Below, one piece after another: positions 1-64,000 of a stretch of DNA of 64,000 nt. The stretch's first letter is position 1. Each line of letters begins with the position of its first letter. Origin of the DNA: Bordetella sp. 02P26C-1 (GTDB lineage Bacteria > Pseudomonadota > Gammaproteobacteria > Burkholderiales > Burkholderiaceae_B); assembly GCF_009763255.1 (NCBI RefSeq), contig NZ_WSJB01000039.1, forward strand, positions 62,001-126,000, in the 5' to 3' direction. A model generated the notes under the pieces. The model searched no databases and was not told the DNA's origin. It worked only from the letters and a program-made list of their open reading frames with translations. Both the position numbers and the translations under genes were made by a program.

Positions 1-2027
<2,027 letters not shown>

Positions 2028-2071
2028 CTACGAATAGACGTACACCTTCCTCCGAATGCTGGATTATTGAC

Positions 2072-2656
2072 TTATTTCCGCAATGCAGCAAATTGCATCA
2101 AGCCGTAGTGCACGGCACCAGCTTTGTCTTGACGGATGACTTCAAATTCGGGTGGGGGTGACAGGGGCGCTTCGGACTCTACGTACACTAAGCCATCTTC
2201 GGTCAATATACCCGGCAATTGCGGCCAAAGCCGAGGTAACCAGTCCTGGTTGAACGGCGGGTCGAGCAGCACCAGATCAAAGCGCGATGCGTCCATTCGT
2301 GCGAGCACCTGCAAGGCGTCGCCCGCGTGGATGCGCACGGACTGTGCCTGCAACTTGTCGCGCAGGGCGCGCAGGGCGGCGAGCGCGCGGCGATCCTGTT
2401 CGACCATTTGCACATGACCGGCGCCACGCGAGGCGGCTTCGAACCCCAGCGCGCCGCTGCCGGCAAAGAGATCCAAGATCTGCTTGTCGCTGTAGTTTCC
2501 TGCCCACAAATGGGTGAGCCAATTAAACAAGGTCTCCCGCACCCGGTCAGGCGTGGGCCGCAGACCGGGAACATCTTCTGGTACTGAAATCGGCGTGCGC
2601 CGGTATTGACCGGCCACGATGCGTATGGGCTTGTTGCCCGTCGGGTTTTTTTTCAA
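2072..2656 (-). CDS. rsmD: 16S rRNA (guanine(966)-N(2))-methyltransferase
   Basis: SAM-dependent methyltransferase that modifies G966 of 16S rRNA during 30S assembly. It shows the SAM-binding motif ILDLFAGSGALGFEAASRG and the catalytic N-methyltransferase motif DPPF (VLLDPPFNQDW), plus the RsmD N-terminal signature IRIVAGQYRRTPI and RPTPDRVRETLFNWL. The start chosen is a TTG at 2656, because a strong Shine-Dalgarno (GAGGAGG) lies 7 nt upstream and the resulting 194-residue protein has family length. The first in-frame ATG (2713) would give a 19-residue extension containing that ribosome binding site. The gene is divergent from ftsY, sharing an 83 bp gap. Confidence 0.93.
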   Translation of the reverse strand: MKKNPTGNKPIRIVAGQYRRTPISVPEDVPGLRPTPDRVRETLFNWLTHLWAGNYSDKQILDLFAGSGALGFEAASRGAGHVQMVEQDRRALAALRALRDKLQAQSVRIHAGDALQVLARMDASRFDLVLLDPPFNQDWLPRLWPQLPGILTEDGLVYVESEAPLSPPPEFEVIRQDKAGAVHYGLMQFAALRK

Positions 2657-2659
2657 AAA

Positions 2660-2670
2660 ACGAACCTCCT
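2660..2670 (-). promoter_or_regulatory. Ribosome binding site deciding the TTG start of rsmD
   Basis: On the minus strand the run GCGAGGAGGTTCG lies just before TTG at 2656; GGAGG is about 7 nt from the TTG. No ATG or GTG is similarly placed, so this site argues that rsmD uses TTG. Confidence 0.7.
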
Positions 2671-2739
2671 CGCGCGAATATAGCAGCCGGCCCGGCTGGC
2701 GAGGCTGCTGCACCGCGGGGAAGCGAATATACTTCGCTC

Positions 2740-4212
2740 ATGTTCCGTTTCTTCAAGAAAAAATCCCCGCCGCCTGCGCAGCCGGTGCAGCCCGATGTTG
2801 CGCCGCCGGCAGACACATCCCTCTCTGACGAGGCCCCTGCCGCGCCTGTGCAGACGCCTGTTGCGCCTGCGCCGGCCGTCCCCGTCAGTCATCCCGTCAG
2901 CACGCCCGAACCGACGCCACCGGCTGCTCCCGCCGGCGAGAAACCGGTAAGCGAAGCCGTGCCGTCTGTCCCGGTCGGATCGGCTGCCGCGCAGCAGGCC
3001 GATCAGGATCCGCCCACGCGATTCTGGAGCCGGTGGACCTCTGGTGGGAAAGCCGAGGAAACGAAAGTTTCCCCTCCGGTTTCCCCCGATTCTGGCCAGG
3101 CGCAAACTCCGCCTCCCGCCCCGGTGCCAGCTGCCGCTCCCGCCGAAGCGCCAGAGATTCAGGTGCAAACGCCCGTCACGGACGGCGCAGGAACACAAGC
3201 GTCTACGCCGGCGTCTACCCCTGTCGGTTCAGCGCCAGCGCCACAGGCAGTACCTGAGCCCGTGTCCGAGGTTGTCCCCGCTGCGGAGCCCACTCCCAAG
3301 AAATCCTCCTGGTTAGGCCGCCTCAAGCAAGGTTTGGCGCGCACGGGGCAAAGCCTCGGAAGCCTGTTCGTCGGCGTCAAAGTCGACGAGAACCTGTTCG
3401 AGGAATTGGAATCCGCGCTCATCATGGCCGACGCCGGCCTGGAAGCGACCGACAAGCTGCTGACCGCACTGCGTACGCGTGTGCGCAAGGAGCGTCTCGA
3501 CGATCCGGCAAAGGTCAAGGCGGCCTTGCGCGAATTGTTGGCCGATCATCTGCGGCCGCTCGAGCGCCAATTCGATCTGCAGAAAGCCAAGCCCCTCGTG
3601 GTGATGATCGCGGGCGTCAACGGCGCGGGCAAGACAACCTCCATCGGTAAGCTGGCCCATACGTTCCAGCGCCAAGGCGCGAGCGTGCTGCTCGCGGCGG
3701 GCGATACGTTCCGTGCAGCGGCGCGCGAACAACTGGTGGAATGGGGCGCTCGCAATAATGTCAGCGTGATTGCGCAAGACGGTGGCGATCCGGCGGCTGT
3801 GGCATTTGACGCAGTCAACGCCGGCCGTGCGCGTCAGATGGGCGTGGTGATGGTTGACACCGCCGGCCGCCTGCCGACGCAATTGCACCTGATGGAAGAG
3901 CTGAAGAAGATCCGTCGTGTGATCGGCAAGGCAGACGGCAACGCGCCACACGAGGTATTGTTGGTGGTTGACGGCAACACCGGGCAGAACGTGCTGGCGC
4001 AGATTCGTGCCTTCGATGCCGCGATCAATCTGACGGGTCTCGTGGTGACCAAGCTTGACGGCACCGCCAAGGGTGGCACGCTGGCTGCCGTGGCGGCGGG
4101 CAGCAATGGCGTACGGCCGATTCCTGTGTATTGGATCGGTGTGGGCGAGGGCATGGAAGATCTGCAGCCTTTCGTGGCAGATGAATTCGCAGCCGCGCTG
4201 TTGTCGGATTGA
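2740..4212 (+). CDS. ftsY: Signal recognition particle receptor FtsY
   Basis: GTPase that docks SRP-ribosome complexes at the membrane for co-translational insertion. Of 490 residues, the first ~185 form a Pro/Ala/Glu-rich, low-complexity A domain; the N and G domains follow. GTPase motifs: P-loop GVNGAGKTT at about 292-300, DTFRAAAREQL shortly after, DTAGR at 373-377, and TKLDG at 437-441 for guanine specificity. The ATG at 2740 begins MFRFFKKK, a basic start common in FtsY. The gene is divergent from rsmD and is followed by a hairpin terminator near 4280-4325. The A domain is longer and more proline-rich than in E. coli in composition, which is common in this group. Confidence 0.97.
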   Translation: MFRFFKKKSPPPAQPVQPDVAPPADTSLSDEAPAAPVQTPVAPAPAVPVSHPVSTPEPTPPAAPAGEKPVSEAVPSVPVGSAAAQQADQDPPTRFWSRWTSGGKAEETKVSPPVSPDSGQAQTPPPAPVPAAAPAEAPEIQVQTPVTDGAGTQASTPASTPVGSAPAPQAVPEPVSEVVPAAEPTPKKSSWLGRLKQGLARTGQSLGSLFVGVKVDENLFEELESALIMADAGLEATDKLLTALRTRVRKERLDDPAKVKAALRELLADHLRPLERQFDLQKAKPLVVMIAGVNGAGKTTSIGKLAHTFQRQGASVLLAAGDTFRAAAREQLVEWGARNNVSVIAQDGGDPAAVAFDAVNAGRARQMGVVMVDTAGRLPTQLHLMEELKKIRRVIGKADGNAPHEVLLVVDGNTGQNVLAQIRAFDAAINLTGLVVTKLDGTAKGGTLAAVAAGSNGVRPIPVYWIGVGEGMEDLQPFVADEFAAALLSD

Positions 4213-4279
4213 GTCTGGCTTCCACGCCTGGTGTAGTGCTCTAAGCTTGAACTGAACGGCTTACACCGAGGTAATCGAT

Positions 4280-4325
4280 GGCCGGTTGAATGGGGAACTT
4301 TCTCCATTTAACCGGCCAAGTTTTT
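4280..4325 (+). terminator. Rho-independent terminator after ftsY
   Basis: GGCCGGTTGAATGG (4280-4293) pairs with CCATTTAACCGGCC (4304-4317), a 14 bp stem with one G-T wobble and a 10 nt loop, followed by AAGTTTTT. It also lies 10 bp beyond the stop of the convergent CYTH-CHAD gene, but that side lacks a T-run, so it terminates mainly the ftsY transcript. Confidence 0.85.
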
Positions 4326-4326
4326 A

Positions 4327-6192
4327 TCAGGCGTGCTTCTTGTGCTTGCGAGCCTTTCGCTTGCGTAACGGCTTACCCGAGCCTAAATCGTCCAACGCGG
4401 CTTGGGCCTCAGTCGTTAAGTGATCCAGGCGTGCGCGGATCCAGCCCAATGCGAACCAAGCTTGGGGATGCTTGTCGCTCCATGCTTCGAACCGATCGTT
4501 CGCTACCGCCAGATCGTTGATCTCGCCCAGGACATCCTGCAGTTGCGACAGCTTTTTTCCATAGCTGCTCGCCTTGTCCTGAGGCAGTAGCGATTGGGCG
4601 AACGTTAGTCCGTAGCGCAGGCGTTTGCCGCGTTTGCGCAGTTCGTGGCGCGTGGGCAGGTCCAGCGACGCGAATTGTTTGCCCTGCTTGACGACTTGTT
4701 TGTGCCAACGTTGCAGGCGGCGCGTCAAAAGATCCGCGAGGGCGGGCGATGCCGTGCCTTCGGTGACCGGTGCGAGATCGTCCGCAGGCGGCTGGTCTTG
4801 CGCTTGATCGGCGAGCGCCTGCTGCGCTGTTTCCTGTTCGGGACGGTGTTGCGAATCTTGGCTGTCTTCCGATTCCAACCCCCGATCTGACGTTGCTTCA
4901 GACTGCGACGAAGCCTCTGGTGTGGCTTCTTCGGTCAATGTCTCGCTTTGCGCCGGCGCTGCGGCGCTAGACGTCGCGGGGGCATCCGCCATTGCCGCGG
5001 CACATGCAGTGCTAATCGGGGCGGGTGATTCCTGATCCCCAGCTGCGTTGTCCGCCGTTAAAGGCGTGGTTTGGACAGTCACACTCCAAGCTAAGGTGTC
5101 CAGGAGCCAACGCTGAAACTGCGGCCCGGCCGTGAATGCCTGGGTATCGAAGTCTGCGTTCTCTTCAGGCACCTCGATGGCTGGCATGCCCGCGCGTTGC
5201 AGCATGGGCAGCACCGTTCCGATCAATACATCACGGTCGCGGCCTTGTCCCAGCTGGCCGAACAACTTGCGTGCGCCATTCAAGACCGAAGGCGGGGGCG
5301 GCGTGATCCAGCCGTCCATCAGCCGCCAAGCCGAACGCAGACGGCGCATGGCGACGCGCAGCTGATGCAAGTGTTCTGGGCGGCCGGCCGGATAGATGCC
5401 CAAGGTATCGACCTCGGCCAGCGTGGCCGCGTTGCGGATGATTTGGTCCAGGCATTCGTCGGCAATACGGGCCATGGCCTCGTGTGGGGTCATGCCCGGT
5501 TCAAGGACCACGGACTGCGAGGGACGCGGGGCCCAGAAATCCGCGATGGCGCGCGTACGTTGCGCGGCGATCGTTTCGGCGGACTCCGTGCTGGCGTCTA
5601 TCTCGGCGAGCTGTTGGGCCAGGCTAGCCAAGGCATCTCCGCGTTCGGATTTGCTGCGAGCGTCCAGCACCAGGCCGTGTTGCCGCTGCCAGCGACGCGC
5701 GACCGAGAAAATCGCGGCAGGGTCGCCCTCGATCAGTTCGAATTCCAGCTCGGATATCGGCAGCTCCAAAGAGCGGGCGCGTAATACGCCAGTGTCATAG
5801 GCAAGCTCGATCGTTCCCTCGGGCGTTTGCACGTTACGCAGCAAGCGTTCTACGTCGGTTTCGTAGCGCATGCTCAACTCACCCTGCAACGATGACAAGG
5901 GCGCCTCGAACTCGGTGCCGGTATAGACGGACAGATCGAGTTCCGGGCCGTGGCGGGGATGGTTGAGTTCTATACGCGTGATGCTGTTCGCGCCGGGCAT
6001 TTTGAGCGTCTGCATCCAGCTGTCGCCTTCCAGGCGCAGACGCAGCGCAATGCGCGCGCGAGCCAGCTCGCGATCCGGCGTGTCGAAATACTGGGCGTGA
6101 AGGCGGATGCGGGTGGCTTGCCGGTCAACCGCTTTGGAAACGCCTGGGCGCGCCGAGGCCGGTACGTGCAACTTCAATTCTTGTTCTGACAT
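4327..6192 (-). CDS. CYTH-CHAD domain protein
   Basis: A 621-residue soluble protein. The N-terminal CYTH domain starts MSEQELKLHVP with the E-x-E-x-K signature and continues with RIRLHAQYFDTPDRELA and RLEGDSWMQTLK, as in inorganic triphosphatase/adenylate cyclase folds. The C-terminal CHAD domain shows the His-rich helices HLHQLRVAMRRLRSAWRL and HELRKRGKRLRYGLTF that bind polyphosphate. Between roughly residues 385 and 480 a Ser/Ala/Glu/Gln-rich, probably disordered stretch interrupts the CHAD region. The C-terminus is very basic (KPLRKRKARKHKKHA). Function is likely polyphosphate or triphosphate related; the exact substrate is unknown. It is alone on its strand and convergent with ftsY. Confidence 0.88.
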   Translation of the reverse strand: MSEQELKLHVPASARPGVSKAVDRQATRIRLHAQYFDTPDRELARARIALRLRLEGDSWMQTLKMPGANSITRIELNHPRHGPELDLSVYTGTEFEAPLSSLQGELSMRYETDVERLLRNVQTPEGTIELAYDTGVLRARSLELPISELEFELIEGDPAAIFSVARRWQRQHGLVLDARSKSERGDALASLAQQLAEIDASTESAETIAAQRTRAIADFWAPRPSQSVVLEPGMTPHEAMARIADECLDQIIRNAATLAEVDTLGIYPAGRPEHLHQLRVAMRRLRSAWRLMDGWITPPPPSVLNGARKLFGQLGQGRDRDVLIGTVLPMLQRAGMPAIEVPEENADFDTQAFTAGPQFQRWLLDTLAWSVTVQTTPLTADNAAGDQESPAPISTACAAAMADAPATSSAAAPAQSETLTEEATPEASSQSEATSDRGLESEDSQDSQHRPEQETAQQALADQAQDQPPADDLAPVTEGTASPALADLLTRRLQRWHKQVVKQGKQFASLDLPTRHELRKRGKRLRYGLTFAQSLLPQDKASSYGKKLSQLQDVLGEINDLAVANDRFEAWSDKHPQAWFALGWIRARLDHLTTEAQAALDDLGSGKPLRKRKARKHKKHA

Positions 6193-6325
6193 GGTTCAGG
6201 TGCGAAGCCGAATAAACGGCCCATGTTAACCAATAGATGAGGAGGTTTGATGACCACCGGAAGGTTAGTGCACCTGATGCGCGAGGCCAGGTCCGGCCTG
6301 TGTGCCTCGCGCTGTCCGTCGGGAC

Positions 6326-7150
6326 TTAGAGAATGCGCTTACGCGCTTGAGTGATGATGATCTCTGCCAGGATAACAATGGCGAAGATCGCGGCCAGCAC
6401 CAGCGCGACACGATCCCATTGGAAAAGATTCAACGCGGTATCCAAAGCCATGCCGATGCCGCCTGCGCCGACCAGACCAAGCACGGCCGATTCGCGCACG
6501 TTGATGTCCCAGCGCAAGAGCACAATGGACCAGAACGCTGGGCGAATCTGTGGCCAGTAGCCATACCACAGCACCGCGCCGCCACTCGCGCCCGTGGCGG
6601 TGAGGGCTTCGACCGGGCCGCGCTGGGCTTCTTCGATGGCTTCGCCGACCAGTTTGCCGACAAAACCGATCGAGCGAAACGCAATCGCCAGCGTACCCGC
6701 CAACGCGCCAGGGCCGAAGATCGCGATAAACAGCAGCGCCCACACCAGTGAATTCACCGACCGGCTGGACACGAGGATGAGTCGCGCCAATTGGTTGATG
6801 AGACGATTGCGCGTCAAATTGTTGGCCGCGAGCAGGCCCACCGGCACGGCGAGGATGACCGACAGAATCGTGCCCAGGGTCGCGATGTGCAGCGTTTCCA
6901 TCAGCGCGGCATGCACGCCTTCGAAGTAAAAACCCCAGTCGATCGGCCACATCCGGCCGATCAGATCCGCCATTTGCTCGGGCGCGTCGTACAGGAATTC
7001 GGGGATGATTTCGACACTGCGCACCGACTGTACAATCGCGGCGACCACGATCAGGTATAGAGCGAATCGCAGCAGCCGCTGGCCCGAGGTGTAGCGTTGC
7101 CAGCTACGCGGATACCCGGCCGCCTGCAGATGAGTGGAGGGCGTATTCAT
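6326..7150 (-). CDS. phnE: PhnE-type ABC transporter permease (second copy)
   Basis: Inner-membrane permease (274 residues) of a phosphonate/organophosphate-type ABC importer. It has about six hydrophobic segments and the EAA-type loop interacting with the ATPase (GEAIEEAQRGPVEALTATGAS), followed by WDINVRESAVLGLVGAGGIG, which is diagnostic of PhnE. The ATG overlaps the stop of the preceding permease gene by 4 bp. It is the last gene of the leftward phnD-phnC-phnE-phnE series. Two PhnE-like permeases in tandem suggest a heterodimeric channel. The substrate cannot be read from the sequence. Confidence 0.92.
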   Translation of the reverse strand: MNTPSTHLQAAGYPRSWQRYTSGQRLLRFALYLIVVAAIVQSVRSVEIIPEFLYDAPEQMADLIGRMWPIDWGFYFEGVHAALMETLHIATLGTILSVILAVPVGLLAANNLTRNRLINQLARLILVSSRSVNSLVWALLFIAIFGPGALAGTLAIAFRSIGFVGKLVGEAIEEAQRGPVEALTATGASGGAVLWYGYWPQIRPAFWSIVLLRWDINVRESAVLGLVGAGGIGMALDTALNLFQWDRVALVLAAIFAIVILAEIIITQARKRIL

Positions 7151-8013
7151 GCGTCCTCCTGATTCGACGACTTGCCACCCAGGCCGCGCGCGGCGTTGAA
7201 ACGGCGGTTAAGGAGGGTGTCAAAACCCAGGTTATCCAAGAATACTGCCCGGACAAAGCGAGCCAGGATTTCGCCCAGCATGATGATGGCGATGAGAATG
7301 ATCAAAATCGCCGCGACGAAATCGTAATCGAAGCGTTGGAACGCCGAGAACAACGTGCCCCCGATACCGCCCGCGCCCACGATCCCGACCATGGTGGAGT
7401 TACGCAGGTTGGAATCGAACTGATAGGTGGCAAAGCCGATGAATCGGGCAAACACCTGGGGCAGCACGCCAAAGATAATCACATTCGCAAAGGACGCCCC
7501 GGTCGCGCGCACGGCCTCGACTTGTTTAAGCGAGATTTCCTCGATCGATTCGGTGAAAAGCTTGCCGATAAAGCCTACAGACGCGACGGCCAGCGCCAGG
7601 ATACCGGCGAGCGCACCAAAGCCGACGGCCTTGACGAAGAGAATGGCGACAATGACCGGATGCAGCGAACGGCATAGCGCCACCAGCGCCCGCGCGGGCC
7701 ACGAGGCCCAGTTTGGCATCAGGTTACGCGCGCCGAGCAGGCCGACGGGCAAGGCGATCAAGATCCCCAGCACTGAGGCCAGGACCGCGATCTCCAGGCT
7801 TTCCGCCAGGCCTTGCCACAATGCGTCGGGTTGTTTGATTTCCGGCGGGAACATGCGGCCCAGCAGCGTGGCGGCATGACCGAGACCCGCGCGGAATCGC
7901 TCATAGCTGAAATCCAGCTGCCCGGCGGCATATAGCGCATACAGAAAAATCGCGACGCCGATCAGCTTGGTCTGCCACGACAATGCGAAAGGACGGCGAG
8001 TTACTCCAGCCAC
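7147..8013 (-). CDS. phnE: PhnE-type ABC transporter permease (first copy)
   Basis: Permease of 288 residues, homologous to the following gene. The coupling loop [22 protein letters not shown] and the end motif [22 protein letters not shown] match the PhnE family. Translation starts at a GTG (8013) preceded by GGAGGCGAATC, and overlaps the end of phnC by 13 bp, so the three genes are translationally coupled. Hydrophobic segments appear near residues 15-30 and from about 75 onward. Confidence 0.92.
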
Positions 8014-8771
8014 GATTCGCCTCCGTAAATGGTCTTGAGCATCGTGGGGTCCAGGCCCTGTCCATCGCCGTCATAGACCACGTGGCCGCCCGACATGCCG
8101 ACGATGCGGCTGGCGTAGCGGCGCGCCAGTTCAACATCGTGAATGTTGACGAGCACCGGGATACCGTTGGCGGTGCCTTGCTCGGCCAAGAGCTCCATGA
8201 TTTCCACGGAAGTCTTGGGGTCGAGGGAAGAGGTGGGTTCGTCGGCCAGGAGCAGACGTGGCCGCTGCATCAGCGCCCGCGCGATACCCACGCGCTGACG
8301 CTGCCCGCCGGACAGCGCGTCGGCGCGTTGATCGCCAAAGCCGCCCAGCCCGACGACATCCAGTAGCCGATAGGCCCGCTCGATATCGTCGGGTTCGAAG
8401 CGGCGCATCCATGCCTTGAACGCACTGCTATAGCCCAGGCGCCCGGTAAGCAGGTTCTCCATCACGGTCAGGCGTTCAACCAGGTTGTATTCCTGGAACA
8501 CCATGCCGATCTGACGGCGAGCCTGCCGCAGGGCCGTGCCGCGAATGGCGGCGAGGTCTACCGAGCCTTCCTCGGTCTCAAGGAGGATCTGCCCGCGCGT
8601 GGGGTCAATGAGCCGGTTGATACAGCGCAAGAGCGTGCTCTTGCCCGTGCCAGACGGGCCAATGATGGCCGTCAGCCCTTGACCCTGCACGTGTAGGTCG
8701 ATTCCTTTGAGGACGGGTTGGCCGGCCCGGTATTCCTTGACCAGGCCTGCAATGCGTAAAGACGTGGACAT
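8001..8771 (-). CDS. phnC: PhnC-type ABC transporter ATP-binding protein
   Basis: Cytoplasmic ATPase (256 residues) energising the two PhnE permeases. Motifs: Walker [10 protein letters not shown] at residues 38-46, Q-loop [14 protein letters not shown] signature [15 protein letters not shown], Walker [13 protein letters not shown] and the switch His in [12 protein letters not shown]. The [17 protein letters not shown] stretch is typical of PhnC. It follows phnD by 5 bp and overlaps the next permease by 13 bp. Confidence 0.94.
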
Positions 8772-8776
8772 AATGC

Positions 8777-9787
8777 TTACTGCTTGCCTTTGCTCTTGGC
8801 GGTTTCCTTGTCGTAGGCGGCGCGGTTAAAGCGTTCGCCACCCGATTCGGCGACTTGGCGCACGATGGCCCAGTCTTTCTCGTACGTGACCGGATAGAAA
8901 CGATCCGCGCCGTCGAAGGCCTTTTTCATTTCGTCCGGGAAGCGGTAGTCGTAGAAGCACTTGAGCATCTTGTCGCGGAATTCCGGCGCCAGATCGTGCG
9001 CATAGGCAAACGACGAGGTCGGGAATTTCTCGCTGCGATAGATCACACGGAAGTCGTCTTCCTTGATCTGCCCGCGCTCGGCCATGCGGTGGAACACGTC
9101 CGAGGCGACGGCCGCCGCATCGTAGTCGCCGGAATTGACGCCCATGACGGACTGATCGTGCTTGCCCGAGAAAATGACCTTGTAATCCTTGTCGGGCGTG
9201 AGGCCTTCCTTGGGGAACAGCGCGACGGGCGCCATGTGGCCGGAGTTCGACGAGGGCGAGGTGTGAGCGAGCTTCTTGCCTTTCAGATCGCCCAGGGTTT
9301 TGTACGGGCTGTCTTTCTTGACGATGACGATCAGGTTGTAGCCCTGGAATCCGTCCTCGTAGCCCTTGACCGCGAACGGCACGGCGCCGGCAATGTTGAC
9401 CGCGAATGCCGTGGGGCCGGTGGAGAAGCCGCCCACATGCAGGCGGCCCGAGCGCATGGCTTCGATTTCGGCGGCGTTGCTCTGCACCTGGTAGAACACC
9501 ACGCGCTTGCCCGTGCACTGACTCAGATAATCGGTAAACGGTTTGAAGATATTCGCGTAGACAGCCGGGTCTTCCACGGGTGTGTAGGTAAAGACCAGGG
9601 TGGAAGGCGTCTTTTGCTTGGCGGGATCAGTGGGGGTGTCGGCCACCAGATCCTTGTTCGCATCGCAATACATGTCGTCCAGATCGCCGCGATTCGCGCA
9701 GCTTTGGGCATCCGCCGCGTGTGCGGTCTGAAAGCCGAAGATCAGCGTGGCGGCCGCGGCCGCCCGCAACAGGTGCACAGCTTGCAT
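8777..9787 (-). CDS. phnD: PhnD-type periplasmic phosphonate/phosphate-ester-binding protein
   Basis: Substrate-binding component (336 residues) of the ABC importer. An N-terminal signal peptide ([20 protein letters not shown], cleavage after AHA) directs it to the periplasm. The mature part has the PhnD family pattern: [25 protein letters not shown], then [13 protein letters not shown] and [18 protein letters not shown], where the S-S-N-S-G-H region contacts phosphonate/phosphate oxygens in characterised relatives. Two cysteine pairs ([13 protein letters not shown] near the mature N-terminus) may form a disulfide. A good ribosome binding site (AAGGAG) precedes the ATG. Ligand remains open: phosphonate, phosphite or a phosphate monoester. 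Confidence 0.92.
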
Positions 9788-9805
9788 GGTGTTGTCTCCT
9801 TAGGG

Positions 9806-9820
9806 TCCGGTTTTTCCGGA
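9806..9820. promoter_or_regulatory. 15-bp palindrome in the phnD leader, possible IclR-type operator
   Basis: TCCGG-TTTTT-CCGGA is a perfect 5+5 inverted repeat, about 20 nt upstream of the phnD start and just before its Shine-Dalgarno. Size and symmetry resemble IclR-family boxes, and an IclR gene lies directly upstream. It could equally be a small mRNA hairpin. Confidence 0.35.
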
Positions 9821-9935
9821 TCAACCTAATTCAAACACAAAAAAACGAACCTGCAGAGCCGGGAAATCACCTAGCTTTTCTTTCGGGTTTTGTTCGGCTT
9901 TTTTCGTTTGGTCTGATTTTTTGATGAAATTGCCA

Positions 9936-10760
9936 TTAATTGGTGGATTTGCGGTATCCGAGTTTGTGCGAGATCTTGTTTGCACAGACGCGCAGTGGTC
10001 CCGCAATCGCGCCATGCCAATCGACATCGAATAACCCCGATGGCCCCAGGCAGGTCAACGCCAGCGTGATATTGCCGGTGTGATCGAAAACCGGCACGGA
10101 CAGCGCATCCACGCCCGGTAATGGGTTGCCAATCGCGCGGGCCATCCCGTGCACCCGGATGTCGGCCAAGCGCGCTTCCACGTCCGCGTACGCGACTTTA
10201 GGGGGCGGCTCGCGGCCGGCGATGACGGCGGTGTCGCCTACCTCGCGCTGGATATAGTGCTCGGCGACTTGGGGTGGCAGCCAGGCGGCGAACACCTGAC
10301 CGGTGGCGGTGTGCAGCATCGACATGACCGTGCCCTTGCGCATGTTGACATGCACCGGATAGCTGGCCTCGATCATATGAATCATGGTGGGACCGTGCGA
10401 GCCGAGCACGGCCAGGCCTAGCGTATGGCCGATCTCGGCTTGCAGTTCGGCGATTTCGGGCAGCGCCACGCGCACGGGGTCCAATCGTTGCAGACTCACC
10501 AATCCCATCTGCAACGCGAACGGTCCAAGTTCGTATTGGCCGGTGAGGCCATCTTGCTGCACCAGGCCGACGCGCGTGAAACTCACCAGGTAGGGATGCG
10601 CCTTGGCCGACGTCATGCCTGCCGCATTGGCCAGGTCGCGCAGCGTCAATGGCTTGCCCGCGCTCACCAGGGCCGAAAGCAAGGGGAAGCCGACCTCAAT
10701 GGATTGAATGCTGCGTCGGCCGTCCGGCGGCATGTTCGCCGCGGTCTTGCTGGCCGTCAT
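9936..10760 (-). CDS. IclR-family transcriptional regulator
   Basis: A 274-residue regulator. The N-terminal winged helix-turn-helix (SIQSIEVGFPLLSALVSAG, then TLRDLANAAGMTSAKAHPYL) is followed by the IclR effector-binding domain (LGLAVLGSHGPTMIHMIE, HTATGQVFAAWLPP, VDALSVPVFDHTGNITLALT). Its start overlaps the stop of the upstream HAD phosphatase gene by 4 bp, and phnD starts 148 bp downstream, so it is embedded in the operon and is the natural regulator of the PhnDCEE-like transporter. Effector unknown. Confidence 0.92.
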   Translation of the reverse strand: MTASKTAANMPPDGRRSIQSIEVGFPLLSALVSAGKPLTLRDLANAAGMTSAKAHPYLVSFTRVGLVQQDGLTGQYELGPFALQMGLVSLQRLDPVRVALPEIAELQAEIGHTLGLAVLGSHGPTMIHMIEASYPVHVNMRKGTVMSMLHTATGQVFAAWLPPQVAEHYIQREVGDTAVIAGREPPPKVAYADVEARLADIRVHGMARAIGNPLPGVDALSVPVFDHTGNITLALTCLGPSGLFDVDWHGAIAGPLRVCANKISHKLGYRKSTN

Positions 10761-11572
10761 GGCTGCCCCAGCGCGACACCGCGTGCCTGCAACAGCCGTT
10801 GCGCCATCTCGACAAAACCGCCGCCACCATGACGCGAGGCCACATAGGCGGGCCGGTGCGTCAGGCGATGCAAGAGCGCCTGAATATTCGCAACCCCGAC
10901 GGATAAGGGAAAGAATTCGAACATCGGTTCATCATTCGGCGAATCGCCGATGAACAGACACTCGCCCAAATGCTTTTCAATATCCTGGCCCCATTCGCGT
11001 TGGAACAAGGTGCGCGTCATGCTGAGTTTGTTGTAGTCGCCAAACCAGCCGTTGACGTGAATCGAGCTGACCTTGGCCTGCGCGCCCGCTTCTTCGAAGA
11101 TGGCCACGATGCGGCTGACGGCATCATCCGATAACGCCGGCACGTCCTCGCAAAAGTCGATGGCCAGATCGGCGACACGGTAATCCTGGTCGCTCGCGAC
11201 GGCCGTGCCCGGGACTTCGCGCAGCACGCGGTCGCGGATGGCGTCCAAGCGCGCCCGATTGGCCTGACGAGTCTGCGCATCGGCCCAGTAATGGCTTTTC
11301 ATGCGGCGCGCCTGCCGGTCGTAGGCGTAATAGAACGCGCCGTTCTCGCCTACTACGGCCTTTACCGGCCACATGCGGGCGATGTGGTCGCACCAGCCAG
11401 CCGGGCGGCCGGTGATGGGGATGATGGCTATGCCCGCGGCCTCCAGGCGTTCGAGCGCGTGGTACGCCTCGGCGGGCAGGCGCCCCTCCGTGGTCAAGGT
11501 ATCGTCGATATCGGTGAGAACGACGCGCACGGAGGCGGCGAGAGAGTCGGGGAGAGACGCTAGTGCTTGCAT
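10757..11572 (-). CDS. HAD-superfamily phosphatase (Cof/MPGP type)
   Basis: A 271-residue soluble haloacid-dehalogenase phosphatase. Motif I is LTDIDDTLTTEG (nucleophile Asp in DIDDT), motif II is in IIPITGRPAGW, and the metal-binding motif IV is FIGDSPNDEPMF. The C2-type cap between motifs II and III resembles mannosyl-3-phosphoglycerate/sucrose-phosphate phosphatases. The ATG at 11572 (MQALASLPDSL) gives family length; the open frame upstream reaches into the ribB promoter and is not credible. It forms the head of an operon with the IclR gene and phnDCEE, suggesting that it dephosphorylates the imported compound. Divergent from ribB. Confidence 0.85.
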   Translation of the reverse strand: MQALASLPDSLAASVRVVLTDIDDTLTTEGRLPAEAYHALERLEAAGIAIIPITGRPAGWCDHIARMWPVKAVVGENGAFYYAYDRQARRMKSHYWADAQTRQANRARLDAIRDRVLREVPGTAVASDQDYRVADLAIDFCEDVPALSDDAVSRIVAIFEEAGAQAKVSSIHVNGWFGDYNKLSMTRTLFQREWGQDIEKHLGECLFIGDSPNDEPMFEFFPLSVGVANIQALLHRLTHRPAYVASRHGGGGFVEMAQRLLQARGVALGQP

Positions 11573-11735
11573 GGCTGTCAGGAAGTCTCGATGGAATTTT
11601 TGTCTGCGCAGTGTACCGTCGTGCAATGCGGGGCGGGCAGGTTGTCTGAGCTTTACCATGGGGACGGCGCGGCGGGCGCCCGGCTGCTGCCCAGGTGCGG
11701 GTAAAATGATTTTTTTCAGCCAGTTTCCCGACGCC

Positions 11736-12914
11736 ATGTCCGCCCCGCTTGCCTCCGTGTCTTCCGACACAGATTCCGAATCGTTTGGTATCGCCTCTGT
11801 CGCAGAGATCATCGCCGAGCTGCGCGCCGGCCGTATCGTCATCCTCGTGGATGAAGAGGATCGCGAGAACGAGGGCGATCTGGTGATGGCGGCCGAGTTT
11901 GTGACGCCCGAGGCCATCAATTTCATGGTGACCTATGGGCGGGGCCTGGTCTGCCTGACCCTGACGGAAGACCGCTGCCGCCAGCTGGATTTGCCGCTGA
12001 TGGCCGCGCGTAATGGCACCCGCTACGGGACCAACTTTACGCAGTCGATCGAGGCCGCCGAAGGCGTTGAAACCGGTATTTCGGCCGCTGATCGCGCACG
12101 CACGATTCAGGTGGCGGTGGCGCGCGACGCCAAGCCCAGCGATCTGGTGCAGCCGGGGCATATTTTCCCCGTGCGCGCGGTTCCCGGTGGTGTTCTGGTG
12201 CGTGCCGGTCATACCGAAGCTGGCTGTGATTTAACCGCGATGGCTGGCCTGACGCCGGCCGCCGTGATCTGCGAAATTCTCAATCCCGACGGCACGATGG
12301 CGCGCCTGCCGGATCTGGTGAAATTCGCCCGTCAGCACAATCTGAAGATCGGCACCATCGCCGATCTGATCCAATATCGCAGCGAGCACGAGTCGGTCGT
12401 CAAGCGCATCGGCGAGCGCACGATGCAGACCGCGTGGGGCGAGTTCCGCGCCGTAGCCTATCAGGATACGGCCAGCGGATCGGTGCACCTGGCGCTGGTC
12501 CACGGCGACATCGACGGCGAGCGCGAGACGCTGGTGCGCGTACACGAACCGACTTCCATCCTGGATGCACTCGATCACGGTACGACCGGCCACAGCTGGG
12601 GCGTCGGCCGTGCCTTGCAGGCCATCGCCAAAGCGCCGGCTGGCGTCGTCGTGCTGATGAACTGCCAATCGTCCAGCGAGCACCTGTTCGAACAAATCGC
12701 GGGCTGGACCGGCGAAGACAAACAGGCCCGTACGGACGGCGGCGATCGCTACGGTTTGCGCACCTACGGTATCGGCGCGCAGATTCTGCGGGATCTGAAC
12801 GTCGGCAAAATGCGCTTGTTGGCGCGTCCGCGCAAGATGCCCAGCATGGCGGGCTTCTCGCTGACCGTTACGGGTTACGATTGCGACCCTTCCACCTCCG
12901 CCAATTCTCAATAA
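11736..12914 (+). CDS. ribB: 3,4-dihydroxy-2-butanone-4-phosphate synthase with degenerate GTP cyclohydrolase II-like domain
   Basis: Makes the four-carbon unit of riboflavin from ribulose 5-phosphate. The N-terminal ~210 residues form the RibB domain: VDEEDRENEGDLVMAAE holds the acidic metal site and RAGHTEAGCDL the catalytic His. The C-terminal ~170 residues align with GTP cyclohydrolase II but lack its three zinc cysteines: where a C-x2-GD-x-FGS-x-RCDC pattern is expected the protein reads VHGDIDGERETLVRVHEPTS. This matches the RibBX-like variant known from proteobacteria, so a separate RibA is needed. The ATG at 11736 is preferred; an in-frame ATG at 11706 would add 10 residues. ribH follows after 9 bp. 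Confidence 0.93.
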   Translation: MSAPLASVSSDTDSESFGIASVAEIIAELRAGRIVILVDEEDRENEGDLVMAAEFVTPEAINFMVTYGRGLVCLTLTEDRCRQLDLPLMAARNGTRYGTNFTQSIEAAEGVETGISAADRARTIQVAVARDAKPSDLVQPGHIFPVRAVPGGVLVRAGHTEAGCDLTAMAGLTPAAVICEILNPDGTMARLPDLVKFARQHNLKIGTIADLIQYRSEHESVVKRIGERTMQTAWGEFRAVAYQDTASGSVHLALVHGDIDGERETLVRVHEPTSILDALDHGTTGHSWGVGRALQAIAKAPAGVVVLMNCQSSSEHLFEQIAGWTGEDKQARTDGGDRYGLRTYGIGAQILRDLNVGKMRLLARPRKMPSMAGFSLTVTGYDCDPSTSANSQ

Positions 12915-12923
12915 GGCTGAACT

Positions 12924-13445
12924 ATGAATCCTTACGTCCTTACCCCCGATCTGAATGGCGAAGGGCTGCACATCGGTATCGTGCGCGCTCGCTTTAACGA
13001 AGAAATCGGCCTGGCCGAGCTGGACGCCTGCCTGCAAAAACTCGCTGAACTCGGCGTGGATGAGCGCGACGTGATGGTCGCTTCCGTGCCGGGCGCGCTG
13101 GAGCTGGGCGTGGCGCTGTCGCACATGGCAGAAAGTTTTGAATTCGACGCACTGATCGCGCTGGGCGCGGTTATCCGCGGCGAAACCTATCATTTTGAAG
13201 TCGTCAGCAACGAGATGGCCACCGCCATCACGCGTATTTCGCTGGAAACCGGCATCCCGGTAGCCAACGGTGTGTTGACCGTGGACACCGATGAGCAGGC
13301 TCAGGCCCGCGCCGCGGAAAAGGGCGCTGATTGCGCCCTGGCCGCCGTGGAAATGGGCAATCTGGTCGCCGCGTTGCAACCCGAAGAGGAAGACGAGGAC
13401 GACGAAGACGAAGACGACGAGGACGAAGATCTTGACAACGAATAA
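12924..13445 (+). CDS. ribH: 6,7-dimethyl-8-ribityllumazine synthase
   Basis: Condenses the RibB product with the pyrimidine intermediate to form lumazine, the penultimate riboflavin step; the family forms pentamers or 60-mers. The core has [42 protein letters not shown] (catalytic His in the last) and [12 protein letters not shown]. The 173-residue protein ends with a ~20-residue Glu/Asp tail that is not part of the enzyme fold. The last 14 bp of the gene overlap nusB, whose TTG start lies inside the codons for the acidic tail. Confidence 0.96.
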
Positions 13446-13935
13446 ACCCACGGCGGACAGCGCCGCGCAAGCGCGCGCCAACGCTCGCAGCGCCCGTCGT
13501 CGTGCACGCGAATTCGCGCTGCAGGGCGTTTACGCCTGGTTGTTGCGTGGCGGCCAGGGGAACCAGGACGCGGGCGAGATCGACGCACACCTGCGCGATG
13601 CCGAGGACTTCTCCGAGGCCGATGCGCAGTGGTTCAAGACCTTGCTGCATGGCGTGTTCCGCGAGGCGCCGAGTCTGCGCGAGCAGTTCACCCCCTATAT
13701 CGACCGTCCGCTGGCCGAGCTGTCGCCGGTCGAGCACGGGATTTTGCTGATCGGCAGCTTCGAGCTCGTGCATCATGTCGAAGTGCCGTACAAGGTGGCG
13801 ATCAACGAAGCGGTCGAGCTGGCCAAGTCGTTTGGCGGCACGGATGGCTTCAAGTTCGTCAACGGTGTGCTGGACAAGCTGGCCGCCGACGTGCGCGCGG
13901 CCGAAGTCCGCGCAGCGGCCGCGCAACGGCGTTAA
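13432..13935 (+). CDS. nusB: Transcription antitermination factor NusB
   Basis: RNA-binding factor that with NusE/S10 binds boxA and suppresses termination in rRNA operons. The 167-residue protein shows [50 protein letters not shown] and [34 protein letters not shown], all classic NusB helices. There is no ATG near the conserved start; a TTG at 13432 overlapping the 3' end of ribH, with GAGGA upstream in the ribH tail, gives the right length. The open frame extending to 13291 overlaps ribH deeply and is unlikely. Probable translational coupling to ribH. Confidence 0.9.
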
Positions 13936-14070
13936 GCCCGGCGCGGCGCACGGTGCTGCGGATGAGGACGGTGCAAAGCGTGAGCAACTGGCTGACCCGT
14001 CTGTGCACTGGCGGCGTGCCCGCTCGCGCGCCGGATGCCGTGCGGACGCCCTCGGCTCACGGAGGGCGTC

Positions 14071-15036
14071 ATGCCGTCTGAATTCGACGTTATCGCCAGG
14101 TATTTCACCCGGCCCGCACCCAACGGCACGTTGGGAGTTGGAGATGACTGCGCGCTATTTCCCGTCCCGGCGGGCATGCAGATCGCGACCAGCAAGGATC
14201 TGCTGATTGAGGGCCGCCATTTCTATCCCGACGTCGATCCCGAAGCCCTGGGGCATAAAGCCCTGGCCGTCAATCTGTCGGATCTGGCGGCGATGGGGGC
14301 GAAACCGATAGGGTGTTTGCTCGGTTTGGCCCTGCCGGGGGTGGATGAACCGTGGCTCGCGGCGTTTGCACGCGGCTTTCATGCTCTCGCAGACACCCAT
14401 GGCTGCGCGTTGATTGGCGGCGACACCACCCGCAGTTCGCGGGACCTGACGATCAGTGTGACGGTCTTTGGCGCCGTGGCCGCCCAACATGCGCTGCGCC
14501 GCGATGGCGCGCGCGTGGGCGATCATGTCTGGGTCTCTGGCGCGCTGGGCGCAGCGGATATCGCGTATCGGCTGCTGGACGGCCAGTTGCCGGCCGACGA
14601 AGAGCGTCTGGCCGCTACACGGCGCGCGCTGGAATGGCCCATGCCTCGGGTAGAGCTGGGGCTAGCGCTGGCTGGCCTCGCGCATGCCGCGATTGATATT
14701 TCGGATGGGCTGGTGCAGGATCTGGGGCACGTGTTGTCGGCCAGCCGGGTTGGCGCTCAGCTGCAGTTCGACGCGCTGCCTGTCGCTGCTGCGCTGCAGG
14801 GCCTGGACCACGATACGCGCATACGTGCGGTGTTAGGCGGTGGCGATGTGTACGAGCTGTGCTTTACCGCAGCCGCCGAGAACGAAGACCGCATCAGGCA
14901 GGCAGCGGCCAACGTAGGCGTGCCTGTGACCCGTATAGGCCATGTGACCGAGGCGAGTGGCCTGCAGGTGCTCGCCTCTGACGGTCGCCCGATGGCGGCG
15001 CTGCCGCGCGGTTTCGATCATTTTCCTGGGTCTTGA
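14071..15036 (+). CDS. thiL: Thiamine-monophosphate kinase
   Basis: Phosphorylates thiamine monophosphate to thiamine pyrophosphate, the active cofactor. The 321-residue protein begins MPSEFDVIARYF and contains the AIRS/PurM-type motifs GVGDDCALFP, LAVNLSDLAAMGA, LIGGDTTRS and IDISDGLVQDLGH, with acidic residues for Mg-ATP. The ATG at 14071 follows ACGGAGGGCGTC; an in-frame ATG at 14035 is further from family length. It lies between nusB and pgpA, a widespread arrangement. No THI element was found in front of it, unlike the operon at 47 kb. Confidence 0.95.
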   Translation: MPSEFDVIARYFTRPAPNGTLGVGDDCALFPVPAGMQIATSKDLLIEGRHFYPDVDPEALGHKALAVNLSDLAAMGAKPIGCLLGLALPGVDEPWLAAFARGFHALADTHGCALIGGDTTRSSRDLTISVTVFGAVAAQHALRRDGARVGDHVWVSGALGAADIAYRLLDGQLPADEERLAATRRALEWPMPRVELGLALAGLAHAAIDISDGLVQDLGHVLSASRVGAQLQFDALPVAAALQGLDHDTRIRAVLGGGDVYELCFTAAAENEDRIRQAAANVGVPVTRIGHVTEASGLQVLASDGRPMAALPRGFDHFPGS

Positions 15037-15039
15037 TTC

Positions 15040-15582
15040 ATGACCGATTTCTCTACAGATTCCTCCTCGAGCTCGATGCGTGAACGCGTCAAAGTCGCGT
15101 ATCCGTCGTTTGACTGGATCCGTGCGGAGCCGGCGCGGCTGGTCGCTTTTGGTTTTGGCAGTGGTCTCATCCGTCCCGCCTCGGGCACGTGGGGCACGCT
15201 GCTGGCGTGGCTGATCTGGGCCGTGGTCGCCGGGTTTTTGTCCGATTTGGTGATTGGCGTGGCGCTGGTCGCGCTGTTCGCTTATGGCTGCTGGGCGTGT
15301 CAACGCGCGTCGCAGCAGCTGCATGTCGATGACCATGTGGGCATCGTATGGGACGAGATGGTGGCGTTCTGGCTGGTCTTGTGGCTCACGCCCGACAGCT
15401 TTATCGCGCAATTGCTGGCCTTTGGGCTCTTTCGATTGTTCGATATTGCCAAGCCGCCACCCATCAAATACTTTGACTCTCGGATCAAGGGCGGTTTTGG
15501 CGTGATGTGGGATGATATCGTCGCCGCTGCTTACTCGTTGTTTGTCATGGCGATAGCCGTGCGTCTGGGAGTCTTTGCATGA
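15040..15582 (+). CDS. pgpA: Phosphatidylglycerophosphatase A
   Basis: Inner-membrane enzyme that dephosphorylates phosphatidylglycerol phosphate, the last step to phosphatidylglycerol. Of 180 residues, conserved features are FGFGSGLIRPASGTWGTLLAW near residues 35-55, DDHVGIVWDEMVAFW (metal-binding acidic residues) and RLFDIAKPPPIKYFD, followed by GGFGVMWDDIVAA. Hydrophobic segments separate these. It begins 3 bp after thiL and overlaps pncC by 4 bp, so all three are co-transcribed. Confidence 0.95.
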   Translation: MTDFSTDSSSSSMRERVKVAYPSFDWIRAEPARLVAFGFGSGLIRPASGTWGTLLAWLIWAVVAGFLSDLVIGVALVALFAYGCWACQRASQQLHVDDHVGIVWDEMVAFWLVLWLTPDSFIAQLLAFGLFRLFDIAKPPPIKYFDSRIKGGFGVMWDDIVAAAYSLFVMAIAVRLGVFA

Positions 15583-16148
15583 ATACCTCGCATAAATCCA
15601 TCGCTGGCTTGGCGCCAGCAGCTTTGGTGCCCGCGCAGGCCGTTGGGCTGGCCGAGCAGCTGGGGGGCGCGCTGCTGGGGCGAGGCTGGATGGTGGGTAC
15701 GGCGGAGTCTTGCACGGGTGGATTACTCGCGGCGGCCATGACAGCCGTTGCCGGCTCTAGTGGTTGGTTCGAGCGGGGGTTCGTGACCTACAGCAACTCG
15801 GCCAAGGTCGCGGAACTGAGTGTCTCCGAGGACACTCTGGATCGATTTGGCGCGGTGAGCGAAGAAATAGCGCTGGAGATGGCAAACGGCGTGTTGCTTG
15901 CCACGCCAGGTGCGCATATCGCAGCGTCTACCACTGGCATCGCTGGCCCGGGTGGCGCGACAGCGGGCAAGCCGGTGGGCATGGTGTGCTTTGGATTTGC
16001 GATGCGTAGCGCCGATGGCATTACTTCTCGGGCGTTGACGGAGATATTCCCGGGCGACCGGTCCGAGGTCCGGCATGCTGCGGTGGTGTTCGCGTTGCGC
16101 GGTTTATTGGAACTGGTCGGGCAGCCGGTGAATCAGCATCGCGCTTGA
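15579..16148 (+). CDS. pncC: Nicotinamide-nucleotide amidohydrolase (CinA C-terminal domain protein)
   Basis: Deamidates nicotinamide mononucleotide to nicotinate mononucleotide in NAD recycling. The 189-residue protein is the stand-alone PncC form, without the CinA N-terminal pyrophosphatase domain. Motifs: GTAESCTGGLLAAAMTAVAG, GGFV-equivalent RGFVTYSNSAKVAEL, AVSEEIALEMANGVL and TGIAGPGGATAGKPVGMV. The ATG overlaps the pgpA stop (ATGA). Confidence 0.95.
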   Translation: MNTSHKSIAGLAPAALVPAQAVGLAEQLGGALLGRGWMVGTAESCTGGLLAAAMTAVAGSSGWFERGFVTYSNSAKVAELSVSEDTLDRFGAVSEEIALEMANGVLLATPGAHIAASTTGIAGPGGATAGKPVGMVCFGFAMRSADGITSRALTEIFPGDRSEVRHAAVVFALRGLLELVGQPVNQHRA

Positions 16149-16155
16149 TGAATCA

Positions 16156-16176
16156 GGATCCCGTTTTCAGGGATCC
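16156..16176. terminator. Hairpin between convergent pncC and pyrF
   Basis: GGATCCC (16156-16162), loop of seven, GGGATCC (16170-16176). It sits between two converging genes, as expected for a shared terminator, but there is no clear T-run on either side. Confidence 0.4.
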
Positions 16177-16199
16177 GTTCATTGCGTTGGCGCTTCGTT

Positions 16200-17018
16200 T
16201 TAACGCACCGCGTTGATCTCGTCGCGCAAGCCTTGCGCGGCGGTGGCGGCGGCTTCGCGCCAGTCATCGCCGCCGCTGGCATAAAGAATCGCACGCGAGG
16301 CATTGATCATCATGCCCGTGCCGGCCTGGGTACGCCCGGCATTCACGGTGGCGGTCACATCGCCGCCTTGGGCGCCGATGCCCGGCACGAGTAGCGGCAT
16401 GCTGTCGCCGATGCGCTGCCGCACGGCGGCCAGTTCGTTGGGGAATGTCGCGCCCACTACCAGACCGTATTGGCCTGTGGAGTTCCATTTGTCCGCCACC
16501 AGGCCAGCGACATGCAGATAGAGCGGTTCGCCGCTTTCCAGCTTCAAGAACTGCAGATCCGATCCGCCGGGGTTCGAAGTGCGGCACAGCACGATGACGC
16601 CTCGATCTTTCCATCCCAGATACGGCTCGACGGAATCAAACCCCATGTAAGGGTTCACCGTCAGCGCATGCGCGCCATAGCGTTCGTAGGCTTCGCGCGC
16701 GTAGTTTTCGGCGGTCGTGCCGATATCGCCGCGTTTGCCGTCCATGACGATGGGCAGGTGGGGATACTTTTCGCGGATATGCGCGCACAGCGCTTCGAGC
16801 TGGTCTTCGGCGCGATGCGCAGCGAAATACGCGAACTGCGGCTTGAAGCTGCAGGCATACGGTGCCGTGGCATCGACGATATCGCGGCAGAACTGGAAGA
16901 TCGCGTCCGGTTTACCGTCGAGCTCGCGCGGAAAACGCTTGGGATCGGGGTCCAGGCCCACCTGGAGCAGCGTGTTGCCGTTAGCCCAGGCCTGTTGGAG
17001 GAGTTCAATAAAGGTCAT
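16200..17018 (-). CDS. pyrF: Orotidine 5'-phosphate decarboxylase (type 2)
   Basis: Decarboxylates OMP to UMP, the final step of pyrimidine synthesis. At 272 residues it belongs to the longer type 2 subfamily: [26 protein letters not shown], catalytic [18 protein letters not shown] (Lys and Asp residues), [12 protein letters not shown] and [12 protein letters not shown]. The start is the ATG at 17018. It follows the ndh gene by 4 bp on the same strand and is probably co-transcribed with it. Confidence 0.96.
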
Positions 17019-17022
17019 CGGA

Positions 17023-18354
17023 TCAGTGTAGTTTCACGCGCGGATGCGTACGCCGCAAAAGCAGTCGCGCCAGCGCCAAGGTCGCAGTGCGCCAGAGTCC
17101 CAGCACCGCATGGTGGTGCATGAGATGCAGGCTCATGTACATCAGGCGCGCCAGTGTACCGCTGACAAAGAGGCCGCGTCCCGACAGCCGGCCCATCAGG
17201 CTGCCCACGCCCGCGTCCTGTCCCAGCGATACCAGCGAGCCGTGATCCCGATAGCGATAGGGCGCGGTCGGTTCCTCGCGTCCCCGTATACGGGCAGTGA
17301 GTTTGGGTGCCAAATAAGAGGCCTGCTGATGCGCGGCCTGAGCCCGCGCCGGCACGGTGCGCTTGCCGTCGCCCATGGGCACGGCGCAACAATCGCCCAG
17401 CGCCAGGATATGCGGGTCGGGCGATTCCAGGCGCTCGTTGACGATCAACTGGCCGACACGATTGACCGGCATGCCCAGGCTCGCCATCAAGGGCAACGCC
17501 TGTATCCCGGCTGCCCACATACATAAATTCGATCGGAACTCACGCCCGTCAGCGGCGATCACGCGATCCTCGCGCACTTCAGCGACCCGGCAATCCGTTT
17601 CCACGCGTATGCCCAGGTCCGTCAGGCGCTCGTGAGCTGCCTTGGCGATTTTCTCCGGCAGCGGTCCCAGAAGACGAGGCCCGCCTTCGACCAGCGTGAT
17701 GACGAGATCTCGGTCGGCGCGAAAATTTGGCAATCCATAGGCCGCCACAATGCCGCCGGCCTCATGCAGCTCGACCGCCAGTTCCACGCCCGTCGCACCA
17801 CCGCCCACAATGACGACATCGAGTTCCGCTGAAGGATCGTGCACCTTGGCCTGATCGACCTGCACCATGGCTTTCAGCATGGTCAGACGGAATGCCTCGG
17901 CATTCTCGGTGGAATCGAGCGTGACCGCGTGCGTTGCGGCACCTGGCGTATTAAAGAAATTGGATTCGCTGCCTAGCGCGAGCACCAGCGTGTCATAGGG
18001 TAATTGGCGTTCAGGCAGCACCATTTCACCCTGGTCATCGCGTACCTCGGCAACCTGGATCGTGCGCCGCTCGCGGTCCACGGCTTGCACTTCGCCCAAC
18101 GCGAAGGTGAAGCCGCAGAGGTTGGCCAGCATCAGGTAGGACAAGCCCTCCTGGTAAATATCGAGCGTGCCGGCCGCCGCTTCATGGAGCGACGGTTTCC
18201 AGATATGGATGGGGCGGCTATCGACCAGGGTCACGCATTGCGGGCCGTGCTTGCGTCCGAGCTTTGCGGCCAATTCCAAGCCGCCCGCGCCGCCGCCGAC
18301 GATGATGACTTGATGAGGTTGGCCAGATTCTGGCCGGGCCGATGCATGGTTCAT
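17023..18354 (-). CDS. ndh: Type II NADH dehydrogenase
   Basis: Single-subunit, membrane-associated FAD enzyme that passes electrons from NADH to quinone without pumping protons. The 443-residue protein has the FAD dinucleotide fold [21 protein letters not shown], the second NADH-binding fold [17 protein letters not shown], and [10 protein letters not shown] in the FAD-domain end motif. The C-terminal region ([19 protein letters not shown]) holds an amphipathic membrane-attachment helix. It lies upstream of pyrF. Confidence 0.93.
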
Positions 18355-18441
18355 GCTGTCGAGTATACGGGCCGTCGGCTCAGGCGTATATCGGATTCAC
18401 GGCTGTTCACAAACGTTGCGAAATTATCAGAATCGCAGGCT

Positions 18442-18834
18442 TCACAGGAATCGATCGATTGCCACCGCGAGCCAAATGCCGCCGGTCAATAGCAACATCA
18501 GCAACACCGCGGCGCTGCCCAGGTCTTTCGCGCGCCCGAGCAAGGGGTGCGTTTCGACCGATATTGCATCGGCTAGCGCCTCGATGGCCGAGTTCATCAG
18601 TTCCACCACTAGTACCGATATGACGGTGCCAATCAGAATCGCCACCTCGGTGAGCGAGCGGCCGAGAAAAAAGGCCGCCGGGATCATCACCACGGCCAAG
18701 GCCAGTTCCTGCCGGAACGCGGCCTCATGGGTGAGAGCGGCACGCAGCCCTTGCAGCGAATAGCGCATCGCGTTCAGGACGCGGCGCAGACCGCCCGAGC
18801 TTTTGAAGGGCGAAATGTGCGGAGTAGCGGACAT
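18442..18834 (-). CDS. dgkA: Diacylglycerol kinase
   Basis: Small inner-membrane enzyme (130 residues) that phosphorylates diacylglycerol released during membrane-derived glycan synthesis. Three membrane helices are visible, with the conserved catalytic segment VVELMNSAIEALADAIS (Glu and Asn residues) and an N-terminal amphipathic part GLRRVLNAMRYSLQGLRAAL. The bacterial DgkA length (about 120-130) fits. It is a single gene on the minus strand between ndh and the YihY-type gene. Confidence 0.95.
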   Translation of the reverse strand: MSATPHISPFKSSGGLRRVLNAMRYSLQGLRAALTHEAAFRQELALAVVMIPAAFFLGRSLTEVAILIGTVISVLVVELMNSAIEALADAISVETHPLLGRAKDLGSAAVLLMLLLTGGIWLAVAIDRFL

Positions 18835-18894
18835 AGATCGAATATGGGTGAGGTGGACGGTGACCGCTTCAGATCGGCAGTCACAAGGCTTTGC

Positions 18895-19821
18895 CTAGTG
18901 GGGATCGATTTCAGGCTCGTCGGTGACCGGTGTATTCACAGGCGGCCGGCTGCCGAACCGCTCGGCGAACTCTCGGGTAAAGACCGCGCCAAAAAAGAAG
19001 ATTTGCGCGGAATAATAAATCCACAACAGCAAGGCGATCATGGAGCCTGCCGCGCCATACGCGGAAACGGCGGCGCCGCGCCCCAGATATAAGCCTATGC
19101 CCCATTTGCCAACTAAAAACAGCGCGGCCGTCACGATAGCGCCGGGGATCACATCGCGCCAGGGAATATTGATGCTCGGCAGCAGTTTGAACACCACGGC
19201 AAAAAGCGCCGTGACGACCGCGAATGAAAACAGGCTGGACATCCAGTCCGCAACCGTGGCGAACGTGGAGTTCGCCCACAGCTCTCCGTAGTACGCCTTG
19301 GCCCCGCCCAGCGCTGCGTTCATGATCAAGGACAGCAACAGGAAGAGCGCCAACACCAAAACCAGTCCGAATGCCACCATGCGGCTGCGCACCAGGCCAT
19401 GCAGGCCAGACTTGCGTTGTTGCTTGGCATCCCATAGTTCATCGAGGCTGGCTTGCAGCTCGGCAAACGCCGTCGTCGCACTGAACACCAGGATAGAAAT
19501 GGAAAGCAGCGCGGCGATCCAACCTCCGCCCGATTCGTGCGCGCTGGCCAGCACGGTTTGCACGACTTCGGCGCCGCGCGAGCCGATCAGACCATGCACT
19601 TGATCGAAAAGCTCCGAGCGCACGGCCTCTTCGCCAAAGAACAAGCCGGCGACGGCAATCACCAGAATCAGCATGGGCGCTAAGGAAAACACCATGTACA
19701 ACGCCAAGGCCGCACCCTTGCTGGAGGCCCGACGATCTGACCATTGCTTGGCCGACGCGACGATGAGTCCGTAGAGTTCAGACGGACGGAGGACTTTCAA
19801 TAAGCGAGGCGGCAGGGGCAT
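18895..19821 (-). CDS. YihY/BrkB-family inner membrane protein
   Basis: Polytopic protein of 308 residues from the YihY family (once called ribonuclease BN or BrkB). About six membrane segments follow an N-terminal amphipathic region; the stretch GAALALYMVFSLAPMLILVIA and GAAGSMIALLLWIYYSAQIFFFGAVFTREFAE are strongly conserved in the family. Molecular function is not established. The ATG at 19821 (MPLPPRLLKVL) gives normal length; the in-frame ATG at 19884 adds 21 unlikely residues. The C-terminus is short and acidic. Confidence 0.9.
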   Translation of the reverse strand: MPLPPRLLKVLRPSELYGLIVASAKQWSDRRASSKGAALALYMVFSLAPMLILVIAVAGLFFGEEAVRSELFDQVHGLIGSRGAEVVQTVLASAHESGGGWIAALLSISILVFSATTAFAELQASLDELWDAKQQRKSGLHGLVRSRMVAFGLVLVLALFLLLSLIMNAALGGAKAYYGELWANSTFATVADWMSSLFSFAVVTALFAVVFKLLPSINIPWRDVIPGAIVTAALFLVGKWGIGLYLGRGAAVSAYGAAGSMIALLLWIYYSAQIFFFGAVFTREFAERFGSRPPVNTPVTDEPEIDPH

Positions 19822-19948
19822 GGGCGTACAACGAGTGCGAGTCCGGGTGCCTGCATTGTAGGAGCCGAGCCTCGCTCGCGACAAACCGAGGGTACCCAGC
19901 GGAGCGTCAATGCCGTCGAACTATCGCCGCTGTGCCCGCGAAAGGGTC

Positions 19949-21085
19949 CTACTCGTCAAAATCGTGCCCGGGTGTCAAAGGGGTATAACGATAGGTGGCG
20001 GGCGTGCGGCTCAACTTCACCGGTGCCCCAAGCCCCCGGTAGCCACCTTGCATTTCGACCACCATCTGGCGGTGCAGCGTGTGTGGATGAGCCAAGGCTT
20101 GATCGACCGATAGCACTGCCGCCGCCGGTACCCCCAGGGCCATGAGCCGGGCAGCGAGGTCTTCGGCGTTTTGGTCGGCGAGCGATCGGGTCAGCTCGCC
20201 GCGCAACGCCTCCCGGTTAATAGAACGCGCCCCGGCCCGGCTAAAGCGCGGGTCGTCGACCAGTTCCGGGCGGTTAAGACATTGGCAAAGCAGGCCGAAT
20301 TGTCGATCGTTTCCGACCGCGAGAAAGATCGGCCCGGTCGCGGTGTCCAATGCGTCGTAGGGGTAGATATTAGGATGCGCGTTGCCGGTAGGCCGGGGTT
20401 GAACGCCGTCCAGAAACCAGTTGGCCGCATGCGGGTGTAGCAACGATAGGCCACTATCGTAAAGGGCGGCTTCCACGAATTGACCTTTGCCGCTGCGTTG
20501 CTTTTCGTGAATCGCCAGTAAGATGCCGATGACGGCGTTCAGCCCGGTCACCATATCGACCACGGGCAAGCCCACGCGCAGGGGCGGCCCGCCGGCATCG
20601 CCATTGACGCTCATCACCCCGCTCATGGCTTGTACCGCGGCGTCATAGCCAGGCAGACTGCCCAGCGGGCCGTCGGTACCGAAGCCCGACACCCGACACC
20701 ACACCAGCCCGGGGTGTTCCGCGCTGATCGCGTCGTAACCCAGGCCCCAACGCTCCATGGTGCCGGGTTTGAAATTTTCTACCAGTACATCCGCCTGGCC
20801 GATTAATTCGCGCACAGTCTGCTGTCCCTCGGACGAAGCCAGGTCCAGATGACGAATGCGCTTGTTGCGGTTTAACCCGTAATAGTATGAAGCCACGCCG
20901 TCTTTGAAGGGCGGGCCCCAGGTGCGCGTGTCATCGCCAGCCGGCGGCTCGATCTTGATCACCTCGGCGCCATGGTCACCGAGAATCTGAGCGCAATACG
21001 GGCCGCCGAGAATCCGCGATAAATCCAAGACCCGGACGCCCGCAAGGGCACCCGGTTTTGTGGCGTTGGCTTGTGCGTGTTGCAT
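19949..21085 (-). CDS. CaiB/BaiF-family (class III) CoA-transferase
   Basis: Transfers CoA between a carboxylic acid and an acyl-CoA donor. The 378-residue protein shows VRVLDLSRILGGPYCAQILGDHGAEVIKIE, GDDTRTWGPPF, NRNKR-type LNRNKRIRHLDL, and LVENFKPGTMERWGLGYDAI; the catalytic Asp is expected in SLPGYDAAVQAMSG. It is the last gene of a leftward operon with an acyl-CoA dehydrogenase and a Bug protein (18 bp gap), suggesting activation of an imported organic acid. Substrate unknown. Confidence 0.93.
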   Translation of the reverse strand: MQHAQANATKPGALAGVRVLDLSRILGGPYCAQILGDHGAEVIKIEPPAGDDTRTWGPPFKDGVASYYYGLNRNKRIRHLDLASSEGQQTVRELIGQADVLVENFKPGTMERWGLGYDAISAEHPGLVWCRVSGFGTDGPLGSLPGYDAAVQAMSGVMSVNGDAGGPPLRVGLPVVDMVTGLNAVIGILLAIHEKQRSGKGQFVEAALYDSGLSLLHPHAANWFLDGVQPRPTGNAHPNIYPYDALDTATGPIFLAVGNDRQFGLLCQCLNRPELVDDPRFSRAGARSINREALRGELTRSLADQNAEDLAARLMALGVPAAAVLSVDQALAHPHTLHRQMVVEMQGGYRGLGAPVKLSRTPATYRYTPLTPGHDFDE

Positions 21086-21103
21086 ACGTTGTCGTCCGTG
21101 TGA

Positions 21104-22084
21104 TCAATCAATGCTGGCGCCAGAGTCCGCCACCACTTTCGCCCATTTGTCGCGTTCTTGGAAAACGAATGCGCCCAACGCTTCGGGCGCCAGATCTGGC
21201 GCAGATTCCAATCCTTGCTTGTCCAGAAACTCCCGGACCTTCTCGTTTTGCAGTGTGCGCTGCAGGGCTTCGTTCAGTCGAGCGACGCGGTCTGGCGGCG
21301 TGTGAGCGGGCGCGACAATGCCAAAGAAAACACTCACGTCATAACCTTCATATCCCTGCTCGGCAATCGTCGGCAGATCAGGCAAAGCGCGCGAGCGCGA
21401 TGCGGTAGTCACACCCAGGGCTCGCAGGCGACCGCTTTGTATATGAGGTATTGCGGTCAGCACGTCAGTGAAACTCATCGAGATCTGACCGCCCAGCAAG
21501 TCGTTGAGGGCGGGCCCGGTGCCTTTGTAAGGGATGTGCAAAAAATCGGTGCCTGCCACCGAGTTAAATAGCACGCCCGCCAGATGCGAGGATGCGCCGC
21601 TGCCTGACGAGGCATAGCTCAGCGTCCCCGGCTTGGCCTTGGATAGCGCCACTAATTCCTTGACGTTGGTCGCCGGCACGGATGGATGCACGACGAGGAT
21701 ATTGGGCAGATAGCCGACCTGAATGATCGGGTCGTAGCTCTTGACCGGGTCATAGCCCAGGTTTTTATACAGGCTCGCATTGATCGCCAGCGGTCCGGAA
21801 GTGCCAAGCATCAATGTATAACCGTCGGGATTGGCACGCGCGACGGCTTCCGCGCCGATATTGCCGTTGGCGCCAGCGCGATTTTCCACAATTACGATTT
21901 GGCCGAGGATGTCAGACAGCGTGGATGCCAGCACTCGGCCCATGGCGTCTGTCGGGCCGCCGGGGGGATAGGGAATCACCAGGGTGACCGGGCGATTGGG
22001 ATAGCTCTCTTCCTTTGCCCAGGTGGGCAGCGCAAACAGTCCCGCAGTGGTGGCAAGTACCCGTAGTACGTGACGTCTATTCAT
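21104..22084 (-). CDS. Bug/TctC-family periplasmic solute-binding protein
   Basis: Periplasmic binding protein of 326 residues. A signal peptide (MNRRHVLRVLATTAGLFALP) precedes the mature start ESYPNRPVTLVIPYPPGGPTDAMGR, the family signature; LGYDPVKSYDPI and HIPYKGTGPALNDLLGGQ follow. Bug proteins bind carboxylates or amides and usually lack a dedicated local transporter, as here. The gene lies between the acyl-CoA dehydrogenase and the CoA-transferase, so the ligand is probably the acid the operon degrades. A strong AAGGAG precedes the ATG. Confidence 0.94.
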   Translation of the reverse strand: MNRRHVLRVLATTAGLFALPTWAKEESYPNRPVTLVIPYPPGGPTDAMGRVLASTLSDILGQIVIVENRAGANGNIGAEAVARANPDGYTLMLGTSGPLAINASLYKNLGYDPVKSYDPIIQVGYLPNILVVHPSVPATNVKELVALSKAKPGTLSYASSGSGASSHLAGVLFNSVAGTDFLHIPYKGTGPALNDLLGGQISMSFTDVLTAIPHIQSGRLRALGVTTASRSRALPDLPTIAEQGYEGYDVSVFFGIVAPAHTPPDRVARLNEALQRTLQNEKVREFLDKQGLESAPDLAPEALGAFVFQERDKWAKVVADSGASID

Positions 22085-22169
22085 GATGTGTCTCCTTGGT
22101 CTTTATTGTGCGCATGGCTTGGCCAAGCGGGGCCTCGGTAATGATCGTGTTCTGCGTGGGGGGTGTGAA

Positions 22170-23840
22170 TCATGCCGCGCCCGCGGTCTCCTTCGGTGTC
22201 TCAAGCTCGGTATCGCCAGCCAGCGGGTCACGCGGTTGCAGGCGATGTTTCAAGACCAGACGGGCCAGGCGAGCGCGTTCCTCGTCGTTGGTCTGCGTGG
22301 CTTCCCAGTACATCGCACAGGCGCTAAAGCAGTGATAGAGCGCTGAGGCGACGCTGCGCGCCTGCGCGTCGTCGCCGGTCTGAGTGACGTAGTCGGCCAG
22401 CGCACAAGCGCGCGACAAGCTATGTTCAAGAGCCCGGGTGGTCTCATCAGCCGAGCAGGCGCTCAAGAGCGCTTCACCTTGTTGCTGTAGCGCCGGCAGC
22501 GCGCCCTCGCGGCGAATCGCACGTATGACGTCGAGCGCGACGATATTGCTGGTGCCTTCCCATATCGAGCCCAGATGGCTGTCGCGCACCAATCGCGGCT
22601 CTATCCATTCCTCGATATAACCGCAGCCGCCGCGTACCTCCATGCCGTCTCCGGTGACCTTACGGGCGTCACGGCAGGCCCGAAACTTGATCAGCGGCGT
22701 CAAGATACGCAGCAATGCATAGGCCCCCGCCTCGCCTGCGTCCGAGCGGCGCAGGGCCTGGGCAGTCTGGCACACCATGCTGCGTGCCTGTTCGGCCGGC
22801 ACGCGCAGTTTGTCGAGTTGGCGCTGCATCAATGACATGTCGGCGAGCCTCTTTCCAAACGCCAACCGGTGATGCGCGACATATTCGGCTTCGAAGACCG
22901 CACGGCGCATGAGACCTGCCGCCCGCACGCCGTTCGACAGCCGAGAGTTGTTGACCATGTCCGCCATTTGCACGAACCCGCGCCCCGGTTCGCCCACCAG
23001 ATAGGCAACCGCGCCTTCCAGTTTTATCTCGCCGCTCGCCATCGATCGTGTGCCGAGCTTGTCCTTCAGGCGCAAGATGCGATAGTGATTGTGTTGGCCA
23101 TCGTCCAGCGTCTTGGGCAGTAGGAATAACGATACGCCCTTCAAGCCCGGCTGCCCGTTTTCGGTACGCGCCAGCACCATGGCGAGCTCGGCATCCGCAT
23201 TCGAGCAAAACCATTTGTCGCCATGCAGGCGCCAGGTCCCATCGTCTTGGGCATAAGCCATGGTTTCCGTGGCCGCGATGTCCGAGCCCGCCGCCTGTTC
23301 GGTCATGAACATCGCGCCTTGGTATAAGTCCTCGAAGTCTAATGTCGTCAAATGAGGCAGATAGCGTTCGACCAGGGCCGGATCGCCGAACTTTTTGAGT
23401 GTGCGCGTTAATGAGTCCGTCATAGAGACGGGGCAGCACAGCCCGAATTCCGACTGGACGAATACGTAAGTGAGCGCGTATTTCGCCAATGGCGGCATCG
23501 CGCCATGCCAGCCGAACATGTCGTCTCGATGCGAGATCGCGGCCAGGCCGAACTCGGTAAAGGCGAGACGTTCCATTTCCACATAGGCGGGATGTTTATC
23601 GATACGTTGGTCATCCACGCCGGTGCGGCTGCGCGTGATGAGGGTAGGCGGATGCTTGTCCGCGGTATCGGCCAACCGGTCTAGTGAGTCACCGGCAAGA
23701 GCACCCAGCTGTTCGAGTTTAGGCGTGAGCACCTGCATCAAACTCGGATCGAGATAGAGCGCCAGCAGTCGTGCCCAAGTGGGGTCCGACTGGTATAGGT
23801 TGGCGCCGCGGGCGTCGGGAATGTTCTTGGACGCTGACAT
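22170..23840 (-). CDS. Acyl-CoA dehydrogenase, AidB-like
   Basis: FAD-dependent dehydrogenase of 556 residues. FMTEQAAGSDIAATET and WRLHGDKWFCSNADAELAMVLA form the FAD/substrate-binding sheet; LKDKLGTRSMASGEI and MEVRGGCGYIEEW follow, and IWEGTSNI carries the Glu used as base in AidB/IVD-type members. Length and the pattern HPAYVEMERLAF match AidB-type proteins rather than ordinary 380-residue dehydrogenases. The ATG at 23840 is preceded by AAGGAG; the longer frame to 24050 crosses into the divergent LysR gene. It heads the operon with Bug and CoA-transferase. Confidence 0.9.
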   Translation of the reverse strand: MSASKNIPDARGANLYQSDPTWARLLALYLDPSLMQVLTPKLEQLGALAGDSLDRLADTADKHPPTLITRSRTGVDDQRIDKHPAYVEMERLAFTEFGLAAISHRDDMFGWHGAMPPLAKYALTYVFVQSEFGLCCPVSMTDSLTRTLKKFGDPALVERYLPHLTTLDFEDLYQGAMFMTEQAAGSDIAATETMAYAQDDGTWRLHGDKWFCSNADAELAMVLARTENGQPGLKGVSLFLLPKTLDDGQHNHYRILRLKDKLGTRSMASGEIKLEGAVAYLVGEPGRGFVQMADMVNNSRLSNGVRAAGLMRRAVFEAEYVAHHRLAFGKRLADMSLMQRQLDKLRVPAEQARSMVCQTAQALRRSDAGEAGAYALLRILTPLIKFRACRDARKVTGDGMEVRGGCGYIEEWIEPRLVRDSHLGSIWEGTSNIVALDVIRAIRREGALPALQQQGEALLSACSADETTRALEHSLSRACALADYVTQTGDDAQARSVASALYHCFSACAMYWEATQTNDEERARLARLVLKHRLQPRDPLAGDTELETPKETAGAA

Positions 23841-23924
23841 GGCATGACTCCTTTTTTGAATATTGTCGGAGCCGTAGTCATTCGAGTCTAATATTATGTG
23901 GGTATCGAACGTTCTGGTTTTCGT

Positions 23925-24839
23925 ATGATTGAGCTTCGTCATTTCCGCTGTTTTATCGCTGTCGCGGAGACCTTGCACTTTGGTCGTGCAGCAGAGCGCT
24001 TGGCCATGTCGCAGCCGCCGCTTACCGTGGCCATTCAGCAGCTCGAGCAACGACTAGGGACCCGTCTATTCGAACGCAACAGCAAAGGCGTGCGCCTGAC
24101 GGCTGCCGGGCAGGCCATGCTCGAAGACGCGCGGCGCGTCTTGGGGCAATTCGAACAGGCGCTGGTTCATGCGCGCGATGCTGCTGAAGGAATTTCCGGC
24201 CACGTGCGGATTGGATGTGTGGGAGCGATGCTTTATCGGGGCCTGCCGCAGGCTTTGGCCTCCTATCAACATGATTTCCCGGCAGTACGCGTTACGGTGT
24301 CAGAGCTCAATAGTCAGATTCAGGTTACCCAGTTGCTTCGCGACGAATTGGATGTGGGATTCGTGCATACGGCGCGCTTGCCCAAGGGGATGCAGCGTCA
24401 ACTCGTGGTGAGCGAGCCGTTTATATGCTGTTTGCCAGCGGACCATGCGCTGGCGGCGCAACCGCGTATTCCGCTCAGTACCCTGGCCGATGAGCCGTTT
24501 GTGCTGTTCGCGCGTAGCGTTTCACCGGATTATCATGCGGCGATTCTCGATGTTTGCGCGCAAGCCGGGTTCTCGCCGCGTCTGCAACATGAGGTGCGTC
24601 ATTGGCTCGCCGTTGTTGCGTGGGTCGCTCAAGGCCTGGGCGTGGCGCTGGTGCCAAAGGCAATGAGCCAGTCTGGTGTGCCGGGAGTGGTGTTTCGTCC
24701 CATCGATAATGCGGTGGCCATGTCGGAGTCGTATGTCATCTGGCGTGAAGACGGCGCAACGCCGGTGGCGGGCCACTGCGTCGAGCATTTGAAGCAGTTC
24801 TTTAATGAGCATAAGCGCGCGACCGTGAGCCAGACGTAG
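23925..24839 (+). CDS. LysR-family transcriptional regulator
   Basis: Regulator of 304 residues beginning MIELRHFRCFIAVAETLHFGRAAERL, the standard LysR winged helix-turn-helix, with SQPPLTVAIQQLEQRLGTRLFER as recognition region. A periplasmic-binding-type effector domain follows (HVRIGCVGAMLYRGLPQAL). It is divergent from the acyl-CoA dehydrogenase operon across an 84 bp gap, so it most likely controls that operon and itself. A GTG nine codons upstream is in frame, but the ATG at 23925 fits the family. Confidence 0.93.
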   Translation: MIELRHFRCFIAVAETLHFGRAAERLAMSQPPLTVAIQQLEQRLGTRLFERNSKGVRLTAAGQAMLEDARRVLGQFEQALVHARDAAEGISGHVRIGCVGAMLYRGLPQALASYQHDFPAVRVTVSELNSQIQVTQLLRDELDVGFVHTARLPKGMQRQLVVSEPFICCLPADHALAAQPRIPLSTLADEPFVLFARSVSPDYHAAILDVCAQAGFSPRLQHEVRHWLAVVAWVAQGLGVALVPKAMSQSGVPGVVFRPIDNAVAMSESYVIWREDGATPVAGHCVEHLKQFFNEHKRATVSQT

Positions 24840-24928
24840 ACGGCGGCCGGGGCGCTTTTCTGACGGCCCGCTGGTACGCGTGCCGGCCATAGCTGCGCCT
24901 TATAGCGGGGCGGGCGATGCATCCGCGA

Positions 24929-24974
24929 GACAAAAAAACACCCCCGAGGCGCAAACCTCGGGGGTGTTTTGTCT
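24929..24974. terminator. Bidirectional terminator between LysR gene and groEL
   Basis: ACACCCCCGAGG (24938-24949), six-base loop, CCTCGGGGGTGT (24956-24967): a 12 bp perfect stem, flanked by seven A on one side and TTTTGTCTT on the other. It terminates both the rightward LysR gene and the leftward groESL transcript. Confidence 0.92.
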
Positions 24975-25022
24975 TGGCCACTCCCCGGCGAACCGGGGAG
25001 TTTTCGCTGGGAAAGCCTGGAC

Positions 25023-26675
<1,653 letters not shown>

Positions 26676-26694
26676 TCAGAATTCGTTCAGTGGA

Positions 26695-26982
26695 TTACTG
26701 GATCACGGCGAGGATTTCTTCCTCGCGGATGACGAGCAGCTCTTCGCCGTCGACTTTGACCGACTGGCCGGCATACTTGCCGAAGAGAACCTTGTCACCG
26801 ACTTTCAGGTCGACCGGCAGCACTTTGCCGTCTTCGGTCTTCTTGCCCGGGCCGACGGCCACGACTTCGCCTTGATCCGGCTTTTCAGCGGCGCTATCAG
26901 GGATAACGATGCCCGAGGCAGTCTTGCGCTCGTTGTCCAGGCGTTTGACGATCACACGATCGTGCAGGGGACGCAGGGCCAT
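26695..26982 (-). CDS. groS: 10 kDa co-chaperonin GroES
   Basis: Heptameric lid of GroEL. The 95-residue sequence starts [21 protein letters not shown] and contains the mobile loop [15 protein letters not shown], the roof and [19 protein letters not shown]. Normal length. First gene of the groESL operon, with CIRCE and promoter 60-115 bp upstream. Confidence 0.99.
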
Positions 26983-27044
26983 GAGGAACTCCTGTTTCTA
27001 ATAAATAGAGGTGAAATGTTCGGATTCAGTGCCGGGAGGCAGTG

Positions 27045-27071
27045 TTAGCACTCACCGGCGGCGAGTGCTAA
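27045..27071. promoter_or_regulatory. CIRCE operator (HrcA-binding)
   Basis: TTAGCACTC (27045-27053), nine-base spacer, GAGTGCTAA (27063-27071): a perfect match to the CIRCE inverted repeat. It lies between the groES promoter and start, with its distal end overlapping the -10 box, the expected position for HrcA repression. Confidence 0.96.
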
Positions 27072-27098
27072 TTATAGGGATGATGTTGGGAGGTTCAA
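27071..27098 (-). promoter_or_regulatory. groESL promoter
   Basis: On the minus strand TTGAAC (27098-27093), 16 bp spacer, TATAAT (27076-27071). The context CCCTTGAA...CCCTATAAT also resembles the sigma-32 pattern (CTTGAA / CCCCAT-T), so dual sigma-70/sigma-32 use is possible together with HrcA control. Confidence 0.75.
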
Positions 27099-27224
27099 GG
27101 GGTAGCGTTGTATCTGTTACATTTTGATGTAACTAGGCGCGAGAGTTTTGTGCGACTCGGAACCCACTGCAGGAAGGGTCGAGAGTTTCTAGCCGGTTGC
27201 GTGCTGGCTAGCGTAGTAGGGAAG

Positions 27225-29501
27225 CTATTGTTTCCTCGCCTGCAAGCTGCCCAACGCTTGGGTCAGCTCGCGGGCGTTGGGGCGCGTAGCAGCGAATTCT
27301 TGTGCGGCATCATAATCGGCGCCCGTGGCTATCAAGTGGATCGCAATGGTCGGTTGCCCGGCGGCCAGCGCAAAAATCAGCGATTTGGAGGGATCGGCGC
27401 CCAACTCTCGCAGGGGAATGATCGCTTCGTATTTTGATTCGATGACCGCTGTGCACAAGGCTTCGTGCGGGTCGACTCCCGCGTAGACCAAATTACGGGC
27501 CAAAGGCGAATTGCGTTCAGAAATGGCGGCAAGCAGTTCGCGTCCGCCCGTCGTCAACGTGTTGGCCAGGTTCTTTACCAGTTCTTTATCCTTGAACTGC
27601 GCATCGCTGAATTGAGACCGGTACAGATCGTAGGGTACCAAGTGATTTTTATCGACCAAGGTATTCACCAAGTCCGGGCGCGATTGTCTAAAACATACGC
27701 GGGCCACCGTCGCTGGGCTAGAACCCGAGGCTAACAGGAAGCCCAAGGCTTCGACATCGTTGTTGGAGATTGCGACGGAGATTGCTTGCGCATCGTTTGC
27801 GCCCAAGGCGACCAGCATGCGGGTTCGCCAGTGATCGCGTAATGTAATCGCTTGGTAGAGCGCGGTTTGAAGGGACATCGCGATCCCGAAGTTCTTGGCA
27901 GACGCCATCGCATAGTTTCGTGTGACGCTCCAATCATCGGCCTGGATCGCGCGTAGCAGCCGTGCGGCATTATCATGACCCTGCTGAGCCGCAAAGGCAG
28001 CCTCGCAATCTAGGCTCATGGCGCGCGACTTCGTATATCGCGGATCCCGTGCAAATAGATAGCTCTCTAGAAGCGCTGCGCAGTCTACATCCGTATTATT
28101 GTTAAGGATTGACGCGGCATGGGCGAATTGACTGGCTTCGGCGACAGCGGCGCTGGCGCTGTCGAAGACCCTTCCGACGCGCTCTGCATCCTGCGCGGGT
28201 ATATGCCGGCCCGAGCCGATGGCCGCAGCGAGCAGTAGCTTGACCGCATGCTCGTTTTTTTCGTGTTTACTCATCTCATACAGGGCCTGCGATGGATCCG
28301 CGCCTGCCCCGATGAGGAGTTCGAGTTGCGCGAGTCCGTGGGCGCGAGGCTGGCCGGAGGCGAGTGTGCAGATGATCGAGTGTGTCTCGGCGCCAGCATC
28401 CAGCAGGAACTTGACCACGGCGGAGTCGCCACGCCGCAAGCTGGTCATCACTGCCTCTTGCGTGGGCACACCATGCGCGACCAGGAATCGCGCGGTCCCG
28501 AGATCCTTGCTGCTTACCGCCATCAAGAGGGCTTGGGTGGACAAGTCGCTGACGCCCGGTTGTGCGAGTAATAACCTCAAGAGCTGAGCTTGGCGCGTGT
28601 GTGCCAGATGATGCAGGGCTCCTGACGGGTTGACCACCTGGAGTAAGACTCGGAGGGCGCGGGTATCGCCGACTTTTAACGCGCGTATTAAAGATTCGTC
28701 AGCACCTTTGCCGTCCAACGACATAAGGTGGCGCACCATGTTTACGTTTTCGGTTCGAATCGCATGCGCCCACACGACGGCAAGGTCCGCTCCGCTGGCG
28801 ACCAGAACTTTCACGGCATTTGCGCCGGCGAATGACAACGCCGCCTTGTGGTTGAACAGTAGTGCTTGTAGCCCTTGCGAGGGCTCGAGGCCTTCGGAAA
28901 TGAGTCGATAGAGCGTTTTGATGTCAAGGTCTGCACAGGCGTCGTACAACTCGGCCTGGAGTCCAATGATCTGCGATGTAACTCCCGGAATATTGCGTCG
29001 CTTCGCGAGAGCATCGGCGGTATAGATGTTTCCACTGCTCTCTATTAACAGAGATGCTTTTGTATAGGTCTTGTTTTTCTGAGCTAAGCGCTGCGGCGAA
29101 CAATTGACGTCATGGCCGGCGTGGATCGTCGCGCCTTTTTCGATCAGCATTTTGACCAGTGGCATGTGGCCATTTTCCACAGCAAGCATCAGTGCTGTGT
29201 AGCCCTCGCGATCGAACTCGTTCAACGCGGGATGATTCATCTTTCCGCAATGGGAGATCAAGTGGAAGGCAATGTCATCACGACGCAGTTTCAAGGCGAG
29301 GTGGAGGGGATTCTGACCTTGGTCGTTGAGGGCCGAGAGATCGGGCGATAGATGGTGGATGAGGTGATAGACCTCGGCCGCATCGGCTTTCTCGATTGCG
29401 CCGAACAGCGCCTCGGTGGGATCGCTGCCATAGGGCGCATAGTGCATGTCGTAGTCGGCGCGAATCGACGGAGGGTATAACGCTTCGAGTGAGGGTCGCA
29501 T
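27225..29501 (-). CDS. Large ankyrin-repeat protein
   Basis: A 758-residue protein without signal peptide or membrane segments. Clear ankyrin repeats lie near the N-terminus (NDQGQNPLHLALKLRRDD..., REGYTALMLAVENGHMPLVKMLIEKGA); many degenerate repeats follow to the end (VVKFLLDAGAETHS, LELLIGAGADPSQA, LGFLLASGSSPATV, NLVYAGVDPHEAL, AIHLIATGADYDAA). Ankyrin arrays bind proteins; target unknown. Base composition looks less G+C-rich, with more A/T-ending codons than neighbouring genes, so acquisition by transfer is possible. It stands alone between groES and the SDR/ABC operon. It could be a secreted effector or a cytosolic scaffold; no secretion genes lie in the window. Confidence 0.85.
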   Translation of the reverse strand: MRPSLEALYPPSIRADYDMHYAPYGSDPTEALFGAIEKADAAEVYHLIHHLSPDLSALNDQGQNPLHLALKLRRDDIAFHLISHCGKMNHPALNEFDREGYTALMLAVENGHMPLVKMLIEKGATIHAGHDVNCSPQRLAQKNKTYTKASLLIESSGNIYTADALAKRRNIPGVTSQIIGLQAELYDACADLDIKTLYRLISEGLEPSQGLQALLFNHKAALSFAGANAVKVLVASGADLAVVWAHAIRTENVNMVRHLMSLDGKGADESLIRALKVGDTRALRVLLQVVNPSGALHHLAHTRQAQLLRLLLAQPGVSDLSTQALLMAVSSKDLGTARFLVAHGVPTQEAVMTSLRRGDSAVVKFLLDAGAETHSIICTLASGQPRAHGLAQLELLIGAGADPSQALYEMSKHEKNEHAVKLLLAAAIGSGRHIPAQDAERVGRVFDSASAAVAEASQFAHAASILNNNTDVDCAALLESYLFARDPRYTKSRAMSLDCEAAFAAQQGHDNAARLLRAIQADDWSVTRNYAMASAKNFGIAMSLQTALYQAITLRDHWRTRMLVALGANDAQAISVAISNNDVEALGFLLASGSSPATVARVCFRQSRPDLVNTLVDKNHLVPYDLYRSQFSDAQFKDKELVKNLANTLTTGGRELLAAISERNSPLARNLVYAGVDPHEALCTAVIESKYEAIIPLRELGADPSKSLIFALAAGQPTIAIHLIATGADYDAAQEFAATRPNARELTQALGSLQARKQ

Positions 29502-29752
29502 AGTTCAGGCCTGAGTGGATAGCGGCGGGAATACATGGCGGGCTGGTTGCCCGCTGTTGGCCGCGCCATTTAAGTGTTGACCTGAGTAACGCTCCCCGAG
29601 GGAAATATTGCACGACTGCTGGGACTTGGTGCGAGGATTGGTCCGATTCGATATTAGAAGAGGACTAATTAACCACCCCGGCTCGCGCGGTTCGTCCCAG
29701 CCATGCCAGGTGGCGGTAACCGCGACCGGCATGGCGGTTCAAGCAGCGACAC

Positions 29753-30523
29753 CTAAACCGTATAGTTCAGCGCGAGTCGGCCGCCATCGACAAACAGGGT
29801 TTCACCCGTGATATAGCTGGCCGAGTCGCTAAGCAGATACGCGACTGCATCGGCGACTTCGGAGGGCTCACCCAGCCGGCGCATGGGGGTGCGGCTCATC
29901 AGACGGGCGCGGGCGACCTCGTCGGCCATGACAGCGTTCTTGGCGAGTTCGGTGGCGATGGTGCCCGGCGCGACGGCATTGACGCGGATGCCGTGATCGA
30001 TCAGTGCCAGCGACATGACGCGGGTCAGTTGGGCGACGCCGCCTTTACTGACGTTATAGGCGGCGATGGACGGAATCGCCATTACGGCGTTGACCGAGCT
30101 CATGTGTACGATGGCGCCGCCGCCTTGCTTGACCATGGCGCGCGCGACGGCCTGGCCAACGAGGAAAGCGCCCTTTAGGTTGATGTTGATGACGGCGTCC
30201 CAGTCTTGCTCGGTGATGTCGAGAAAGTTGCTGGTCTTGACGATGCCGGCATTGTTGACCAGCTGATCGACGCGGCCGTAGCGGGCGAGGGTTTCGGCGA
30301 GGGCTTTTTCCACGTCGGTCTTGCTGGCCACGTTGCAGGCGACGAATTGACCGCGTTCGCCCAAAGAATCCGCCAGGGCTTGTCCGCGCGCCTGATCAAC
30401 GTCCCAGATCGAGACCGATGCGCCGTCTTGCGCCAGACGTCGCACGCAAGCCTCGCCGATGCCTTGCGCCCCGCCGGTGACGATGGCGACCTTGTCCTGA
30501 AAATTAAATTGTGTGTTGCTCAT
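29753..30523 (-). CDS. Short-chain dehydrogenase/reductase
   Basis: NAD(P)-dependent oxidoreductase of 256 residues. Cofactor motif VAIVTGGAQGIGEA near the N-terminus, NNAG in LVNNAGIV, catalytic Ser in HMSSVNAVMA and the YxxxK in AAYNVSKGG. The acidic residue in SIWDVD after the second strand suggests NAD preference. The ATG at 30523 is placed 6 nt after AGGA; a second ATG at 30529 is closer to it. Last gene of the operon encoding the Pot-like transporter and HcnABC/opine-oxidase-like proteins, 55 bp after the binding protein gene. Confidence 0.93.
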   Translation of the reverse strand: MSNTQFNFQDKVAIVTGGAQGIGEACVRRLAQDGASVSIWDVDQARGQALADSLGERGQFVACNVASKTDVEKALAETLARYGRVDQLVNNAGIVKTSNFLDITEQDWDAVININLKGAFLVGQAVARAMVKQGGGAIVHMSSVNAVMAIPSIAAYNVSKGGVAQLTRVMSLALIDHGIRVNAVAPGTIATELAKNAVMADEVARARLMSRTPMRRLGEPSEVADAVAYLLSDSASYITGETLFVDGGRLALNYTV

Positions 30524-30578
30524 ATGCATTCCTGTAAAGCGAAGCCGGACGCGCGCAGCGTCCGGCATGACGAGCGCT

Positions 30579-31646
30579 TTAACGCTCGACGGTGCGATTC
30601 CAACGCGCGTTGAAAGCCGGGCGCGTGGCGTTGATGGCATCCCAATCCAGGATAGTGGCCGTGTCCATATAGCCCTGGAAAGTCTTAAGCGTACCCGCGT
30701 TTTGCTCGGATGCCTGAGTCTTGCGGTTCGACGGGAAGTGGCCACCGTATTCCAACGCGGCCGCTTGTGCTTCGGGGCTCAGCAGATACCGCGCGAGTTT
30801 CTGCGAGAGCTCCGGCTCGCTATTGTTGGCGATCACGCATTCGCCCACCATCAAAATGACCGAGCCCTCTTTGGGCTGAGCGTACTCCACTGGAATCTCG
30901 CGTTTTTTCAGGCGGGCGATGGCGGTGGGGGTCAGCGGGAAGATTGCGGCTTCGTCGTTCTGAATCATCTCGGCAAGCTTGGCCGAGTTGGGAATGTATT
31001 CGAGCACGTTCGGGCCGATGGTGTCAGACCACTTCTTGAAACCCGGGTCGGTATTCTTGTCATCGCCACCCACGATGCGGTTATACATCAGGAATGCATG
31101 CAGGCCAAAGGTGCTGCCGGAGGCCGATTGAAAGACGACTTTGCCCTTGTATTTGGGGTCCGCCAGGTCCATCCAGGAGGTCGGCGGCTCCCAGCCTTTT
31201 TCTTTGAAAATACGCGTGTTGTAGCCCAGCCCTGTCATGCCGATATCGATACCGGCGGCCATGCGGTCTTTCATCACGGCGGCGGGGTACAGGTCTTGGA
31301 AAACCGGGTCATCGTTCATCTGCTGGCACAGGCCCATGGTGATGGCGCGCGCCATGATGCCGTCATCCAGGAACATCACGTGCATCTGCGGATTGTCTTT
31401 GTATGCCTGAGCCTTGGCGAGTATGTCGGTGGATGTGCCCGGTACGACCACAATCTTGACGTCATTGGCTTTCTCGAACGCCGGGAAGACATGCTGCGTG
31501 AAAGCGCGTTCCATGTCGCCACCGTTCATCCCGATGTACAGGGTTTTTTGCTGGGCCTGGGCGCCCGTGGCAGACGCGGCCAGCATCAGGGCGCCAGCGA
31601 TCCACATTCCCAGTTTGGCGCGAGCGCCGTGTTTGTGCTTGCTCAT
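30579..31646 (-). CDS. PotD-type ABC transporter substrate-binding protein
   Basis: Periplasmic binding protein of 355 residues with a signal peptide (MWIAGALMLAASATGAQAQ). The mature protein resembles spermidine/putrescine and related iron/opine-type binders: TLYIGMNGGDMERAFTQHVFPAFEKAN, DVMFLDDG-like MHVMFLDDGIMARA, GIGYN-like MTGLGYNTRIFKEKGWEPPTSW, LADPKYKGKVVF. Its ATG overlaps the stop of the FAD oxidoreductase gene by 4 bp. Ligand is likely a polyamine, opine or amino-acid derivative oxidised by the co-encoded flavoproteins. Confidence 0.9.
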   Translation of the reverse strand: MSKHKHGARAKLGMWIAGALMLAASATGAQAQQKTLYIGMNGGDMERAFTQHVFPAFEKANDVKIVVVPGTSTDILAKAQAYKDNPQMHVMFLDDGIMARAITMGLCQQMNDDPVFQDLYPAAVMKDRMAAGIDIGMTGLGYNTRIFKEKGWEPPTSWMDLADPKYKGKVVFQSASGSTFGLHAFLMYNRIVGGDDKNTDPGFKKWSDTIGPNVLEYIPNSAKLAEMIQNDEAAIFPLTPTAIARLKKREIPVEYAQPKEGSVILMVGECVIANNSEPELSQKLARYLLSPEAQAAALEYGGHFPSNRKTQASEQNAGTLKTFQGYMDTATILDWDAINATRPAFNARWNRTVER

Positions 31647-32809
31647 GAGTTCTCCAGCGTGTGCTCACCTGAACATGACGACCCGGCTGCGTGAGCGGCA
31701 GGCGCGTATCGCTCGATGCGGAAGGCATCAATGGGTACGGACGTTTCACCGTCCGCCACCAGTTGGGACAAGGCCTCGCCCACGGCCGGCCCGATCTGAA
31801 AGCCGGCCCCGGAAAAGCCAAATGCGTGAAACAGGCCGGGCGTGGTGCTGCTAGGTCCAAGAACCGGATTGTGGTCCGGCATGTTGCCTTCCATCCCGGT
31901 CCAAAAACGAATGACTTGCGCTCCCCGCAAGGGCGGTAGCAACTCGGCGGCGCGCGCCAGGAGGGTGGGCAGTTCGCGGCGCGAGGGTTTGGCATAACCC
32001 TCTGAGTGCAGCGTGCCCCGTCCGCCGCCGATCACGCAGTTGCCTCGCTGGACCTGACGCGCGTAGATGCCGCCTCCCTGTATGCCGAGGCTCACGTTCA
32101 TGAAGACCGGTAGCGGCTCGGTCACCATCATGAGCGGGTGAATCACCGATTCGGGCACCGGTTCACCAAAGCGCGTTGCAATCTCGTTGCCCCACGCACC
32201 CGCGCAGTTCAAGAGATAACGTGCGTATAGCGTGTCGCCACCAGCGGTTCGAATGATGAAACGCTTGCCGTCGAATCGTGTATCCGTCACGTGTTGCTGC
32301 TCGCGCACATCCGCGCCTGCGCGCGCCGCCGCTTGTGCGAATGCCGGTGAAACCAGACGGGGATTCGCATGACCGTCATCGGGGCATAACGACCCTCCCG
32401 CGAGCCGCGGGTCGAGCCAGTCGAAGCGTCGGCGTAGCTCATCGGCTTCGATGATACGCAGGTCCATGCCCCATTCGCGTGTCCGATCGCGATAGGCGCG
32501 CAGTTGGTCCAGGTCTTCTTCGGTGCGGGCGAGCTTCAGGTGGCCGCTGCGCACATATTCGCCATCGGTGCCGATGAGCGAGTGCAGCTGCGCCCACAAC
32601 TCATGTGCGCGTGCCGTGAGGGGCATTTGTTCGAGCGGGCGCCCCTGGCGGCGCACCCCCCCATAGTTGACGCCGCTTGCGCGCGCACCGCAGGCTCCCA
32701 TGTCGAGCAAGGTAACCGGCACGCCACGATGCCGCAGGAATAGCGCTGCGCTGGCGCCAACGATGCCGCCGCCGATGATCACGACTTCTGTCTGTGCGAT
32801 GGAGCTCAT
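31643..32809 (-). CDS. FAD-dependent D-amino-acid-oxidase-like subunit (HcnC/OoxB type)
   Basis: Flavoprotein of 388 residues of the DAO family. The N-terminus MSSIAQTEVVIIGGGIVGASAALFL is the FAD dinucleotide fold; SGVNYGGVRRQGR, YLLNCAGAWGNEIA and a C-terminal GLFHAFGFSGAGFQIGPAVGE complete it. This matches the beta subunit of opine oxidases and HcnC of cyanide synthase. The ATG at 32809 overlaps the stop of the previous gene by 4 bp; the longer frame to 32956 is not credible. With the two genes upstream it forms a three-subunit dehydrogenase. Confidence 0.9.
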   Translation of the reverse strand: MSSIAQTEVVIIGGGIVGASAALFLRHRGVPVTLLDMGACGARASGVNYGGVRRQGRPLEQMPLTARAHELWAQLHSLIGTDGEYVRSGHLKLARTEEDLDQLRAYRDRTREWGMDLRIIEADELRRRFDWLDPRLAGGSLCPDDGHANPRLVSPAFAQAAARAGADVREQQHVTDTRFDGKRFIIRTAGGDTLYARYLLNCAGAWGNEIATRFGEPVPESVIHPLMMVTEPLPVFMNVSLGIQGGGIYARQVQRGNCVIGGGRGTLHSEGYAKPSRRELPTLLARAAELLPPLRGAQVIRFWTGMEGNMPDHNPVLGPSSTTPGLFHAFGFSGAGFQIGPAVGEALSQLVADGETSVPIDAFRIERYAPAAHAAGSSCSGEHTLENS

Positions 32810-34176
32810 GGCTGCGACCTTTGCGCCACGGTGAGATGAATGGGAATCGGCTTGACGGGAGGCTGACCGCGTAATCGGCCCACCGCCTGCGGTGATACTC
32901 CGAGCGCTTGCGACAGGACTTCGGCCGCGCCGGCGGCGCACATGCGGCCCTGGCACCGACCCATGCCCACGCGAGTCAACGCTTTAGCGCGATTGAGTTC
33001 GCAGGCTTGTCCGGCGCGCGCGACGTCGCGCAGTGTCCCCACTGTGATCTCCTCGCAGCGGCACAGCATCACCTCATCATCGACTTGCCAGTCGCTGGGG
33101 AATGGAAAGGCGATCTCCAGTGCATCGCGCACGCGGTTGATCCGTGCCAGTCGTCGCTCCAGTTCAGTCGCACGCGCCCCGTCGTGGGCGAGCCCCGCAT
33201 CGGCCAGTAGGGCGAGCGCGGCGCGTTCGCCCGCCAGTTCGGCTGCGTCTGCGCCAGCGATACCCGCGCCGTCGCCGGCAAGGTAGATGCCCGGTACGGA
33301 GCTGCGGCCCGCCGCGTCTCGACGAGGTAGCCAGTTGCGGTCGCGGTCATTGAACTCGAATTCGCAGCCCAACAGGCCAGCCAGCTGCGTTTCCGCGCGT
33401 AACGTCAGGCCGTAGCCGATCGCATCGCACGCGATCTCGTGGTCGCGGCCCCGGGCGTCGCGATAGCGCAAGCCATCGACGCGCGTGTCCCCGGTTACTG
33501 CCGTTGGCCGAATCCCGCTGCGCAAGGGCACGCCGTGCGCGCGCAACCATGCCATATAGCCCAGCCCACGTGCCAAAAGCGTTGGGGCTGCGAGCATGCC
33601 AGGCAAAGCGGCCAGCCGATCGCTGCTGCGCGAAGTGTCCAACACCGCGGCCACTTTGGCGCCGGCGCGCGCATACTGATAGGCCACCAGATACAGTAGC
33701 GGCCCCGTCCCGAGGAGTACGGTACGACTTCCGATGGCGCACCCTTGATACTTCAACGCGACTTGCGCGCCGCCCAGGGTGTACACGCCGGGCGTGAGCC
33801 AGCCCCGAAAGGGCAACACGCGGTCAGTGGCGCCCGTCGCCAGAATCAGGTGGCTGTATGGCACATCTCGCGATACACCTTGCTGTATCACATCGAGAAC
33901 ACCATCGTCGCCGTTCCACACGAGGCTGTCCGGCAAGTAATCGACCTGATCGCGGATACCTGCCATCGTGCGATGAATGGCGTCGGCCTTTTGATGCTCC
34001 GAGCCATAGAGCTGAGCTTTGCTGCGGGCAAAACCTTCTGGAGGTTGCCGATAGATCTGGCCGCCGGCGCGCGGAGCTTCGTCGATGATCGTGGGGCGTA
34101 GTCCTGCGGCGACCAGCGTTTGCGCGGCGCGTACGCCAGCGGGACCCGCGCCGATGATGACGGGTTTGATCGTCAT
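32806..34176 (-). CDS. FAD/NAD(P)-dependent oxidoreductase with BFD-type [2Fe-2S] domain (HcnB/OoxA type)
   Basis: A 456-residue flavoprotein. Residues ~5-35 (VIIGAGPAGVRAAQTLVAAG) form the FAD fold, LILATGATDRVLPFRGW and AVGSRTVLLGTGPLLY the NAD(P)-like fold, and IYLAGDGAGIAGADAAELAG the FAD end motif. The C-terminal ~90 residues hold a BFD-like iron-sulfur site (MLCRCEEIT ... GMGRCQGRMCAAG, four cysteines). The combination is the alpha subunit of opine oxidase or HcnB. It overlaps both neighbours by 4 bp. Confidence 0.9.
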   Translation of the reverse strand: MTIKPVIIGAGPAGVRAAQTLVAAGLRPTIIDEAPRAGGQIYRQPPEGFARSKAQLYGSEHQKADAIHRTMAGIRDQVDYLPDSLVWNGDDGVLDVIQQGVSRDVPYSHLILATGATDRVLPFRGWLTPGVYTLGGAQVALKYQGCAIGSRTVLLGTGPLLYLVAYQYARAGAKVAAVLDTSRSSDRLAALPGMLAAPTLLARGLGYMAWLRAHGVPLRSGIRPTAVTGDTRVDGLRYRDARGRDHEIACDAIGYGLTLRAETQLAGLLGCEFEFNDRDRNWLPRRDAAGRSSVPGIYLAGDGAGIAGADAAELAGERAALALLADAGLAHDGARATELERRLARINRVRDALEIAFPFPSDWQVDDEVMLCRCEEITVGTLRDVARAGQACELNRAKALTRVGMGRCQGRMCAAGAAEVLSQALGVSPQAVGRLRGQPPVKPIPIHLTVAQRSQP

Positions 34177-34484
34177 GGCGCCTCCTTTACGATGCTGCCG
34201 CCGTGCACGGTGTGCGTGATCACGCGCATGCCATTTTCCACAAAAGTCGAGCAGGCGCGTACACGGCGACCGTCTTCCAATTGCACCCAGCAGTCCTGGC
34301 AGGCGCCCATCATGCAGAACCCCGCGCGTGGTGCGCCGCCGAATTCCGAATGGCGCAAGTGCTCGCCTTGCGTAAGCATGGCAGTAAGTAGCGTGTCGCC
34401 TTCAAGCGCGGCGACCGCCTGGCCGTCGACCGTGAACGTCAGTGTCGTGCGATGCGTCTCGGCGACGCGTTTGAGTAAAGCCAC
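34173..34484 (-). CDS. (2Fe-2S)-binding small subunit (HcnA type)
   Basis: A 103-residue ferredoxin-like subunit. FCMMGACQDCWVQLEDGRRVRAC supplies the four ligands of a plant-type [2Fe-2S] cluster (C-x5-C-x2-C ... C), and the preceding AALEGDTLLTAML fits the beta-grasp fold. Size and gene order A-B-C match hcnABC. Translation starts at GTG (34484); its stop overlaps the HcnB-like ATG by 4 bp. Confidence 0.9.
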   Translation of the reverse strand: MALLKRVAETHRTTLTFTVDGQAVAALEGDTLLTAMLTQGEHLRHSEFGGAPRAGFCMMGACQDCWVQLEDGRRVRACSTFVENGMRVITHTVHGGSIVKEAP

Positions 34485-34502
34485 GATATCGGCCCCGTTT
34501 GT

Positions 34503-35306
34503 TTACTTTTGACCGACCAGCACGCGATCCAAACCGTAGACACGGTCGAGCAGCAGCATGGTGACGGCGGTGAGCGCGATGACCAACGCGGATACCGCTG
34601 CCATCATCGGATCTACCGACTCCGTGGCGTACATGTACATGCGCACGGGCAGCGTCACGGTGCTGGGCGCGGTGATGAAGACGGACATGGTCAGCTCATC
34701 GAAGCTGTTGATAAATGCCAGTAGCCAACCACCCGATACGCCGGGCAGAATCATCGGCAGCGTGACTTTGAGGAACACCGTTCGACGATTAGCGCCCAAG
34801 GATTCGGCGGCATGTTCGATCGAATGGTCCAGCCCCACCAGCGCCCCGATGATCAGGCGCATGACATACGGGGTGATAACCACGACGTGGGCAAGCACCA
34901 GCCACGCGAAACTGCCCGTTGTCCCCATCAAGGCAAATAACCTCAGCATCGCCACCCCCAGGACAAGGTGGGGAATCATCAATGGCGAGAGAAACAAGCC
35001 GTTCAATGCATCACGCCCGGGAAAGCGATAACGCGTGACGGCGATGGCGGCGGGGATTCCCAGGATCGTCGCGATGCTGGCCGATGAAAACGCGAGCCAG
35101 AGGCTGTTGCGAAAGGCCTGCATGAAGTCGGCGTGTTCAAACACGGCCTTGAACCAGCGCAGCGAAAAGGAGGTCGTGGGAATCGACAGCGTTGAGCTCG
35201 GCGTGAATGCCACCAGGCACACGATCACCAACGGCGCCAGCACAAAGGCCACTACCAGGAAATTAAACGCGAGGGCGATAGGTCCGTTCTTTTGCATCGC
35301 GTTCAC
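34503..35306 (-). CDS. PotC-type ABC transporter permease
   Basis: Inner-membrane permease of 267 residues with six predicted helices and the coupling loop EHAAESLGANRRTVFLKVTLPMILPGVSGG, the family EAA motif. It pairs with the PotB-type permease whose stop it overlaps (GTGA). The GTG at 35306 or an ATG three codons later (35297) could be the start. It lies immediately before the 2Fe-2S subunit gene (18 bp). Confidence 0.92.
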   Translation of the reverse strand: MNAMQKNGPIALAFNFLVVAFVLAPLVIVCLVAFTPSSTLSIPTTSFSLRWFKAVFEHADFMQAFRNSLWLAFSSASIATILGIPAAIAVTRYRFPGRDALNGLFLSPLMIPHLVLGVAMLRLFALMGTTGSFAWLVLAHVVVITPYVMRLIIGALVGLDHSIEHAAESLGANRRTVFLKVTLPMILPGVSGGWLLAFINSFDELTMSVFITAPSTVTLPVRMYMYATESVDPMMAAVSALVIALTAVTMLLLDRVYGLDRVLVGQK

Positions 35307-36172
35307 CCCAGGCTGCGGCGGTAGGATCGTTCCACCACGCGGTTGTAGGTCATCATGATGATGACGTTTGCGATGAGCAGTAGTACGGCGATCGCGGCGC
35401 CCAGCGGCCAGTTCAACTCCGTCAGGAACTCGTCATATACGATGGTGGCCACCATCTTCAGTCGTCGTCCCCCCAATAACGCCGGAATGGCGAAGGAGCT
35501 GGCGGACAGGCCGAAAACGATAAGGCTGCCGGAGAGTATTCCGGGCATCGCCTGGGGCAGAATGACACGCCACAGTGTCTGCGCACGCGAGGCGTTAAGC
35601 GAGTAGGCCGCTTGTTCAACGGTGGGATCGAGCTTTTGCAAAGAGGTCCACACCGGAATGACCATAAATGGCAGCATCACGTGCACCAGACCAATGATGA
35701 CGGCCGTGGGCGTGTAGAGCAACGAACCGAATCCCAGGGCGGACGACGCCGCGCCCAGCGGGCCGCTGGGGCCCAACAGCAGGCTCCAGCCAAAGGCCCG
35801 TACCACGAGGGAGATCAATAGCGGCGAAAGTACGACCAGCAGAAAAATGGAACGCCAGGGCTTGCGCATGCGCGACAAAATATACGCCTCGGGCGCACCG
35901 ATAAGCGCGCAGATGAGGGTGGTCAGGCCAGCGATCCAGAACGTGCGCCAGAATATTTCCAGAAAGTAGCCGTCGGTCAGTACCTCGATGTATTGGTCTA
36001 AGGTATAGCCGGGCTGAATACCCGTGTTGTAGTCGAACTGTGCGAACGAGAGCAGCAGCGTCAGGCCGAGAGGCGTGAGCACCAGCGTCAAGAACAGCAG
36101 TGTCAGCGGCAGCGAGGCAAGCGCGGCCGGCGGCATTCCACCGGGGCGTTGGGAGGACTGCAATGTGGTCAT
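35303..36172 (-). CDS. PotB-type ABC transporter permease
   Basis: Permease of 289 residues, first of the pair. Membrane segments begin near residue 20; the EAA loop EQAAYSLNASRAQTLWRVILPQAMPGILSG is clear. The ATG overlaps the stop of the ATPase gene by 4 bp, and the next permease overlaps its own stop, so the transporter genes are tightly coupled. Confidence 0.92.
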   Translation of the reverse strand: MTTLQSSQRPGGMPPAALASLPLTLLFLTLVLTPLGLTLLLSFAQFDYNTGIQPGYTLDQYIEVLTDGYFLEIFWRTFWIAGLTTLICALIGAPEAYILSRMRKPWRSIFLLVVLSPLLISLVVRAFGWSLLLGPSGPLGAASSALGFGSLLYTPTAVIIGLVHVMLPFMVIPVWTSLQKLDPTVEQAAYSLNASRAQTLWRVILPQAMPGILSGSLIVFGLSASSFAIPALLGGRRLKMVATIVYDEFLTELNWPLGAAIAVLLLIANVIIMMTYNRVVERSYRRSLG

Positions 36173-37230
36173 GGTTGCGCCTCATCAGTCAAGATGCGCA
36201 ATGTGTTGTCAGCCCAGTCCAGGCCCACCATATCGCCCGGTGCATGGGGCGCGCCGCCATCGTTGGGCGTGACCATGAGCAAAGGTCCGACGGGCGTATC
36301 CAGTTCGTATTGCCATTGGCTGCCCAGAAAATAACGCGTAGTCACGCGGCCATCGAGTTTGCCCTGTCCTGCAGCGACGGGCAGCAGTTTTTCCGGACGC
36401 AGCGATAGACATACCGGGTCTCCGGCGCGAAGGCCAACGTCGTCGGCGGGCACCGTTAACGGCCCCACCTGAATTCGGCTGTCGGAGCCACCCTGTGAGA
36501 CCGTGGCGGCCAACATGTTGGTCTTTCCCACAAAACGCGATATGAAATGCGTGCGGGGATGCTCGTACATGCGATAGGGCGCATCGATTTGCGTCGCGCG
36601 ACCGTCTTGCATGACGACCACACGGTCGCTGATCGACAGCGCCTCGGCCTGGTCATGCGTGACCATAATAGTCGTCGTGCCGGTACGACGCTGAATGTTG
36701 GAAAGCTCGAACTGCATCTCTTCGCGCAGCTGTGCGTCCAGATTCGATAACGGTTCATCGAGCAGCAGTACCGGCGGACGAATGACCAGAGCGCGGGCGA
36801 GCGCCACGCGCTGCCGCTGACCGCCAGAGAGCTCTCGGGGATAACGATCCCCGTATTTATCTAATTTGACGAGCGCGAGCGCTTCACGCGTGCGTTTATC
36901 CCGTTCACTACGTTCCACGCGGCGCATGGTCAGTCCGAATGCCACGTTTTCGCTGACCGTCATGTGCGGAAATAACGCATAGCTCTGGAACACGATGCCG
37001 AGGCCGCGCGTGTTGGGTTTCGCGTGTGTAATGTCACGACCGTCCAGCGTGATGCGCCCGCTCGTTACCTCGGCGAAACCCGCGATCATTTGCAATGTCG
37101 TGGTTTTGCCGCAGCCTGATGGTCCGAGCAAGGAGAGAAATTCACCTTGCTCGACCTCCAGACTCATTTCGGAGACGACGCAAAGATCGCCGTAGAACTT
37201 GGAGACTTGCTCCAAACGCAGAAATGCCAT
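36169..37230 (-). CDS. PotA-type ABC transporter ATP-binding protein
   Basis: ATPase of 353 residues. Walker A GPSGCGKTTTL, Q-loop VFQSYALFPHMTV, signature [15 protein letters not shown], Walker B VLLLDEPLSNLD, switch VTHDQAEALSISD; a C-terminal TOBE domain (VCLSLRPEKLLPVAA) is typical of the PotA/FbpC/CysA group. It heads the leftward operon of transporter, oxidoreductases, binding protein and SDR, divergent from the IclR gene with a 198 bp gap. Confidence 0.94.
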   Translation of the reverse strand: MAFLRLEQVSKFYGDLCVVSEMSLEVEQGEFLSLLGPSGCGKTTTLQMIAGFAEVTSGRITLDGRDITHAKPNTRGLGIVFQSYALFPHMTVSENVAFGLTMRRVERSERDKRTREALALVKLDKYGDRYPRELSGGQRQRVALARALVIRPPVLLLDEPLSNLDAQLREEMQFELSNIQRRTGTTTIMVTHDQAEALSISDRVVVMQDGRATQIDAPYRMYEHPRTHFISRFVGKTNMLAATVSQGGSDSRIQVGPLTVPADDVGLRAGDPVCLSLRPEKLLPVAAGQGKLDGRVTTRYFLGSQWQYELDTPVGPLLMVTPNDGGAPHAPGDMVGLDWADNTLRILTDEAQP

Positions 37231-37428
37231 ATCCGCCTCTTGTCCGCTATCGCGGTGGAAAGATCACTGGCCAATGCCGGTATCCGCAGTAGAACGAGGG
37301 CAGTGTAGAAATGCCGCTATAAAAATCTTATTAGTGTTTTTCCGTAGAAAAGAATGTTTTTTTATTTTTTTCCATGTGACAGAATTAGCGTCGTAATAAG
37401 CAGCTAATAATTCCATTGAAGGAAAGTG

Positions 37429-38268
37429 ATGGCGAAGGTGGAGAAAGAGGATTCAGCCCAGGGCCTGTTGGCCCGCGCCTTTTCGGTTTTGCGGGTACTC
37501 GCTGACGCGAATGGGGAAAGGCTGCGTCTGACGGACATTGCTGCGCGGACAAACCAGGCACCGGCTACGGCTCACCGGGTTTTGCAGGCGCTGATTCAGG
37601 AGGACATGGTCGAGCAGCCTGCCCAGGCAAAGACCTATCAGCTCAGCGTGGGGTTTTTTGCCATGGCGGCCAGCGCCGGCAATCGCCACTCGACACTGCG
37701 CGACATCTGCCGCCCGGCGCTGTTGCGTTTATCCGGAATGCTTAATGACACCATTTTCTTGTTGGTGCGCCATGGGTTTGATGCGGTGTGCCTGGACCGC
37801 ATAGATGGGCCTTTTCCCGTTCGCTCTTATACGGGCGATATCGGAGGCAAGGTCCCGCTTGGCCTGGGCCAGGCGGGGCTGATACTGCTTGCACGCCTGC
37901 ACGAGGCCGAGCGCGAAGAGATCATCCGATTCAATATTCCCCGTCTACGCGACCTGGGATTCATGGATGAAATCACCGTGCGCGTGCGGCTAAAGGAATG
38001 TCTGGATCTGGGCTATGCGCTGTCGACCGGGCCGGCACTCTATCCCGGCACAATCGGGCTGGCGGTGCCCGTGACCGATCGCAGCGGCTCGGTCGTTGCA
38101 GCGATCAGCCTGGCGGCGCCGTCGGAGCGTGTGAGCCCGGAACGCCTGCCCATGATCGTAGAACTATTGAAGAAAGAAGCGGCGCAGATTGGGTCACAGA
38201 TCAATCCGTTCGATCCCGCGCTGCGGCGGCCGAATAATTTTTTGGGGCAGGGCGGGCGTAGTGCTTGA
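37429..38268 (+). CDS. IclR-family transcriptional regulator
   Basis: A 279-residue regulator, winged helix-turn-helix in SVLRVLADANGERLRLTDIAARTNQAPATAHRVLQ (split here only for reading), followed by the IclR sensor domain (TIFLLVRHGFDAVCLDRIDG, VPLGLGQAGLILLA, GTIGLAVPVTDRSGSVVAAISLA). The ATG at 37429 is 5 nt from AAGGA; a GTG one codon upstream is possible. Divergent from the transporter/oxidase operon and probably its regulator. Its last 68 bp overlap the convergent MBL-hydrolase gene. Confidence 0.92.
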   Translation: MAKVEKEDSAQGLLARAFSVLRVLADANGERLRLTDIAARTNQAPATAHRVLQALIQEDMVEQPAQAKTYQLSVGFFAMAASAGNRHSTLRDICRPALLRLSGMLNDTIFLLVRHGFDAVCLDRIDGPFPVRSYTGDIGGKVPLGLGQAGLILLARLHEAEREEIIRFNIPRLRDLGFMDEITVRVRLKECLDLGYALSTGPALYPGTIGLAVPVTDRSGSVVAAISLAAPSERVSPERLPMIVELLKKEAAQIGSQINPFDPALRRPNNFLGQGGRSA

Positions 38269-39127
38269 GTGTTGGCGCAGGCACGTCGAACGGGCGCCGC
38301 GCCAAACGTTCAAACTCCGCTGTGTCGTGGCCGCAGCAAACGCATACCTGGCGCGCATGCGAGCGGATCAATTGACGCAAACGGTGCTGGTTATGGAGTC
38401 TGGCCCCTCGGTCCTGTTCCATCATCCACTGATAAAAACGCAGGCCAGGCGGGCAGCTCGGGCGACGTGACCGCATTTCGCTCGCATGGAAATACGCATC
38501 GCCGGCCATCAGCAGCCAGCTGTCATCCTGCAGGACGGCAATACCCGCATGGCCGAGCGTATGGCCAGGTAGCGGCAGCATGACGATCTCGGGCGGTAGC
38601 CCGTCGAGCTCTCGGACCCGTTCAAATCCAAACCAGGTTTCCCCTCGGGCCGGGGCATAGCCTTTCCAGCGCGCGCGCGAAGACCACTGCTGGGGGCGGA
38701 AACGTTGACGGTCCAGCCATGAGCTTTGACGCAGCGCCACATCTTGTTCCGTCTGCATCAAATGCACGGTGGCCGCGGGGAAATCATCGAGCCCGCCAGC
38801 ATGGTCGAAGTCCAGATGCGTCAGTACGATATGGCGCACATCTTCGGCGCGATACCCGAGTGCCTCGATCTGACGACGCGCGGTCATCGTTTCGCGCCAC
38901 TCCGGTTTGACCAGGGCCAGGAAAAATCCGCTAAGCCGGTCGCGTGGATGTTGCACGTCCTCCAGCCCCAGTCCGGTATCGATCAATACTAGATCGCCAC
39001 TATCGAGCTCGATCAACACACAATGACAACAAAGCCTGCCGCGCCAGCGCAGCCACGAGGAACGACCATCCATCAGTCTGCCGCCCGCGGGGCAGGTCGA
39101 GATGCAGTTCAAATGAATAATTTTCAC
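38201..39127 (-). CDS. MBL-fold metallo-hydrolase (AHL-lactonase-like)
   Basis: Metallo-beta-lactamase-fold hydrolase of 308 residues. The metal motif is HIVLTHLDFDHAGG (H104, D106, D108, H109), in which the usual second His is Asp, a variant found in part of the superfamily. LVLIDTGLGLED, LPGHTLGHAGIAVL (next His) and GDAYFHASE (bridging Asp) follow; a C-terminal VCCGHDTAEF gives the last His. It resembles N-acyl-homoserine-lactonase-like proteins, but substrate is unknown. Its 3' end overlaps the convergent IclR gene by 68 bp. Confidence 0.88.
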   Translation of the reverse strand: MKIIHLNCISTCPAGGRLMDGRSSWLRWRGRLCCHCVLIELDSGDLVLIDTGLGLEDVQHPRDRLSGFFLALVKPEWRETMTARRQIEALGYRAEDVRHIVLTHLDFDHAGGLDDFPAATVHLMQTEQDVALRQSSWLDRQRFRPQQWSSRARWKGYAPARGETWFGFERVRELDGLPPEIVMLPLPGHTLGHAGIAVLQDDSWLLMAGDAYFHASEMRSRRPSCPPGLRFYQWMMEQDRGARLHNQHRLRQLIRSHARQVCVCCGHDTAEFERLARRPFDVPAPTLKHYARPAPKNYSAAAARDRTD

Positions 39128-39349
39128 GTTTAAATCTCCTCTGCCTCGGCGCGCACGCGGGTGCAGGTCCAGAAACCCCGGCCGCTATCGCGTCGCTGAG
39201 TAATGACGCCGCTGATCAGGCAAGCTCCGTTCCCGGCCGGCGCACGCGTTACATCAACCCGGTGGTGTTTCGCTCTAAGACACGCTTGACATGGGTACGC
39301 TTCATGCTGCGCCTGCGGTACTGCAACGTTGCACTGTCAGGAGACTCCT

Positions 39350-39622
39350 ATGACCACATCGCGTCCCGACCCGTCCCCGATCACGCCGGCCACGCCGGAG
39401 CCCAGCACCAAGTCACAAGTCGATATCGCCGCGGATGTGCAAAAGGGGTTGGGCGATTCCAATAAACACAACGACGACACCCCATCGAAGCCGACGCGAT
39501 CCAAAGCCACCGAGTTCGACGGATCGCCCAAGCCTGAACCTGGCGATGACAATGTGTTCAAACCCACGGACGACACGCCTTCAGTACTGCCCAAGCGATC
39601 CGGTCCAAAGAACGGGGGCTGA
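39350..39622 (+). CDS. Small Pro/Asp-rich hydrophilic protein of unknown function
   Basis: A 90-residue protein, rich in Pro, Asp, Lys, Ser and Thr and lacking hydrophobic stretches, thus probably disordered. AGGAG lies 7 nt before the ATG at 39350 (the open frame begins earlier at 39329). It precedes the DUF2243 gene by 2 bp. With the similar small protein at 40408-40617 and the catalase cluster it may belong to a stress response. I do not recognise a family. Confidence 0.7.
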   Translation: MTTSRPDPSPITPATPEPSTKSQVDIAADVQKGLGDSNKHNDDTPSKPTRSKATEFDGSPKPEPGDDNVFKPTDDTPSVLPKRSGPKNGG

Positions 39623-39624
39623 AT

Positions 39625-40434
39625 GTGAGCCACGCCACCGCTGCCGAGAATAAGAAATTGCGCTGGGCCGGCGTGTGGCTCGGCTTTGCCATGGGGGGAT
39701 TTTTTGACGGCATCCTGCTCCATCAAATCTTGCAGTGGCACCATTTGCTCTCCGCCATACAAACGGGTGCGCTGGGGAGCCTGCGCGCGCAAGTAACCAT
39801 CGATGGATGGTTTCACGCGCTGATGTATGTCATCGCCGCAATCGGATTATGGAATCTCTATCGTTATCGATCGACTAGCGGCAAATGTCCTGACTTTAGC
39901 GTGATATGGCCACGATTCTGGATGGGCTTTGGCGTGTGGCACATCATCGATGCGGTGTTCTCGCATTGGATTACGGGCATACATCGCATCAAAATGGACT
40001 CCAGCATGCCGCTGGCGTGGGATGTGGCCTGGGTCGTGATATTCGGCATATTGCCGTTGATATGGGGCTGGCGCCGACGCGATGGCGGTTCGGGAACGCC
40101 AAGCCGTACCGGTACGAAAGCCGTGCGGGTGATGTCTTTATTCATATTGTTCGCGGGGGCCGTGAATATTTTCCCTCTGCGCGGTAATGATGACACGACC
40201 GTCGTGGCGTTGGGTTCACATGCTTCCGTCCCGGAATTTTTCGCGGCGCTTGATACGTCCGACGCGAAAGTGATCTGGACGGCGGGGCAGGGCGAGGTGT
40301 GGGTGGTTCAGGGCTTATCCCTGCGTGCCCGCTTGGCGTTGTACCAAGCGGGAGCGGTTTATGTCAGTGGTACGGCCGCGCCAGCTGGTTGCGCGGCCTG
40401 GCTGCAATCAGGCCCCCGATTGTCTCGGGTCTGA
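39625..40434 (+). CDS. DUF2243-type membrane protein
   Basis: A 269-residue membrane protein beginning at GTG (39625), two bases after the previous stop, with GGGGG upstream. The start region AGVWLGFAMGGFFDGILLHQILQWHHLLS is characteristic of DUF2243, with conserved His and Asp residues facing the helices; WFHALMYVIAAIG, FWMGFGVWHIIDAVFSHW and LAWDVAWVVIFGILPLIWGW are further helices. A soluble C-terminal part of ~90 residues follows. Function unknown; the conserved histidines suggest metal or heme contact (inference). Confidence 0.82.
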   Translation: MSHATAAENKKLRWAGVWLGFAMGGFFDGILLHQILQWHHLLSAIQTGALGSLRAQVTIDGWFHALMYVIAAIGLWNLYRYRSTSGKCPDFSVIWPRFWMGFGVWHIIDAVFSHWITGIHRIKMDSSMPLAWDVAWVVIFGILPLIWGWRRRDGGSGTPSRTGTKAVRVMSLFILFAGAVNIFPLRGNDDTTVVALGSHASVPEFFAALDTSDAKVIWTAGQGEVWVVQGLSLRARLALYQAGAVYVSGTAAPAGCAAWLQSGPRLSRV

Positions 40435-40617
40435 GTCAGCGTCTTCGATTGGTTTCTCGTAGGCATCGCGATCCGGCCGGGTGCGTTCTCCACCAGCGGG
40501 GTATCCGGAGTTGCTGATTTTGTCATCGTTGCTCTGATTGGCTTTCGGCTTTTTCGCGAGCTCCTGCAACTTCGCGCCCAGATGTTCGGTTTGACCTTCA
40601 GGTTGGTGCGGACACAT
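40408..40617 (-). CDS. Small hydrophilic protein of unknown function
   Basis: A 69-residue protein (MCPHQPEGQTEHLGAKLQEL...) rich in charged residues, with no membrane segment. A very good Shine-Dalgarno (AAGGAGG) lies just upstream of the ATG, which supports it as a real gene. Its 3' end overlaps the convergent DUF2243 gene by 27 bp. Unrecognised; genomic place next to DUF892 and manganese catalase suggests a stress role. Confidence 0.65.
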   Translation of the reverse strand: MCPHQPEGQTEHLGAKLQELAKKPKANQSNDDKISNSGYPAGGERTRPDRDAYEKPIEDADSDPRQSGA

Positions 40618-40761
40618 AGCGCCTCCTTGGTTGGATTAGGAATCGAATCATTAGGGAAACGTGACATGCAAATGCCGTGCCTGGCACACCGTAGGCATGC
40701 CAGTTGCTTCATGACTGTCACCCCAGATCGCGGGGGTGAATCATCCCAACTGGAGATCACG

Positions 40762-41283
40762 ATGGACACACAGCATTCCCGCGCTAGCGAGCATTTGATG
40801 GACTGGCTGCGCGACGCGCATGCAATGGAAGAGCAAGCGGAAACCATGTTGAAGAGCATGGCTGCGCGTATCGAAAGCTATCCTGAACTGCATCAGCGTA
40901 TCCAGCGCCACATCGAAGAAACGCGCGAGCAACAACGTCTGATTCGCAGTTGTATTGAGCGACGTGGGGGCGACACGTCGTTGCTCAAGGACATGGCTGC
41001 CAAGGCGATGGCAACGTTCCAAGGTTTCTCGGGGGCGTTCGCCTCGGATGAGGTCGTTAAAGGCAGCATGTTCAGCTTTGCATTTGAAAACCTTGAAATT
41101 GCCGCCTATACCCAGTTGCAAGAGGCCGCCACCTATGTGGGCGATCTAGAAACCGCGGAGATCTGCAAACGCATCCTCGTGGAAGAGCGCGCCATGGCGC
41201 AATGGATCGAGCACAACAGCGCGGCCCTTGTTCGTCATTTCCTTGCTCGCGCGGACGATCCGAACGCACAAGCCAAACGATAA
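40762..41283 (+). CDS. Ferritin-like DUF892 (YciE/YciF-type) protein
   Basis: A 173-residue four-helix-bundle protein. LMDWLRDAHAMEEQAETMLKSM, IEETREQQRLIRSCIERRG and ILVEERAMAQWIEHN hold the Glu/His residues typical of the DUF892 diiron-like fold. The ATG at 40762 follows GGAGATCAC; the open frame to 40582 overlaps the opposite gene and is not used. It lies 72 bp upstream of the manganese catalase gene; YciF-type proteins are stress-induced in enterobacteria. Confidence 0.9.
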   Translation: MDTQHSRASEHLMDWLRDAHAMEEQAETMLKSMAARIESYPELHQRIQRHIEETREQQRLIRSCIERRGGDTSLLKDMAAKAMATFQGFSGAFASDEVVKGSMFSFAFENLEIAAYTQLQEAATYVGDLETAEICKRILVEERAMAQWIEHNSAALVRHFLARADDPNAQAKR

Positions 41284-41355
41284 CCCAGCAGTACTGTCAA
41301 CGCACGCCGTCGGCGCTGGCGCGAGCCAGCCGCGGCTAACCCAAAGGAGAGCTAC

Positions 41356-42252
41356 ATGTTCGCTCACAACAAACGCCTGCAATACACCGTGCGCGTCAGC
41401 GAGGCCAATCCCGGCCTGGCTAACTTGCTGCTGGAGCAATTCGGCGGCCCGCAAGGCGAACTCGCCGCGGCTTGTCGATATTTCACCCAGGCGATTGCCG
41501 AAGAGGATCCCGGTCGCAAAGATATGCTGTTCGATATCTCTACCGAAGAGCTGAGCCACCTGGAAGTCATCGGCACGTTGGTAGCGATGCTCAATAAAGG
41601 CGCCAAGGGCGTGTTGGCCGAGGCGACCGAAGCGGAAGCCGATATCTATCGTCGCTTAAATGGCGCGGGCAACGATTCGCACGTCACCCAGGTCCTGTAC
41701 GGCGGTGGCCCGGCTTTGATTAACTCTGCTGGCCAGCTATGGAATGCGGGCTATATCGATTCTATCGGCGATCCAAGTGCTGACCTGCGTTCGAACATCG
41801 CGGCCGAAGCTCGCGCCAAGATTGTCTACGAACGTCTCATCAACGCGACCGACGATCCTGGCGTGAAGGAAGCGCTGGGCTTTCTGATGACGCGCGAGAT
41901 CGCGCACCAACGATCCTTCGAAAAAGCCCTGTACTCGATGGAGCCCAACTTCCCGCCCGGAAAACTGCCCGGTGACGCGCGTTTCGCCGACGTGTACTTC
42001 AACATGTCGCAAGGCGAGGGGGATATGCGCGGACCTTGGAATAGCGACGAAAACTTCAACTATGTTTCCGATCGCGAAGAGCAAGGCGGTATCGACGGAG
42101 GCGGTGGCGTTCAAGTGATGTTGAGCGAAGAAGAAAATCTGGCCGTTCAGGCCTTGGCGATGCGCACGGCGTCCGATCCTGACTCGAATCCCACCACCGG
42201 AGCCGAGCTGGGCAGTGCGTTGGCGATGAAGGGCGATAAGCCGGTAAAGTAA
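41356..42252 (+). CDS. Manganese catalase
   Basis: Non-heme catalase that disproportionates hydrogen peroxide at a dimanganese site. The 298-residue protein has the ferritin-like core with the ligand helices: LLLEQFGGPQGELAAACRYF (Glu), DISTEELSHLEVIGTLV (Glu and His), NIAAEARAKIVYERL (Glu) and TREIAHQRSFEKAL (Glu/His). PPGKLPGDARFADVYFNMS is a family C-terminal feature. AAAGGAG precedes the ATG. A terminator follows. Confidence 0.95.
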   Translation: MFAHNKRLQYTVRVSEANPGLANLLLEQFGGPQGELAAACRYFTQAIAEEDPGRKDMLFDISTEELSHLEVIGTLVAMLNKGAKGVLAEATEAEADIYRRLNGAGNDSHVTQVLYGGGPALINSAGQLWNAGYIDSIGDPSADLRSNIAAEARAKIVYERLINATDDPGVKEALGFLMTREIAHQRSFEKALYSMEPNFPPGKLPGDARFADVYFNMSQGEGDMRGPWNSDENFNYVSDREEQGGIDGGGGVQVMLSEEENLAVQALAMRTASDPDSNPTTGAELGSALAMKGDKPVK

Positions 42253-42265
42253 TCCGGTCATCCTC

Positions 42266-42302
42266 TGAAAAAGGGTACGCGTTTCGTGTGCCCTTTTTTT
42301 TG
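42266..42302 (+). terminator. Rho-independent terminator after manganese catalase
   Basis: GAAAAAGGGTACGCG pairs with CGTGTGCCCTTTTTTTT across a short TTT loop; the stem is followed by the eight-T run within 42294-42301. Confidence 0.88.
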
Positions 42303-42364
42303 GCTTCGCTGAAGCCGTTTATTTGACCGCGTGCAACATGCCGCGGTCCTAAACGGGTCAAGCC

Positions 42365-42709
42365 TTAATGGCGGTGCTTATGATGCTTGTGCTTATGTTT
42401 TCCGTGTTTGGGCTTGCCACGATGGTCCGCGTATTGATATCCATGTTTATGCCGGCGTCCGTTGTCCCAGTGGCGGCGCTTTTTGTGATCATCATCGTCA
42501 GTGAGCACATTGCCCAGCAGGCCACCCGCAGCCGCACCGCCCACGGTATATAGCGGGTCCCCATCAGATAGCAGAGCACCTGCGACACCGCCTACCCCCG
42601 CGCCGATGATTGTGTTTTGCGTTTTATCGTCGGCAACAGCCACGCTACCGACGCCCAAGGCGAGCGTGGTGGATAAAAGGACCTGCGCGATACGTGAGTG
42701 GATCTTCAT
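42365..42709 (-). CDS. Exported glycine-zipper protein with His-rich tail
   Basis: A 114-residue protein with a signal peptide (VLLSTTLALGVGSVAVADD). A glycine-zipper segment follows (TIIGAGVGGVAGALLSDG, GGAAAGGLLGNVL), then a 50-residue tail dominated by His and Lys (GKPKHGKHKHKHHKHRH at the end). The tail could bind metal; no family function is assigned. It lies between the manganese catalase gene and the efe iron operon and is divergent from efeU over a 303 bp gap, so a link to metal handling is plausible but inferred. Confidence 0.8.
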   Translation of the reverse strand: MKIHSRIAQVLLSTTLALGVGSVAVADDKTQNTIIGAGVGGVAGALLSDGDPLYTVGGAAAGGLLGNVLTDDDDHKKRRHWDNGRRHKHGYQYADHRGKPKHGKHKHKHHKHRH

Positions 42710-43012
42710 GGTGTTCTCCTGTACTGAAAATCGGCCTGTAGAAACAGGGCGATAGCCATTCAGTCTGTCGTCAGGAAAACCTTAACACTCACTCCATGTG
42801 TCAGTCGCTCAGGGTGCGCTACGGTGTGTATAACCTGTTTCAGCCGCTTTCGCAGGCGGGAAACTGCGCACTTTCCCGCGATTGAACCCTAGCAAGACTT
42901 ACGATGTCCTGAATAAAAAATACTTTGTTTTCATGGGCTTAAGTCGTTTATGCTTGCCGTCTGATTGTCATAGAATAGATAATTATTCTCATTTTGGTTT
43001 GGGTTGTTAACG
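42710..43012. other. Intergenic region with inverted repeat upstream of efeU
   Basis: No gene seen in this 303 bp gap. It contains an 8+8 bp perfect inverted repeat with an 8 bp spacer (GCGGGAAA 42856-42863, TTTCCCGC 42872-42879), a Fur-like box at 42978-42996, and an A/T-rich stretch at 42908-42936, the likely efeU promoter zone. Confidence 0.6.
42978..42996. promoter_or_regulatory. Putative Fur box upstream of efeUOB
   Basis: GATAATTATTCTCATTTTG matches 14 of 19 positions of the classical Fur consensus (GATAATGATAATCATTATC), 17 bp before the efeU start. The overlapping AATAGATAATTATTCTCATT is likewise typical of betaproteobacterial Fur sites. Iron-dependent repression of the efe operon is expected. 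Confidence 0.75.
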
Positions 43013-43846
43013 ATGCTAGTGCCTTTTCTGATCATGCTCCGCGAGGGCATTGAGGCGGCTTTGATTGTGGGCATCGTGGCCAGCTATCTGAAACGTAGCG
43101 GATCGTCGTCGATGATGTACGGCGTCACCATCGGTGTGCTGTTGGCTGTGGCCCTTTCCTTTTTCGTAGGTGCCGGCTTGCAGGTTGCCGTGGCGGAGTT
43201 TCCGCAAAAAGAGCAGGAACTGTTCGAGGCCGTAGTCGGTCTGATCGCGGTGGCGATGCTGACCTCCATGGTGTTTTGGATGCGCCGAGCCGGGGCGTCG
43301 GTAAAGGGTGAGCTGCAGCATTCGGTGGACCACGCACTGGCCGGCGGCAGAGGACGCGCTTGGGCGCTGATTGGCGTGGTCTTTTTAGCCGTCGCCCGCG
43401 AGGGGCTGGAGTCCGTGTTCTTCTTGCTCGCTATCTTTCAGCAAAGTGCGGGGTGGCAGGCACCGTTGGGAGCGATCGCCGGACTGTCGTGCGCAATCGC
43501 GATCGGTTACGGCATTTATAGCGGTGGGCTGCGTCTAAACCTGCGACGCTTCTTTCGCTTGACCGGTGTATTCATCCTGTTTGTTTCCGCGGGTCTCATG
43601 GCCGGCGCGCTGCGCAAGTTTCATGAGGCAGGCGTTTGGAATCATCTTCAAACGGTCGTGTTCGATATTGACCACATCCTGCCTCTGGACAGCCCATTGG
43701 GCACCGTCCTGTCCGGACTGTTTGGTTATCAGTCCGCGCCTGTGATGGGCGAGGTACTGGTCTATGTAGTCTTCCTCGTGGTGAGTCTTTATCTATTCCT
43801 GCGCCATCGTGCTCCTAGACTTGCACCGGCGCGTGCCTCGGCTTGA
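43013..43846 (+). CDS. efeU: EfeU/FTR1-family ferrous/ferric iron permease
   Basis: Iron permease of 277 residues with about seven helices. Two REGxE motifs bind iron in the channel: MLREGIEAALIVG in the first helix and VAREGLESVFFLL in the fourth, the FTR1 hallmark. The ATG at 43013 is chosen; an in-frame TTG at 43004 is nearby, and the upstream SD is weak. First gene of the efeU-efeO-efeB-M75 operon, downstream of the Fur box. Confidence 0.94.
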   Translation: MLVPFLIMLREGIEAALIVGIVASYLKRSGSSSMMYGVTIGVLLAVALSFFVGAGLQVAVAEFPQKEQELFEAVVGLIAVAMLTSMVFWMRRAGASVKGELQHSVDHALAGGRGRAWALIGVVFLAVAREGLESVFFLLAIFQQSAGWQAPLGAIAGLSCAIAIGYGIYSGGLRLNLRRFFRLTGVFILFVSAGLMAGALRKFHEAGVWNHLQTVVFDIDHILPLDSPLGTVLSGLFGYQSAPVMGEVLVYVVFLVVSLYLFLRHRAPRLAPARASA

Positions 43847-43867
43847 CCCTCTTAATACTGATTCACC

Positions 43868-45025
43868 ATGTCATCATCAAAGCAGAATAAGCGATCGCCT
43901 TTAAAAGTCCTGGCTGTCGCGGCATCCGGGTTGTTGGCGCTGGCGGGCATGGCTTCGTTTTGGTGGGCATCGACCTTGCCTCGCGCGCAGACGGGCGACG
44001 AGTCCCACGCAGTACGCGTGACCATACGAGACAACGTGTGCGATCCCAATGACATCACCGTGCCCGCCGGACGGACGATCTTCGTCATCACCAATGCATC
44101 CTCGCGTGCGCTGGAATGGGAGATTCTCGACGGCGTGATGGTGGTGGAGGAACGCGAGAACATTGCGCCCGGCATATCGCAAACCCTGCGGGTCAAACTA
44201 TCGCCGGGGCAGTTTCAGATCACTTGCGGGTTATTGAGCAACCCGCGCGGCACGCTGACTGTAACGCCGTCGGCGGCCTCCGATGCGGAAGCGGCCAAGC
44301 CCTCGCTGGTGGCCTATGTGGGACCGTTGGCGGAGTATCGCGTCACACTGCTCACGCAAGCGGCGGCCTTGCAGAAGGCCTTGCAGGCAGCGGCGGTGGC
44401 GGTGCAGGCGGGCGATCGCGATCAGGCCAGACAGGCCTATATCCGGGCGCATCAAGCGTATGCGCGCATGGAGCCCGTAGCCGATCTGTTTGCCGATCTG
44501 GATGCGCGCTTGAACGTTCGGTCGGAATACCTGCAGCAGCGCGAGAACGACGCGGCCTTTGTTGGCCTGTACCGCTTGCAGCACACGTTATATGGAAACG
44601 ACGCGTTCGATCAGGCACGTCCGGTCATAGAGGCCTTGCAAGTCGACGCCGGCGCATTACGCGAACGGCTGCGCACGCTGTCCATCGAGCCGGCCAAAAT
44701 GGCCTCGGGCGCAGCGCGCGTGATGCAGCGCATGGGTGATCGTTTTACGCAGGACGCCAAGTCGCTTCCCCCCGAACTACACGCCGACATCATGCTAGCC
44801 CAAGGGGAGGGCGCTGAGCGTATCGCGCAGTTGCTCGCGCCGCTCGTCGGCAAGTCAGACCCCGCGCTGCAACAGCAGATCGATCAGCGGTTTGCGGCGT
44901 GGCACGCGTGTCTGGACGCCTATCGGCAAGAGCCCGATGAGGCATCCGCCGCACGACTGTCACAGGCCGTGCAGTCGGTCGAAGAAACCCTGGCGCAGAT
45001 CAACGACAAGCTGGGGCTGGAGTAG
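43868..45025 (+). CDS. efeO: EfeO-type iron-uptake protein: cupredoxin plus M75 domain lacking HxxE
   Basis: Periplasmic component of 385 residues with an N-terminal membrane/signal segment (VLAVAASGLLALAGMASFWW). The cupredoxin domain carries the two conserved cysteines (RDNVCDPNDITVPAG and FQITCGLLSNP) and the very conserved SRALEWEILDGVMVVEERENIAPG. The C-terminal M75/imelysin-like domain (AYVGPLAEYR...) lacks the HxxE motif: at residues 235-238 it reads YRLQ. A fourth operon gene has an M75 domain with intact HRIE, so the two proteins may share the role. 21 bp after efeU. Confidence 0.88.
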   Translation: MSSSKQNKRSPLKVLAVAASGLLALAGMASFWWASTLPRAQTGDESHAVRVTIRDNVCDPNDITVPAGRTIFVITNASSRALEWEILDGVMVVEERENIAPGISQTLRVKLSPGQFQITCGLLSNPRGTLTVTPSAASDAEAAKPSLVAYVGPLAEYRVTLLTQAAALQKALQAAAVAVQAGDRDQARQAYIRAHQAYARMEPVADLFADLDARLNVRSEYLQQRENDAAFVGLYRLQHTLYGNDAFDQARPVIEALQVDAGALRERLRTLSIEPAKMASGAARVMQRMGDRFTQDAKSLPPELHADIMLAQGEGAERIAQLLAPLVGKSDPALQQQIDQRFAAWHACLDAYRQEPDEASAARLSQAVQSVEETLAQINDKLGLE

Positions 45026-45045
45026 TTTTCTCTACAGGTGTAAAG

Positions 45046-46341
45046 ATGTCCCTCAAGCATACGTTCCATCGCAACGCTTTATCGTCGGTGTCGCGACGCC
45101 GGTGGCTCACCGCCGCGGCAAATGTCGCGGGCATGGCGGTGTTGCCCCTGCCGGCGATCGCCTCAACGAACGACGGTCAAGTCACTGATGCGCCGGCTAG
45201 CACGCATGGCGATGACCGCATCAGTTGCTGGGGAGAACATCAGGCGGGCATCGTTACGCCCCGGCCCGCGGCGGGCTTGGTCGCGTCATTCGATATTATC
45301 GCCACCGATCGTAAAGAACTCGAAAGACTGATGCGCGGACTATCCGCGCGAATCGCCTTTCTCACCCAAGGCGGCGAGGTCCCAAAGCTGGACCCGCGCT
45401 TGCCGCCCGCAGACTCCGGCATCCTGGGGCCCCTCGTGCAGCCGGATGCACTGACCATCACCGTGTCGGTAGGCGCCTCTTTATTCGACGATCGCTATGG
45501 TCTGGCGTCGCGCAAACCGCGATATCTGAAGCAGATGAGCGCGCATCCCAATGACGCGCTCGATGCCGCGCTCTGCCACGGCGATCTGTCTATCCAGTTC
45601 TGCGCGAATACGCCAGACACCAATATCCATGCGCTGCGCGACATCATCAAGCAGTTTCCCGATCTACTGGTGCTGCTGTGGAAACAAGAGGGCAGTGTTC
45701 CGCCCGTGGCGAAAAAGCCCGGCGTGCCACTGGAGAGCGCCAGAAATTTCCTGGGTTTTCGCGATGGCTCGGCGAACCCCGATGCCCACGATCAGGACGC
45801 GATGCGACGGCTCGTATGGGTGGGGCCGGACGACAACGAAGAACCCGCATGGACCTATGGCGGCACCTACCAAGTCGTGCGCATCATCCGTAATTTCGTC
45901 GAGCGCTGGGACCGCACGCCGCTGCAGGAACAACAGTCCATCATCGGCCGCAATCGCGATACCGGCGCGCCGCTCGATGGCGGGCCGACCGAGCACGATG
46001 TGCCTGACTACAGCCGCGATCCCGAAGGCAAACTCACGCCGCTAGATGCGCATATCCGGCTGGCGAATCCCCGCACCGCCGCGACCGAGCAGAACCTGAT
46101 TCTGCGCCGGCCGTTTAACTATTCCAATGGCGTGACAAAGTCCGGGCAGCTAGAGATGGGCCTGTTGTTCATCTGCTATCAGGCGAACCTGGAAAAAGGC
46201 TTCATCACCGTGCAAAAGCGCCTCGATGGTGAACCGCTAGAGGAATACATCAAGCCCATCGGCGGCGGTTTTTTCTATACCTTGCCAGGCATGCGCAATA
46301 AAGAAGACTGGCTGGGACGCGCGTTGCTGGCCGCCGCCTGA
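45046..46341 (+). CDS. efeB: EfeB Dyp-type heme peroxidase (deferrochelatase)
   Basis: Tat-exported heme peroxidase of 431 residues. The signal SVSRRRWLTAAANVAGMAVLPLP has the twin arginines. In the Dyp fold the GxxDG motif is GFRDG (237-241) and the proximal heme ligand is His336 in LDAHIRLANPRT. In E. coli, EfeB oxidises ferrous iron for EfeU and has been reported to release iron from heme. It follows efeO by 20 bp and precedes the M75-only gene. Confidence 0.94.
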   Translation: MSLKHTFHRNALSSVSRRRWLTAAANVAGMAVLPLPAIASTNDGQVTDAPASTHGDDRISCWGEHQAGIVTPRPAAGLVASFDIIATDRKELERLMRGLSARIAFLTQGGEVPKLDPRLPPADSGILGPLVQPDALTITVSVGASLFDDRYGLASRKPRYLKQMSAHPNDALDAALCHGDLSIQFCANTPDTNIHALRDIIKQFPDLLVLLWKQEGSVPPVAKKPGVPLESARNFLGFRDGSANPDAHDQDAMRRLVWVGPDDNEEPAWTYGGTYQVVRIIRNFVERWDRTPLQEQQSIIGRNRDTGAPLDGGPTEHDVPDYSRDPEGKLTPLDAHIRLANPRTAATEQNLILRRPFNYSNGVTKSGQLEMGLLFICYQANLEKGFITVQKRLDGEPLEEYIKPIGGGFFYTLPGMRNKEDWLGRALLAAA

Positions 46342-46376
46342 GTCCGCCTGAGTCATTAACCGTATAAGGAGATCCC

Positions 46377-47204
46377 GTGAACATTACTCGTCATCGATGG
46401 CTAGCTGCTGCCCTATCGTTGGGCGCGTGGACGCTGCAAGCGCATGCCGCCGTATCGCCGCTCGAACTCGTAGGTCCGGTTGCCGAGTACAAGCTTTATG
46501 TCAACGAGAACATAGACCAGTTCGTTACCGACACGCGCAAATTTACCGACGCCGTGAAAGCGGGGGATATTGAGCAGGCACGCGCCTTGTTCGCGCCCAC
46601 GCGGATGAGTTATGAGCGCATCGAGCCGGTCGCGGAGCTTTTTAGCGATCTGGATGCCTCCATCGACTCGCGCGCGGACGATCACGAAAAGGCCGAAAAA
46701 GACCCCGGTTTCGGCGGCTTCCATCGCATCGAGTATGCGCTATGGGAAGAAAAGAGCACCGACAATGTCAATGCCGTGGCCGATACATTGATGGCCGACG
46801 TTTTGGAGTTGCAAAAGCGTTTGGCCAACTTGACCTTTCCGCCCGAGAAAGTCGTGGGCGGCGCCGCCGTGTTGATGGAAGAAGTCGCCGCGACCAAGAT
46901 ATCTGGGGAAGAAGACCGCTACAGTCATACCGACCTGTGGGATTTCCAGGCTAATTTCGAGGGCGGCTATCGGATTTTTGAGTTTTTGCGTCCGCTGGTG
47001 CAGCGCGAGAATCCCGCTTTTGTGGAAAAGACCGACGCGAATTTCAAGACCGTCTTTGACACGCTCGCGAAGTACAAAACCGCCAATGGCGGCTTCGAAT
47101 CGTATGAAAAACTCAGCGACCGCGACCGCAAGGTCTTGGCGGGACGGGTGAATACGCTGGCCGAAGACCTGTCGCAGATGCGCGGGATGTTGGGGTTGGA
47201 TTAA
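46377..47204 (+). CDS. EfeM-like M75 (imelysin) periplasmic protein
   Basis: A 275-residue exported protein with signal peptide WLAAALSLGAWTLQAHA and no cupredoxin domain, the EfeM/Algp7 form. LELVGPVAEYKLYVNENIDQF opens the M75 domain; the metal-binding motif HRIE is intact at residues 116-119 (GGFHRIEYALWEE), and DLWDFQANFEGGYRIFEFL follows. It starts at GTG (46377) after AAGGAG. Likely complements the EfeO-like protein, whose M75 motif is degenerate. Last gene of the efe operon. Confidence 0.92.
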   Translation: MNITRHRWLAAALSLGAWTLQAHAAVSPLELVGPVAEYKLYVNENIDQFVTDTRKFTDAVKAGDIEQARALFAPTRMSYERIEPVAELFSDLDASIDSRADDHEKAEKDPGFGGFHRIEYALWEEKSTDNVNAVADTLMADVLELQKRLANLTFPPEKVVGGAAVLMEEVAATKISGEEDRYSHTDLWDFQANFEGGYRIFEFLRPLVQRENPAFVEKTDANFKTVFDTLAKYKTANGGFESYEKLSDRDRKVLAGRVNTLAEDLSQMRGMLGLD

Positions 47205-47332
47205 ATCGCTGGGTCTTGGCAGAGCGGACTCGCGCGGCGGGGGCGGCGCTGACGCTCGTCGGGCGTTTGAGTTTCGCCGCCGGAAATACCCCGGGTTTAT
47301 GAATAACTCGCTATTGCGGGTTAACATGGCGC

Positions 47333-47409
47333 TTGCTCCGGGGTGCACGCCAGTGCTGAGATTCAGACCCGCGAACTTGACCCGGTTCACACCGGCGTAA
47401 GAAGAGCAA
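47333..47409 (+). promoter_or_regulatory. TPP riboswitch (THI element)
   Basis: The RNA reads as a compact thiamine-pyrophosphate aptamer. P1: TTGCTC (47333-47338) with GAGCAA (47404-47409). P2: GGGT (47341-47344) with ACCC (47367-47370); P3: GCAC (45-48) with GTGC (53-56), loop of four. The pyrimidine-sensing CTGAGA lies at 47356-47361. GAACTTGA leads into P4/P5 (CCGG 47382-47385 with CCGG 47392-47395) and GGCGTAAGAAG matches the conserved 3' part. It stands 77 bp before the LuxE-like gene. Confidence 0.95.
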
Positions 47410-47420
47410 TGACTGGACCA

Positions 47421-47439
47421 GGTCGCGCCTCGCGCGACC
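47421..47439 (+). promoter_or_regulatory. Hairpin in the expression platform of the TPP riboswitch
   Basis: GGTCGCGC (47421-47428), loop CTC, GCGCGACC (47432-47439): perfect 8 bp stem. The 3' side CCGGG (47438-47442) can alternatively pair with CCCGG (47381-47385) of the aptamer P4, so it could switch. No T-run follows; a second weak stem GGGCT (47458-47462)/AGCCC (47481-47485) encloses the region before the ATG, suggesting translational control. Confidence 0.55.
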
Positions 47440-47485
47440 GGGCGCAGGCGGGCTTCGGGGCTTTGTATAGGACACTCGAGAGCCC

Positions 47486-48568
47486 ATGAATCCCATCGCA
47501 TCGCCAGAGGCGGATCTGCTCGCCTTTATTGCCCAAGACGGTTGTACTGACGATCAGTTCGATCAACTGGCGCTTCGCCTGTTTGCCTATCAATACCAGG
47601 CGAATGTGCCGTTCAAACGCTTTTGCCAGCATCGCGGCGTCACCCTGCGCAGTGTGCGATCGTGGCGTGATATACCCGCCGTACCCATTGATGCGTTCAA
47701 GGCGATGGAGCTGAGATGTGAGCCGCCCAAGGACACCGAGCGGGTTTTCATGACCAGCGGCACGACCCGCGCGGATGCGCGGGGAAGACATTTCCACCCA
47801 CGCTTGGATGTTTACGATCTGTCGATGACGCGCAATTTTGCTCGCCGCTTCATGCGCGGCGTCGAGCGTATGCCGATGGGAATTCTGTTCCCCGACGAAA
47901 CCGTGATGCCGAACTCCTCGCTGGCGCATTATCTGGCGTTGGCGAAATCGGTGTTTGGCACACCGGACAGCGAGTACTTTATGTCCGCTGACGGTATCGC
48001 GCTTGACGCGCTGTGGCGGCGTCTGGAGCAGGCCGAGGCCAGCGGCCAGCCGTATGCGCTGCTGGGTGCGAGCTACAGCCTCGTTCATGTGATGGATGCG
48101 CTGCGCGAGACCGGCCGCGTCTTTCGCCTGCCGCCGGGCAGTCGCATCCTCGATACCGGCGGCTATAAACGCCAGTCGCGCGAGTTGCCGCTAGACACCT
48201 TTTATGCCGAACTGACCGAGTTGTTCGGCGTGCCGGGCGAGCTTTGCATCAACATGTATGGGATGACGGAGCTGAGCACACAGTTCTACGATGATGGCAA
48301 CGCCGTGGTCCCCTCGGTGAAATCGGGACCGCACTGGATACGTTCGCGGCTCGTTGACCCGGCAACGGGTTTTACCGTGCCTGACGGTGAACGCGGCATA
48401 CTGGTGCATTGCGATCTGGCCAATTTCAACTCGGTCACGACGATATTGACCGAGGACGTGGGTGAGCCCGCGGAGGGCGGCTTTTTGCTGCTGGGCCGGG
48501 CGGCTGGCGCGCAAGCCAAAGGCTGCTCGCTGGCTGTCGAAGAATTCATCCATTCCAGCGTGGCATGA
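47486..48568 (+). CDS. LuxE-like acyl-protein synthetase under TPP riboswitch control
   Basis: ATP-dependent carboxylate-activating enzyme of the LuxE family (360 residues), related to adenylate-forming enzymes. Visible are the P-loop-like MTSGTTRADARG (TSGTT at 90-94), TGGYKRQSRELP, the adenylation motif YGMTE (258-262), and near the C-terminus GAQAKGCSLAVEEF with Cys347, the position of the acyl-accepting Cys364 in luminous bacteria. LuxE converts acid plus ATP to acyl-AMP and then acyl-enzyme for LuxC. Here it starts an operon with a LuxC-like protein and a ThiXYZ-type transporter and lacks LuxA, LuxB and LuxD, so its acid substrate is probably not a fatty acid for luciferase. The ATG lies 77 bp after the riboswitch. 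Confidence 0.85.
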   Translation: MNPIASPEADLLAFIAQDGCTDDQFDQLALRLFAYQYQANVPFKRFCQHRGVTLRSVRSWRDIPAVPIDAFKAMELRCEPPKDTERVFMTSGTTRADARGRHFHPRLDVYDLSMTRNFARRFMRGVERMPMGILFPDETVMPNSSLAHYLALAKSVFGTPDSEYFMSADGIALDALWRRLEQAEASGQPYALLGASYSLVHVMDALRETGRVFRLPPGSRILDTGGYKRQSRELPLDTFYAELTELFGVPGELCINMYGMTELSTQFYDDGNAVVPSVKSGPHWIRSRLVDPATGFTVPDGERGILVHCDLANFNSVTTILTEDVGEPAEGGFLLLGRAAGAQAKGCSLAVEEFIHSSVA

Positions 48569-50037
48569 CGATGGTGCGGATCGAAGCCGGTTATCTGCCC
48601 GGGCTGACAGCCGATGAGGTCAGCTGGCACAGCTTGCACTTTGGTTCAGGCGCTCGGCAGCTGGAGGTCGCCGTGCCGGTGTTGACGGCCGCGCAGATGC
48701 AGGCGTTGGCATTGCGGGTAAAACAAGCGAGCGCGCGTCATCTGCGCACGATGTCCGTATCGGAGATCATCGCCATTATCGACCGCGCGATCGCCCGTCT
48801 GCTCGATCGCGATGACCCGTATCGTCGGCAGGCCGACGCTTGGTTGCCGGTGGTCAGCGGCTTCGATGCCGAGATGGTCAGAGTCGGACTGACAGGGTTT
48901 TTTAAAACCTTTCGCGCGCCGCAGCTACATCGATTCGTCGCCGAAGACTTTACGAATCCCAAAGTCCTGGATGCTTTTCAACCCGCGCCCAAGGGCGGGG
49001 CGGTACGCGCCTATGGCCCGGCTCTGCTGGCGCATAGCTGGGCGGGAAATGTCCCCGCACTGGCATTGTGGAGCTTTGTTTGCGGCCTGCTGGTCAAAGC
49101 CGGCAATATTGGCAAGCTGCCTAGCGCCGAGCCGCTGTTCGCCGGTTGGTTCGCGCGCCTGCTGGCCGAGGTGCATCCTCCTTGGGCAGAGTGTTTCGCT
49201 GTCGTGTGGTGGCGGGGGGCGGGTGACGGCAGCGCGGACGCGTTGTATGCCCAGGCTGATACCGTCGTGGCTTATGGTGGCAATGAGGCACTGCAAGCGA
49301 TTCAACGGCGCCTGCCGGTGACGACGCGTTTCCTGCCGCATGGTCATAAGCTGGGATTTGGCGTGGTCAGTGCGTCGGCGCTGGACGCGTTGAAAGCGCC
49401 CGCGCTGGCCAGGCGTGCCGCCTGGGACGTGATGCGTTACGACCAGCAGGGCTGCTATTCACCGCAGGTCTTCTATGTGCAGCGCGGTGGGCAGGTCTCG
49501 CCGCGCGCGTTCGCAGACTATATCGCGGCGGAACTTGCCAATCTGCAGCAGCGCTATCCAAGGCGCGCGCTGGATCTGAACGAATCTTCCGCCGTGGCGA
49601 AATGGCGTCAGTCGATCGAATGGCGGATTCCTTTGGACAGTGGCCCGCAGAGCGCGGACTGTTTGATCGGTGAACCCGGAGCGCCGTGGAGTGTGGCGTA
49701 TGTGGATGGAGAACTTGCGCTGGCGCCCACCGGGTTGCAGCGTAGCATCGTCATCGCTGTTATAGATAGCTTGGACGATATCGCATCACGGCTGGCGGGC
49801 CGCGAGGTCTACCTGCAGACCGCGGGCGTGGCCGCAAGTCCGGCAGAGCTGTATCGGCTTGCGGAACAACTTGGCGCCGCCGGCGTGACGCGGATCAGCG
49901 CCATTGGATCGATGAGTGTGCCCGAAGCCGGCTGGCATCACGATGGCCGTTTCAATCTGTTGGATCTGGTACGCATGACCGAAATCGAGCAGTCGGCCGA
50001 AGCTGCGGCGGATCCGTTCGCGGAGTATGAGCCATGA
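48565..50037 (+). CDS. LuxC-like acyl reductase
   Basis: NADPH-dependent acyl reductase of the LuxC family (490 residues), producing an aldehyde from an acyl-thioester. The acyl-accepting Cys297 lies in DQQGCYSPQVFYVQ, the equivalent of the conserved catalytic cysteine of luminous bacteria; preceding MRYDQQG and following VSPRAFADYIAAEL are family features. N-terminal GYLPGLTADEVSWHSLHFGSG is less conserved. The ATG overlaps the LuxE-like stop (ATGA) and its own stop overlaps the ATPase start, so the products are translationally coupled. In the operon it would reduce the acid activated by LuxE-like protein; the TPP riboswitch ties this to thiamin metabolism. Confidence 0.85.
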   Translation: MTMVRIEAGYLPGLTADEVSWHSLHFGSGARQLEVAVPVLTAAQMQALALRVKQASARHLRTMSVSEIIAIIDRAIARLLDRDDPYRRQADAWLPVVSGFDAEMVRVGLTGFFKTFRAPQLHRFVAEDFTNPKVLDAFQPAPKGGAVRAYGPALLAHSWAGNVPALALWSFVCGLLVKAGNIGKLPSAEPLFAGWFARLLAEVHPPWAECFAVVWWRGAGDGSADALYAQADTVVAYGGNEALQAIQRRLPVTTRFLPHGHKLGFGVVSASALDALKAPALARRAAWDVMRYDQQGCYSPQVFYVQRGGQVSPRAFADYIAAELANLQQRYPRRALDLNESSAVAKWRQSIEWRIPLDSGPQSADCLIGEPGAPWSVAYVDGELALAPTGLQRSIVIAVIDSLDDIASRLAGREVYLQTAGVAASPAELYRLAEQLGAAGVTRISAIGSMSVPEAGWHHDGRFNLLDLVRMTEIEQSAEAAADPFAEYEP

Positions 50038-50792
50038 GCGCGGCCACTCCGTTTATCGATATCCATCGCGTGGTGTATGGCTATGCCCGCGACCACCGCA
50101 TCGTCGATGACGTGAGCTGGTCATTGCAGCAGGGCGGCTTTCACTGTCTGGTCGGTCGCAGCGGCTGCGGCAAGACCACCTTGCTCAAGCTGGTTGCCGG
50201 GTTGCTGACGCCGCAACAAGGTCATATTCGTCGACAGGACGGTCGCTCGGTGGTCCCCGGCCCGCAACTCGGCTATATGTTCCAGGCGCCCACCTTGCTG
50301 GACTGGCAGCGCGTACTGGATAACGTGCTGCTGCCCGTTTCGTTGCAGCGACGCCCAAGCCAGGCGGATTTCGCCCGTGCGCGCGAATTGCTGGCGATGC
50401 TGGGGCTCGCGAGTTATGAGCAACGTTATCCGCGCGAACTGTCGGGCGGCCAGCAAAGCCGCGTGGCACTGGCGCGGGCGCTGGTACTGCAGCCCGAGCT
50501 GCTGCTATTGGACGAGCCATTCGCCGCGCTCGATGCGATCACCCGTTATGAGCTGCAGGACGATTTGCTGCGTATGTGCCGCAAGCAGCGTACGACGGTG
50601 CTATTCGTCACGCATGACATTGGCGAGGCGGTGTACCTCGCCGATCGTGTGGGCGTGATGCACGCGGGTCGCCTGCTTGCCGATATCGCGGTATCGCTGC
50701 CTGTGCCGCGCACGCAGGCCTTGCGGCATGGCGTGGCATTCAACGGGATCTGCGCCGGGATCTACGACACGATGATGAGGGCAGGGCAATGA
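50034..50792 (+). CDS. ABC transporter ATP-binding protein, ThiZ-like
   Basis: ATPase of 252 residues of the nitrate/sulfonate/taurine type (SsuB/ThiZ). Walker A GRSGCGKTT (41-49), Q-loop MFQAPTLLDW, signature LSGGQQSRVALARAL, Walker B LLLLDEPFAALD, switch VTHDIGEAVYLAD. It overlaps the LuxC-like gene and the permease by 4 bp each. With a THI5-like binding protein and a TPP riboswitch it is best read as the energiser of a thiamin-precursor importer. Confidence 0.9.
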   Translation: MSAATPFIDIHRVVYGYARDHRIVDDVSWSLQQGGFHCLVGRSGCGKTTLLKLVAGLLTPQQGHIRRQDGRSVVPGPQLGYMFQAPTLLDWQRVLDNVLLPVSLQRRPSQADFARARELLAMLGLASYEQRYPRELSGGQQSRVALARALVLQPELLLLDEPFAALDAITRYELQDDLLRMCRKQRTTVLFVTHDIGEAVYLADRVGVMHAGRLLADIAVSLPVPRTQALRHGVAFNGICAGIYDTMMRAGQ

Positions 50793-51553
50793 AACAAGTG
50801 CTGAGGAACCGCACGCTTTCTATTGTGTTGTTGATTGTGCTGTTGGCTGGATGGGAATTCGCGGTGCGTCAAAGCGGTATTTCCGCCTTGGTCTTGCCGG
50901 CGCCGACCGCCGTGGCCACCACGTTATGGTCCACGCTTAGTAGCGGCTATCTCTGGCCGCATATCTCGGCCACGCTTGTTGAAATGTTGTTTGGGCTGGC
51001 AGCGGGCGGTGCGCTGGGAATGGCCATGGGCATCGCGCTGGCCGAGTCGGCGCTGCTCGACCGTGTGCTAAAGCCCTATGTGATTGTGAGTCAGGTCGTG
51101 CCCAAACTGGCGCTGGCGCCGCTTTTTGTATTGTGGTTCGGCTTTGGTATCTTGCCCACTGTGATCATGACAGCGTTGATCTGCTTTTTCCCTTTGATGG
51201 AAAACACGCTGACGAGCTTGCAGCAAGTCGATCCGCATCGCGTGCAACTGTTTCGCTTGCTGGGCGCGACGCGGATGCAGACGCTATTGCGATTGAAGCT
51301 GCCTGCCGGGCTGCCCGGCATTCTGGCCGGATGGCGCGTGGCGTTGGTCCTCGCACTGGTGGGCGCGGTAGTGGGCGAATTCATCAGCGCCAGTCGTGGT
51401 CTGGGCGCGGTCATTATTGCCGCGCAAGGCATGATGGATACGCCGCTCATGTTCGCCGCGCTTGTTGCCATCGCGGTGATCGGCCTGCTCAGCTATTACG
51501 CCATTCTGCTAATCGAACGTCAGTTGTTAAAGCCCTACGGCTATCAATCATGA
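50789..51553 (+). CDS. ABC transporter permease, ThiX-like
   Basis: Inner-membrane permease of 254 residues. The N-terminus has a membrane helix (TLSIVLLIVLLAGWEFAV), and SALVLPAPTAVATTLWSTL is the SsuC/TauC/ThiX signature. The coupling loop reads QVDPHRVQLFRLLGATRMQTLLRLKLPAGLPG, with GAVVGEFISASRGLG after it. It overlaps the ATPase gene by 4 bp. Substrate inferred from the riboswitch. Confidence 0.9.
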   Translation: MKQVLRNRTLSIVLLIVLLAGWEFAVRQSGISALVLPAPTAVATTLWSTLSSGYLWPHISATLVEMLFGLAAGGALGMAMGIALAESALLDRVLKPYVIVSQVVPKLALAPLFVLWFGFGILPTVIMTALICFFPLMENTLTSLQQVDPHRVQLFRLLGATRMQTLLRLKLPAGLPGILAGWRVALVLALVGAVVGEFISASRGLGAVIIAAQGMMDTPLMFAALVAIAVIGLLSYYAILLIERQLLKPYGYQS

Positions 51554-51573
51554 TTGACTCAAGGATATCCACC

Positions 51574-52596
51574 ATGCCTTTCTCTCCGTCGCGCCGTGCG
51601 CTGCTCGCGGCTTTCGCAGGGTTGGCCACGCTGCCCTACGCCCGGGCCGCGCGTGCGCAAACACCCGCGCAGGGCAAGATCACCGTGGCCGGCTGGAGCA
51701 AGCCGATTTCGGAAATCACCAACTTGCTGGTCGAGCCGGACAAAGGTTTCTTTAAGGAGCAGGGCCTGGAGCTCGTTTACCTGCCCGGCGCGGGCGGGGG
51801 CGACGCCATACGCAATTTGCTTAGCGGCCAGGCCGATGTGGCCTTCACCGATCCGGGGTCGTTTTTTATGGCGTTGGACAAGGGTGAGCCGCTGCGCGCG
51901 ATCTATGACATCTACCCGCAGAACGTCTTCAATGTCGTGTCGTTGAAGTCAAAAAACATCACTCGCCCCGAGGACCTGCGCGGCAAGCGCATTGGCGTCT
52001 ATAGTTTGTCCAGCGGCACGCGCCAGAATCTGCTTGTGCTGTTGCATCGCGCGGGCCTGACGGAATCGGATGTCGAGATCGTGGTCACCGGCGTGCTGAA
52101 TTTCGCGCCGCTCATACAAGGACAAGTGGACGCGCTAGCCGCCACGGACACCGGTTTGCTGGTGGGCCGTCGTCGCGGCCTGGGCGAGGTGAACGTCATC
52201 GAGGTGCGCGATCATCTGAATATTTCCAGCGATATGTTCGTCGTGCGGGAATCCACCTATCAGCAACAACAACCCTTGTTGCGTGCGTTTCTGAAAGCCT
52301 ATCGCGATAGCGCGGTCTGGATGATGGCGAATCCGGACGAGGCCGCCACGCTTGCCATGAAACGCGCCATCGACGGCACGGATCGTGACATGAACGCTGC
52401 CGTCATCCAACTGCGTAATGCCGCCGCGCAGGCGATTCCCGGGCCTGATGGTGCGCGACGTCCTTTGGGCGCATTCGATATGGCCGCTTGGCAGCAAGCC
52501 GCCAATGTCTATCACCAGTTGGGCCTGATACAGCGGCCTATCGATGTGTCTCGCGTGCTGGATATGCGATTGCTGCCGGAGGCTATCAATGAATGA
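51574..52596 (+). CDS. NMT1/THI5-like substrate-binding protein, ThiY-like
   Basis: Periplasmic binding protein of 340 residues with a Tat-like signal (SPSRRALLAAFAGLATLPYARA). The mature part shows LVEPDKGFFKEQGLELVYL and GGDAIRNLLSGQADVAFTDPG, the NMT1/THI5 pattern, and GKRIGVYSLSSGTRQNL for ligand contact. The ATG at 51574 is 8 nt after AAGGA; an in-frame ATG at 51550 overlapping the permease stop is an alternative. The TPP riboswitch suggests a thiamin-pyrimidine-like ligand. No tenA is present, so the ligand may differ from formylaminopyrimidine. Confidence 0.88.
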   Translation: MPFSPSRRALLAAFAGLATLPYARAARAQTPAQGKITVAGWSKPISEITNLLVEPDKGFFKEQGLELVYLPGAGGGDAIRNLLSGQADVAFTDPGSFFMALDKGEPLRAIYDIYPQNVFNVVSLKSKNITRPEDLRGKRIGVYSLSSGTRQNLLVLLHRAGLTESDVEIVVTGVLNFAPLIQGQVDALAATDTGLLVGRRRGLGEVNVIEVRDHLNISSDMFVVRESTYQQQQPLLRAFLKAYRDSAVWMMANPDEAATLAMKRAIDGTDRDMNAAVIQLRNAAAQAIPGPDGARRPLGAFDMAAWQQAANVYHQLGLIQRPIDVSRVLDMRLLPEAINE

Positions 52597-53368
52597 CACC
52601 CGTAAATTCGTTGGCAAGGTCGTCTTGGTCACCGGCGCCAGTCGTGGCATAGGCGCGGAAATCGCCCGAAGTTTCGCGGCCGAGGGCGCGACCGTCGTCG
52701 TCAACTACCTCAGCAATTCGGCCGCGGCCGAGGCGGTGGTGGCTCAATGTCAGGCCGCCGGCGGCGATGCTTGGTGCCTGCAGGCGGACGTCACATCGCC
52801 AGAGGCCGTGCAAGCCATGGTGAGCGCGATCGAGGACGAGGCAGGGCGCTTGGACATCGTCGTCAATAACGCCGTAAGACAATACCGTTTCGATCCACGT
52901 CGGCGCGCGACCTTCGATATGCTGAAGTGGGCCGACTACCAATCTCAGTACGATGGCTCTGTCGGCGCGGTCTTCAATGTCTGCCAGGCCGTGCTGCCGC
53001 ATTTCCGCCGGCGAGCGCAAGGTTGCATCATCAATATAGCCACCAATCTTGTCGAAAACCCTGTGGTGCCTTACCACGACTACACCACGGCGAAAGCCGC
53101 TCTGGTTGGCTTCAGCCGTAACCTCGCCACGGAGCTCGGGCCGCTAGGCATACGCGTTAACTGCGTGGCTCCAGGATTGGTCTATCCTACGGATGCGAGT
53201 CGCGATACGCAGGAATCGTTTCGCGATGCCCTCATCGCCGCGACGCCATTGCGACGCATTGCCAGGCCGCAAGACATCGCCGGGCCTGTCATGTTTCTTG
53301 CGTCGGACTGGAGTGGATTTATGACAGGCCAGGTGCTGTTCGTGGATGGGGGATTGGTGATGCGGTGA
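52589..53368 (+). CDS. Short-chain dehydrogenase/reductase (FabG-like) of the TPP-riboswitch operon
   Basis: NAD(P)H-dependent oxidoreductase of 259 residues. VVLVTGASRGIGAEIARSF is the cofactor motif, IVVNNAV the NNAG-equivalent, NIATN the catalytic Ser position (reading Thr in this protein), and HDYTTAKAALVG the YxxxK. The ATG at 52589 overlaps the binding-protein gene by 8 bp and follows CCGGAGG. As last gene of the operon it may reduce the aldehyde from the LuxC-like enzyme to an alcohol. Note that the usual active-site Ser is replaced in the visible IINIATNLVE segment. Confidence 0.88.
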   Translation: MNDTRKFVGKVVLVTGASRGIGAEIARSFAAEGATVVVNYLSNSAAAEAVVAQCQAAGGDAWCLQADVTSPEAVQAMVSAIEDEAGRLDIVVNNAVRQYRFDPRRRATFDMLKWADYQSQYDGSVGAVFNVCQAVLPHFRRRAQGCIINIATNLVENPVVPYHDYTTAKAALVGFSRNLATELGPLGIRVNCVAPGLVYPTDASRDTQESFRDALIAATPLRRIARPQDIAGPVMFLASDWSGFMTGQVLFVDGGLVMR

Positions 53369-53456
53369 CGCATTGGGCGGACGCCGCAGTGGCGGTCGAC
53401 GGCTCGTTCCGGCCGCGAGAGCGTGGAGCGGTGTACTTATATTAAAGACATATTGA

Positions 53457-54404
53457 ATGGATCTTGTCGCGCTTGAGTTTTTCTATGTGGTCGCCCAGGC
53501 TGGCAGCGTGTCGCGCGCCGCGTCCGATCTCGGGGTGGAGCAGTCGACGCTGACGCGGCATATCACGCGTCTGGAGCACAGCGTTGGCATGCGCCTGTTT
53601 CACCGATCCGGGCGGGGAATGGTGCTGACAGAAAAAGGCCAAGCCATGTTTCGCGCGGCCGAAGAGGTCGTGGGCGCGTTATCCCGTGCGCGCCGCACCG
53701 CCGCAGAGCTCGCGGCCTGCGGGCCGGCAAAGATCACGATTGCTTCGCAGCCTACGATCGCTAACGCCACGTTTGGCGCGATCGCTCATGCCCTGAAGCA
53801 CGAGTTTCCCAAATCGAAGCTCCGATTCGTCGAGGGCCTGGGGTCTCACATCATCGATATGCTGCAGGATGGCGACGTGGACGTGGCGTTGCTCTATCAA
53901 CCCACGCAATCCAAGCTTCTGGATTATGAAGAATTACTGCGCGAGGATTTGTACTGCATCTGTCCCGCGTCGAGCAGTGTTCCGCGTCGAGCCTTAAGTG
54001 GCGCTGACTTGCTGAGTCTGCCGATGGTGCTGCCCAGTACCGTGCATGGGCTGAAGACCTGGCTGGAAGCGCTGGCTCAGGAGATCGGCATAGCACCGAA
54101 CATTGCCATCGAATGTGATGGCTCCACGCATTTGATGAGCCGTCTCGTGCAGCAGAACCATGGCTATACGATTCTGCCGATGGCGGCCGTGAAGAACGAA
54201 CTCGCCGCGGGGACGATCAAGGCCGTCAAGATCGATCATCCCCGCGCCACGCGCACGGTGGTCCTGGCGACCCCGCGCGGTCGTGCTCAAGTCGATAGCT
54301 ATTGGAAAGTCGCGCATCTCATCAAGCAGACCGTCGCGCAATTGGTGCAGTCGGGCCAGTGGCCCAACGTGCAGCCTACACCGGGATCCGCTTGTCCGGT
54401 GTGA
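53457..54404 (+). CDS. LysR-family transcriptional regulator
   Basis: Regulator of 315 residues with helix-turn-helix MDLVALEFFYVVAQAGSVSR and STLTRHITRLEHSVGMRLFHR. It has an effector-binding domain (KITIASQPTIANATFGAIAH). It lies 88 bp after the SDR on the same strand, and convergent with the ThDP enzyme, whose 3' end it overlaps by 29 bp. Which genes it controls is unclear; the second Bug gene or the ThDP enzyme are candidates. Confidence 0.92.
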   Translation: MDLVALEFFYVVAQAGSVSRAASDLGVEQSTLTRHITRLEHSVGMRLFHRSGRGMVLTEKGQAMFRAAEEVVGALSRARRTAAELAACGPAKITIASQPTIANATFGAIAHALKHEFPKSKLRFVEGLGSHIIDMLQDGDVDVALLYQPTQSKLLDYEELLREDLYCICPASSSVPRRALSGADLLSLPMVLPSTVHGLKTWLEALAQEIGIAPNIAIECDGSTHLMSRLVQQNHGYTILPMAAVKNELAAGTIKAVKIDHPRATRTVVLATPRGRAQVDSYWKVAHLIKQTVAQLVQSGQWPNVQPTPGSACPV

Positions 54405-56040
54405 TTTGAGCGGGGTCGGTGACCAACTCGATCAGCGCCACGCCACCGGCGTCGCGGGCGCGCTGCAACGCGGCGGGGAAATCGGCTTCGTTTTCCACTC
54501 GTTCGCCATGTGCGCCCAATGACCGCGCCAGGGCGACATAGTCAGAACCATGAATCCGGGTGCCCGACACCCGGCCCGGGTAGTCGCGTTCCTGATGCAT
54601 GCGAATGGTGCCGTACATTCCGTTGTTGACTACCAGAATGATGAGCGACGCGCCGAATTCGATGGCGGTGGCGATTTCTTGCGGGTACATCATAAAGCAG
54701 CCATCGCCGGCCACGCATACTACTTGACGTTGTCCCTTGTAGCGCAGCGCCGCGGCAACGGCGGCCGGTAGTCCATATCCCATCGCGCCGCAGGTCGTTG
54801 CCAGCTCGGTGCGCGGCTGACGATAACGATAGTAGCGATGCAGCCATACCGCATAGTTGCCCGCGCCATTGGTCATGATCGTATCGTCAGGCAGCGCATC
54901 GTTCAGATGCAGAATCACCTTTGCCAGGTCTACGCCGTTTGGACGCACCTCGGTCTGGCGACGAGACGTAAAGGTGACAAAAGCCTCGCGCGCCTTCGCG
55001 GTCCGTTGCGCCCAAACCGGTGCGCCCGGCGCGGGTAGGGCAGTCAGCGCGCGCAGCGCCGCCTCGGCGGTGACGGGGGCGGCAATATCCGGCCGATACA
55101 CACGTCCCAACTCTTCCGCGGATGCATGCAGATGAATCAGCTTCTGGGCGGGCGTAGGCAACTCCAGCAACGTGAAGCCGTCGGTGGGCACATCGCCCAG
55201 GCGCGTGCCGATTGCAAGGATCAGATCCGATTCTTGCACTAGCGCCCGCAACGCCGGACTCATGCCCAGGCTCATATGGCCCACGTATTGCGGGTCTTCA
55301 TTATCGAGCAGGTCTTGACGGCGGAACGCGCTGGCCACCGGTAAATTCCAGCTCGACGCAAACGCGCGCAAATCCGCGCACGCGGCGGCTGACCAGTTGC
55401 TGCCGCCCACGATCAACAAAGGACGTTCGGCCGCGCTAAGCGCGTCGCCAATCTGGTCGCGCGTGGATGCCGCCAGCTCCGGCAGCTGTAGCGTCATCGG
55501 CGCGCAATCGGGCGTCGCGATGACTTCCGTCAGCATGTCCTCCGGCAACGACACGACCACCGGTCCGGGACGCCCGGACACCGCGACGTTGAAGGCGCGC
55601 GCCAGCAATTCGGGCACGCGATCCGCTTCATTGATCTCGATCACGAGTTTTGCGATGCTGCCAAAAAACTGCTGATAGTCCACTTCCTGAAACGCATCGC
55701 GGCCGCGATCGTGACGGGCGATCTGCCCAACGAACAGAATCATCGGCGTCGAATCTTGTTGCGCGATATGCAGGCCGATGCTGGCATGCGTGGCGCCCGG
55801 GCCGCGGGTGACCATGCAGATACCTGGCTTGCCAGTCAGCTTGCCGTCCGCTTCGGCCATATTGGCCGCGGCGCCTTCGTGTTTGGTGACGATCAGTTCG
55901 ATCTGGTCTTCAACATCCTTTAGGGCGTCGAGAACTTCCAGATAGCTTTCACCGGGAACACAGAAGACGCGCTCAACACCGTGAGCGACAAGGGAGGAGA
56001 CCAGGGCGCGGCCGGCGGTTCGTTGCGATGGAGAACTCAT
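54376..56040 (-). CDS. ThDP-dependent acetolactate-synthase-like enzyme
   Basis: A 554-residue enzyme with the three-domain pyruvate-oxidase/acetolactate-synthase fold. N-terminal PYR domain: VFCVPGESYLEVLDAL with catalytic Glu in VTKHEGAAANMAEADG. Central domain PLLIVGGSNW. C-terminal PP domain: VAGDGCFMMYPQEIATAI...VVNN, the GDG-x25-NN thiamin-diphosphate motif. No regulatory subunit gene is nearby, so it may be catabolic (oxalyl, benzoylformate or sulfoacetaldehyde-like enzymes are alternatives). The ATG at 56040 is used; the frame to 56229 contains unsupported sequence. Divergent from the Bug gene. Confidence 0.88.
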   Translation of the reverse strand: MSSPSQRTAGRALVSSLVAHGVERVFCVPGESYLEVLDALKDVEDQIELIVTKHEGAAANMAEADGKLTGKPGICMVTRGPGATHASIGLHIAQQDSTPMILFVGQIARHDRGRDAFQEVDYQQFFGSIAKLVIEINEADRVPELLARAFNVAVSGRPGPVVVSLPEDMLTEVIATPDCAPMTLQLPELAASTRDQIGDALSAAERPLLIVGGSNWSAAACADLRAFASSWNLPVASAFRRQDLLDNEDPQYVGHMSLGMSPALRALVQESDLILAIGTRLGDVPTDGFTLLELPTPAQKLIHLHASAEELGRVYRPDIAAPVTAEAALRALTALPAPGAPVWAQRTAKAREAFVTFTSRRQTEVRPNGVDLAKVILHLNDALPDDTIMTNGAGNYAVWLHRYYRYRQPRTELATTCGAMGYGLPAAVAAALRYKGQRQVVCVAGDGCFMMYPQEIATAIEFGASLIILVVNNGMYGTIRMHQERDYPGRVSGTRIHGSDYVALARSLGAHGERVENEADFPAALQRARDAGGVALIELVTDPAQITPDKRIPV

Positions 56041-56343
56041 ATTAGCGAGATAAGGGTGACTGTGGGAGCCAGAGACACGTCGTGAAAGACGTGGCCCGGA
56101 CGATGGACCGCAGGTTATCTCGCTTGCGCATGCGTGGCGCTGGGATTCTTGCATAGCTGCTCTGGGAATTTCGCATAACACGGGCGCTTGGTCCGATACA
56201 TGCATGTGTGCGTAGCGTGAGGCACCCACAGAACATCATCCGTTGTCGTAAGATGAAGCGGGCTTATCGGGCTTTGTCGACGCCATCGTCGATGAGCAGG
56301 CCCGTGTGGGAACCTGACAATATCTAAAACTGAGGAGCAATGC
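56041..56343. other. Divergent intergenic region with short palindrome
   Basis: No gene seen in this 303 bp between the divergent ThDP-enzyme and Bug genes. It contains a 10 bp palindrome ACATGCATGT at 56198-56207 and an A/T-poor flank; it may hold a LysR operator, but evidence is weak. AGGAG precedes the Bug ATG. Confidence 0.35.
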
Positions 56344-57342
56344 ATGTCGCGTGCAACCGACCATCCCCGTCGTTTCTTCTGCAAGGCAGGCCTCGCCGCC
56401 GTATTAGTGGCCACGACCGCGCTGCCGCTGACCGCGAACGCGGCCGAATGGCCAGATCGACCGATTACCTACACTGTTCCGTTCGCGCCGGGCGGGGCGA
56501 CGGATATCATCGGCCGCATCTACAGCGTGGGCGCCGCTAAATATCTGGGTCAGCCCATCGTGGTCGAGAATATCGGCGGCACTGGCGGCAGCCTGGGTAC
56601 GGCGAAAGTCGCGCGCGCCAAGCCCGATGGTTACAACATCGTCGGTGGCACCATCAGCTCGCACGCCATCAACGTGAGTATTTACCCCGATATCGGCTAT
56701 GACCCGATCAAGTCCTTCAAGCCCATCATCCTGACTGGCAGCCTTCCGAACGTGTTGGTGGTGCGCGCCGACAGCCCTTATCAAACCGTGCAGGACTTGA
56801 TCGAAGCCAGTAAAAAGCCAGGTGCGCAGTTCAACTTCGGCTCGGCCGGCGTAGGTAGTTCCCAGCATCTGACAGGGGAATTGTTTATGAGCCGGACCGG
56901 CGCCAAGATGCTGCATATCCCCTACAAAGGCAGCAGTCCATCGCTGCAGGCCCTGATGAGTGGCGAAATCGACCTGCTCTTTGACAACATCACATCGGCC
57001 GTCCCGCTGATTCAGGCAGGTCGCTTGCGTGCGCTGGGCGTGACGTCGGCGAAGCCTTCGCCGGTTTTACCCGGCGTCGCGCCGTTGGCCGAGCAAGGCT
57101 TGCCCGGTTTTGAAGTGGTTTCCTGGCAGGCGACGTTCGCGCCGGCCGATACGCCCGACGAGATCGTGCAAAAGCTGCACGCAGCCATGAGCCGTACCCT
57201 GGAACAACCCGAGGTCCGCAAGCAACTGCAGGATCTCGGCCTCGATGTCTCGGGAGCAGGTCCCGAGGCGCTGGCGCAGTTTCAGAAAGCCGAGGTCGAG
57301 AAGTGGGCCGATGTGGCTAAGAAGGCCAACATCAAACTGTGA
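56344..57342 (+). CDS. Bug/TctC-family periplasmic solute-binding protein
   Basis: A 332-residue binding protein. Signal peptide FFCKAGLAAVLVATTALPLTANA, mature start AEWPDRPITYTVPFAPGGATDIIGR, then SLGTAKVARAKPDGYNIVGG and LHIPYKGSSPSLQALMSGEIDL, all family features. Ligand unknown. It is divergent from the ThDP enzyme and convergent with the aspartate-dehydrogenase-like gene; the two converge on the hairpin at 57351-57380. Bug proteins often lie beside the genes that use their ligand. Confidence 0.94.
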   Translation: MSRATDHPRRFFCKAGLAAVLVATTALPLTANAAEWPDRPITYTVPFAPGGATDIIGRIYSVGAAKYLGQPIVVENIGGTGGSLGTAKVARAKPDGYNIVGGTISSHAINVSIYPDIGYDPIKSFKPIILTGSLPNVLVVRADSPYQTVQDLIEASKKPGAQFNFGSAGVGSSQHLTGELFMSRTGAKMLHIPYKGSSPSLQALMSGEIDLLFDNITSAVPLIQAGRLRALGVTSAKPSPVLPGVAPLAEQGLPGFEVVSWQATFAPADTPDEIVQKLHAAMSRTLEQPEVRKQLQDLGLDVSGAGPEALAQFQKAEVEKWADVAKKANIKL

Positions 57343-57350
57343 AGCTACCT

Positions 57351-57380
57351 GGCCGGTCGACGCTGCTGCGTCAACCGGCC
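57351..57380. terminator. Hairpin between convergent Bug and dehydrogenase genes
   Basis: GGCCGGT-C-GACGC (57351-57363), loop TGCT, GCGTC-A-ACCGGCC (57368-57380): 12 paired bases with one mismatch, 8 bp after the Bug stop. No T-run, so termination is inferred from position. Confidence 0.55.
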
Positions 57381-57481
57381 TACCGCATAGACGATCCAGA
57401 CCCTGTATGGCGCGCCAGCACGAGCGATGGATTCCGCTCGCGGCGCAGGCTCTATGTTGGGCAGCGGTGGCGCGTGCCCGA

Positions 57482-58297
57482 TCAGGTCCCAATACGCAGC
57501 GGCGCCACCAGCTTGCGTAACGCTGCGACGGCTGACAGTGCAGTAATACGGCCTGTCTTCGGATTCTCGCTGGGCACGTTTTGAATTTCCATGCTGAACT
57601 TGGCGTCTTCCGAGTCGACTTCGATGCGATGAATATTGCGTGAAACCGTCGGATCGGCCCATATTTCCAGAATGGTACGGTCCGGCCCCACACCCGCCAG
57701 CGACAAGGACACCGCGACATTCAAGTTCGCGGGAAAACCCGTTGCGGCTTCGCGCGCGGTACCAGAGTAAATACGCGTGGGCTCCTTGATCGCGTCCAGG
57801 TCAATGTTGTTTTGCACGACATAGGGCGCGCCGGCAAAGCCGAGGGGAGGCTTGCGGCTGACCATGCGCACCTCGTTGATCGTGCCCTCGGCGGCCGCTG
57901 TTACCGCGTCCAGCCCAATCAGCGCCCCAGTGGCCACGATGATCTGCCCGCCATGCTCGCGCGCGATATCGACCAGCTGTTGATTGAGCAGTAGCGCGCC
58001 GGAACTCAGAACCAGCAGTTTTTTGCCGGCCTTCAGCACCGGCTCCGCGATACGAGGCAATAGCGCGGCCGGTGCGCACTCGACGACGATGTCGCAGTGC
58101 TCGGCCAGATGATCGATGTCGGTATAGACGGGGGCCTGTTTAAAGGTATAGGCATCGCGCGCCTTTTGCACATCGCGTACGCCCAGCGCCGCCACCCGCA
58201 GGCCCGGTATGCCAGCGTCGATCTTCTTGGCGATCGTTTTACCAATGGAACCAAAGCCGGCGATGCCGACGCGTAAGGTGGGGGAGGGAGTGCCCAT
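57482..58297 (-). CDS. L-aspartate dehydrogenase-like (NadX) protein
   Basis: A 271-residue NAD(P)-dependent dehydrogenase. LRVGIAGFGSIGKTIAKKID is the nucleotide fold, VVECAPAALLP follows, IVATGALIGLDAV is the NadX motif, and FPANLNVAVSLSLAGVGPDRT with EIWADPTVSRN completes the family signature. In the family the enzyme interconverts aspartate and oxaloacetate or iminoaspartate for NAD synthesis; in betaproteobacteria copies next to Bug genes may have other substrates. Its gene is alone on its strand and ends towards the Bug gene. Confidence 0.88.
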   Translation of the reverse strand: MGTPSPTLRVGIAGFGSIGKTIAKKIDAGIPGLRVAALGVRDVQKARDAYTFKQAPVYTDIDHLAEHCDIVVECAPAALLPRIAEPVLKAGKKLLVLSSGALLLNQQLVDIAREHGGQIIVATGALIGLDAVTAAAEGTINEVRMVSRKPPLGFAGAPYVVQNNIDLDAIKEPTRIYSGTAREAATGFPANLNVAVSLSLAGVGPDRTILEIWADPTVSRNIHRIEVDSEDAKFSMEIQNVPSENPKTGRITALSAVAALRKLVAPLRIGT

Positions 58298-58528
58298 GAG
58301 AATTCCTTATGATGTCCTGAGGAAAGTATAGGCGCGAACGGCACTCTGGGAAGTATTCTCGGGTATAGCCGCGGTCGCAGTGCCGAGTATCACGTGGACC
58401 TTGTTGGCGTGTCACGCCGGCGGATGACGGTTCGCCACGGCCGGCCAGCCTCTGCCTAGGGAAAATGCCATGCCAAATGCGCGCCCAGCATGGCACTATG
58501 CAGTGTTCAAAATTTGGATGGCCGATTG

Positions 58529-59413
58529 ATGAAGCTCTATCGCGATATGGATTCAGCCGAGCTGGATGCTCAATACAACGCTCGCGCCACGGTACCGGAA
58601 TCGCTATTCCTGTCCATCATGCAGGAATACGCCGAACAAAGCCGTCGTGCCCGGGAAACGCTATCGTGCACACCCGACCTTGCCTATGGCTCGCATCCCG
58701 ACGAAACCTTGGACGTATTCCGCCCCGGTCCCTCCGCATCGGCCCCGCGTGCGCCGGTGTTCGTGTATATCCACGGCGGCTACTGGCGTGCGCTGTCGAA
58801 GAACGAATCCAGCAGCATGGCGCCCGCCTATACGTCGGCCGGCGCAGTGTATGTGGCGGTGAACTACGCGTTGGCGCCAGCCGTGACACTCGATACGATC
58901 GTCGACCAATGCCGTCGCGCTGTGGCTTGGGTGTATCGCAATATCGAACAGTATGGTGGGGACCCCGATCGTATTTACATCGGTGGCAGTTCGGCCGGTG
59001 GGCATCTTTGCGGAATGCTGCTCGCCAGCGGCTGGCATACGCCGTTGGGCATGCCGCTGAATGCGGTCAAAGGCGCGCTGCTGCTCTCCGGCCTGTACGA
59101 CCTCGCGCCGATTCCGCACACGCATATCAACGCATGGATGAAGCTCTCAGCCGAAGACGCCGCGCGCAACAGCCCGGTGAACTATGAGCCCGCCGCCGGC
59201 TGCCCTATCGTCGTTTCCTATGGCGATAACGAAACCGATGAGTTCAAGCGGCAAAGTAGGGACTATCTGCAGCAATGGCAGGCACGTGGCTACCCCGGCG
59301 ACTATGTACGCGTGCCGGGGTTAAACCATTTCGATTTGGTATTGGAATGCGGCAAGCCCGACAGTCCGTTAGCCCGCGCAATGCTCGAGATGATGGGGCT
59401 GACTCGCGATTGA
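58529..59413 (+). CDS. Alpha/beta hydrolase (esterase/kynurenine-formamidase-like)
   Basis: A 294-residue hydrolase. Oxyanion-hole motif FVYIHGGYWRALSKNE, nucleophile in YIGGSSAGGHLCGMLL (GSSAGG), later VVSYGDNETDEFKRQS (acid) and GLNHFDLV (His). The HGGYW pattern resembles kynurenine formamidases and carboxylesterases. The start MKLYRDMDSAELDAQY at 58529 is chosen by family; an upstream frame to 58490 is possible. Substrate unknown. Upstream 230 bp hold no gene. Confidence 0.85.
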   Translation: MKLYRDMDSAELDAQYNARATVPESLFLSIMQEYAEQSRRARETLSCTPDLAYGSHPDETLDVFRPGPSASAPRAPVFVYIHGGYWRALSKNESSSMAPAYTSAGAVYVAVNYALAPAVTLDTIVDQCRRAVAWVYRNIEQYGGDPDRIYIGGSSAGGHLCGMLLASGWHTPLGMPLNAVKGALLLSGLYDLAPIPHTHINAWMKLSAEDAARNSPVNYEPAAGCPIVVSYGDNETDEFKRQSRDYLQQWQARGYPGDYVRVPGLNHFDLVLECGKPDSPLARAMLEMMGLTRD

Positions 59414-59433
59414 GCCAGCCCTGTATGTGGCGG

Positions 59434-60732
59434 TTAGCCGCCGCCTAGCACCTGATGTGGCAGCCACGTGGCGATTTCCGGCACAAGCATGATGGCCACC
59501 AGGACGAACACGACGACGCCCAGGAACGGCCATACGGATCGCACCGCCTCTCCAAACGGGATCTTGGCGATGCCGCTCGTGATGAACAACAATATGGCCA
59601 CCGGCGGCGTCAGGCCGCCTATTTGCGTGATCATCACCATCAGGATGCCCAGTTGCAACGGATCGATGTGAAATGCCGTGCCGACATACACAATTGTCGG
59701 CACCATCACCACCACGACCGCCAGCCCGTCCAGGATCATCGTCAAGACCAGCATGATGACCACCAGGATCGCCAGCATCAACAACGAACTGTCCGTCACG
59801 CCGCGCAGGGTCGTCAGCACGGTGTCATTGAAGTCGAGATAGTTCAACAACCATCCGAGCACCCCCGCCATACCCAGTACCCCCGCCACCATGGCGGTGG
59901 TGACGGCCGCGTCCACGATCACGCCCGGCAATTCCTTCCACGGCAGACGGCGATACCACACCTTGCTCACGATCAGGCTGTATACGCACGCCACCACGCC
60001 GGCTTCCGTCGCGGTGAATATGCCGCTCAAGATACCGCCCATGATGACGACCGGCGCCATCAGCGCTGGCCAGACGCGCTTGGTCTCTTTGCATATTTGC
60101 TTGAACGTCGAGCGCGGCTGTGTCACGCGCAACGCCGAGTTCGACGGCAGATAAGACAGCGCATAGATCATCCCCATCAGCAGCGTGGCGATCAACAAGC
60201 CGGGAATAATCCCCGCCATGAACAGCCCGCCAATCGAAACGCCCGTGATCGAACCGTACACAATCATCGTCATGCTAGGCGGAATGATGGGGCCGATGGT
60301 TGCCGCCGCCGCAACGATCGCCGCGGCCATGCCCGGCTTATAACCCCGTTCCTTCATTGCGGGTATCGTCACCGAACCCACGGCAGCGGCTTCCGCTGTC
60401 GATGAACCCGAGATATTCGCCATCGCCGTGCAAGAGATGACTGCCGTATGCCCCAGGCTGCCGCGGATGTGACCCACCAACGCTTGCGAAAACTCGATCA
60501 ATCCCGCGCTCAGACCGCCACGCGTCATGATGGCGCCCGCGAGGATAAAGTAGGGCAGGGCCAACAAGCTGAAGGAATCCAGCATGGAGAAGGCTTTTTG
60601 CGGTACCAGGGCCGGTACCAGCCCGGGGATCACCATGGCGCCCACCAAGCTGACCGAAGCGATAGACAGCAGAATGGGGATGCCCATGAACACCAGCCCC
60701 AGCATCACCGCGAAAATAATGACCAAGGTCAT
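59434..60732 (-). CDS. dctM: TRAP transporter large permease DctM
   Basis: Large membrane subunit (432 residues) of a tripartite ATP-independent periplasmic transporter, using an ion gradient. It has about 12 hydrophobic segments; GLSAGLIEFSQALVGHIRGSLGHTAV and ISGSSTAEAAAVGSVTIPAM are DctM signatures, and GLTPPVAILLFITSGIAKI lies near the C-terminus. Its ATG overlaps the dctQ stop by 4 bp. Last gene of the dctP-dctQ-dctM operon. A GGCGGTTAGCCGCC hairpin overlaps the 3' end. Confidence 0.95.
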   Translation of the reverse strand: MTLVIIFAVMLGLVFMGIPILLSIASVSLVGAMVIPGLVPALVPQKAFSMLDSFSLLALPYFILAGAIMTRGGLSAGLIEFSQALVGHIRGSLGHTAVISCTAMANISGSSTAEAAAVGSVTIPAMKERGYKPGMAAAIVAAAATIGPIIPPSMTMIVYGSITGVSIGGLFMAGIIPGLLIATLLMGMIYALSYLPSNSALRVTQPRSTFKQICKETKRVWPALMAPVVIMGGILSGIFTATEAGVVACVYSLIVSKVWYRRLPWKELPGVIVDAAVTTAMVAGVLGMAGVLGWLLNYLDFNDTVLTTLRGVTDSSLLMLAILVVIMLVLTMILDGLAVVVVMVPTIVYVGTAFHIDPLQLGILMVMITQIGGLTPPVAILLFITSGIAKIPFGEAVRSVWPFLGVVVFVLVAIMLVPEIATWLPHQVLGGG

Positions 60733-61193
60733 GCCGCCACCTCCGTCGACTTCACGCGTCGAACCATGTTGGAGAGCACGCTCAGCACCAGGTAGGCGCC
60801 TCCCACGACCATGCCTGCGTATACCACCGACATGCTGATACCCAGACCGGGGCTCATCTGATATTTAGTGACCTGCATCAACCGCCAGGTAAACGCCATC
60901 AGCGCCACGCCCAAGCCGATCCACAGCAGGTCGATGATCCAGACCATCAGGCGCTGCATCGCAGGCGGGAATCGTTCAAAGAATGTATCCACACGCAAAT
61001 GCGCCATGCGGTTGTACGCCACCGGAATCGCCAGGAAGACCACCCAGACAAACGCGAATTTCTGGAATTCCTCGCTCCAGCTGAGCGAGACGTTGAACAC
61101 AAAACGATTGAAGACCTGCAGCGTGCCCGCGATCACGATCGCAACGAACAGCAGCGTGATCAGGGCCTCGACGAACTTATTGATGTAACGCAT
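60729..61193 (-). CDS. dctQ: TRAP transporter small permease DctQ
   Basis: Small subunit (154 residues) with four hydrophobic segments and the DctQ pattern FVFNVSLSWSEEFQKFAFVWVVFL and MAHLRVDTFFERFP. The ATG at 61193 (MRYINKFVEAL) is chosen; the frame to 61247 crosses the hairpin after dctP. It overlaps dctM by 4 bp and follows dctP by about 104 bp. Confidence 0.92.
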   Translation of the reverse strand: MRYINKFVEALITLLFVAIVIAGTLQVFNRFVFNVSLSWSEEFQKFAFVWVVFLAIPVAYNRMAHLRVDTFFERFPPAMQRLMVWIIDLLWIGLGVALMAFTWRLMQVTKYQMSPGLGISMSVVYAGMVVGGAYLVLSVLSNMVRRVKSTEVAA

Positions 61194-61248
61194 CGGCTTT
61201 CCGGGATGACGTGACGAGAACGGGCGCATGCCCGCCAGTGCGCCCAAA

Positions 61249-61269
61249 GGGGAAGACCAGGTCTTCCCC
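61249..61269 (-). terminator. Hairpin between dctP and dctQ
   Basis: GGGGAAGAC (61249-61257), loop CAG, GTCTTCCCC (61261-61269): 9 bp perfect stem, then CTTTGGG on the minus strand. A weak terminator or 3' mRNA-protecting structure that would let dctP be expressed above dctQM, as binding proteins commonly are. Confidence 0.6.
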
Positions 61270-61297
61270 TCCAGGTTGTTGTCGCGGTAGAACGGAC

Positions 61298-62311
61298 TTA
61301 TTGCGAAGCGCGAATCTCTGCGAGCAAATCGGTCGCACCGATGTTGGCGGCGATCTTGTCTTGCAGCGCGGTCGCTTTATCGCGGAAAGGCGTGGTGTCC
61401 ACCGTGGTGATGGTCATGCCCTTATCCTTCAGGAAGTCCAACGCTTCTTGCTCGCGGATCGGCGCGAGCGAGCGATTGAGGTCGCTGGCGAACTTGGCAG
61501 CGTCCATCACGGTCTTTTTCTGCGTGTCGGAGAGCTGATTCCACTCGTTCATCGAGCAAGCAAAAACGGCCGGGCCGAGGAAGTGATTGGTGATGGCGAC
61601 GTTCTTGCCGACTTCGTAGAGCTTGTTGGCAACTACAGCAGCCGCGCCGTGCTCGAAACCATCCAGCACGCCGGTCTGCATGGCCGTATAGATTTCGCCG
61701 AACGACATAGGCGTTGCATTCGCGCCCATGACGTTGATCGTTTCGACGTAGATCGGACTTTGAATGGTGCGGATCTTCAGGCCTTTCAGATCGTCCGCCG
61801 TGTTGACCGTCTTTTTCGCCGTGACGACGTTGCGAGCGCCCCAGTTGTTGGTCCAGGCCAGCACCTTGATGCCCGACTTCTCCAGGTCCGCCGCGATGGC
61901 TTGACCTACCTTGCCATCCAAGGTGCGGTTCATGTGGTCGTAGCCTTTCCACAGGAAGGGCAGGTCGATCACGCCGACACGCTTGGAGAAATTGTTCAGG
62001 ATCGCGGTGCCCGCGACGGCGCAGGATGCCCCCGCGCCCAGCTGCATGCCCTCGAACACAGCGCGTTCATCACCCAGCGCGCTGGAAGGATAAATACGCG
62101 CCGACACCGTATCGGAATTATCGGCCAGATAATTCTTGAATGCCCATGCGGCCAGATGGTGCTCGGACGACAAATCGCCCGCGGCCGAATGCGAAATCTT
62201 GAGTTCTTTCTTGGATTGCGCGTGGGCGGCCGGGACGGCTGCCAGCATGATCGTGGACAGTACAGCTGCGACTAAAGGGCGGGCGCGAAAGCGCACGAGT
62301 GATTGGCTCAC
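61298..62311 (-). CDS. dctP: TRAP transporter substrate-binding protein DctP
   Basis: Periplasmic binding protein of 337 residues with signal peptide RPLVAAVLSTIMLAAVPAAHA. The DctP pattern includes LKISHSAAGDLSSEHHLAAWAFK, VKTADDLKG-like VNTADDLKGLKIRTIQSPIY, and FGEIYTAMQTGVLDGFEHG; the Arg in KIRTIQ likely binds the ligand carboxylate. The GTG at 62311 follows AGGAGGAG; the frame to 62386 lies in the operator region. It is divergent from the LacI gene across paired operator repeats. Confidence 0.93.
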   Translation of the reverse strand: MSQSLVRFRARPLVAAVLSTIMLAAVPAAHAQSKKELKISHSAAGDLSSEHHLAAWAFKNYLADNSDTVSARIYPSSALGDERAVFEGMQLGAGASCAVAGTAILNNFSKRVGVIDLPFLWKGYDHMNRTLDGKVGQAIAADLEKSGIKVLAWTNNWGARNVVTAKKTVNTADDLKGLKIRTIQSPIYVETINVMGANATPMSFGEIYTAMQTGVLDGFEHGAAAVVANKLYEVGKNVAITNHFLGPAVFACSMNEWNQLSDTQKKTVMDAAKFASDLNRSLAPIREQEALDFLKDKGMTITTVDTTPFRDKATALQDKIAANIGATDLLAEIRASQ

Positions 62312-62350
62312 GATGTCTCCTCCTGTGAGATGAGTCGATGTGCAAACGAG

Positions 62351-62378
62351 ATAAATCGTTTTAGTAGATCGATTTACC
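62351..62378. promoter_or_regulatory. Paired LacI-type operator upstream of dctP
   Basis: ATAAATCGTTTTAG and TAGATCGATTTACC, with central CG dinucleotides 13 bp apart. Its reverse complement matches the pair at 62509-62535 in sequence (TACTAAAACGATTTA versus CTAAAACGATTTAC) and spacing. The A/T-flanked central CG is typical of LacI-family sites. Confidence 0.65.
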
Positions 62379-62508
62379 GGAAACATAGCATGCGGTGCCT
62401 TTGCTGCACAGTCTCAGCTTATTAGGCTTTACCCTAATTGCCTGAAACGGCTTGTTTTAAGCATGTTTACGCGACTCATGCCATCATGCGGCCAGCGTGA
62501 TATATTGG

Positions 62509-62535
62509 CTAAAACGATTTACTAGAACGATATAG
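62509..62535. promoter_or_regulatory. Paired LacI-type operator upstream of the lacI-family gene
   Basis: CTAAAACGATTTA followed by CTAGAACGATATAG, with two AACGAT cores 13 bp apart. It lies 26 bp before the LacI gene start and mirrors the pair before dctP, indicating joint control of both divergent promoters. Confidence 0.65.
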
Positions 62536-62560
62536 TTATCCGTTCCAAAAGAGGAGTCCG

Positions 62561-63604
62561 ATGGCGACGATTCAGGATGTGGCGCGGCTTGCCGATGTCT
62601 CGGTGAGTTCGGTGTCCAATGTGCTCAACGGTCGCACCGAACGGATGCGGCAGGAGACGTACGTCCGTATTGAGCAAGCCATTGAAAAGCTCGGGTATCG
62701 GCCCAACCAGATTGCCCGGCATCTGAAGACCGGCAATATACCGATCTTGGGCTTGTTGGTACCCACTTCGTCAAACCCGTCTTTTGCCCATTTGGCCGTG
62801 GCGGTCGAGCAGGTGGCCCAGTCCAAGCATAACTATCGTGTGCTGGCGTGCAATACGTATCGCGATAAACAGCTCGAAGCCAAGATGCTCGATGATCTCA
62901 TCGGTCTGGGCATCCGTGCCGTCATTGTTATTTCTTCTTTAAATGACGAGCGGCATATCGAAGCGGCCATCGCCAAAGGCCTGTCGGTGGTGAGTTACGA
63001 CCTGGGCATCGACCCGGACAAGCCCGCCAAGCACGATCACGTCCTACCGGACAACCGACTCGCCGGACGGCTGGCCGCCGAGCATTTAATCGCGCATGGT
63101 CATCGGCGGCTGGCTTTCGTAAAACCAAAAGGCGAAACCAGCAGCCGTCGCGAAAAAATCGAAGGATTTACCGCTGCCGTGCACGCCGCGTCAGGCTGCA
63201 GCGCGCAAGTCATCGAGATCGAAGGCGGTTCGCGTTTCGGCGATAACGAGCTGGCCAAACTCGGCCACGAGGCCGCGCAGAAAATCGCCGCGATGTCGCC
63301 CCGGCCGACGGGCATCGTCGCGGTCAACGATATGACCGCGATTGGTGTCATGGCTGGATTAAGAGAATGCGGCTTGTCTATCCCGGGGGATGTGTCTGTC
63401 GTGGGTATGGACAATATTCCAGTCTCTGAATATGTGTGGCCGCCACTCACCACGGTCGCGATGCCCGTGCAGGAAGTCGCCGAAACCATGGTCGAGCAGG
63501 CGATCTCGCGTATCCATTCCCCCGATAATCCGCCGCGCGAATTCAGTTTTCCGCCGCGCCTCGTACAACGACAGTCGGTGTCCGCACCCGCGACGCCCGC
63601 CTGA
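62561..63604 (+). CDS. LacI-family transcriptional regulator
   Basis: A 347-residue regulator. The N-terminal helix-turn-helix and hinge read ATIQDVARLADVSVSSVSNV and RIEQAIEKLGYRPNQIARHL, followed by the sugar-binding-type domain (ILGLLVPTSSNPSFAHLAVAVE, GIVAVNDMTAIGVMAGLRE, SVVGMDNIPVSEYVWPPLTTV). GAGGAG precedes the ATG. It is divergent from the TRAP operon over a 249 bp gap holding the paired operators, and 23 bp upstream of a 2-hydroxyacid dehydrogenase gene, so it probably regulates import and use of one acid. Confidence 0.94.
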   Translation: MATIQDVARLADVSVSSVSNVLNGRTERMRQETYVRIEQAIEKLGYRPNQIARHLKTGNIPILGLLVPTSSNPSFAHLAVAVEQVAQSKHNYRVLACNTYRDKQLEAKMLDDLIGLGIRAVIVISSLNDERHIEAAIAKGLSVVSYDLGIDPDKPAKHDHVLPDNRLAGRLAAEHLIAHGHRRLAFVKPKGETSSRREKIEGFTAAVHAASGCSAQVIEIEGGSRFGDNELAKLGHEAAQKIAAMSPRPTGIVAVNDMTAIGVMAGLRECGLSIPGDVSVVGMDNIPVSEYVWPPLTTVAMPVQEVAETMVEQAISRIHSPDNPPREFSFPPRLVQRQSVSAPATPA

Positions 63605-63627
63605 ATCCCGCCGCCTTCATTCCTATC

Positions 63628-64000
63628 ATGACACGTATTTTTCTCACGCATAATCGCGCGGCATTGCGTCATTATTATGGCGATCGTGCCTTCAAGCTGT
63701 TGTCCGAACTGGGCGATGTACGCTTTCACGACAGCGATGCCGAAACGACGGCAGACGACATCATTCAACAGGCGAAGGATTGCGAGATCCTGGTGAGCTT
63801 TCGCGTTCCGCCGGTCGATGCTGCCCTACTGCAAGCCCTGCCGAATCTGGCTGCCGTCTGTCGAGTCGCGGTCGATATACGTAATATCGATGTCGAGTGC
63901 GCCAACCGTTTGGGCGTACTGGTGACGCGCGCCACACCAGGCTTCGGGGCTTCCGTGGCGGAATGGGTCATGGGTGTAATGATCAATCTGGCCCGACACA
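63628..64000 (+). CDS. D-isomer-specific 2-hydroxyacid dehydrogenase (5' part only)
   Basis: The first 124 codons are in the window. From the ATG at 63628 the protein begins MTRIFLTHNRAALRHYYGDR; the catalytic-domain pattern DCEILVSFRVPP, LPNLAAVCRVAVDIRNIDVE, and the start of the NAD domain ATPGFGASVAEWVMGVM match the family (the usual TP...AVAE). It follows the LacI gene by 23 bp. With the TRAP system it may oxidise or reduce an imported hydroxy acid. The active-site Arg, Glu and His residues are beyond the window. Confidence 0.85.
   Translation, partial: MTRIFLTHNRAALRHYYGDRAFKLLSELGDVRFHDSDAETTADDIIQQAKDCEILVSFRVPPVDAALLQALPNLAAVCRVAVDIRNIDVECANRLGVLVTRATPGFGASVAEWVMGVMINLARH

What the first reader, a model, noticed from the sequence alone, without database searches (positions are those of the whole stretch)
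47333..53368. A TPP-riboswitch operon with LuxE/LuxC-like enzymes and a ThiXYZ-type transporter: candidate oxidised-thiamin salvage system
A clear TPP aptamer precedes six overlapping or nearly overlapping genes: LuxE-like acyl-protein synthetase, LuxC-like reductase, ABC ATPase, permease, NMT1/THI5-like binding protein, and SDR. LuxE plus LuxC turn a carboxylic acid into an aldehyde; an SDR can take the aldehyde to an alcohol. There are no luciferase or LuxD genes. Proposal: the transporter imports a carboxylated thiamin-related compound (for example the pyrimidine 5-carboxylate, thiazole-acetic acid, or thiamin acetic acid), and the enzymes restore the hydroxymethyl or hydroxyethyl group needed for thiamin synthesis. 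Visible: riboswitch, order, motifs. Inference: substrate and chemistry. I have an unverified recollection that a 3-oxoacyl-ACP-reductase homolog has been noted in THI-element regulons; the LuxE/LuxC pairing is what I do not recall described.
Basis: partly seen in the sequence, partly recalled or inferred. Interest (0 to 1): 0.93.

Follow-up and report, generated by a model that had tools for sequence, protein, structure and literature searches.

The report
Riboswitch-controlled vitamin B1 pyrimidine salvage operon
Bacteria carry a vitamin B1-controlled gene set that probably imports an oxidised (acid) form of the vitamin's pyrimidine half and reduces it back to the usable alcohol, using enzymes otherwise known from bacterial light production.

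Summary
Confirmed: a TPP riboswitch (47329-47420, 57.6 bits) precedes six overlapping genes: LuxE-like, LuxC-like, ABC ATPase, permease, NMT1/THI5-type binding protein, SDR. In 80 of 80 fetched relatives a TPP aptamer lies upstream; 73 of 80 hold all six genes in order, 7 are cut by contig ends. LuxE-LuxC-SDR recurs under TPP aptamers in gamma- and alphaproteobacteria and Bacillota, sometimes with a nucleobase permease instead.

The substrate narrows. In 13 of 80 loci thiD (HMP kinase) lies between riboswitch and luxE; all 9 of these that run past the SDR continue into thiE or thiO-thiS-thiG: thiamin operons with the cassette where thiC might be. Of 33 carrier genomes, 32 have ThiD over cut-off, 5 thiazole kinase, 0 thiamin pyrophosphokinase. 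Best reading: 4-amino-2-methylpyrimidine-5-carboxylate is imported and reduced via the aldehyde to HMP; thiazole-acetate and thiamin-acetate are disfavoured. Ligand and chemistry are inferred. My paper searches listed no account of LuxE/LuxC in a thiamin regulon.

The parts
47329..47420 (+). TPP riboswitch aptamer
   Evidence: Rfam RF00059, 57.6 bits, gathering 54.3
47421..47485 (+). putative expression platform: hairpin that covers the ribosome-binding region of luxE
   Evidence: predicted fold; ribosome-binding region 69% paired on average in 29 related leaders (window and 28 of the 80 loci) against 46% with the leader base-shuffled; prediction only
47486..48568 (+). LuxE-like acyl-protein synthetase (proposed: activates the pyrimidine carboxylate with ATP and holds it as thioester on Cys347)
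   Evidence: PF04443 71.1 bits; SGTT, MYG-TE and C347 invariant in 16 rows; aligns with LuxE of 7XC6, E 2.3e-21
48565..50037 (+). LuxC-like acyl reductase (proposed: thioester to aldehyde with NAD(P)H)
   Evidence: PF05893 266.1 bits; C297 invariant in 13 rows; aligns with LuxC of 7XC6, E 5.9e-14
50034..50792 (+). ABC transporter ATPase (ThiZ-like)
   Evidence: PF00005 111.2 bits
50789..51553 (+). ABC transporter permease (ThiX-like)
   Evidence: PF00528 100.5 bits
51550..52596 (+). NMT1/THI5-like substrate-binding protein (ThiY-like), probably exported
   Evidence: PF09084 175.8 bits; AlphaFold model mean pLDDT 85.2, top folds thiamin-bound 4NMY and FAMP-binding 3IX1 at about 20% identity; export signal judged by eye
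52589..53368 (+). SDR oxidoreductase (proposed: aldehyde to alcohol, giving HMP)
   Evidence: NF006393 301.4 bits, cut-off 292; YxxxK in 16 of 16 rows; homologs under TPP aptamers without LuxE/LuxC

Best explanation
A TPP-repressed operon for reductive salvage of the oxidised pyrimidine half of vitamin B1. When TPP is low the riboswitch lets the operon be expressed (probably by freeing the ribosome-binding site of luxE). The binding protein and ABC transporter import 4-amino-2-methylpyrimidine-5-carboxylate or a close relative. LuxE activates the acid with ATP and holds it as a protein thioester; LuxC reduces the thioester to the aldehyde; the SDR reduces the aldehyde to the alcohol HMP; ThiD (encoded elsewhere in this genome, in the same operon in Ramlibacter-type relatives) phosphorylates HMP and ThiE joins it to the thiazole. 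Shown here: gene content, riboswitch, conservation, association with thiD/thiE/thiOSG, exchange of transporters, and that most carriers lack the kinases needed for the other products. Inferred: substrate, order of reactions, cofactors, switch mechanism.
For: TPP aptamer upstream in 80 of 80 fetched relatives (6 of the 80 helped build the model) and in 30 of 33 carrier genomes; six genes in order in 73 of 80, the other 7 cut by contig ends. thiD between riboswitch and luxE in 13 of 80 (NCBIfam HMP-P kinase over cut-off in the two tested). Of these 13, 4 contigs end before or just after the SDR; 8 have thiE behind the SDR (in L064 with thiO-thiS-thiG before it) and L069 has thiO-thiS-thiG to the contig end. 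No thiC or thiM by tblastn in 109 loci. 33 carriers: ThiD over cut-off 32, ThiG 33, ThiM 5, TPK 0, ThiK 0. Two Lactobacillaceae plasmids and Niallia have a nucleobase-type (NCS2) permease instead of the ABC transporter. The SDR stands under a TPP aptamer without LuxE/LuxC in three further plasmids, in one directly behind thiM-thiE-thiD. The binding-protein model matches best thiamin-bound 4NMY and FAMP-binding ThiY 3IX1; 3QSL, SsuA and Thi5 follow. The proposed acid is named as a rat urinary thiamine metabolite in the title of Neal and Pearson 1964, seen only in the reference list of PMC7780320.
Against: No biochemistry. The best fold match of the binding protein (4NMY) binds thiamin itself, and sulfonate-binding SsuA ranks above Thi5. 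3 of 33 carriers have no detectable TPP aptamer near the cassette. 25 of 28 carriers in the family have a thiC match (one a fragment), so dependence on the cassette is not shown. The Bacillota copies with NCS2 permease are distant (LuxE 38-43%, LuxC 35-36% identity), and the nearest other plasmid relative of that permease lies beside 8-oxoguanine deaminase, so it need not carry a pyrimidine. LuxE/LuxC of luminous bacteria act on long-chain acyl groups (recalled). The Pantoea and Pseudomonas copies have no transporter within the TPP-controlled unit. I could not test whether the Ramlibacter-type genomes with the thiD...thiE operon lack thiC.
Confidence: 0.68

Rival explanations
1. Pyrimidine arm, but another acid: the cassette frees or reduces a different carboxylated pyrimidine (for example a longer side chain or an N-linked conjugate), or LuxE/LuxC supply an aldehyde that helps make HMP without ThiC.
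For: The contextual evidence (thiD, thiE, NCS2 permease, ThiY-like fold) points to the pyrimidine arm, not to one compound.
Against: A simple acid-to-alcohol pathway needs exactly these three activities and ends at the substrate of ThiD (inference).
Confidence: 0.17
2. Thiazole arm: 4-methylthiazole-5-acetate is reduced to hydroxyethylthiazole (HET).
For: The same chemistry would work; ThiW, as I recall taken for a thiazole-precursor transporter (Pfam says thiamine-precursor), lies in the Niallia operon; the SDR follows thiM-thiE-thiD in Gemmobacter.
Against: Only 5 of 33 carriers have a ThiM over cut-off and the window's genome has no match, so HET would meet no known kinase in the other 28; thiD, not thiM, is in the 13 extended operons.
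Confidence: 0.06
3. Thiamin-acetic acid (oxidised thiamin) is imported and reduced to thiamin.
For: Best fold match of the binding protein is a thiamin-bound protein (4NMY).
Against: 0 of 33 carriers have thiamin pyrophosphokinase and 0 of 33 ThiK over cut-off (14 have weaker ThiK-model matches, of which only G576 at 232.7 bits looks real), so thiamin formed could not be used by these two routes; thiD/thiE would not be needed.
Confidence: 0.05
4. Ordinary fatty-aldehyde LuxE/LuxC genes that happen to lie beside a thiamin transporter.
For: Pfam membership of LuxE and LuxC.
Against: Scores far below the NCBIfam long-chain models (74.8 of 550, 71.8 of 750); no luxA, luxB or luxD in the cluster; association with TPP aptamers across phyla.
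Confidence: 0.03

Closest known systems
ThiXYZ/ThiY-TenA salvage of formyl-aminopyrimidine (FAMP)
   Same: TPP-controlled ABC importer with NMT1/THI5-like binding protein; ThiY 3IX1 is the second-best fold match
   Different: Here the enzymes are LuxE, LuxC and an SDR, not hydrolases; TenA is not in the operon and matches over cut-off in 17 of 33 carriers, 9 of them strongly
luxC/luxE fatty acid reductase of luminous bacteria (7XC6)
   Same: Pfam families, aligned cysteines, LuxE next to LuxC
   Different: Far below the long-chain equivalog cut-offs, no LuxD or luciferase in the cluster, TPP aptamer upstream
THI-element-regulated 3-oxoacyl-ACP-reductase homolog (oarX; recalled, Rodionov et al. 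2002, not held)
   Same: SDR of NF006393 type under a TPP aptamer; found alone, and behind thiM-thiE-thiD
   Different: What I recall concerns the SDR alone; the link to LuxE/LuxC is what this case adds
thiC-containing thiamin operons (thiCOSGE type, recalled)
   Same: thiO, thiS, thiG, thiE in one TPP-led gene row in L064
   Different: thiD and the cassette stand where thiC would be expected; whether thiC lies elsewhere in that genome was not tested

Membership tests
TPP riboswitch RF00059 | covariance-model score over the gathering threshold | tested here: met
   57.6 against 54.3 bits
TPP riboswitch RF00059 | binds TPP and represses | not testable with these tools
   needs in-line probing or a reporter
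LuxE, PF04443 | Pfam cut-off, adenylation motifs, acyl-accepting cysteine | tested here: met
   71.1 against 24.9 bits; SGTT, MYG-TE, C347 invariant in 16 rows; role of the cysteine recalled
Long-chain fatty acid-protein ligase LuxE (NF052244) | equivalog cut-off | tested here: not met
   74.8 against 550 bits
LuxC, PF05893 | Pfam cut-off and catalytic cysteine | tested here: met
   266.1 against 21 bits; C297 invariant in 13 rows; catalytic role recalled
Long-chain fatty acyl reductase LuxC (NF052251) | equivalog cut-off | tested here: not met
   71.8 against 750 bits
ThiXYZ transporter | NMT1/THI5-like binding protein, permease, ATPase under a THI element | tested here: met
   fold match to ThiY 3IX1
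ThiXYZ transporter | binds a thiamin pyrimidine | not testable with these tools
   needs ligand binding
SDR NF006393 (named 3-oxoacyl-ACP reductase) | equivalog cut-off | tested here: met
   301.4 against 292 bits; Niallia copy 296.5, Lactiplantibacillus copy short of it at 276.4
Bacterial bioluminescence operon | luxA, luxB, luxD beside luxC, luxE | tested here: not met
   none among the ten proteins scanned in and around the operon; the rest of the genome was not searched for them
TenA/FAMP salvage | tenA or an amidohydrolase in the operon | tested here: not met
   operon genes; PF03070 elsewhere in 17 of 33 carriers, weak (38.9 bits) in the window's genome

The most novel reading that the evidence does not exclude
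The pyrimidine-5-carboxylate is a natural, overlooked vitamin B1 vitamer, and a mobile LuxE-LuxC-SDR cassette, shared by proteobacteria and Bacillota with interchangeable importers, reduces it to HMP; in Ramlibacter-type operons (thiD-luxE-luxC-ABC-SDR-thiO-thiS-thiG-thiE) this reductive salvage takes the place of ThiC as pyrimidine supply. It would be a vitamin role for enzymes known from bioluminescence.
Probability: 0.5. Interest if true: 0.87.

Novelty: new variant of a known kind. Interest (0 to 1): 0.8.

Why it matters
The pyrimidine vitamers listed in a 2024 study (passages of PMC10881298) are HMP, AmMP and FAMP; no pyrimidine acid is in that list. If the operon does what its context says, oxidised pyrimidine is a salvaged nutrient, thiamin predictions based on thiC and tenA miss a route, and genes annotated in the plasmid records as long-chain fatty acid-CoA ligase and acyl-CoA reductase are misnamed. 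The claim can be tested with one E. coli thiC strain, three genes and one compound.

Tried and rejected
Substrate on the thiazole or thiamin side: disfavoured by kinase profiles. thiC loss as the reason for carrying the cassette: not supported in the family; 25 of 28 carriers have a thiC match, G185's only a fragment (the 3 without are 85-86% complete). TenA partnership: not general. Promoter and terminator patterns: no sigma-70-like site on the + strand and no terminator-like site in the leader. The leader as a whole does not fold better than shuffles (z -1.05). A search for other thiamin genes near the loci failed at first because antisense ORFs hid ThiG and ThiD and was redone with fixed coordinates. 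Literature: searches (one search listed 40 of 74 papers) showed, by title, abstract start or the passages I read, no paper that links LuxE/LuxC with a thiamin regulon; the single hits were seen as listings only, that (PMC3219970) in passages, where lux genes are reporters. Supplementary tables (for example of PMC3766115) and RegPrecise were not read; the main text of PMC3766115 holds no word beginning with lux. Second-look structure library not available.
Full report
What is there. At gathering thresholds the window holds one Rfam match, a TPP riboswitch aptamer at 47329-47420 (57.6 bits, gathering 54.3). After 65 bases begins a run of six genes on the same strand with 4-8 nt overlaps: LuxE-like 47486-48568, LuxC-like 48565-50037, ABC ATPase 50034-50792, permease 50789-51553, NMT1/THI5-like binding protein (from 51550 or 51574) to 52596, SDR 52589-53368. 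A LysR gene (53457-54404) follows on the same strand and a TPP-dependent enzyme gene (54376-56040, minus) overlaps its end. The only other TPP match in the genome at E <= 0.001 (46.5 bits, below the gathering score; 150 of 202 candidates were scored) lies ahead of thiC.

Conservation. A pattern scan of a collection of 84,980 species genomes found 300 stretches that encode a LuxE relative; the best 80 were fetched, so more distant ones were not seen. Six genes in the same order and strand occur in 73 of 80; the other 7 are cut by a contig end. A covariance model made from 17 aptamers, 7 of them from the window and these loci, finds an aptamer upstream of luxE in all 80 loci and the window, and only one further, weak match (15.2 bits) in 1.34 Mb. 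A plain pattern had found 58 of 80 within 420 nt; of the other 22, 13 have thiD in between and 9 have longer aptamers. In evenly drawn sets, 28 of 200 genomes of the same family and 6 of 398 of the phylum set carry the LuxE type (G000 is in both, so 33 in all); within the own genus it is 4 of 9. By coordinates, 30 of these 33 have a TPP match about 70-205 nt upstream of the LuxE match on its strand; G076, G169 and G185 have none near the cassette, also with a lax scan of the fetched stretches.

A module with exchangeable transporters. tblastn against 72,556 plasmid records gave 34 records with a LuxE match, of which I looked at eight. LuxE, LuxC and SDR stand together in all eight (in pieces in the Pseudomonas silvicola copy). 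Azospirillum and Priestia have the same ABC transporter genes; two Lactobacillaceae plasmids and Niallia have an NCS2 permease (PF00860 for the Lactiplantibacillus copy; homology of the others); Niallia adds ThiW (TIGR02359); Pantoea and Pseudomonas have no transporter within the TPP-led unit. Seven of the eight have a TPP aptamer over the gathering score (Niallia two in tandem); Priestia has one at 49 bits, below it. In a 41-row LuxE tree Lactiplantibacillus and Niallia stand apart from the rest (100/100), Priestia groups on the proteobacterial side without a resolved place, and Thauera (Zoogloeaceae) lies among Comamonadaceae and Alcaligenaceae rows. The two Lactobacillaceae plasmids share the same four protein accessions. 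Transfer between lineages is likely.

The SDR alone. Of the 30 plasmid records with an SDR match at E <= 1e-55, 27 are LuxE-bearing records; the three others are a Gemmobacter TPP-thiM-thiE-thiD-SDR row, an Exiguobacterium TPP-SDR unit and a Mesobacillus TPP-SDR unit followed by a flavin oxidoreductase gene. So this SDR type belongs to the thiamin regulon with or without LuxE/LuxC, which fits an aldehyde reductase as the last shared step. The name oarX for such an SDR is recalled; the paper is not held.

Which half of thiamin. In 13 of 80 loci a thiD gene lies between riboswitch and luxE (NCBIfam HMP-P kinase 308.7 and 318.1 bits against 204.95 in the two tested). Nine of the 13 continue past the SDR, and all nine go on with thiamin genes on the same strand: thiE in L070, L072, L073, L077, L078, L082, L085; thiO-thiS-thiG-thiE in L064; thiO-thiS-thiG to the contig end in L069; L078 has a thiG match on the other strand beyond thiE. 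Neither thiC nor thiM was found by tblastn in 109 loci. Variovorax loci without thiD keep a short thiD remnant ahead of luxE (L061) and a thiO-like remnant behind the SDR (L063). In the tree (rooted at the midpoint) the window's group lies inside a supported clade of 20 rows (98/95) that holds all eight thiD-bearing loci included, so the window's operon may descend from the extended one. Among the 33 carriers, ThiD is over cut-off in 32 (the miss, G185, is 86% complete), ThiG in 33, ThiM in 5, thiamin pyrophosphokinase in 0, ThiK in 0 (14 with weaker matches, one of them, G576, clear), TenA in 17, of which 9 above 140 bits. The window's genome has ThiC, ThiD and ThiG, no ThiM or TPK match, a 20-bit match to the ThiK model and a 39-bit TenA match. 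In most carriers HET or thiamin made by the operon would meet no known kinase, while HMP would.

Enzymes and binding protein. LuxE and LuxC align with the two chains of the solved LuxC-LuxE complex 7XC6 (E 2.3e-21 and 5.9e-14). Cys347 of LuxE and Cys297 of LuxC are invariant in the 16 and 13 rows aligned; their roles as acyl-accepting and catalytic residues are recalled. Scores against the long-chain equivalog models are far below cut-off. The SDR has the YxxxK motif in all 16 rows. The AlphaFold model of the binding protein (mean pLDDT 85.2) matches best thiamin-bound 4NMY and FAMP-binding ThiY 3IX1 (22 and 19% identity), then 3QSL, sulfonate-binding SsuA and Thi5. Its N-terminus looks like an export signal (my reading), against a Thi5-like enzyme role.

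Switch. The leader between aptamer and luxE holds a conserved CTTCGG-like segment that in predicted folds pairs with the region before the start codon. In 29 leaders (window and 28 of the 80 loci, all related) this region is 69% paired against 46% with the leader base-shuffled. No terminator-like site was found there. Translational control is therefore likely, not shown.

Mechanism and status. The chain acid - acyl thioester (LuxE) - aldehyde (LuxC) - HMP (SDR) - HMP-PP (ThiD) is the simplest that uses every conserved gene. [quoted passage not shown] Against: no assay, a thiC match in 25 of 28 family carriers, three carriers without riboswitch, and a thiamin-binding protein as nearest fold. 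Passages were read in PMC3766115, PMC2211319, PMC5627462, PMC7780320, PMC10881298, PMC6478431 and PMC3219970; no paper was read whole. I rate it a new variant of a known kind: a TPP-controlled vitamer salvage operon with a reductive route that I have not found described.

Noticed in passing
window 54376-56040 - and 53457-54404 +: A TPP-dependent enzyme (PRK08199 subfamily) and a LysR regulator lie directly downstream of the thiamin operon; whether the pairing is meaningful was not tested.
   Followed up: no
window 45046-47204 +: DyP-type peroxidase and imelysin (Peptidase_M75) genes just upstream, like an iron-uptake pair (recalled).
   Followed up: no
L106, L111, L114: Cassettes with permease and binding protein but no ATPase match between luxC and the permease.
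   Followed up: partly
L117 6749-9136: Mesobacillus plasmid: TPP riboswitch, SDR, then an LLM-class flavin-dependent oxidoreductase gene; a possible further thiamin-related oxidoreductase.
   Followed up: no
L089 5697-5993: Two TPP aptamers in tandem ahead of thiW, an NCS2 permease and the triad in Niallia taxi.
   Followed up: partly
L061 7581-7940; L063 13842-13928: Short remnants of thiD and thiO beside the cassette in Variovorax, traces of a larger ancestral thiamin operon.
   Followed up: partly
L086 1624-6321, L087 3181-7878: Same four protein accessions on two plasmids of Lactiplantibacillus plantarum and Levilactobacillus brevis: recent transfer.
   Followed up: no
L091 13965-14657: A gene annotated as phosphoglycolate phosphatase follows the SDR in Azospirillum lipoferum.
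   Followed up: no
L103, L104, L105: Cassettes without any detectable TPP aptamer in the fetched stretch.
   Followed up: partly
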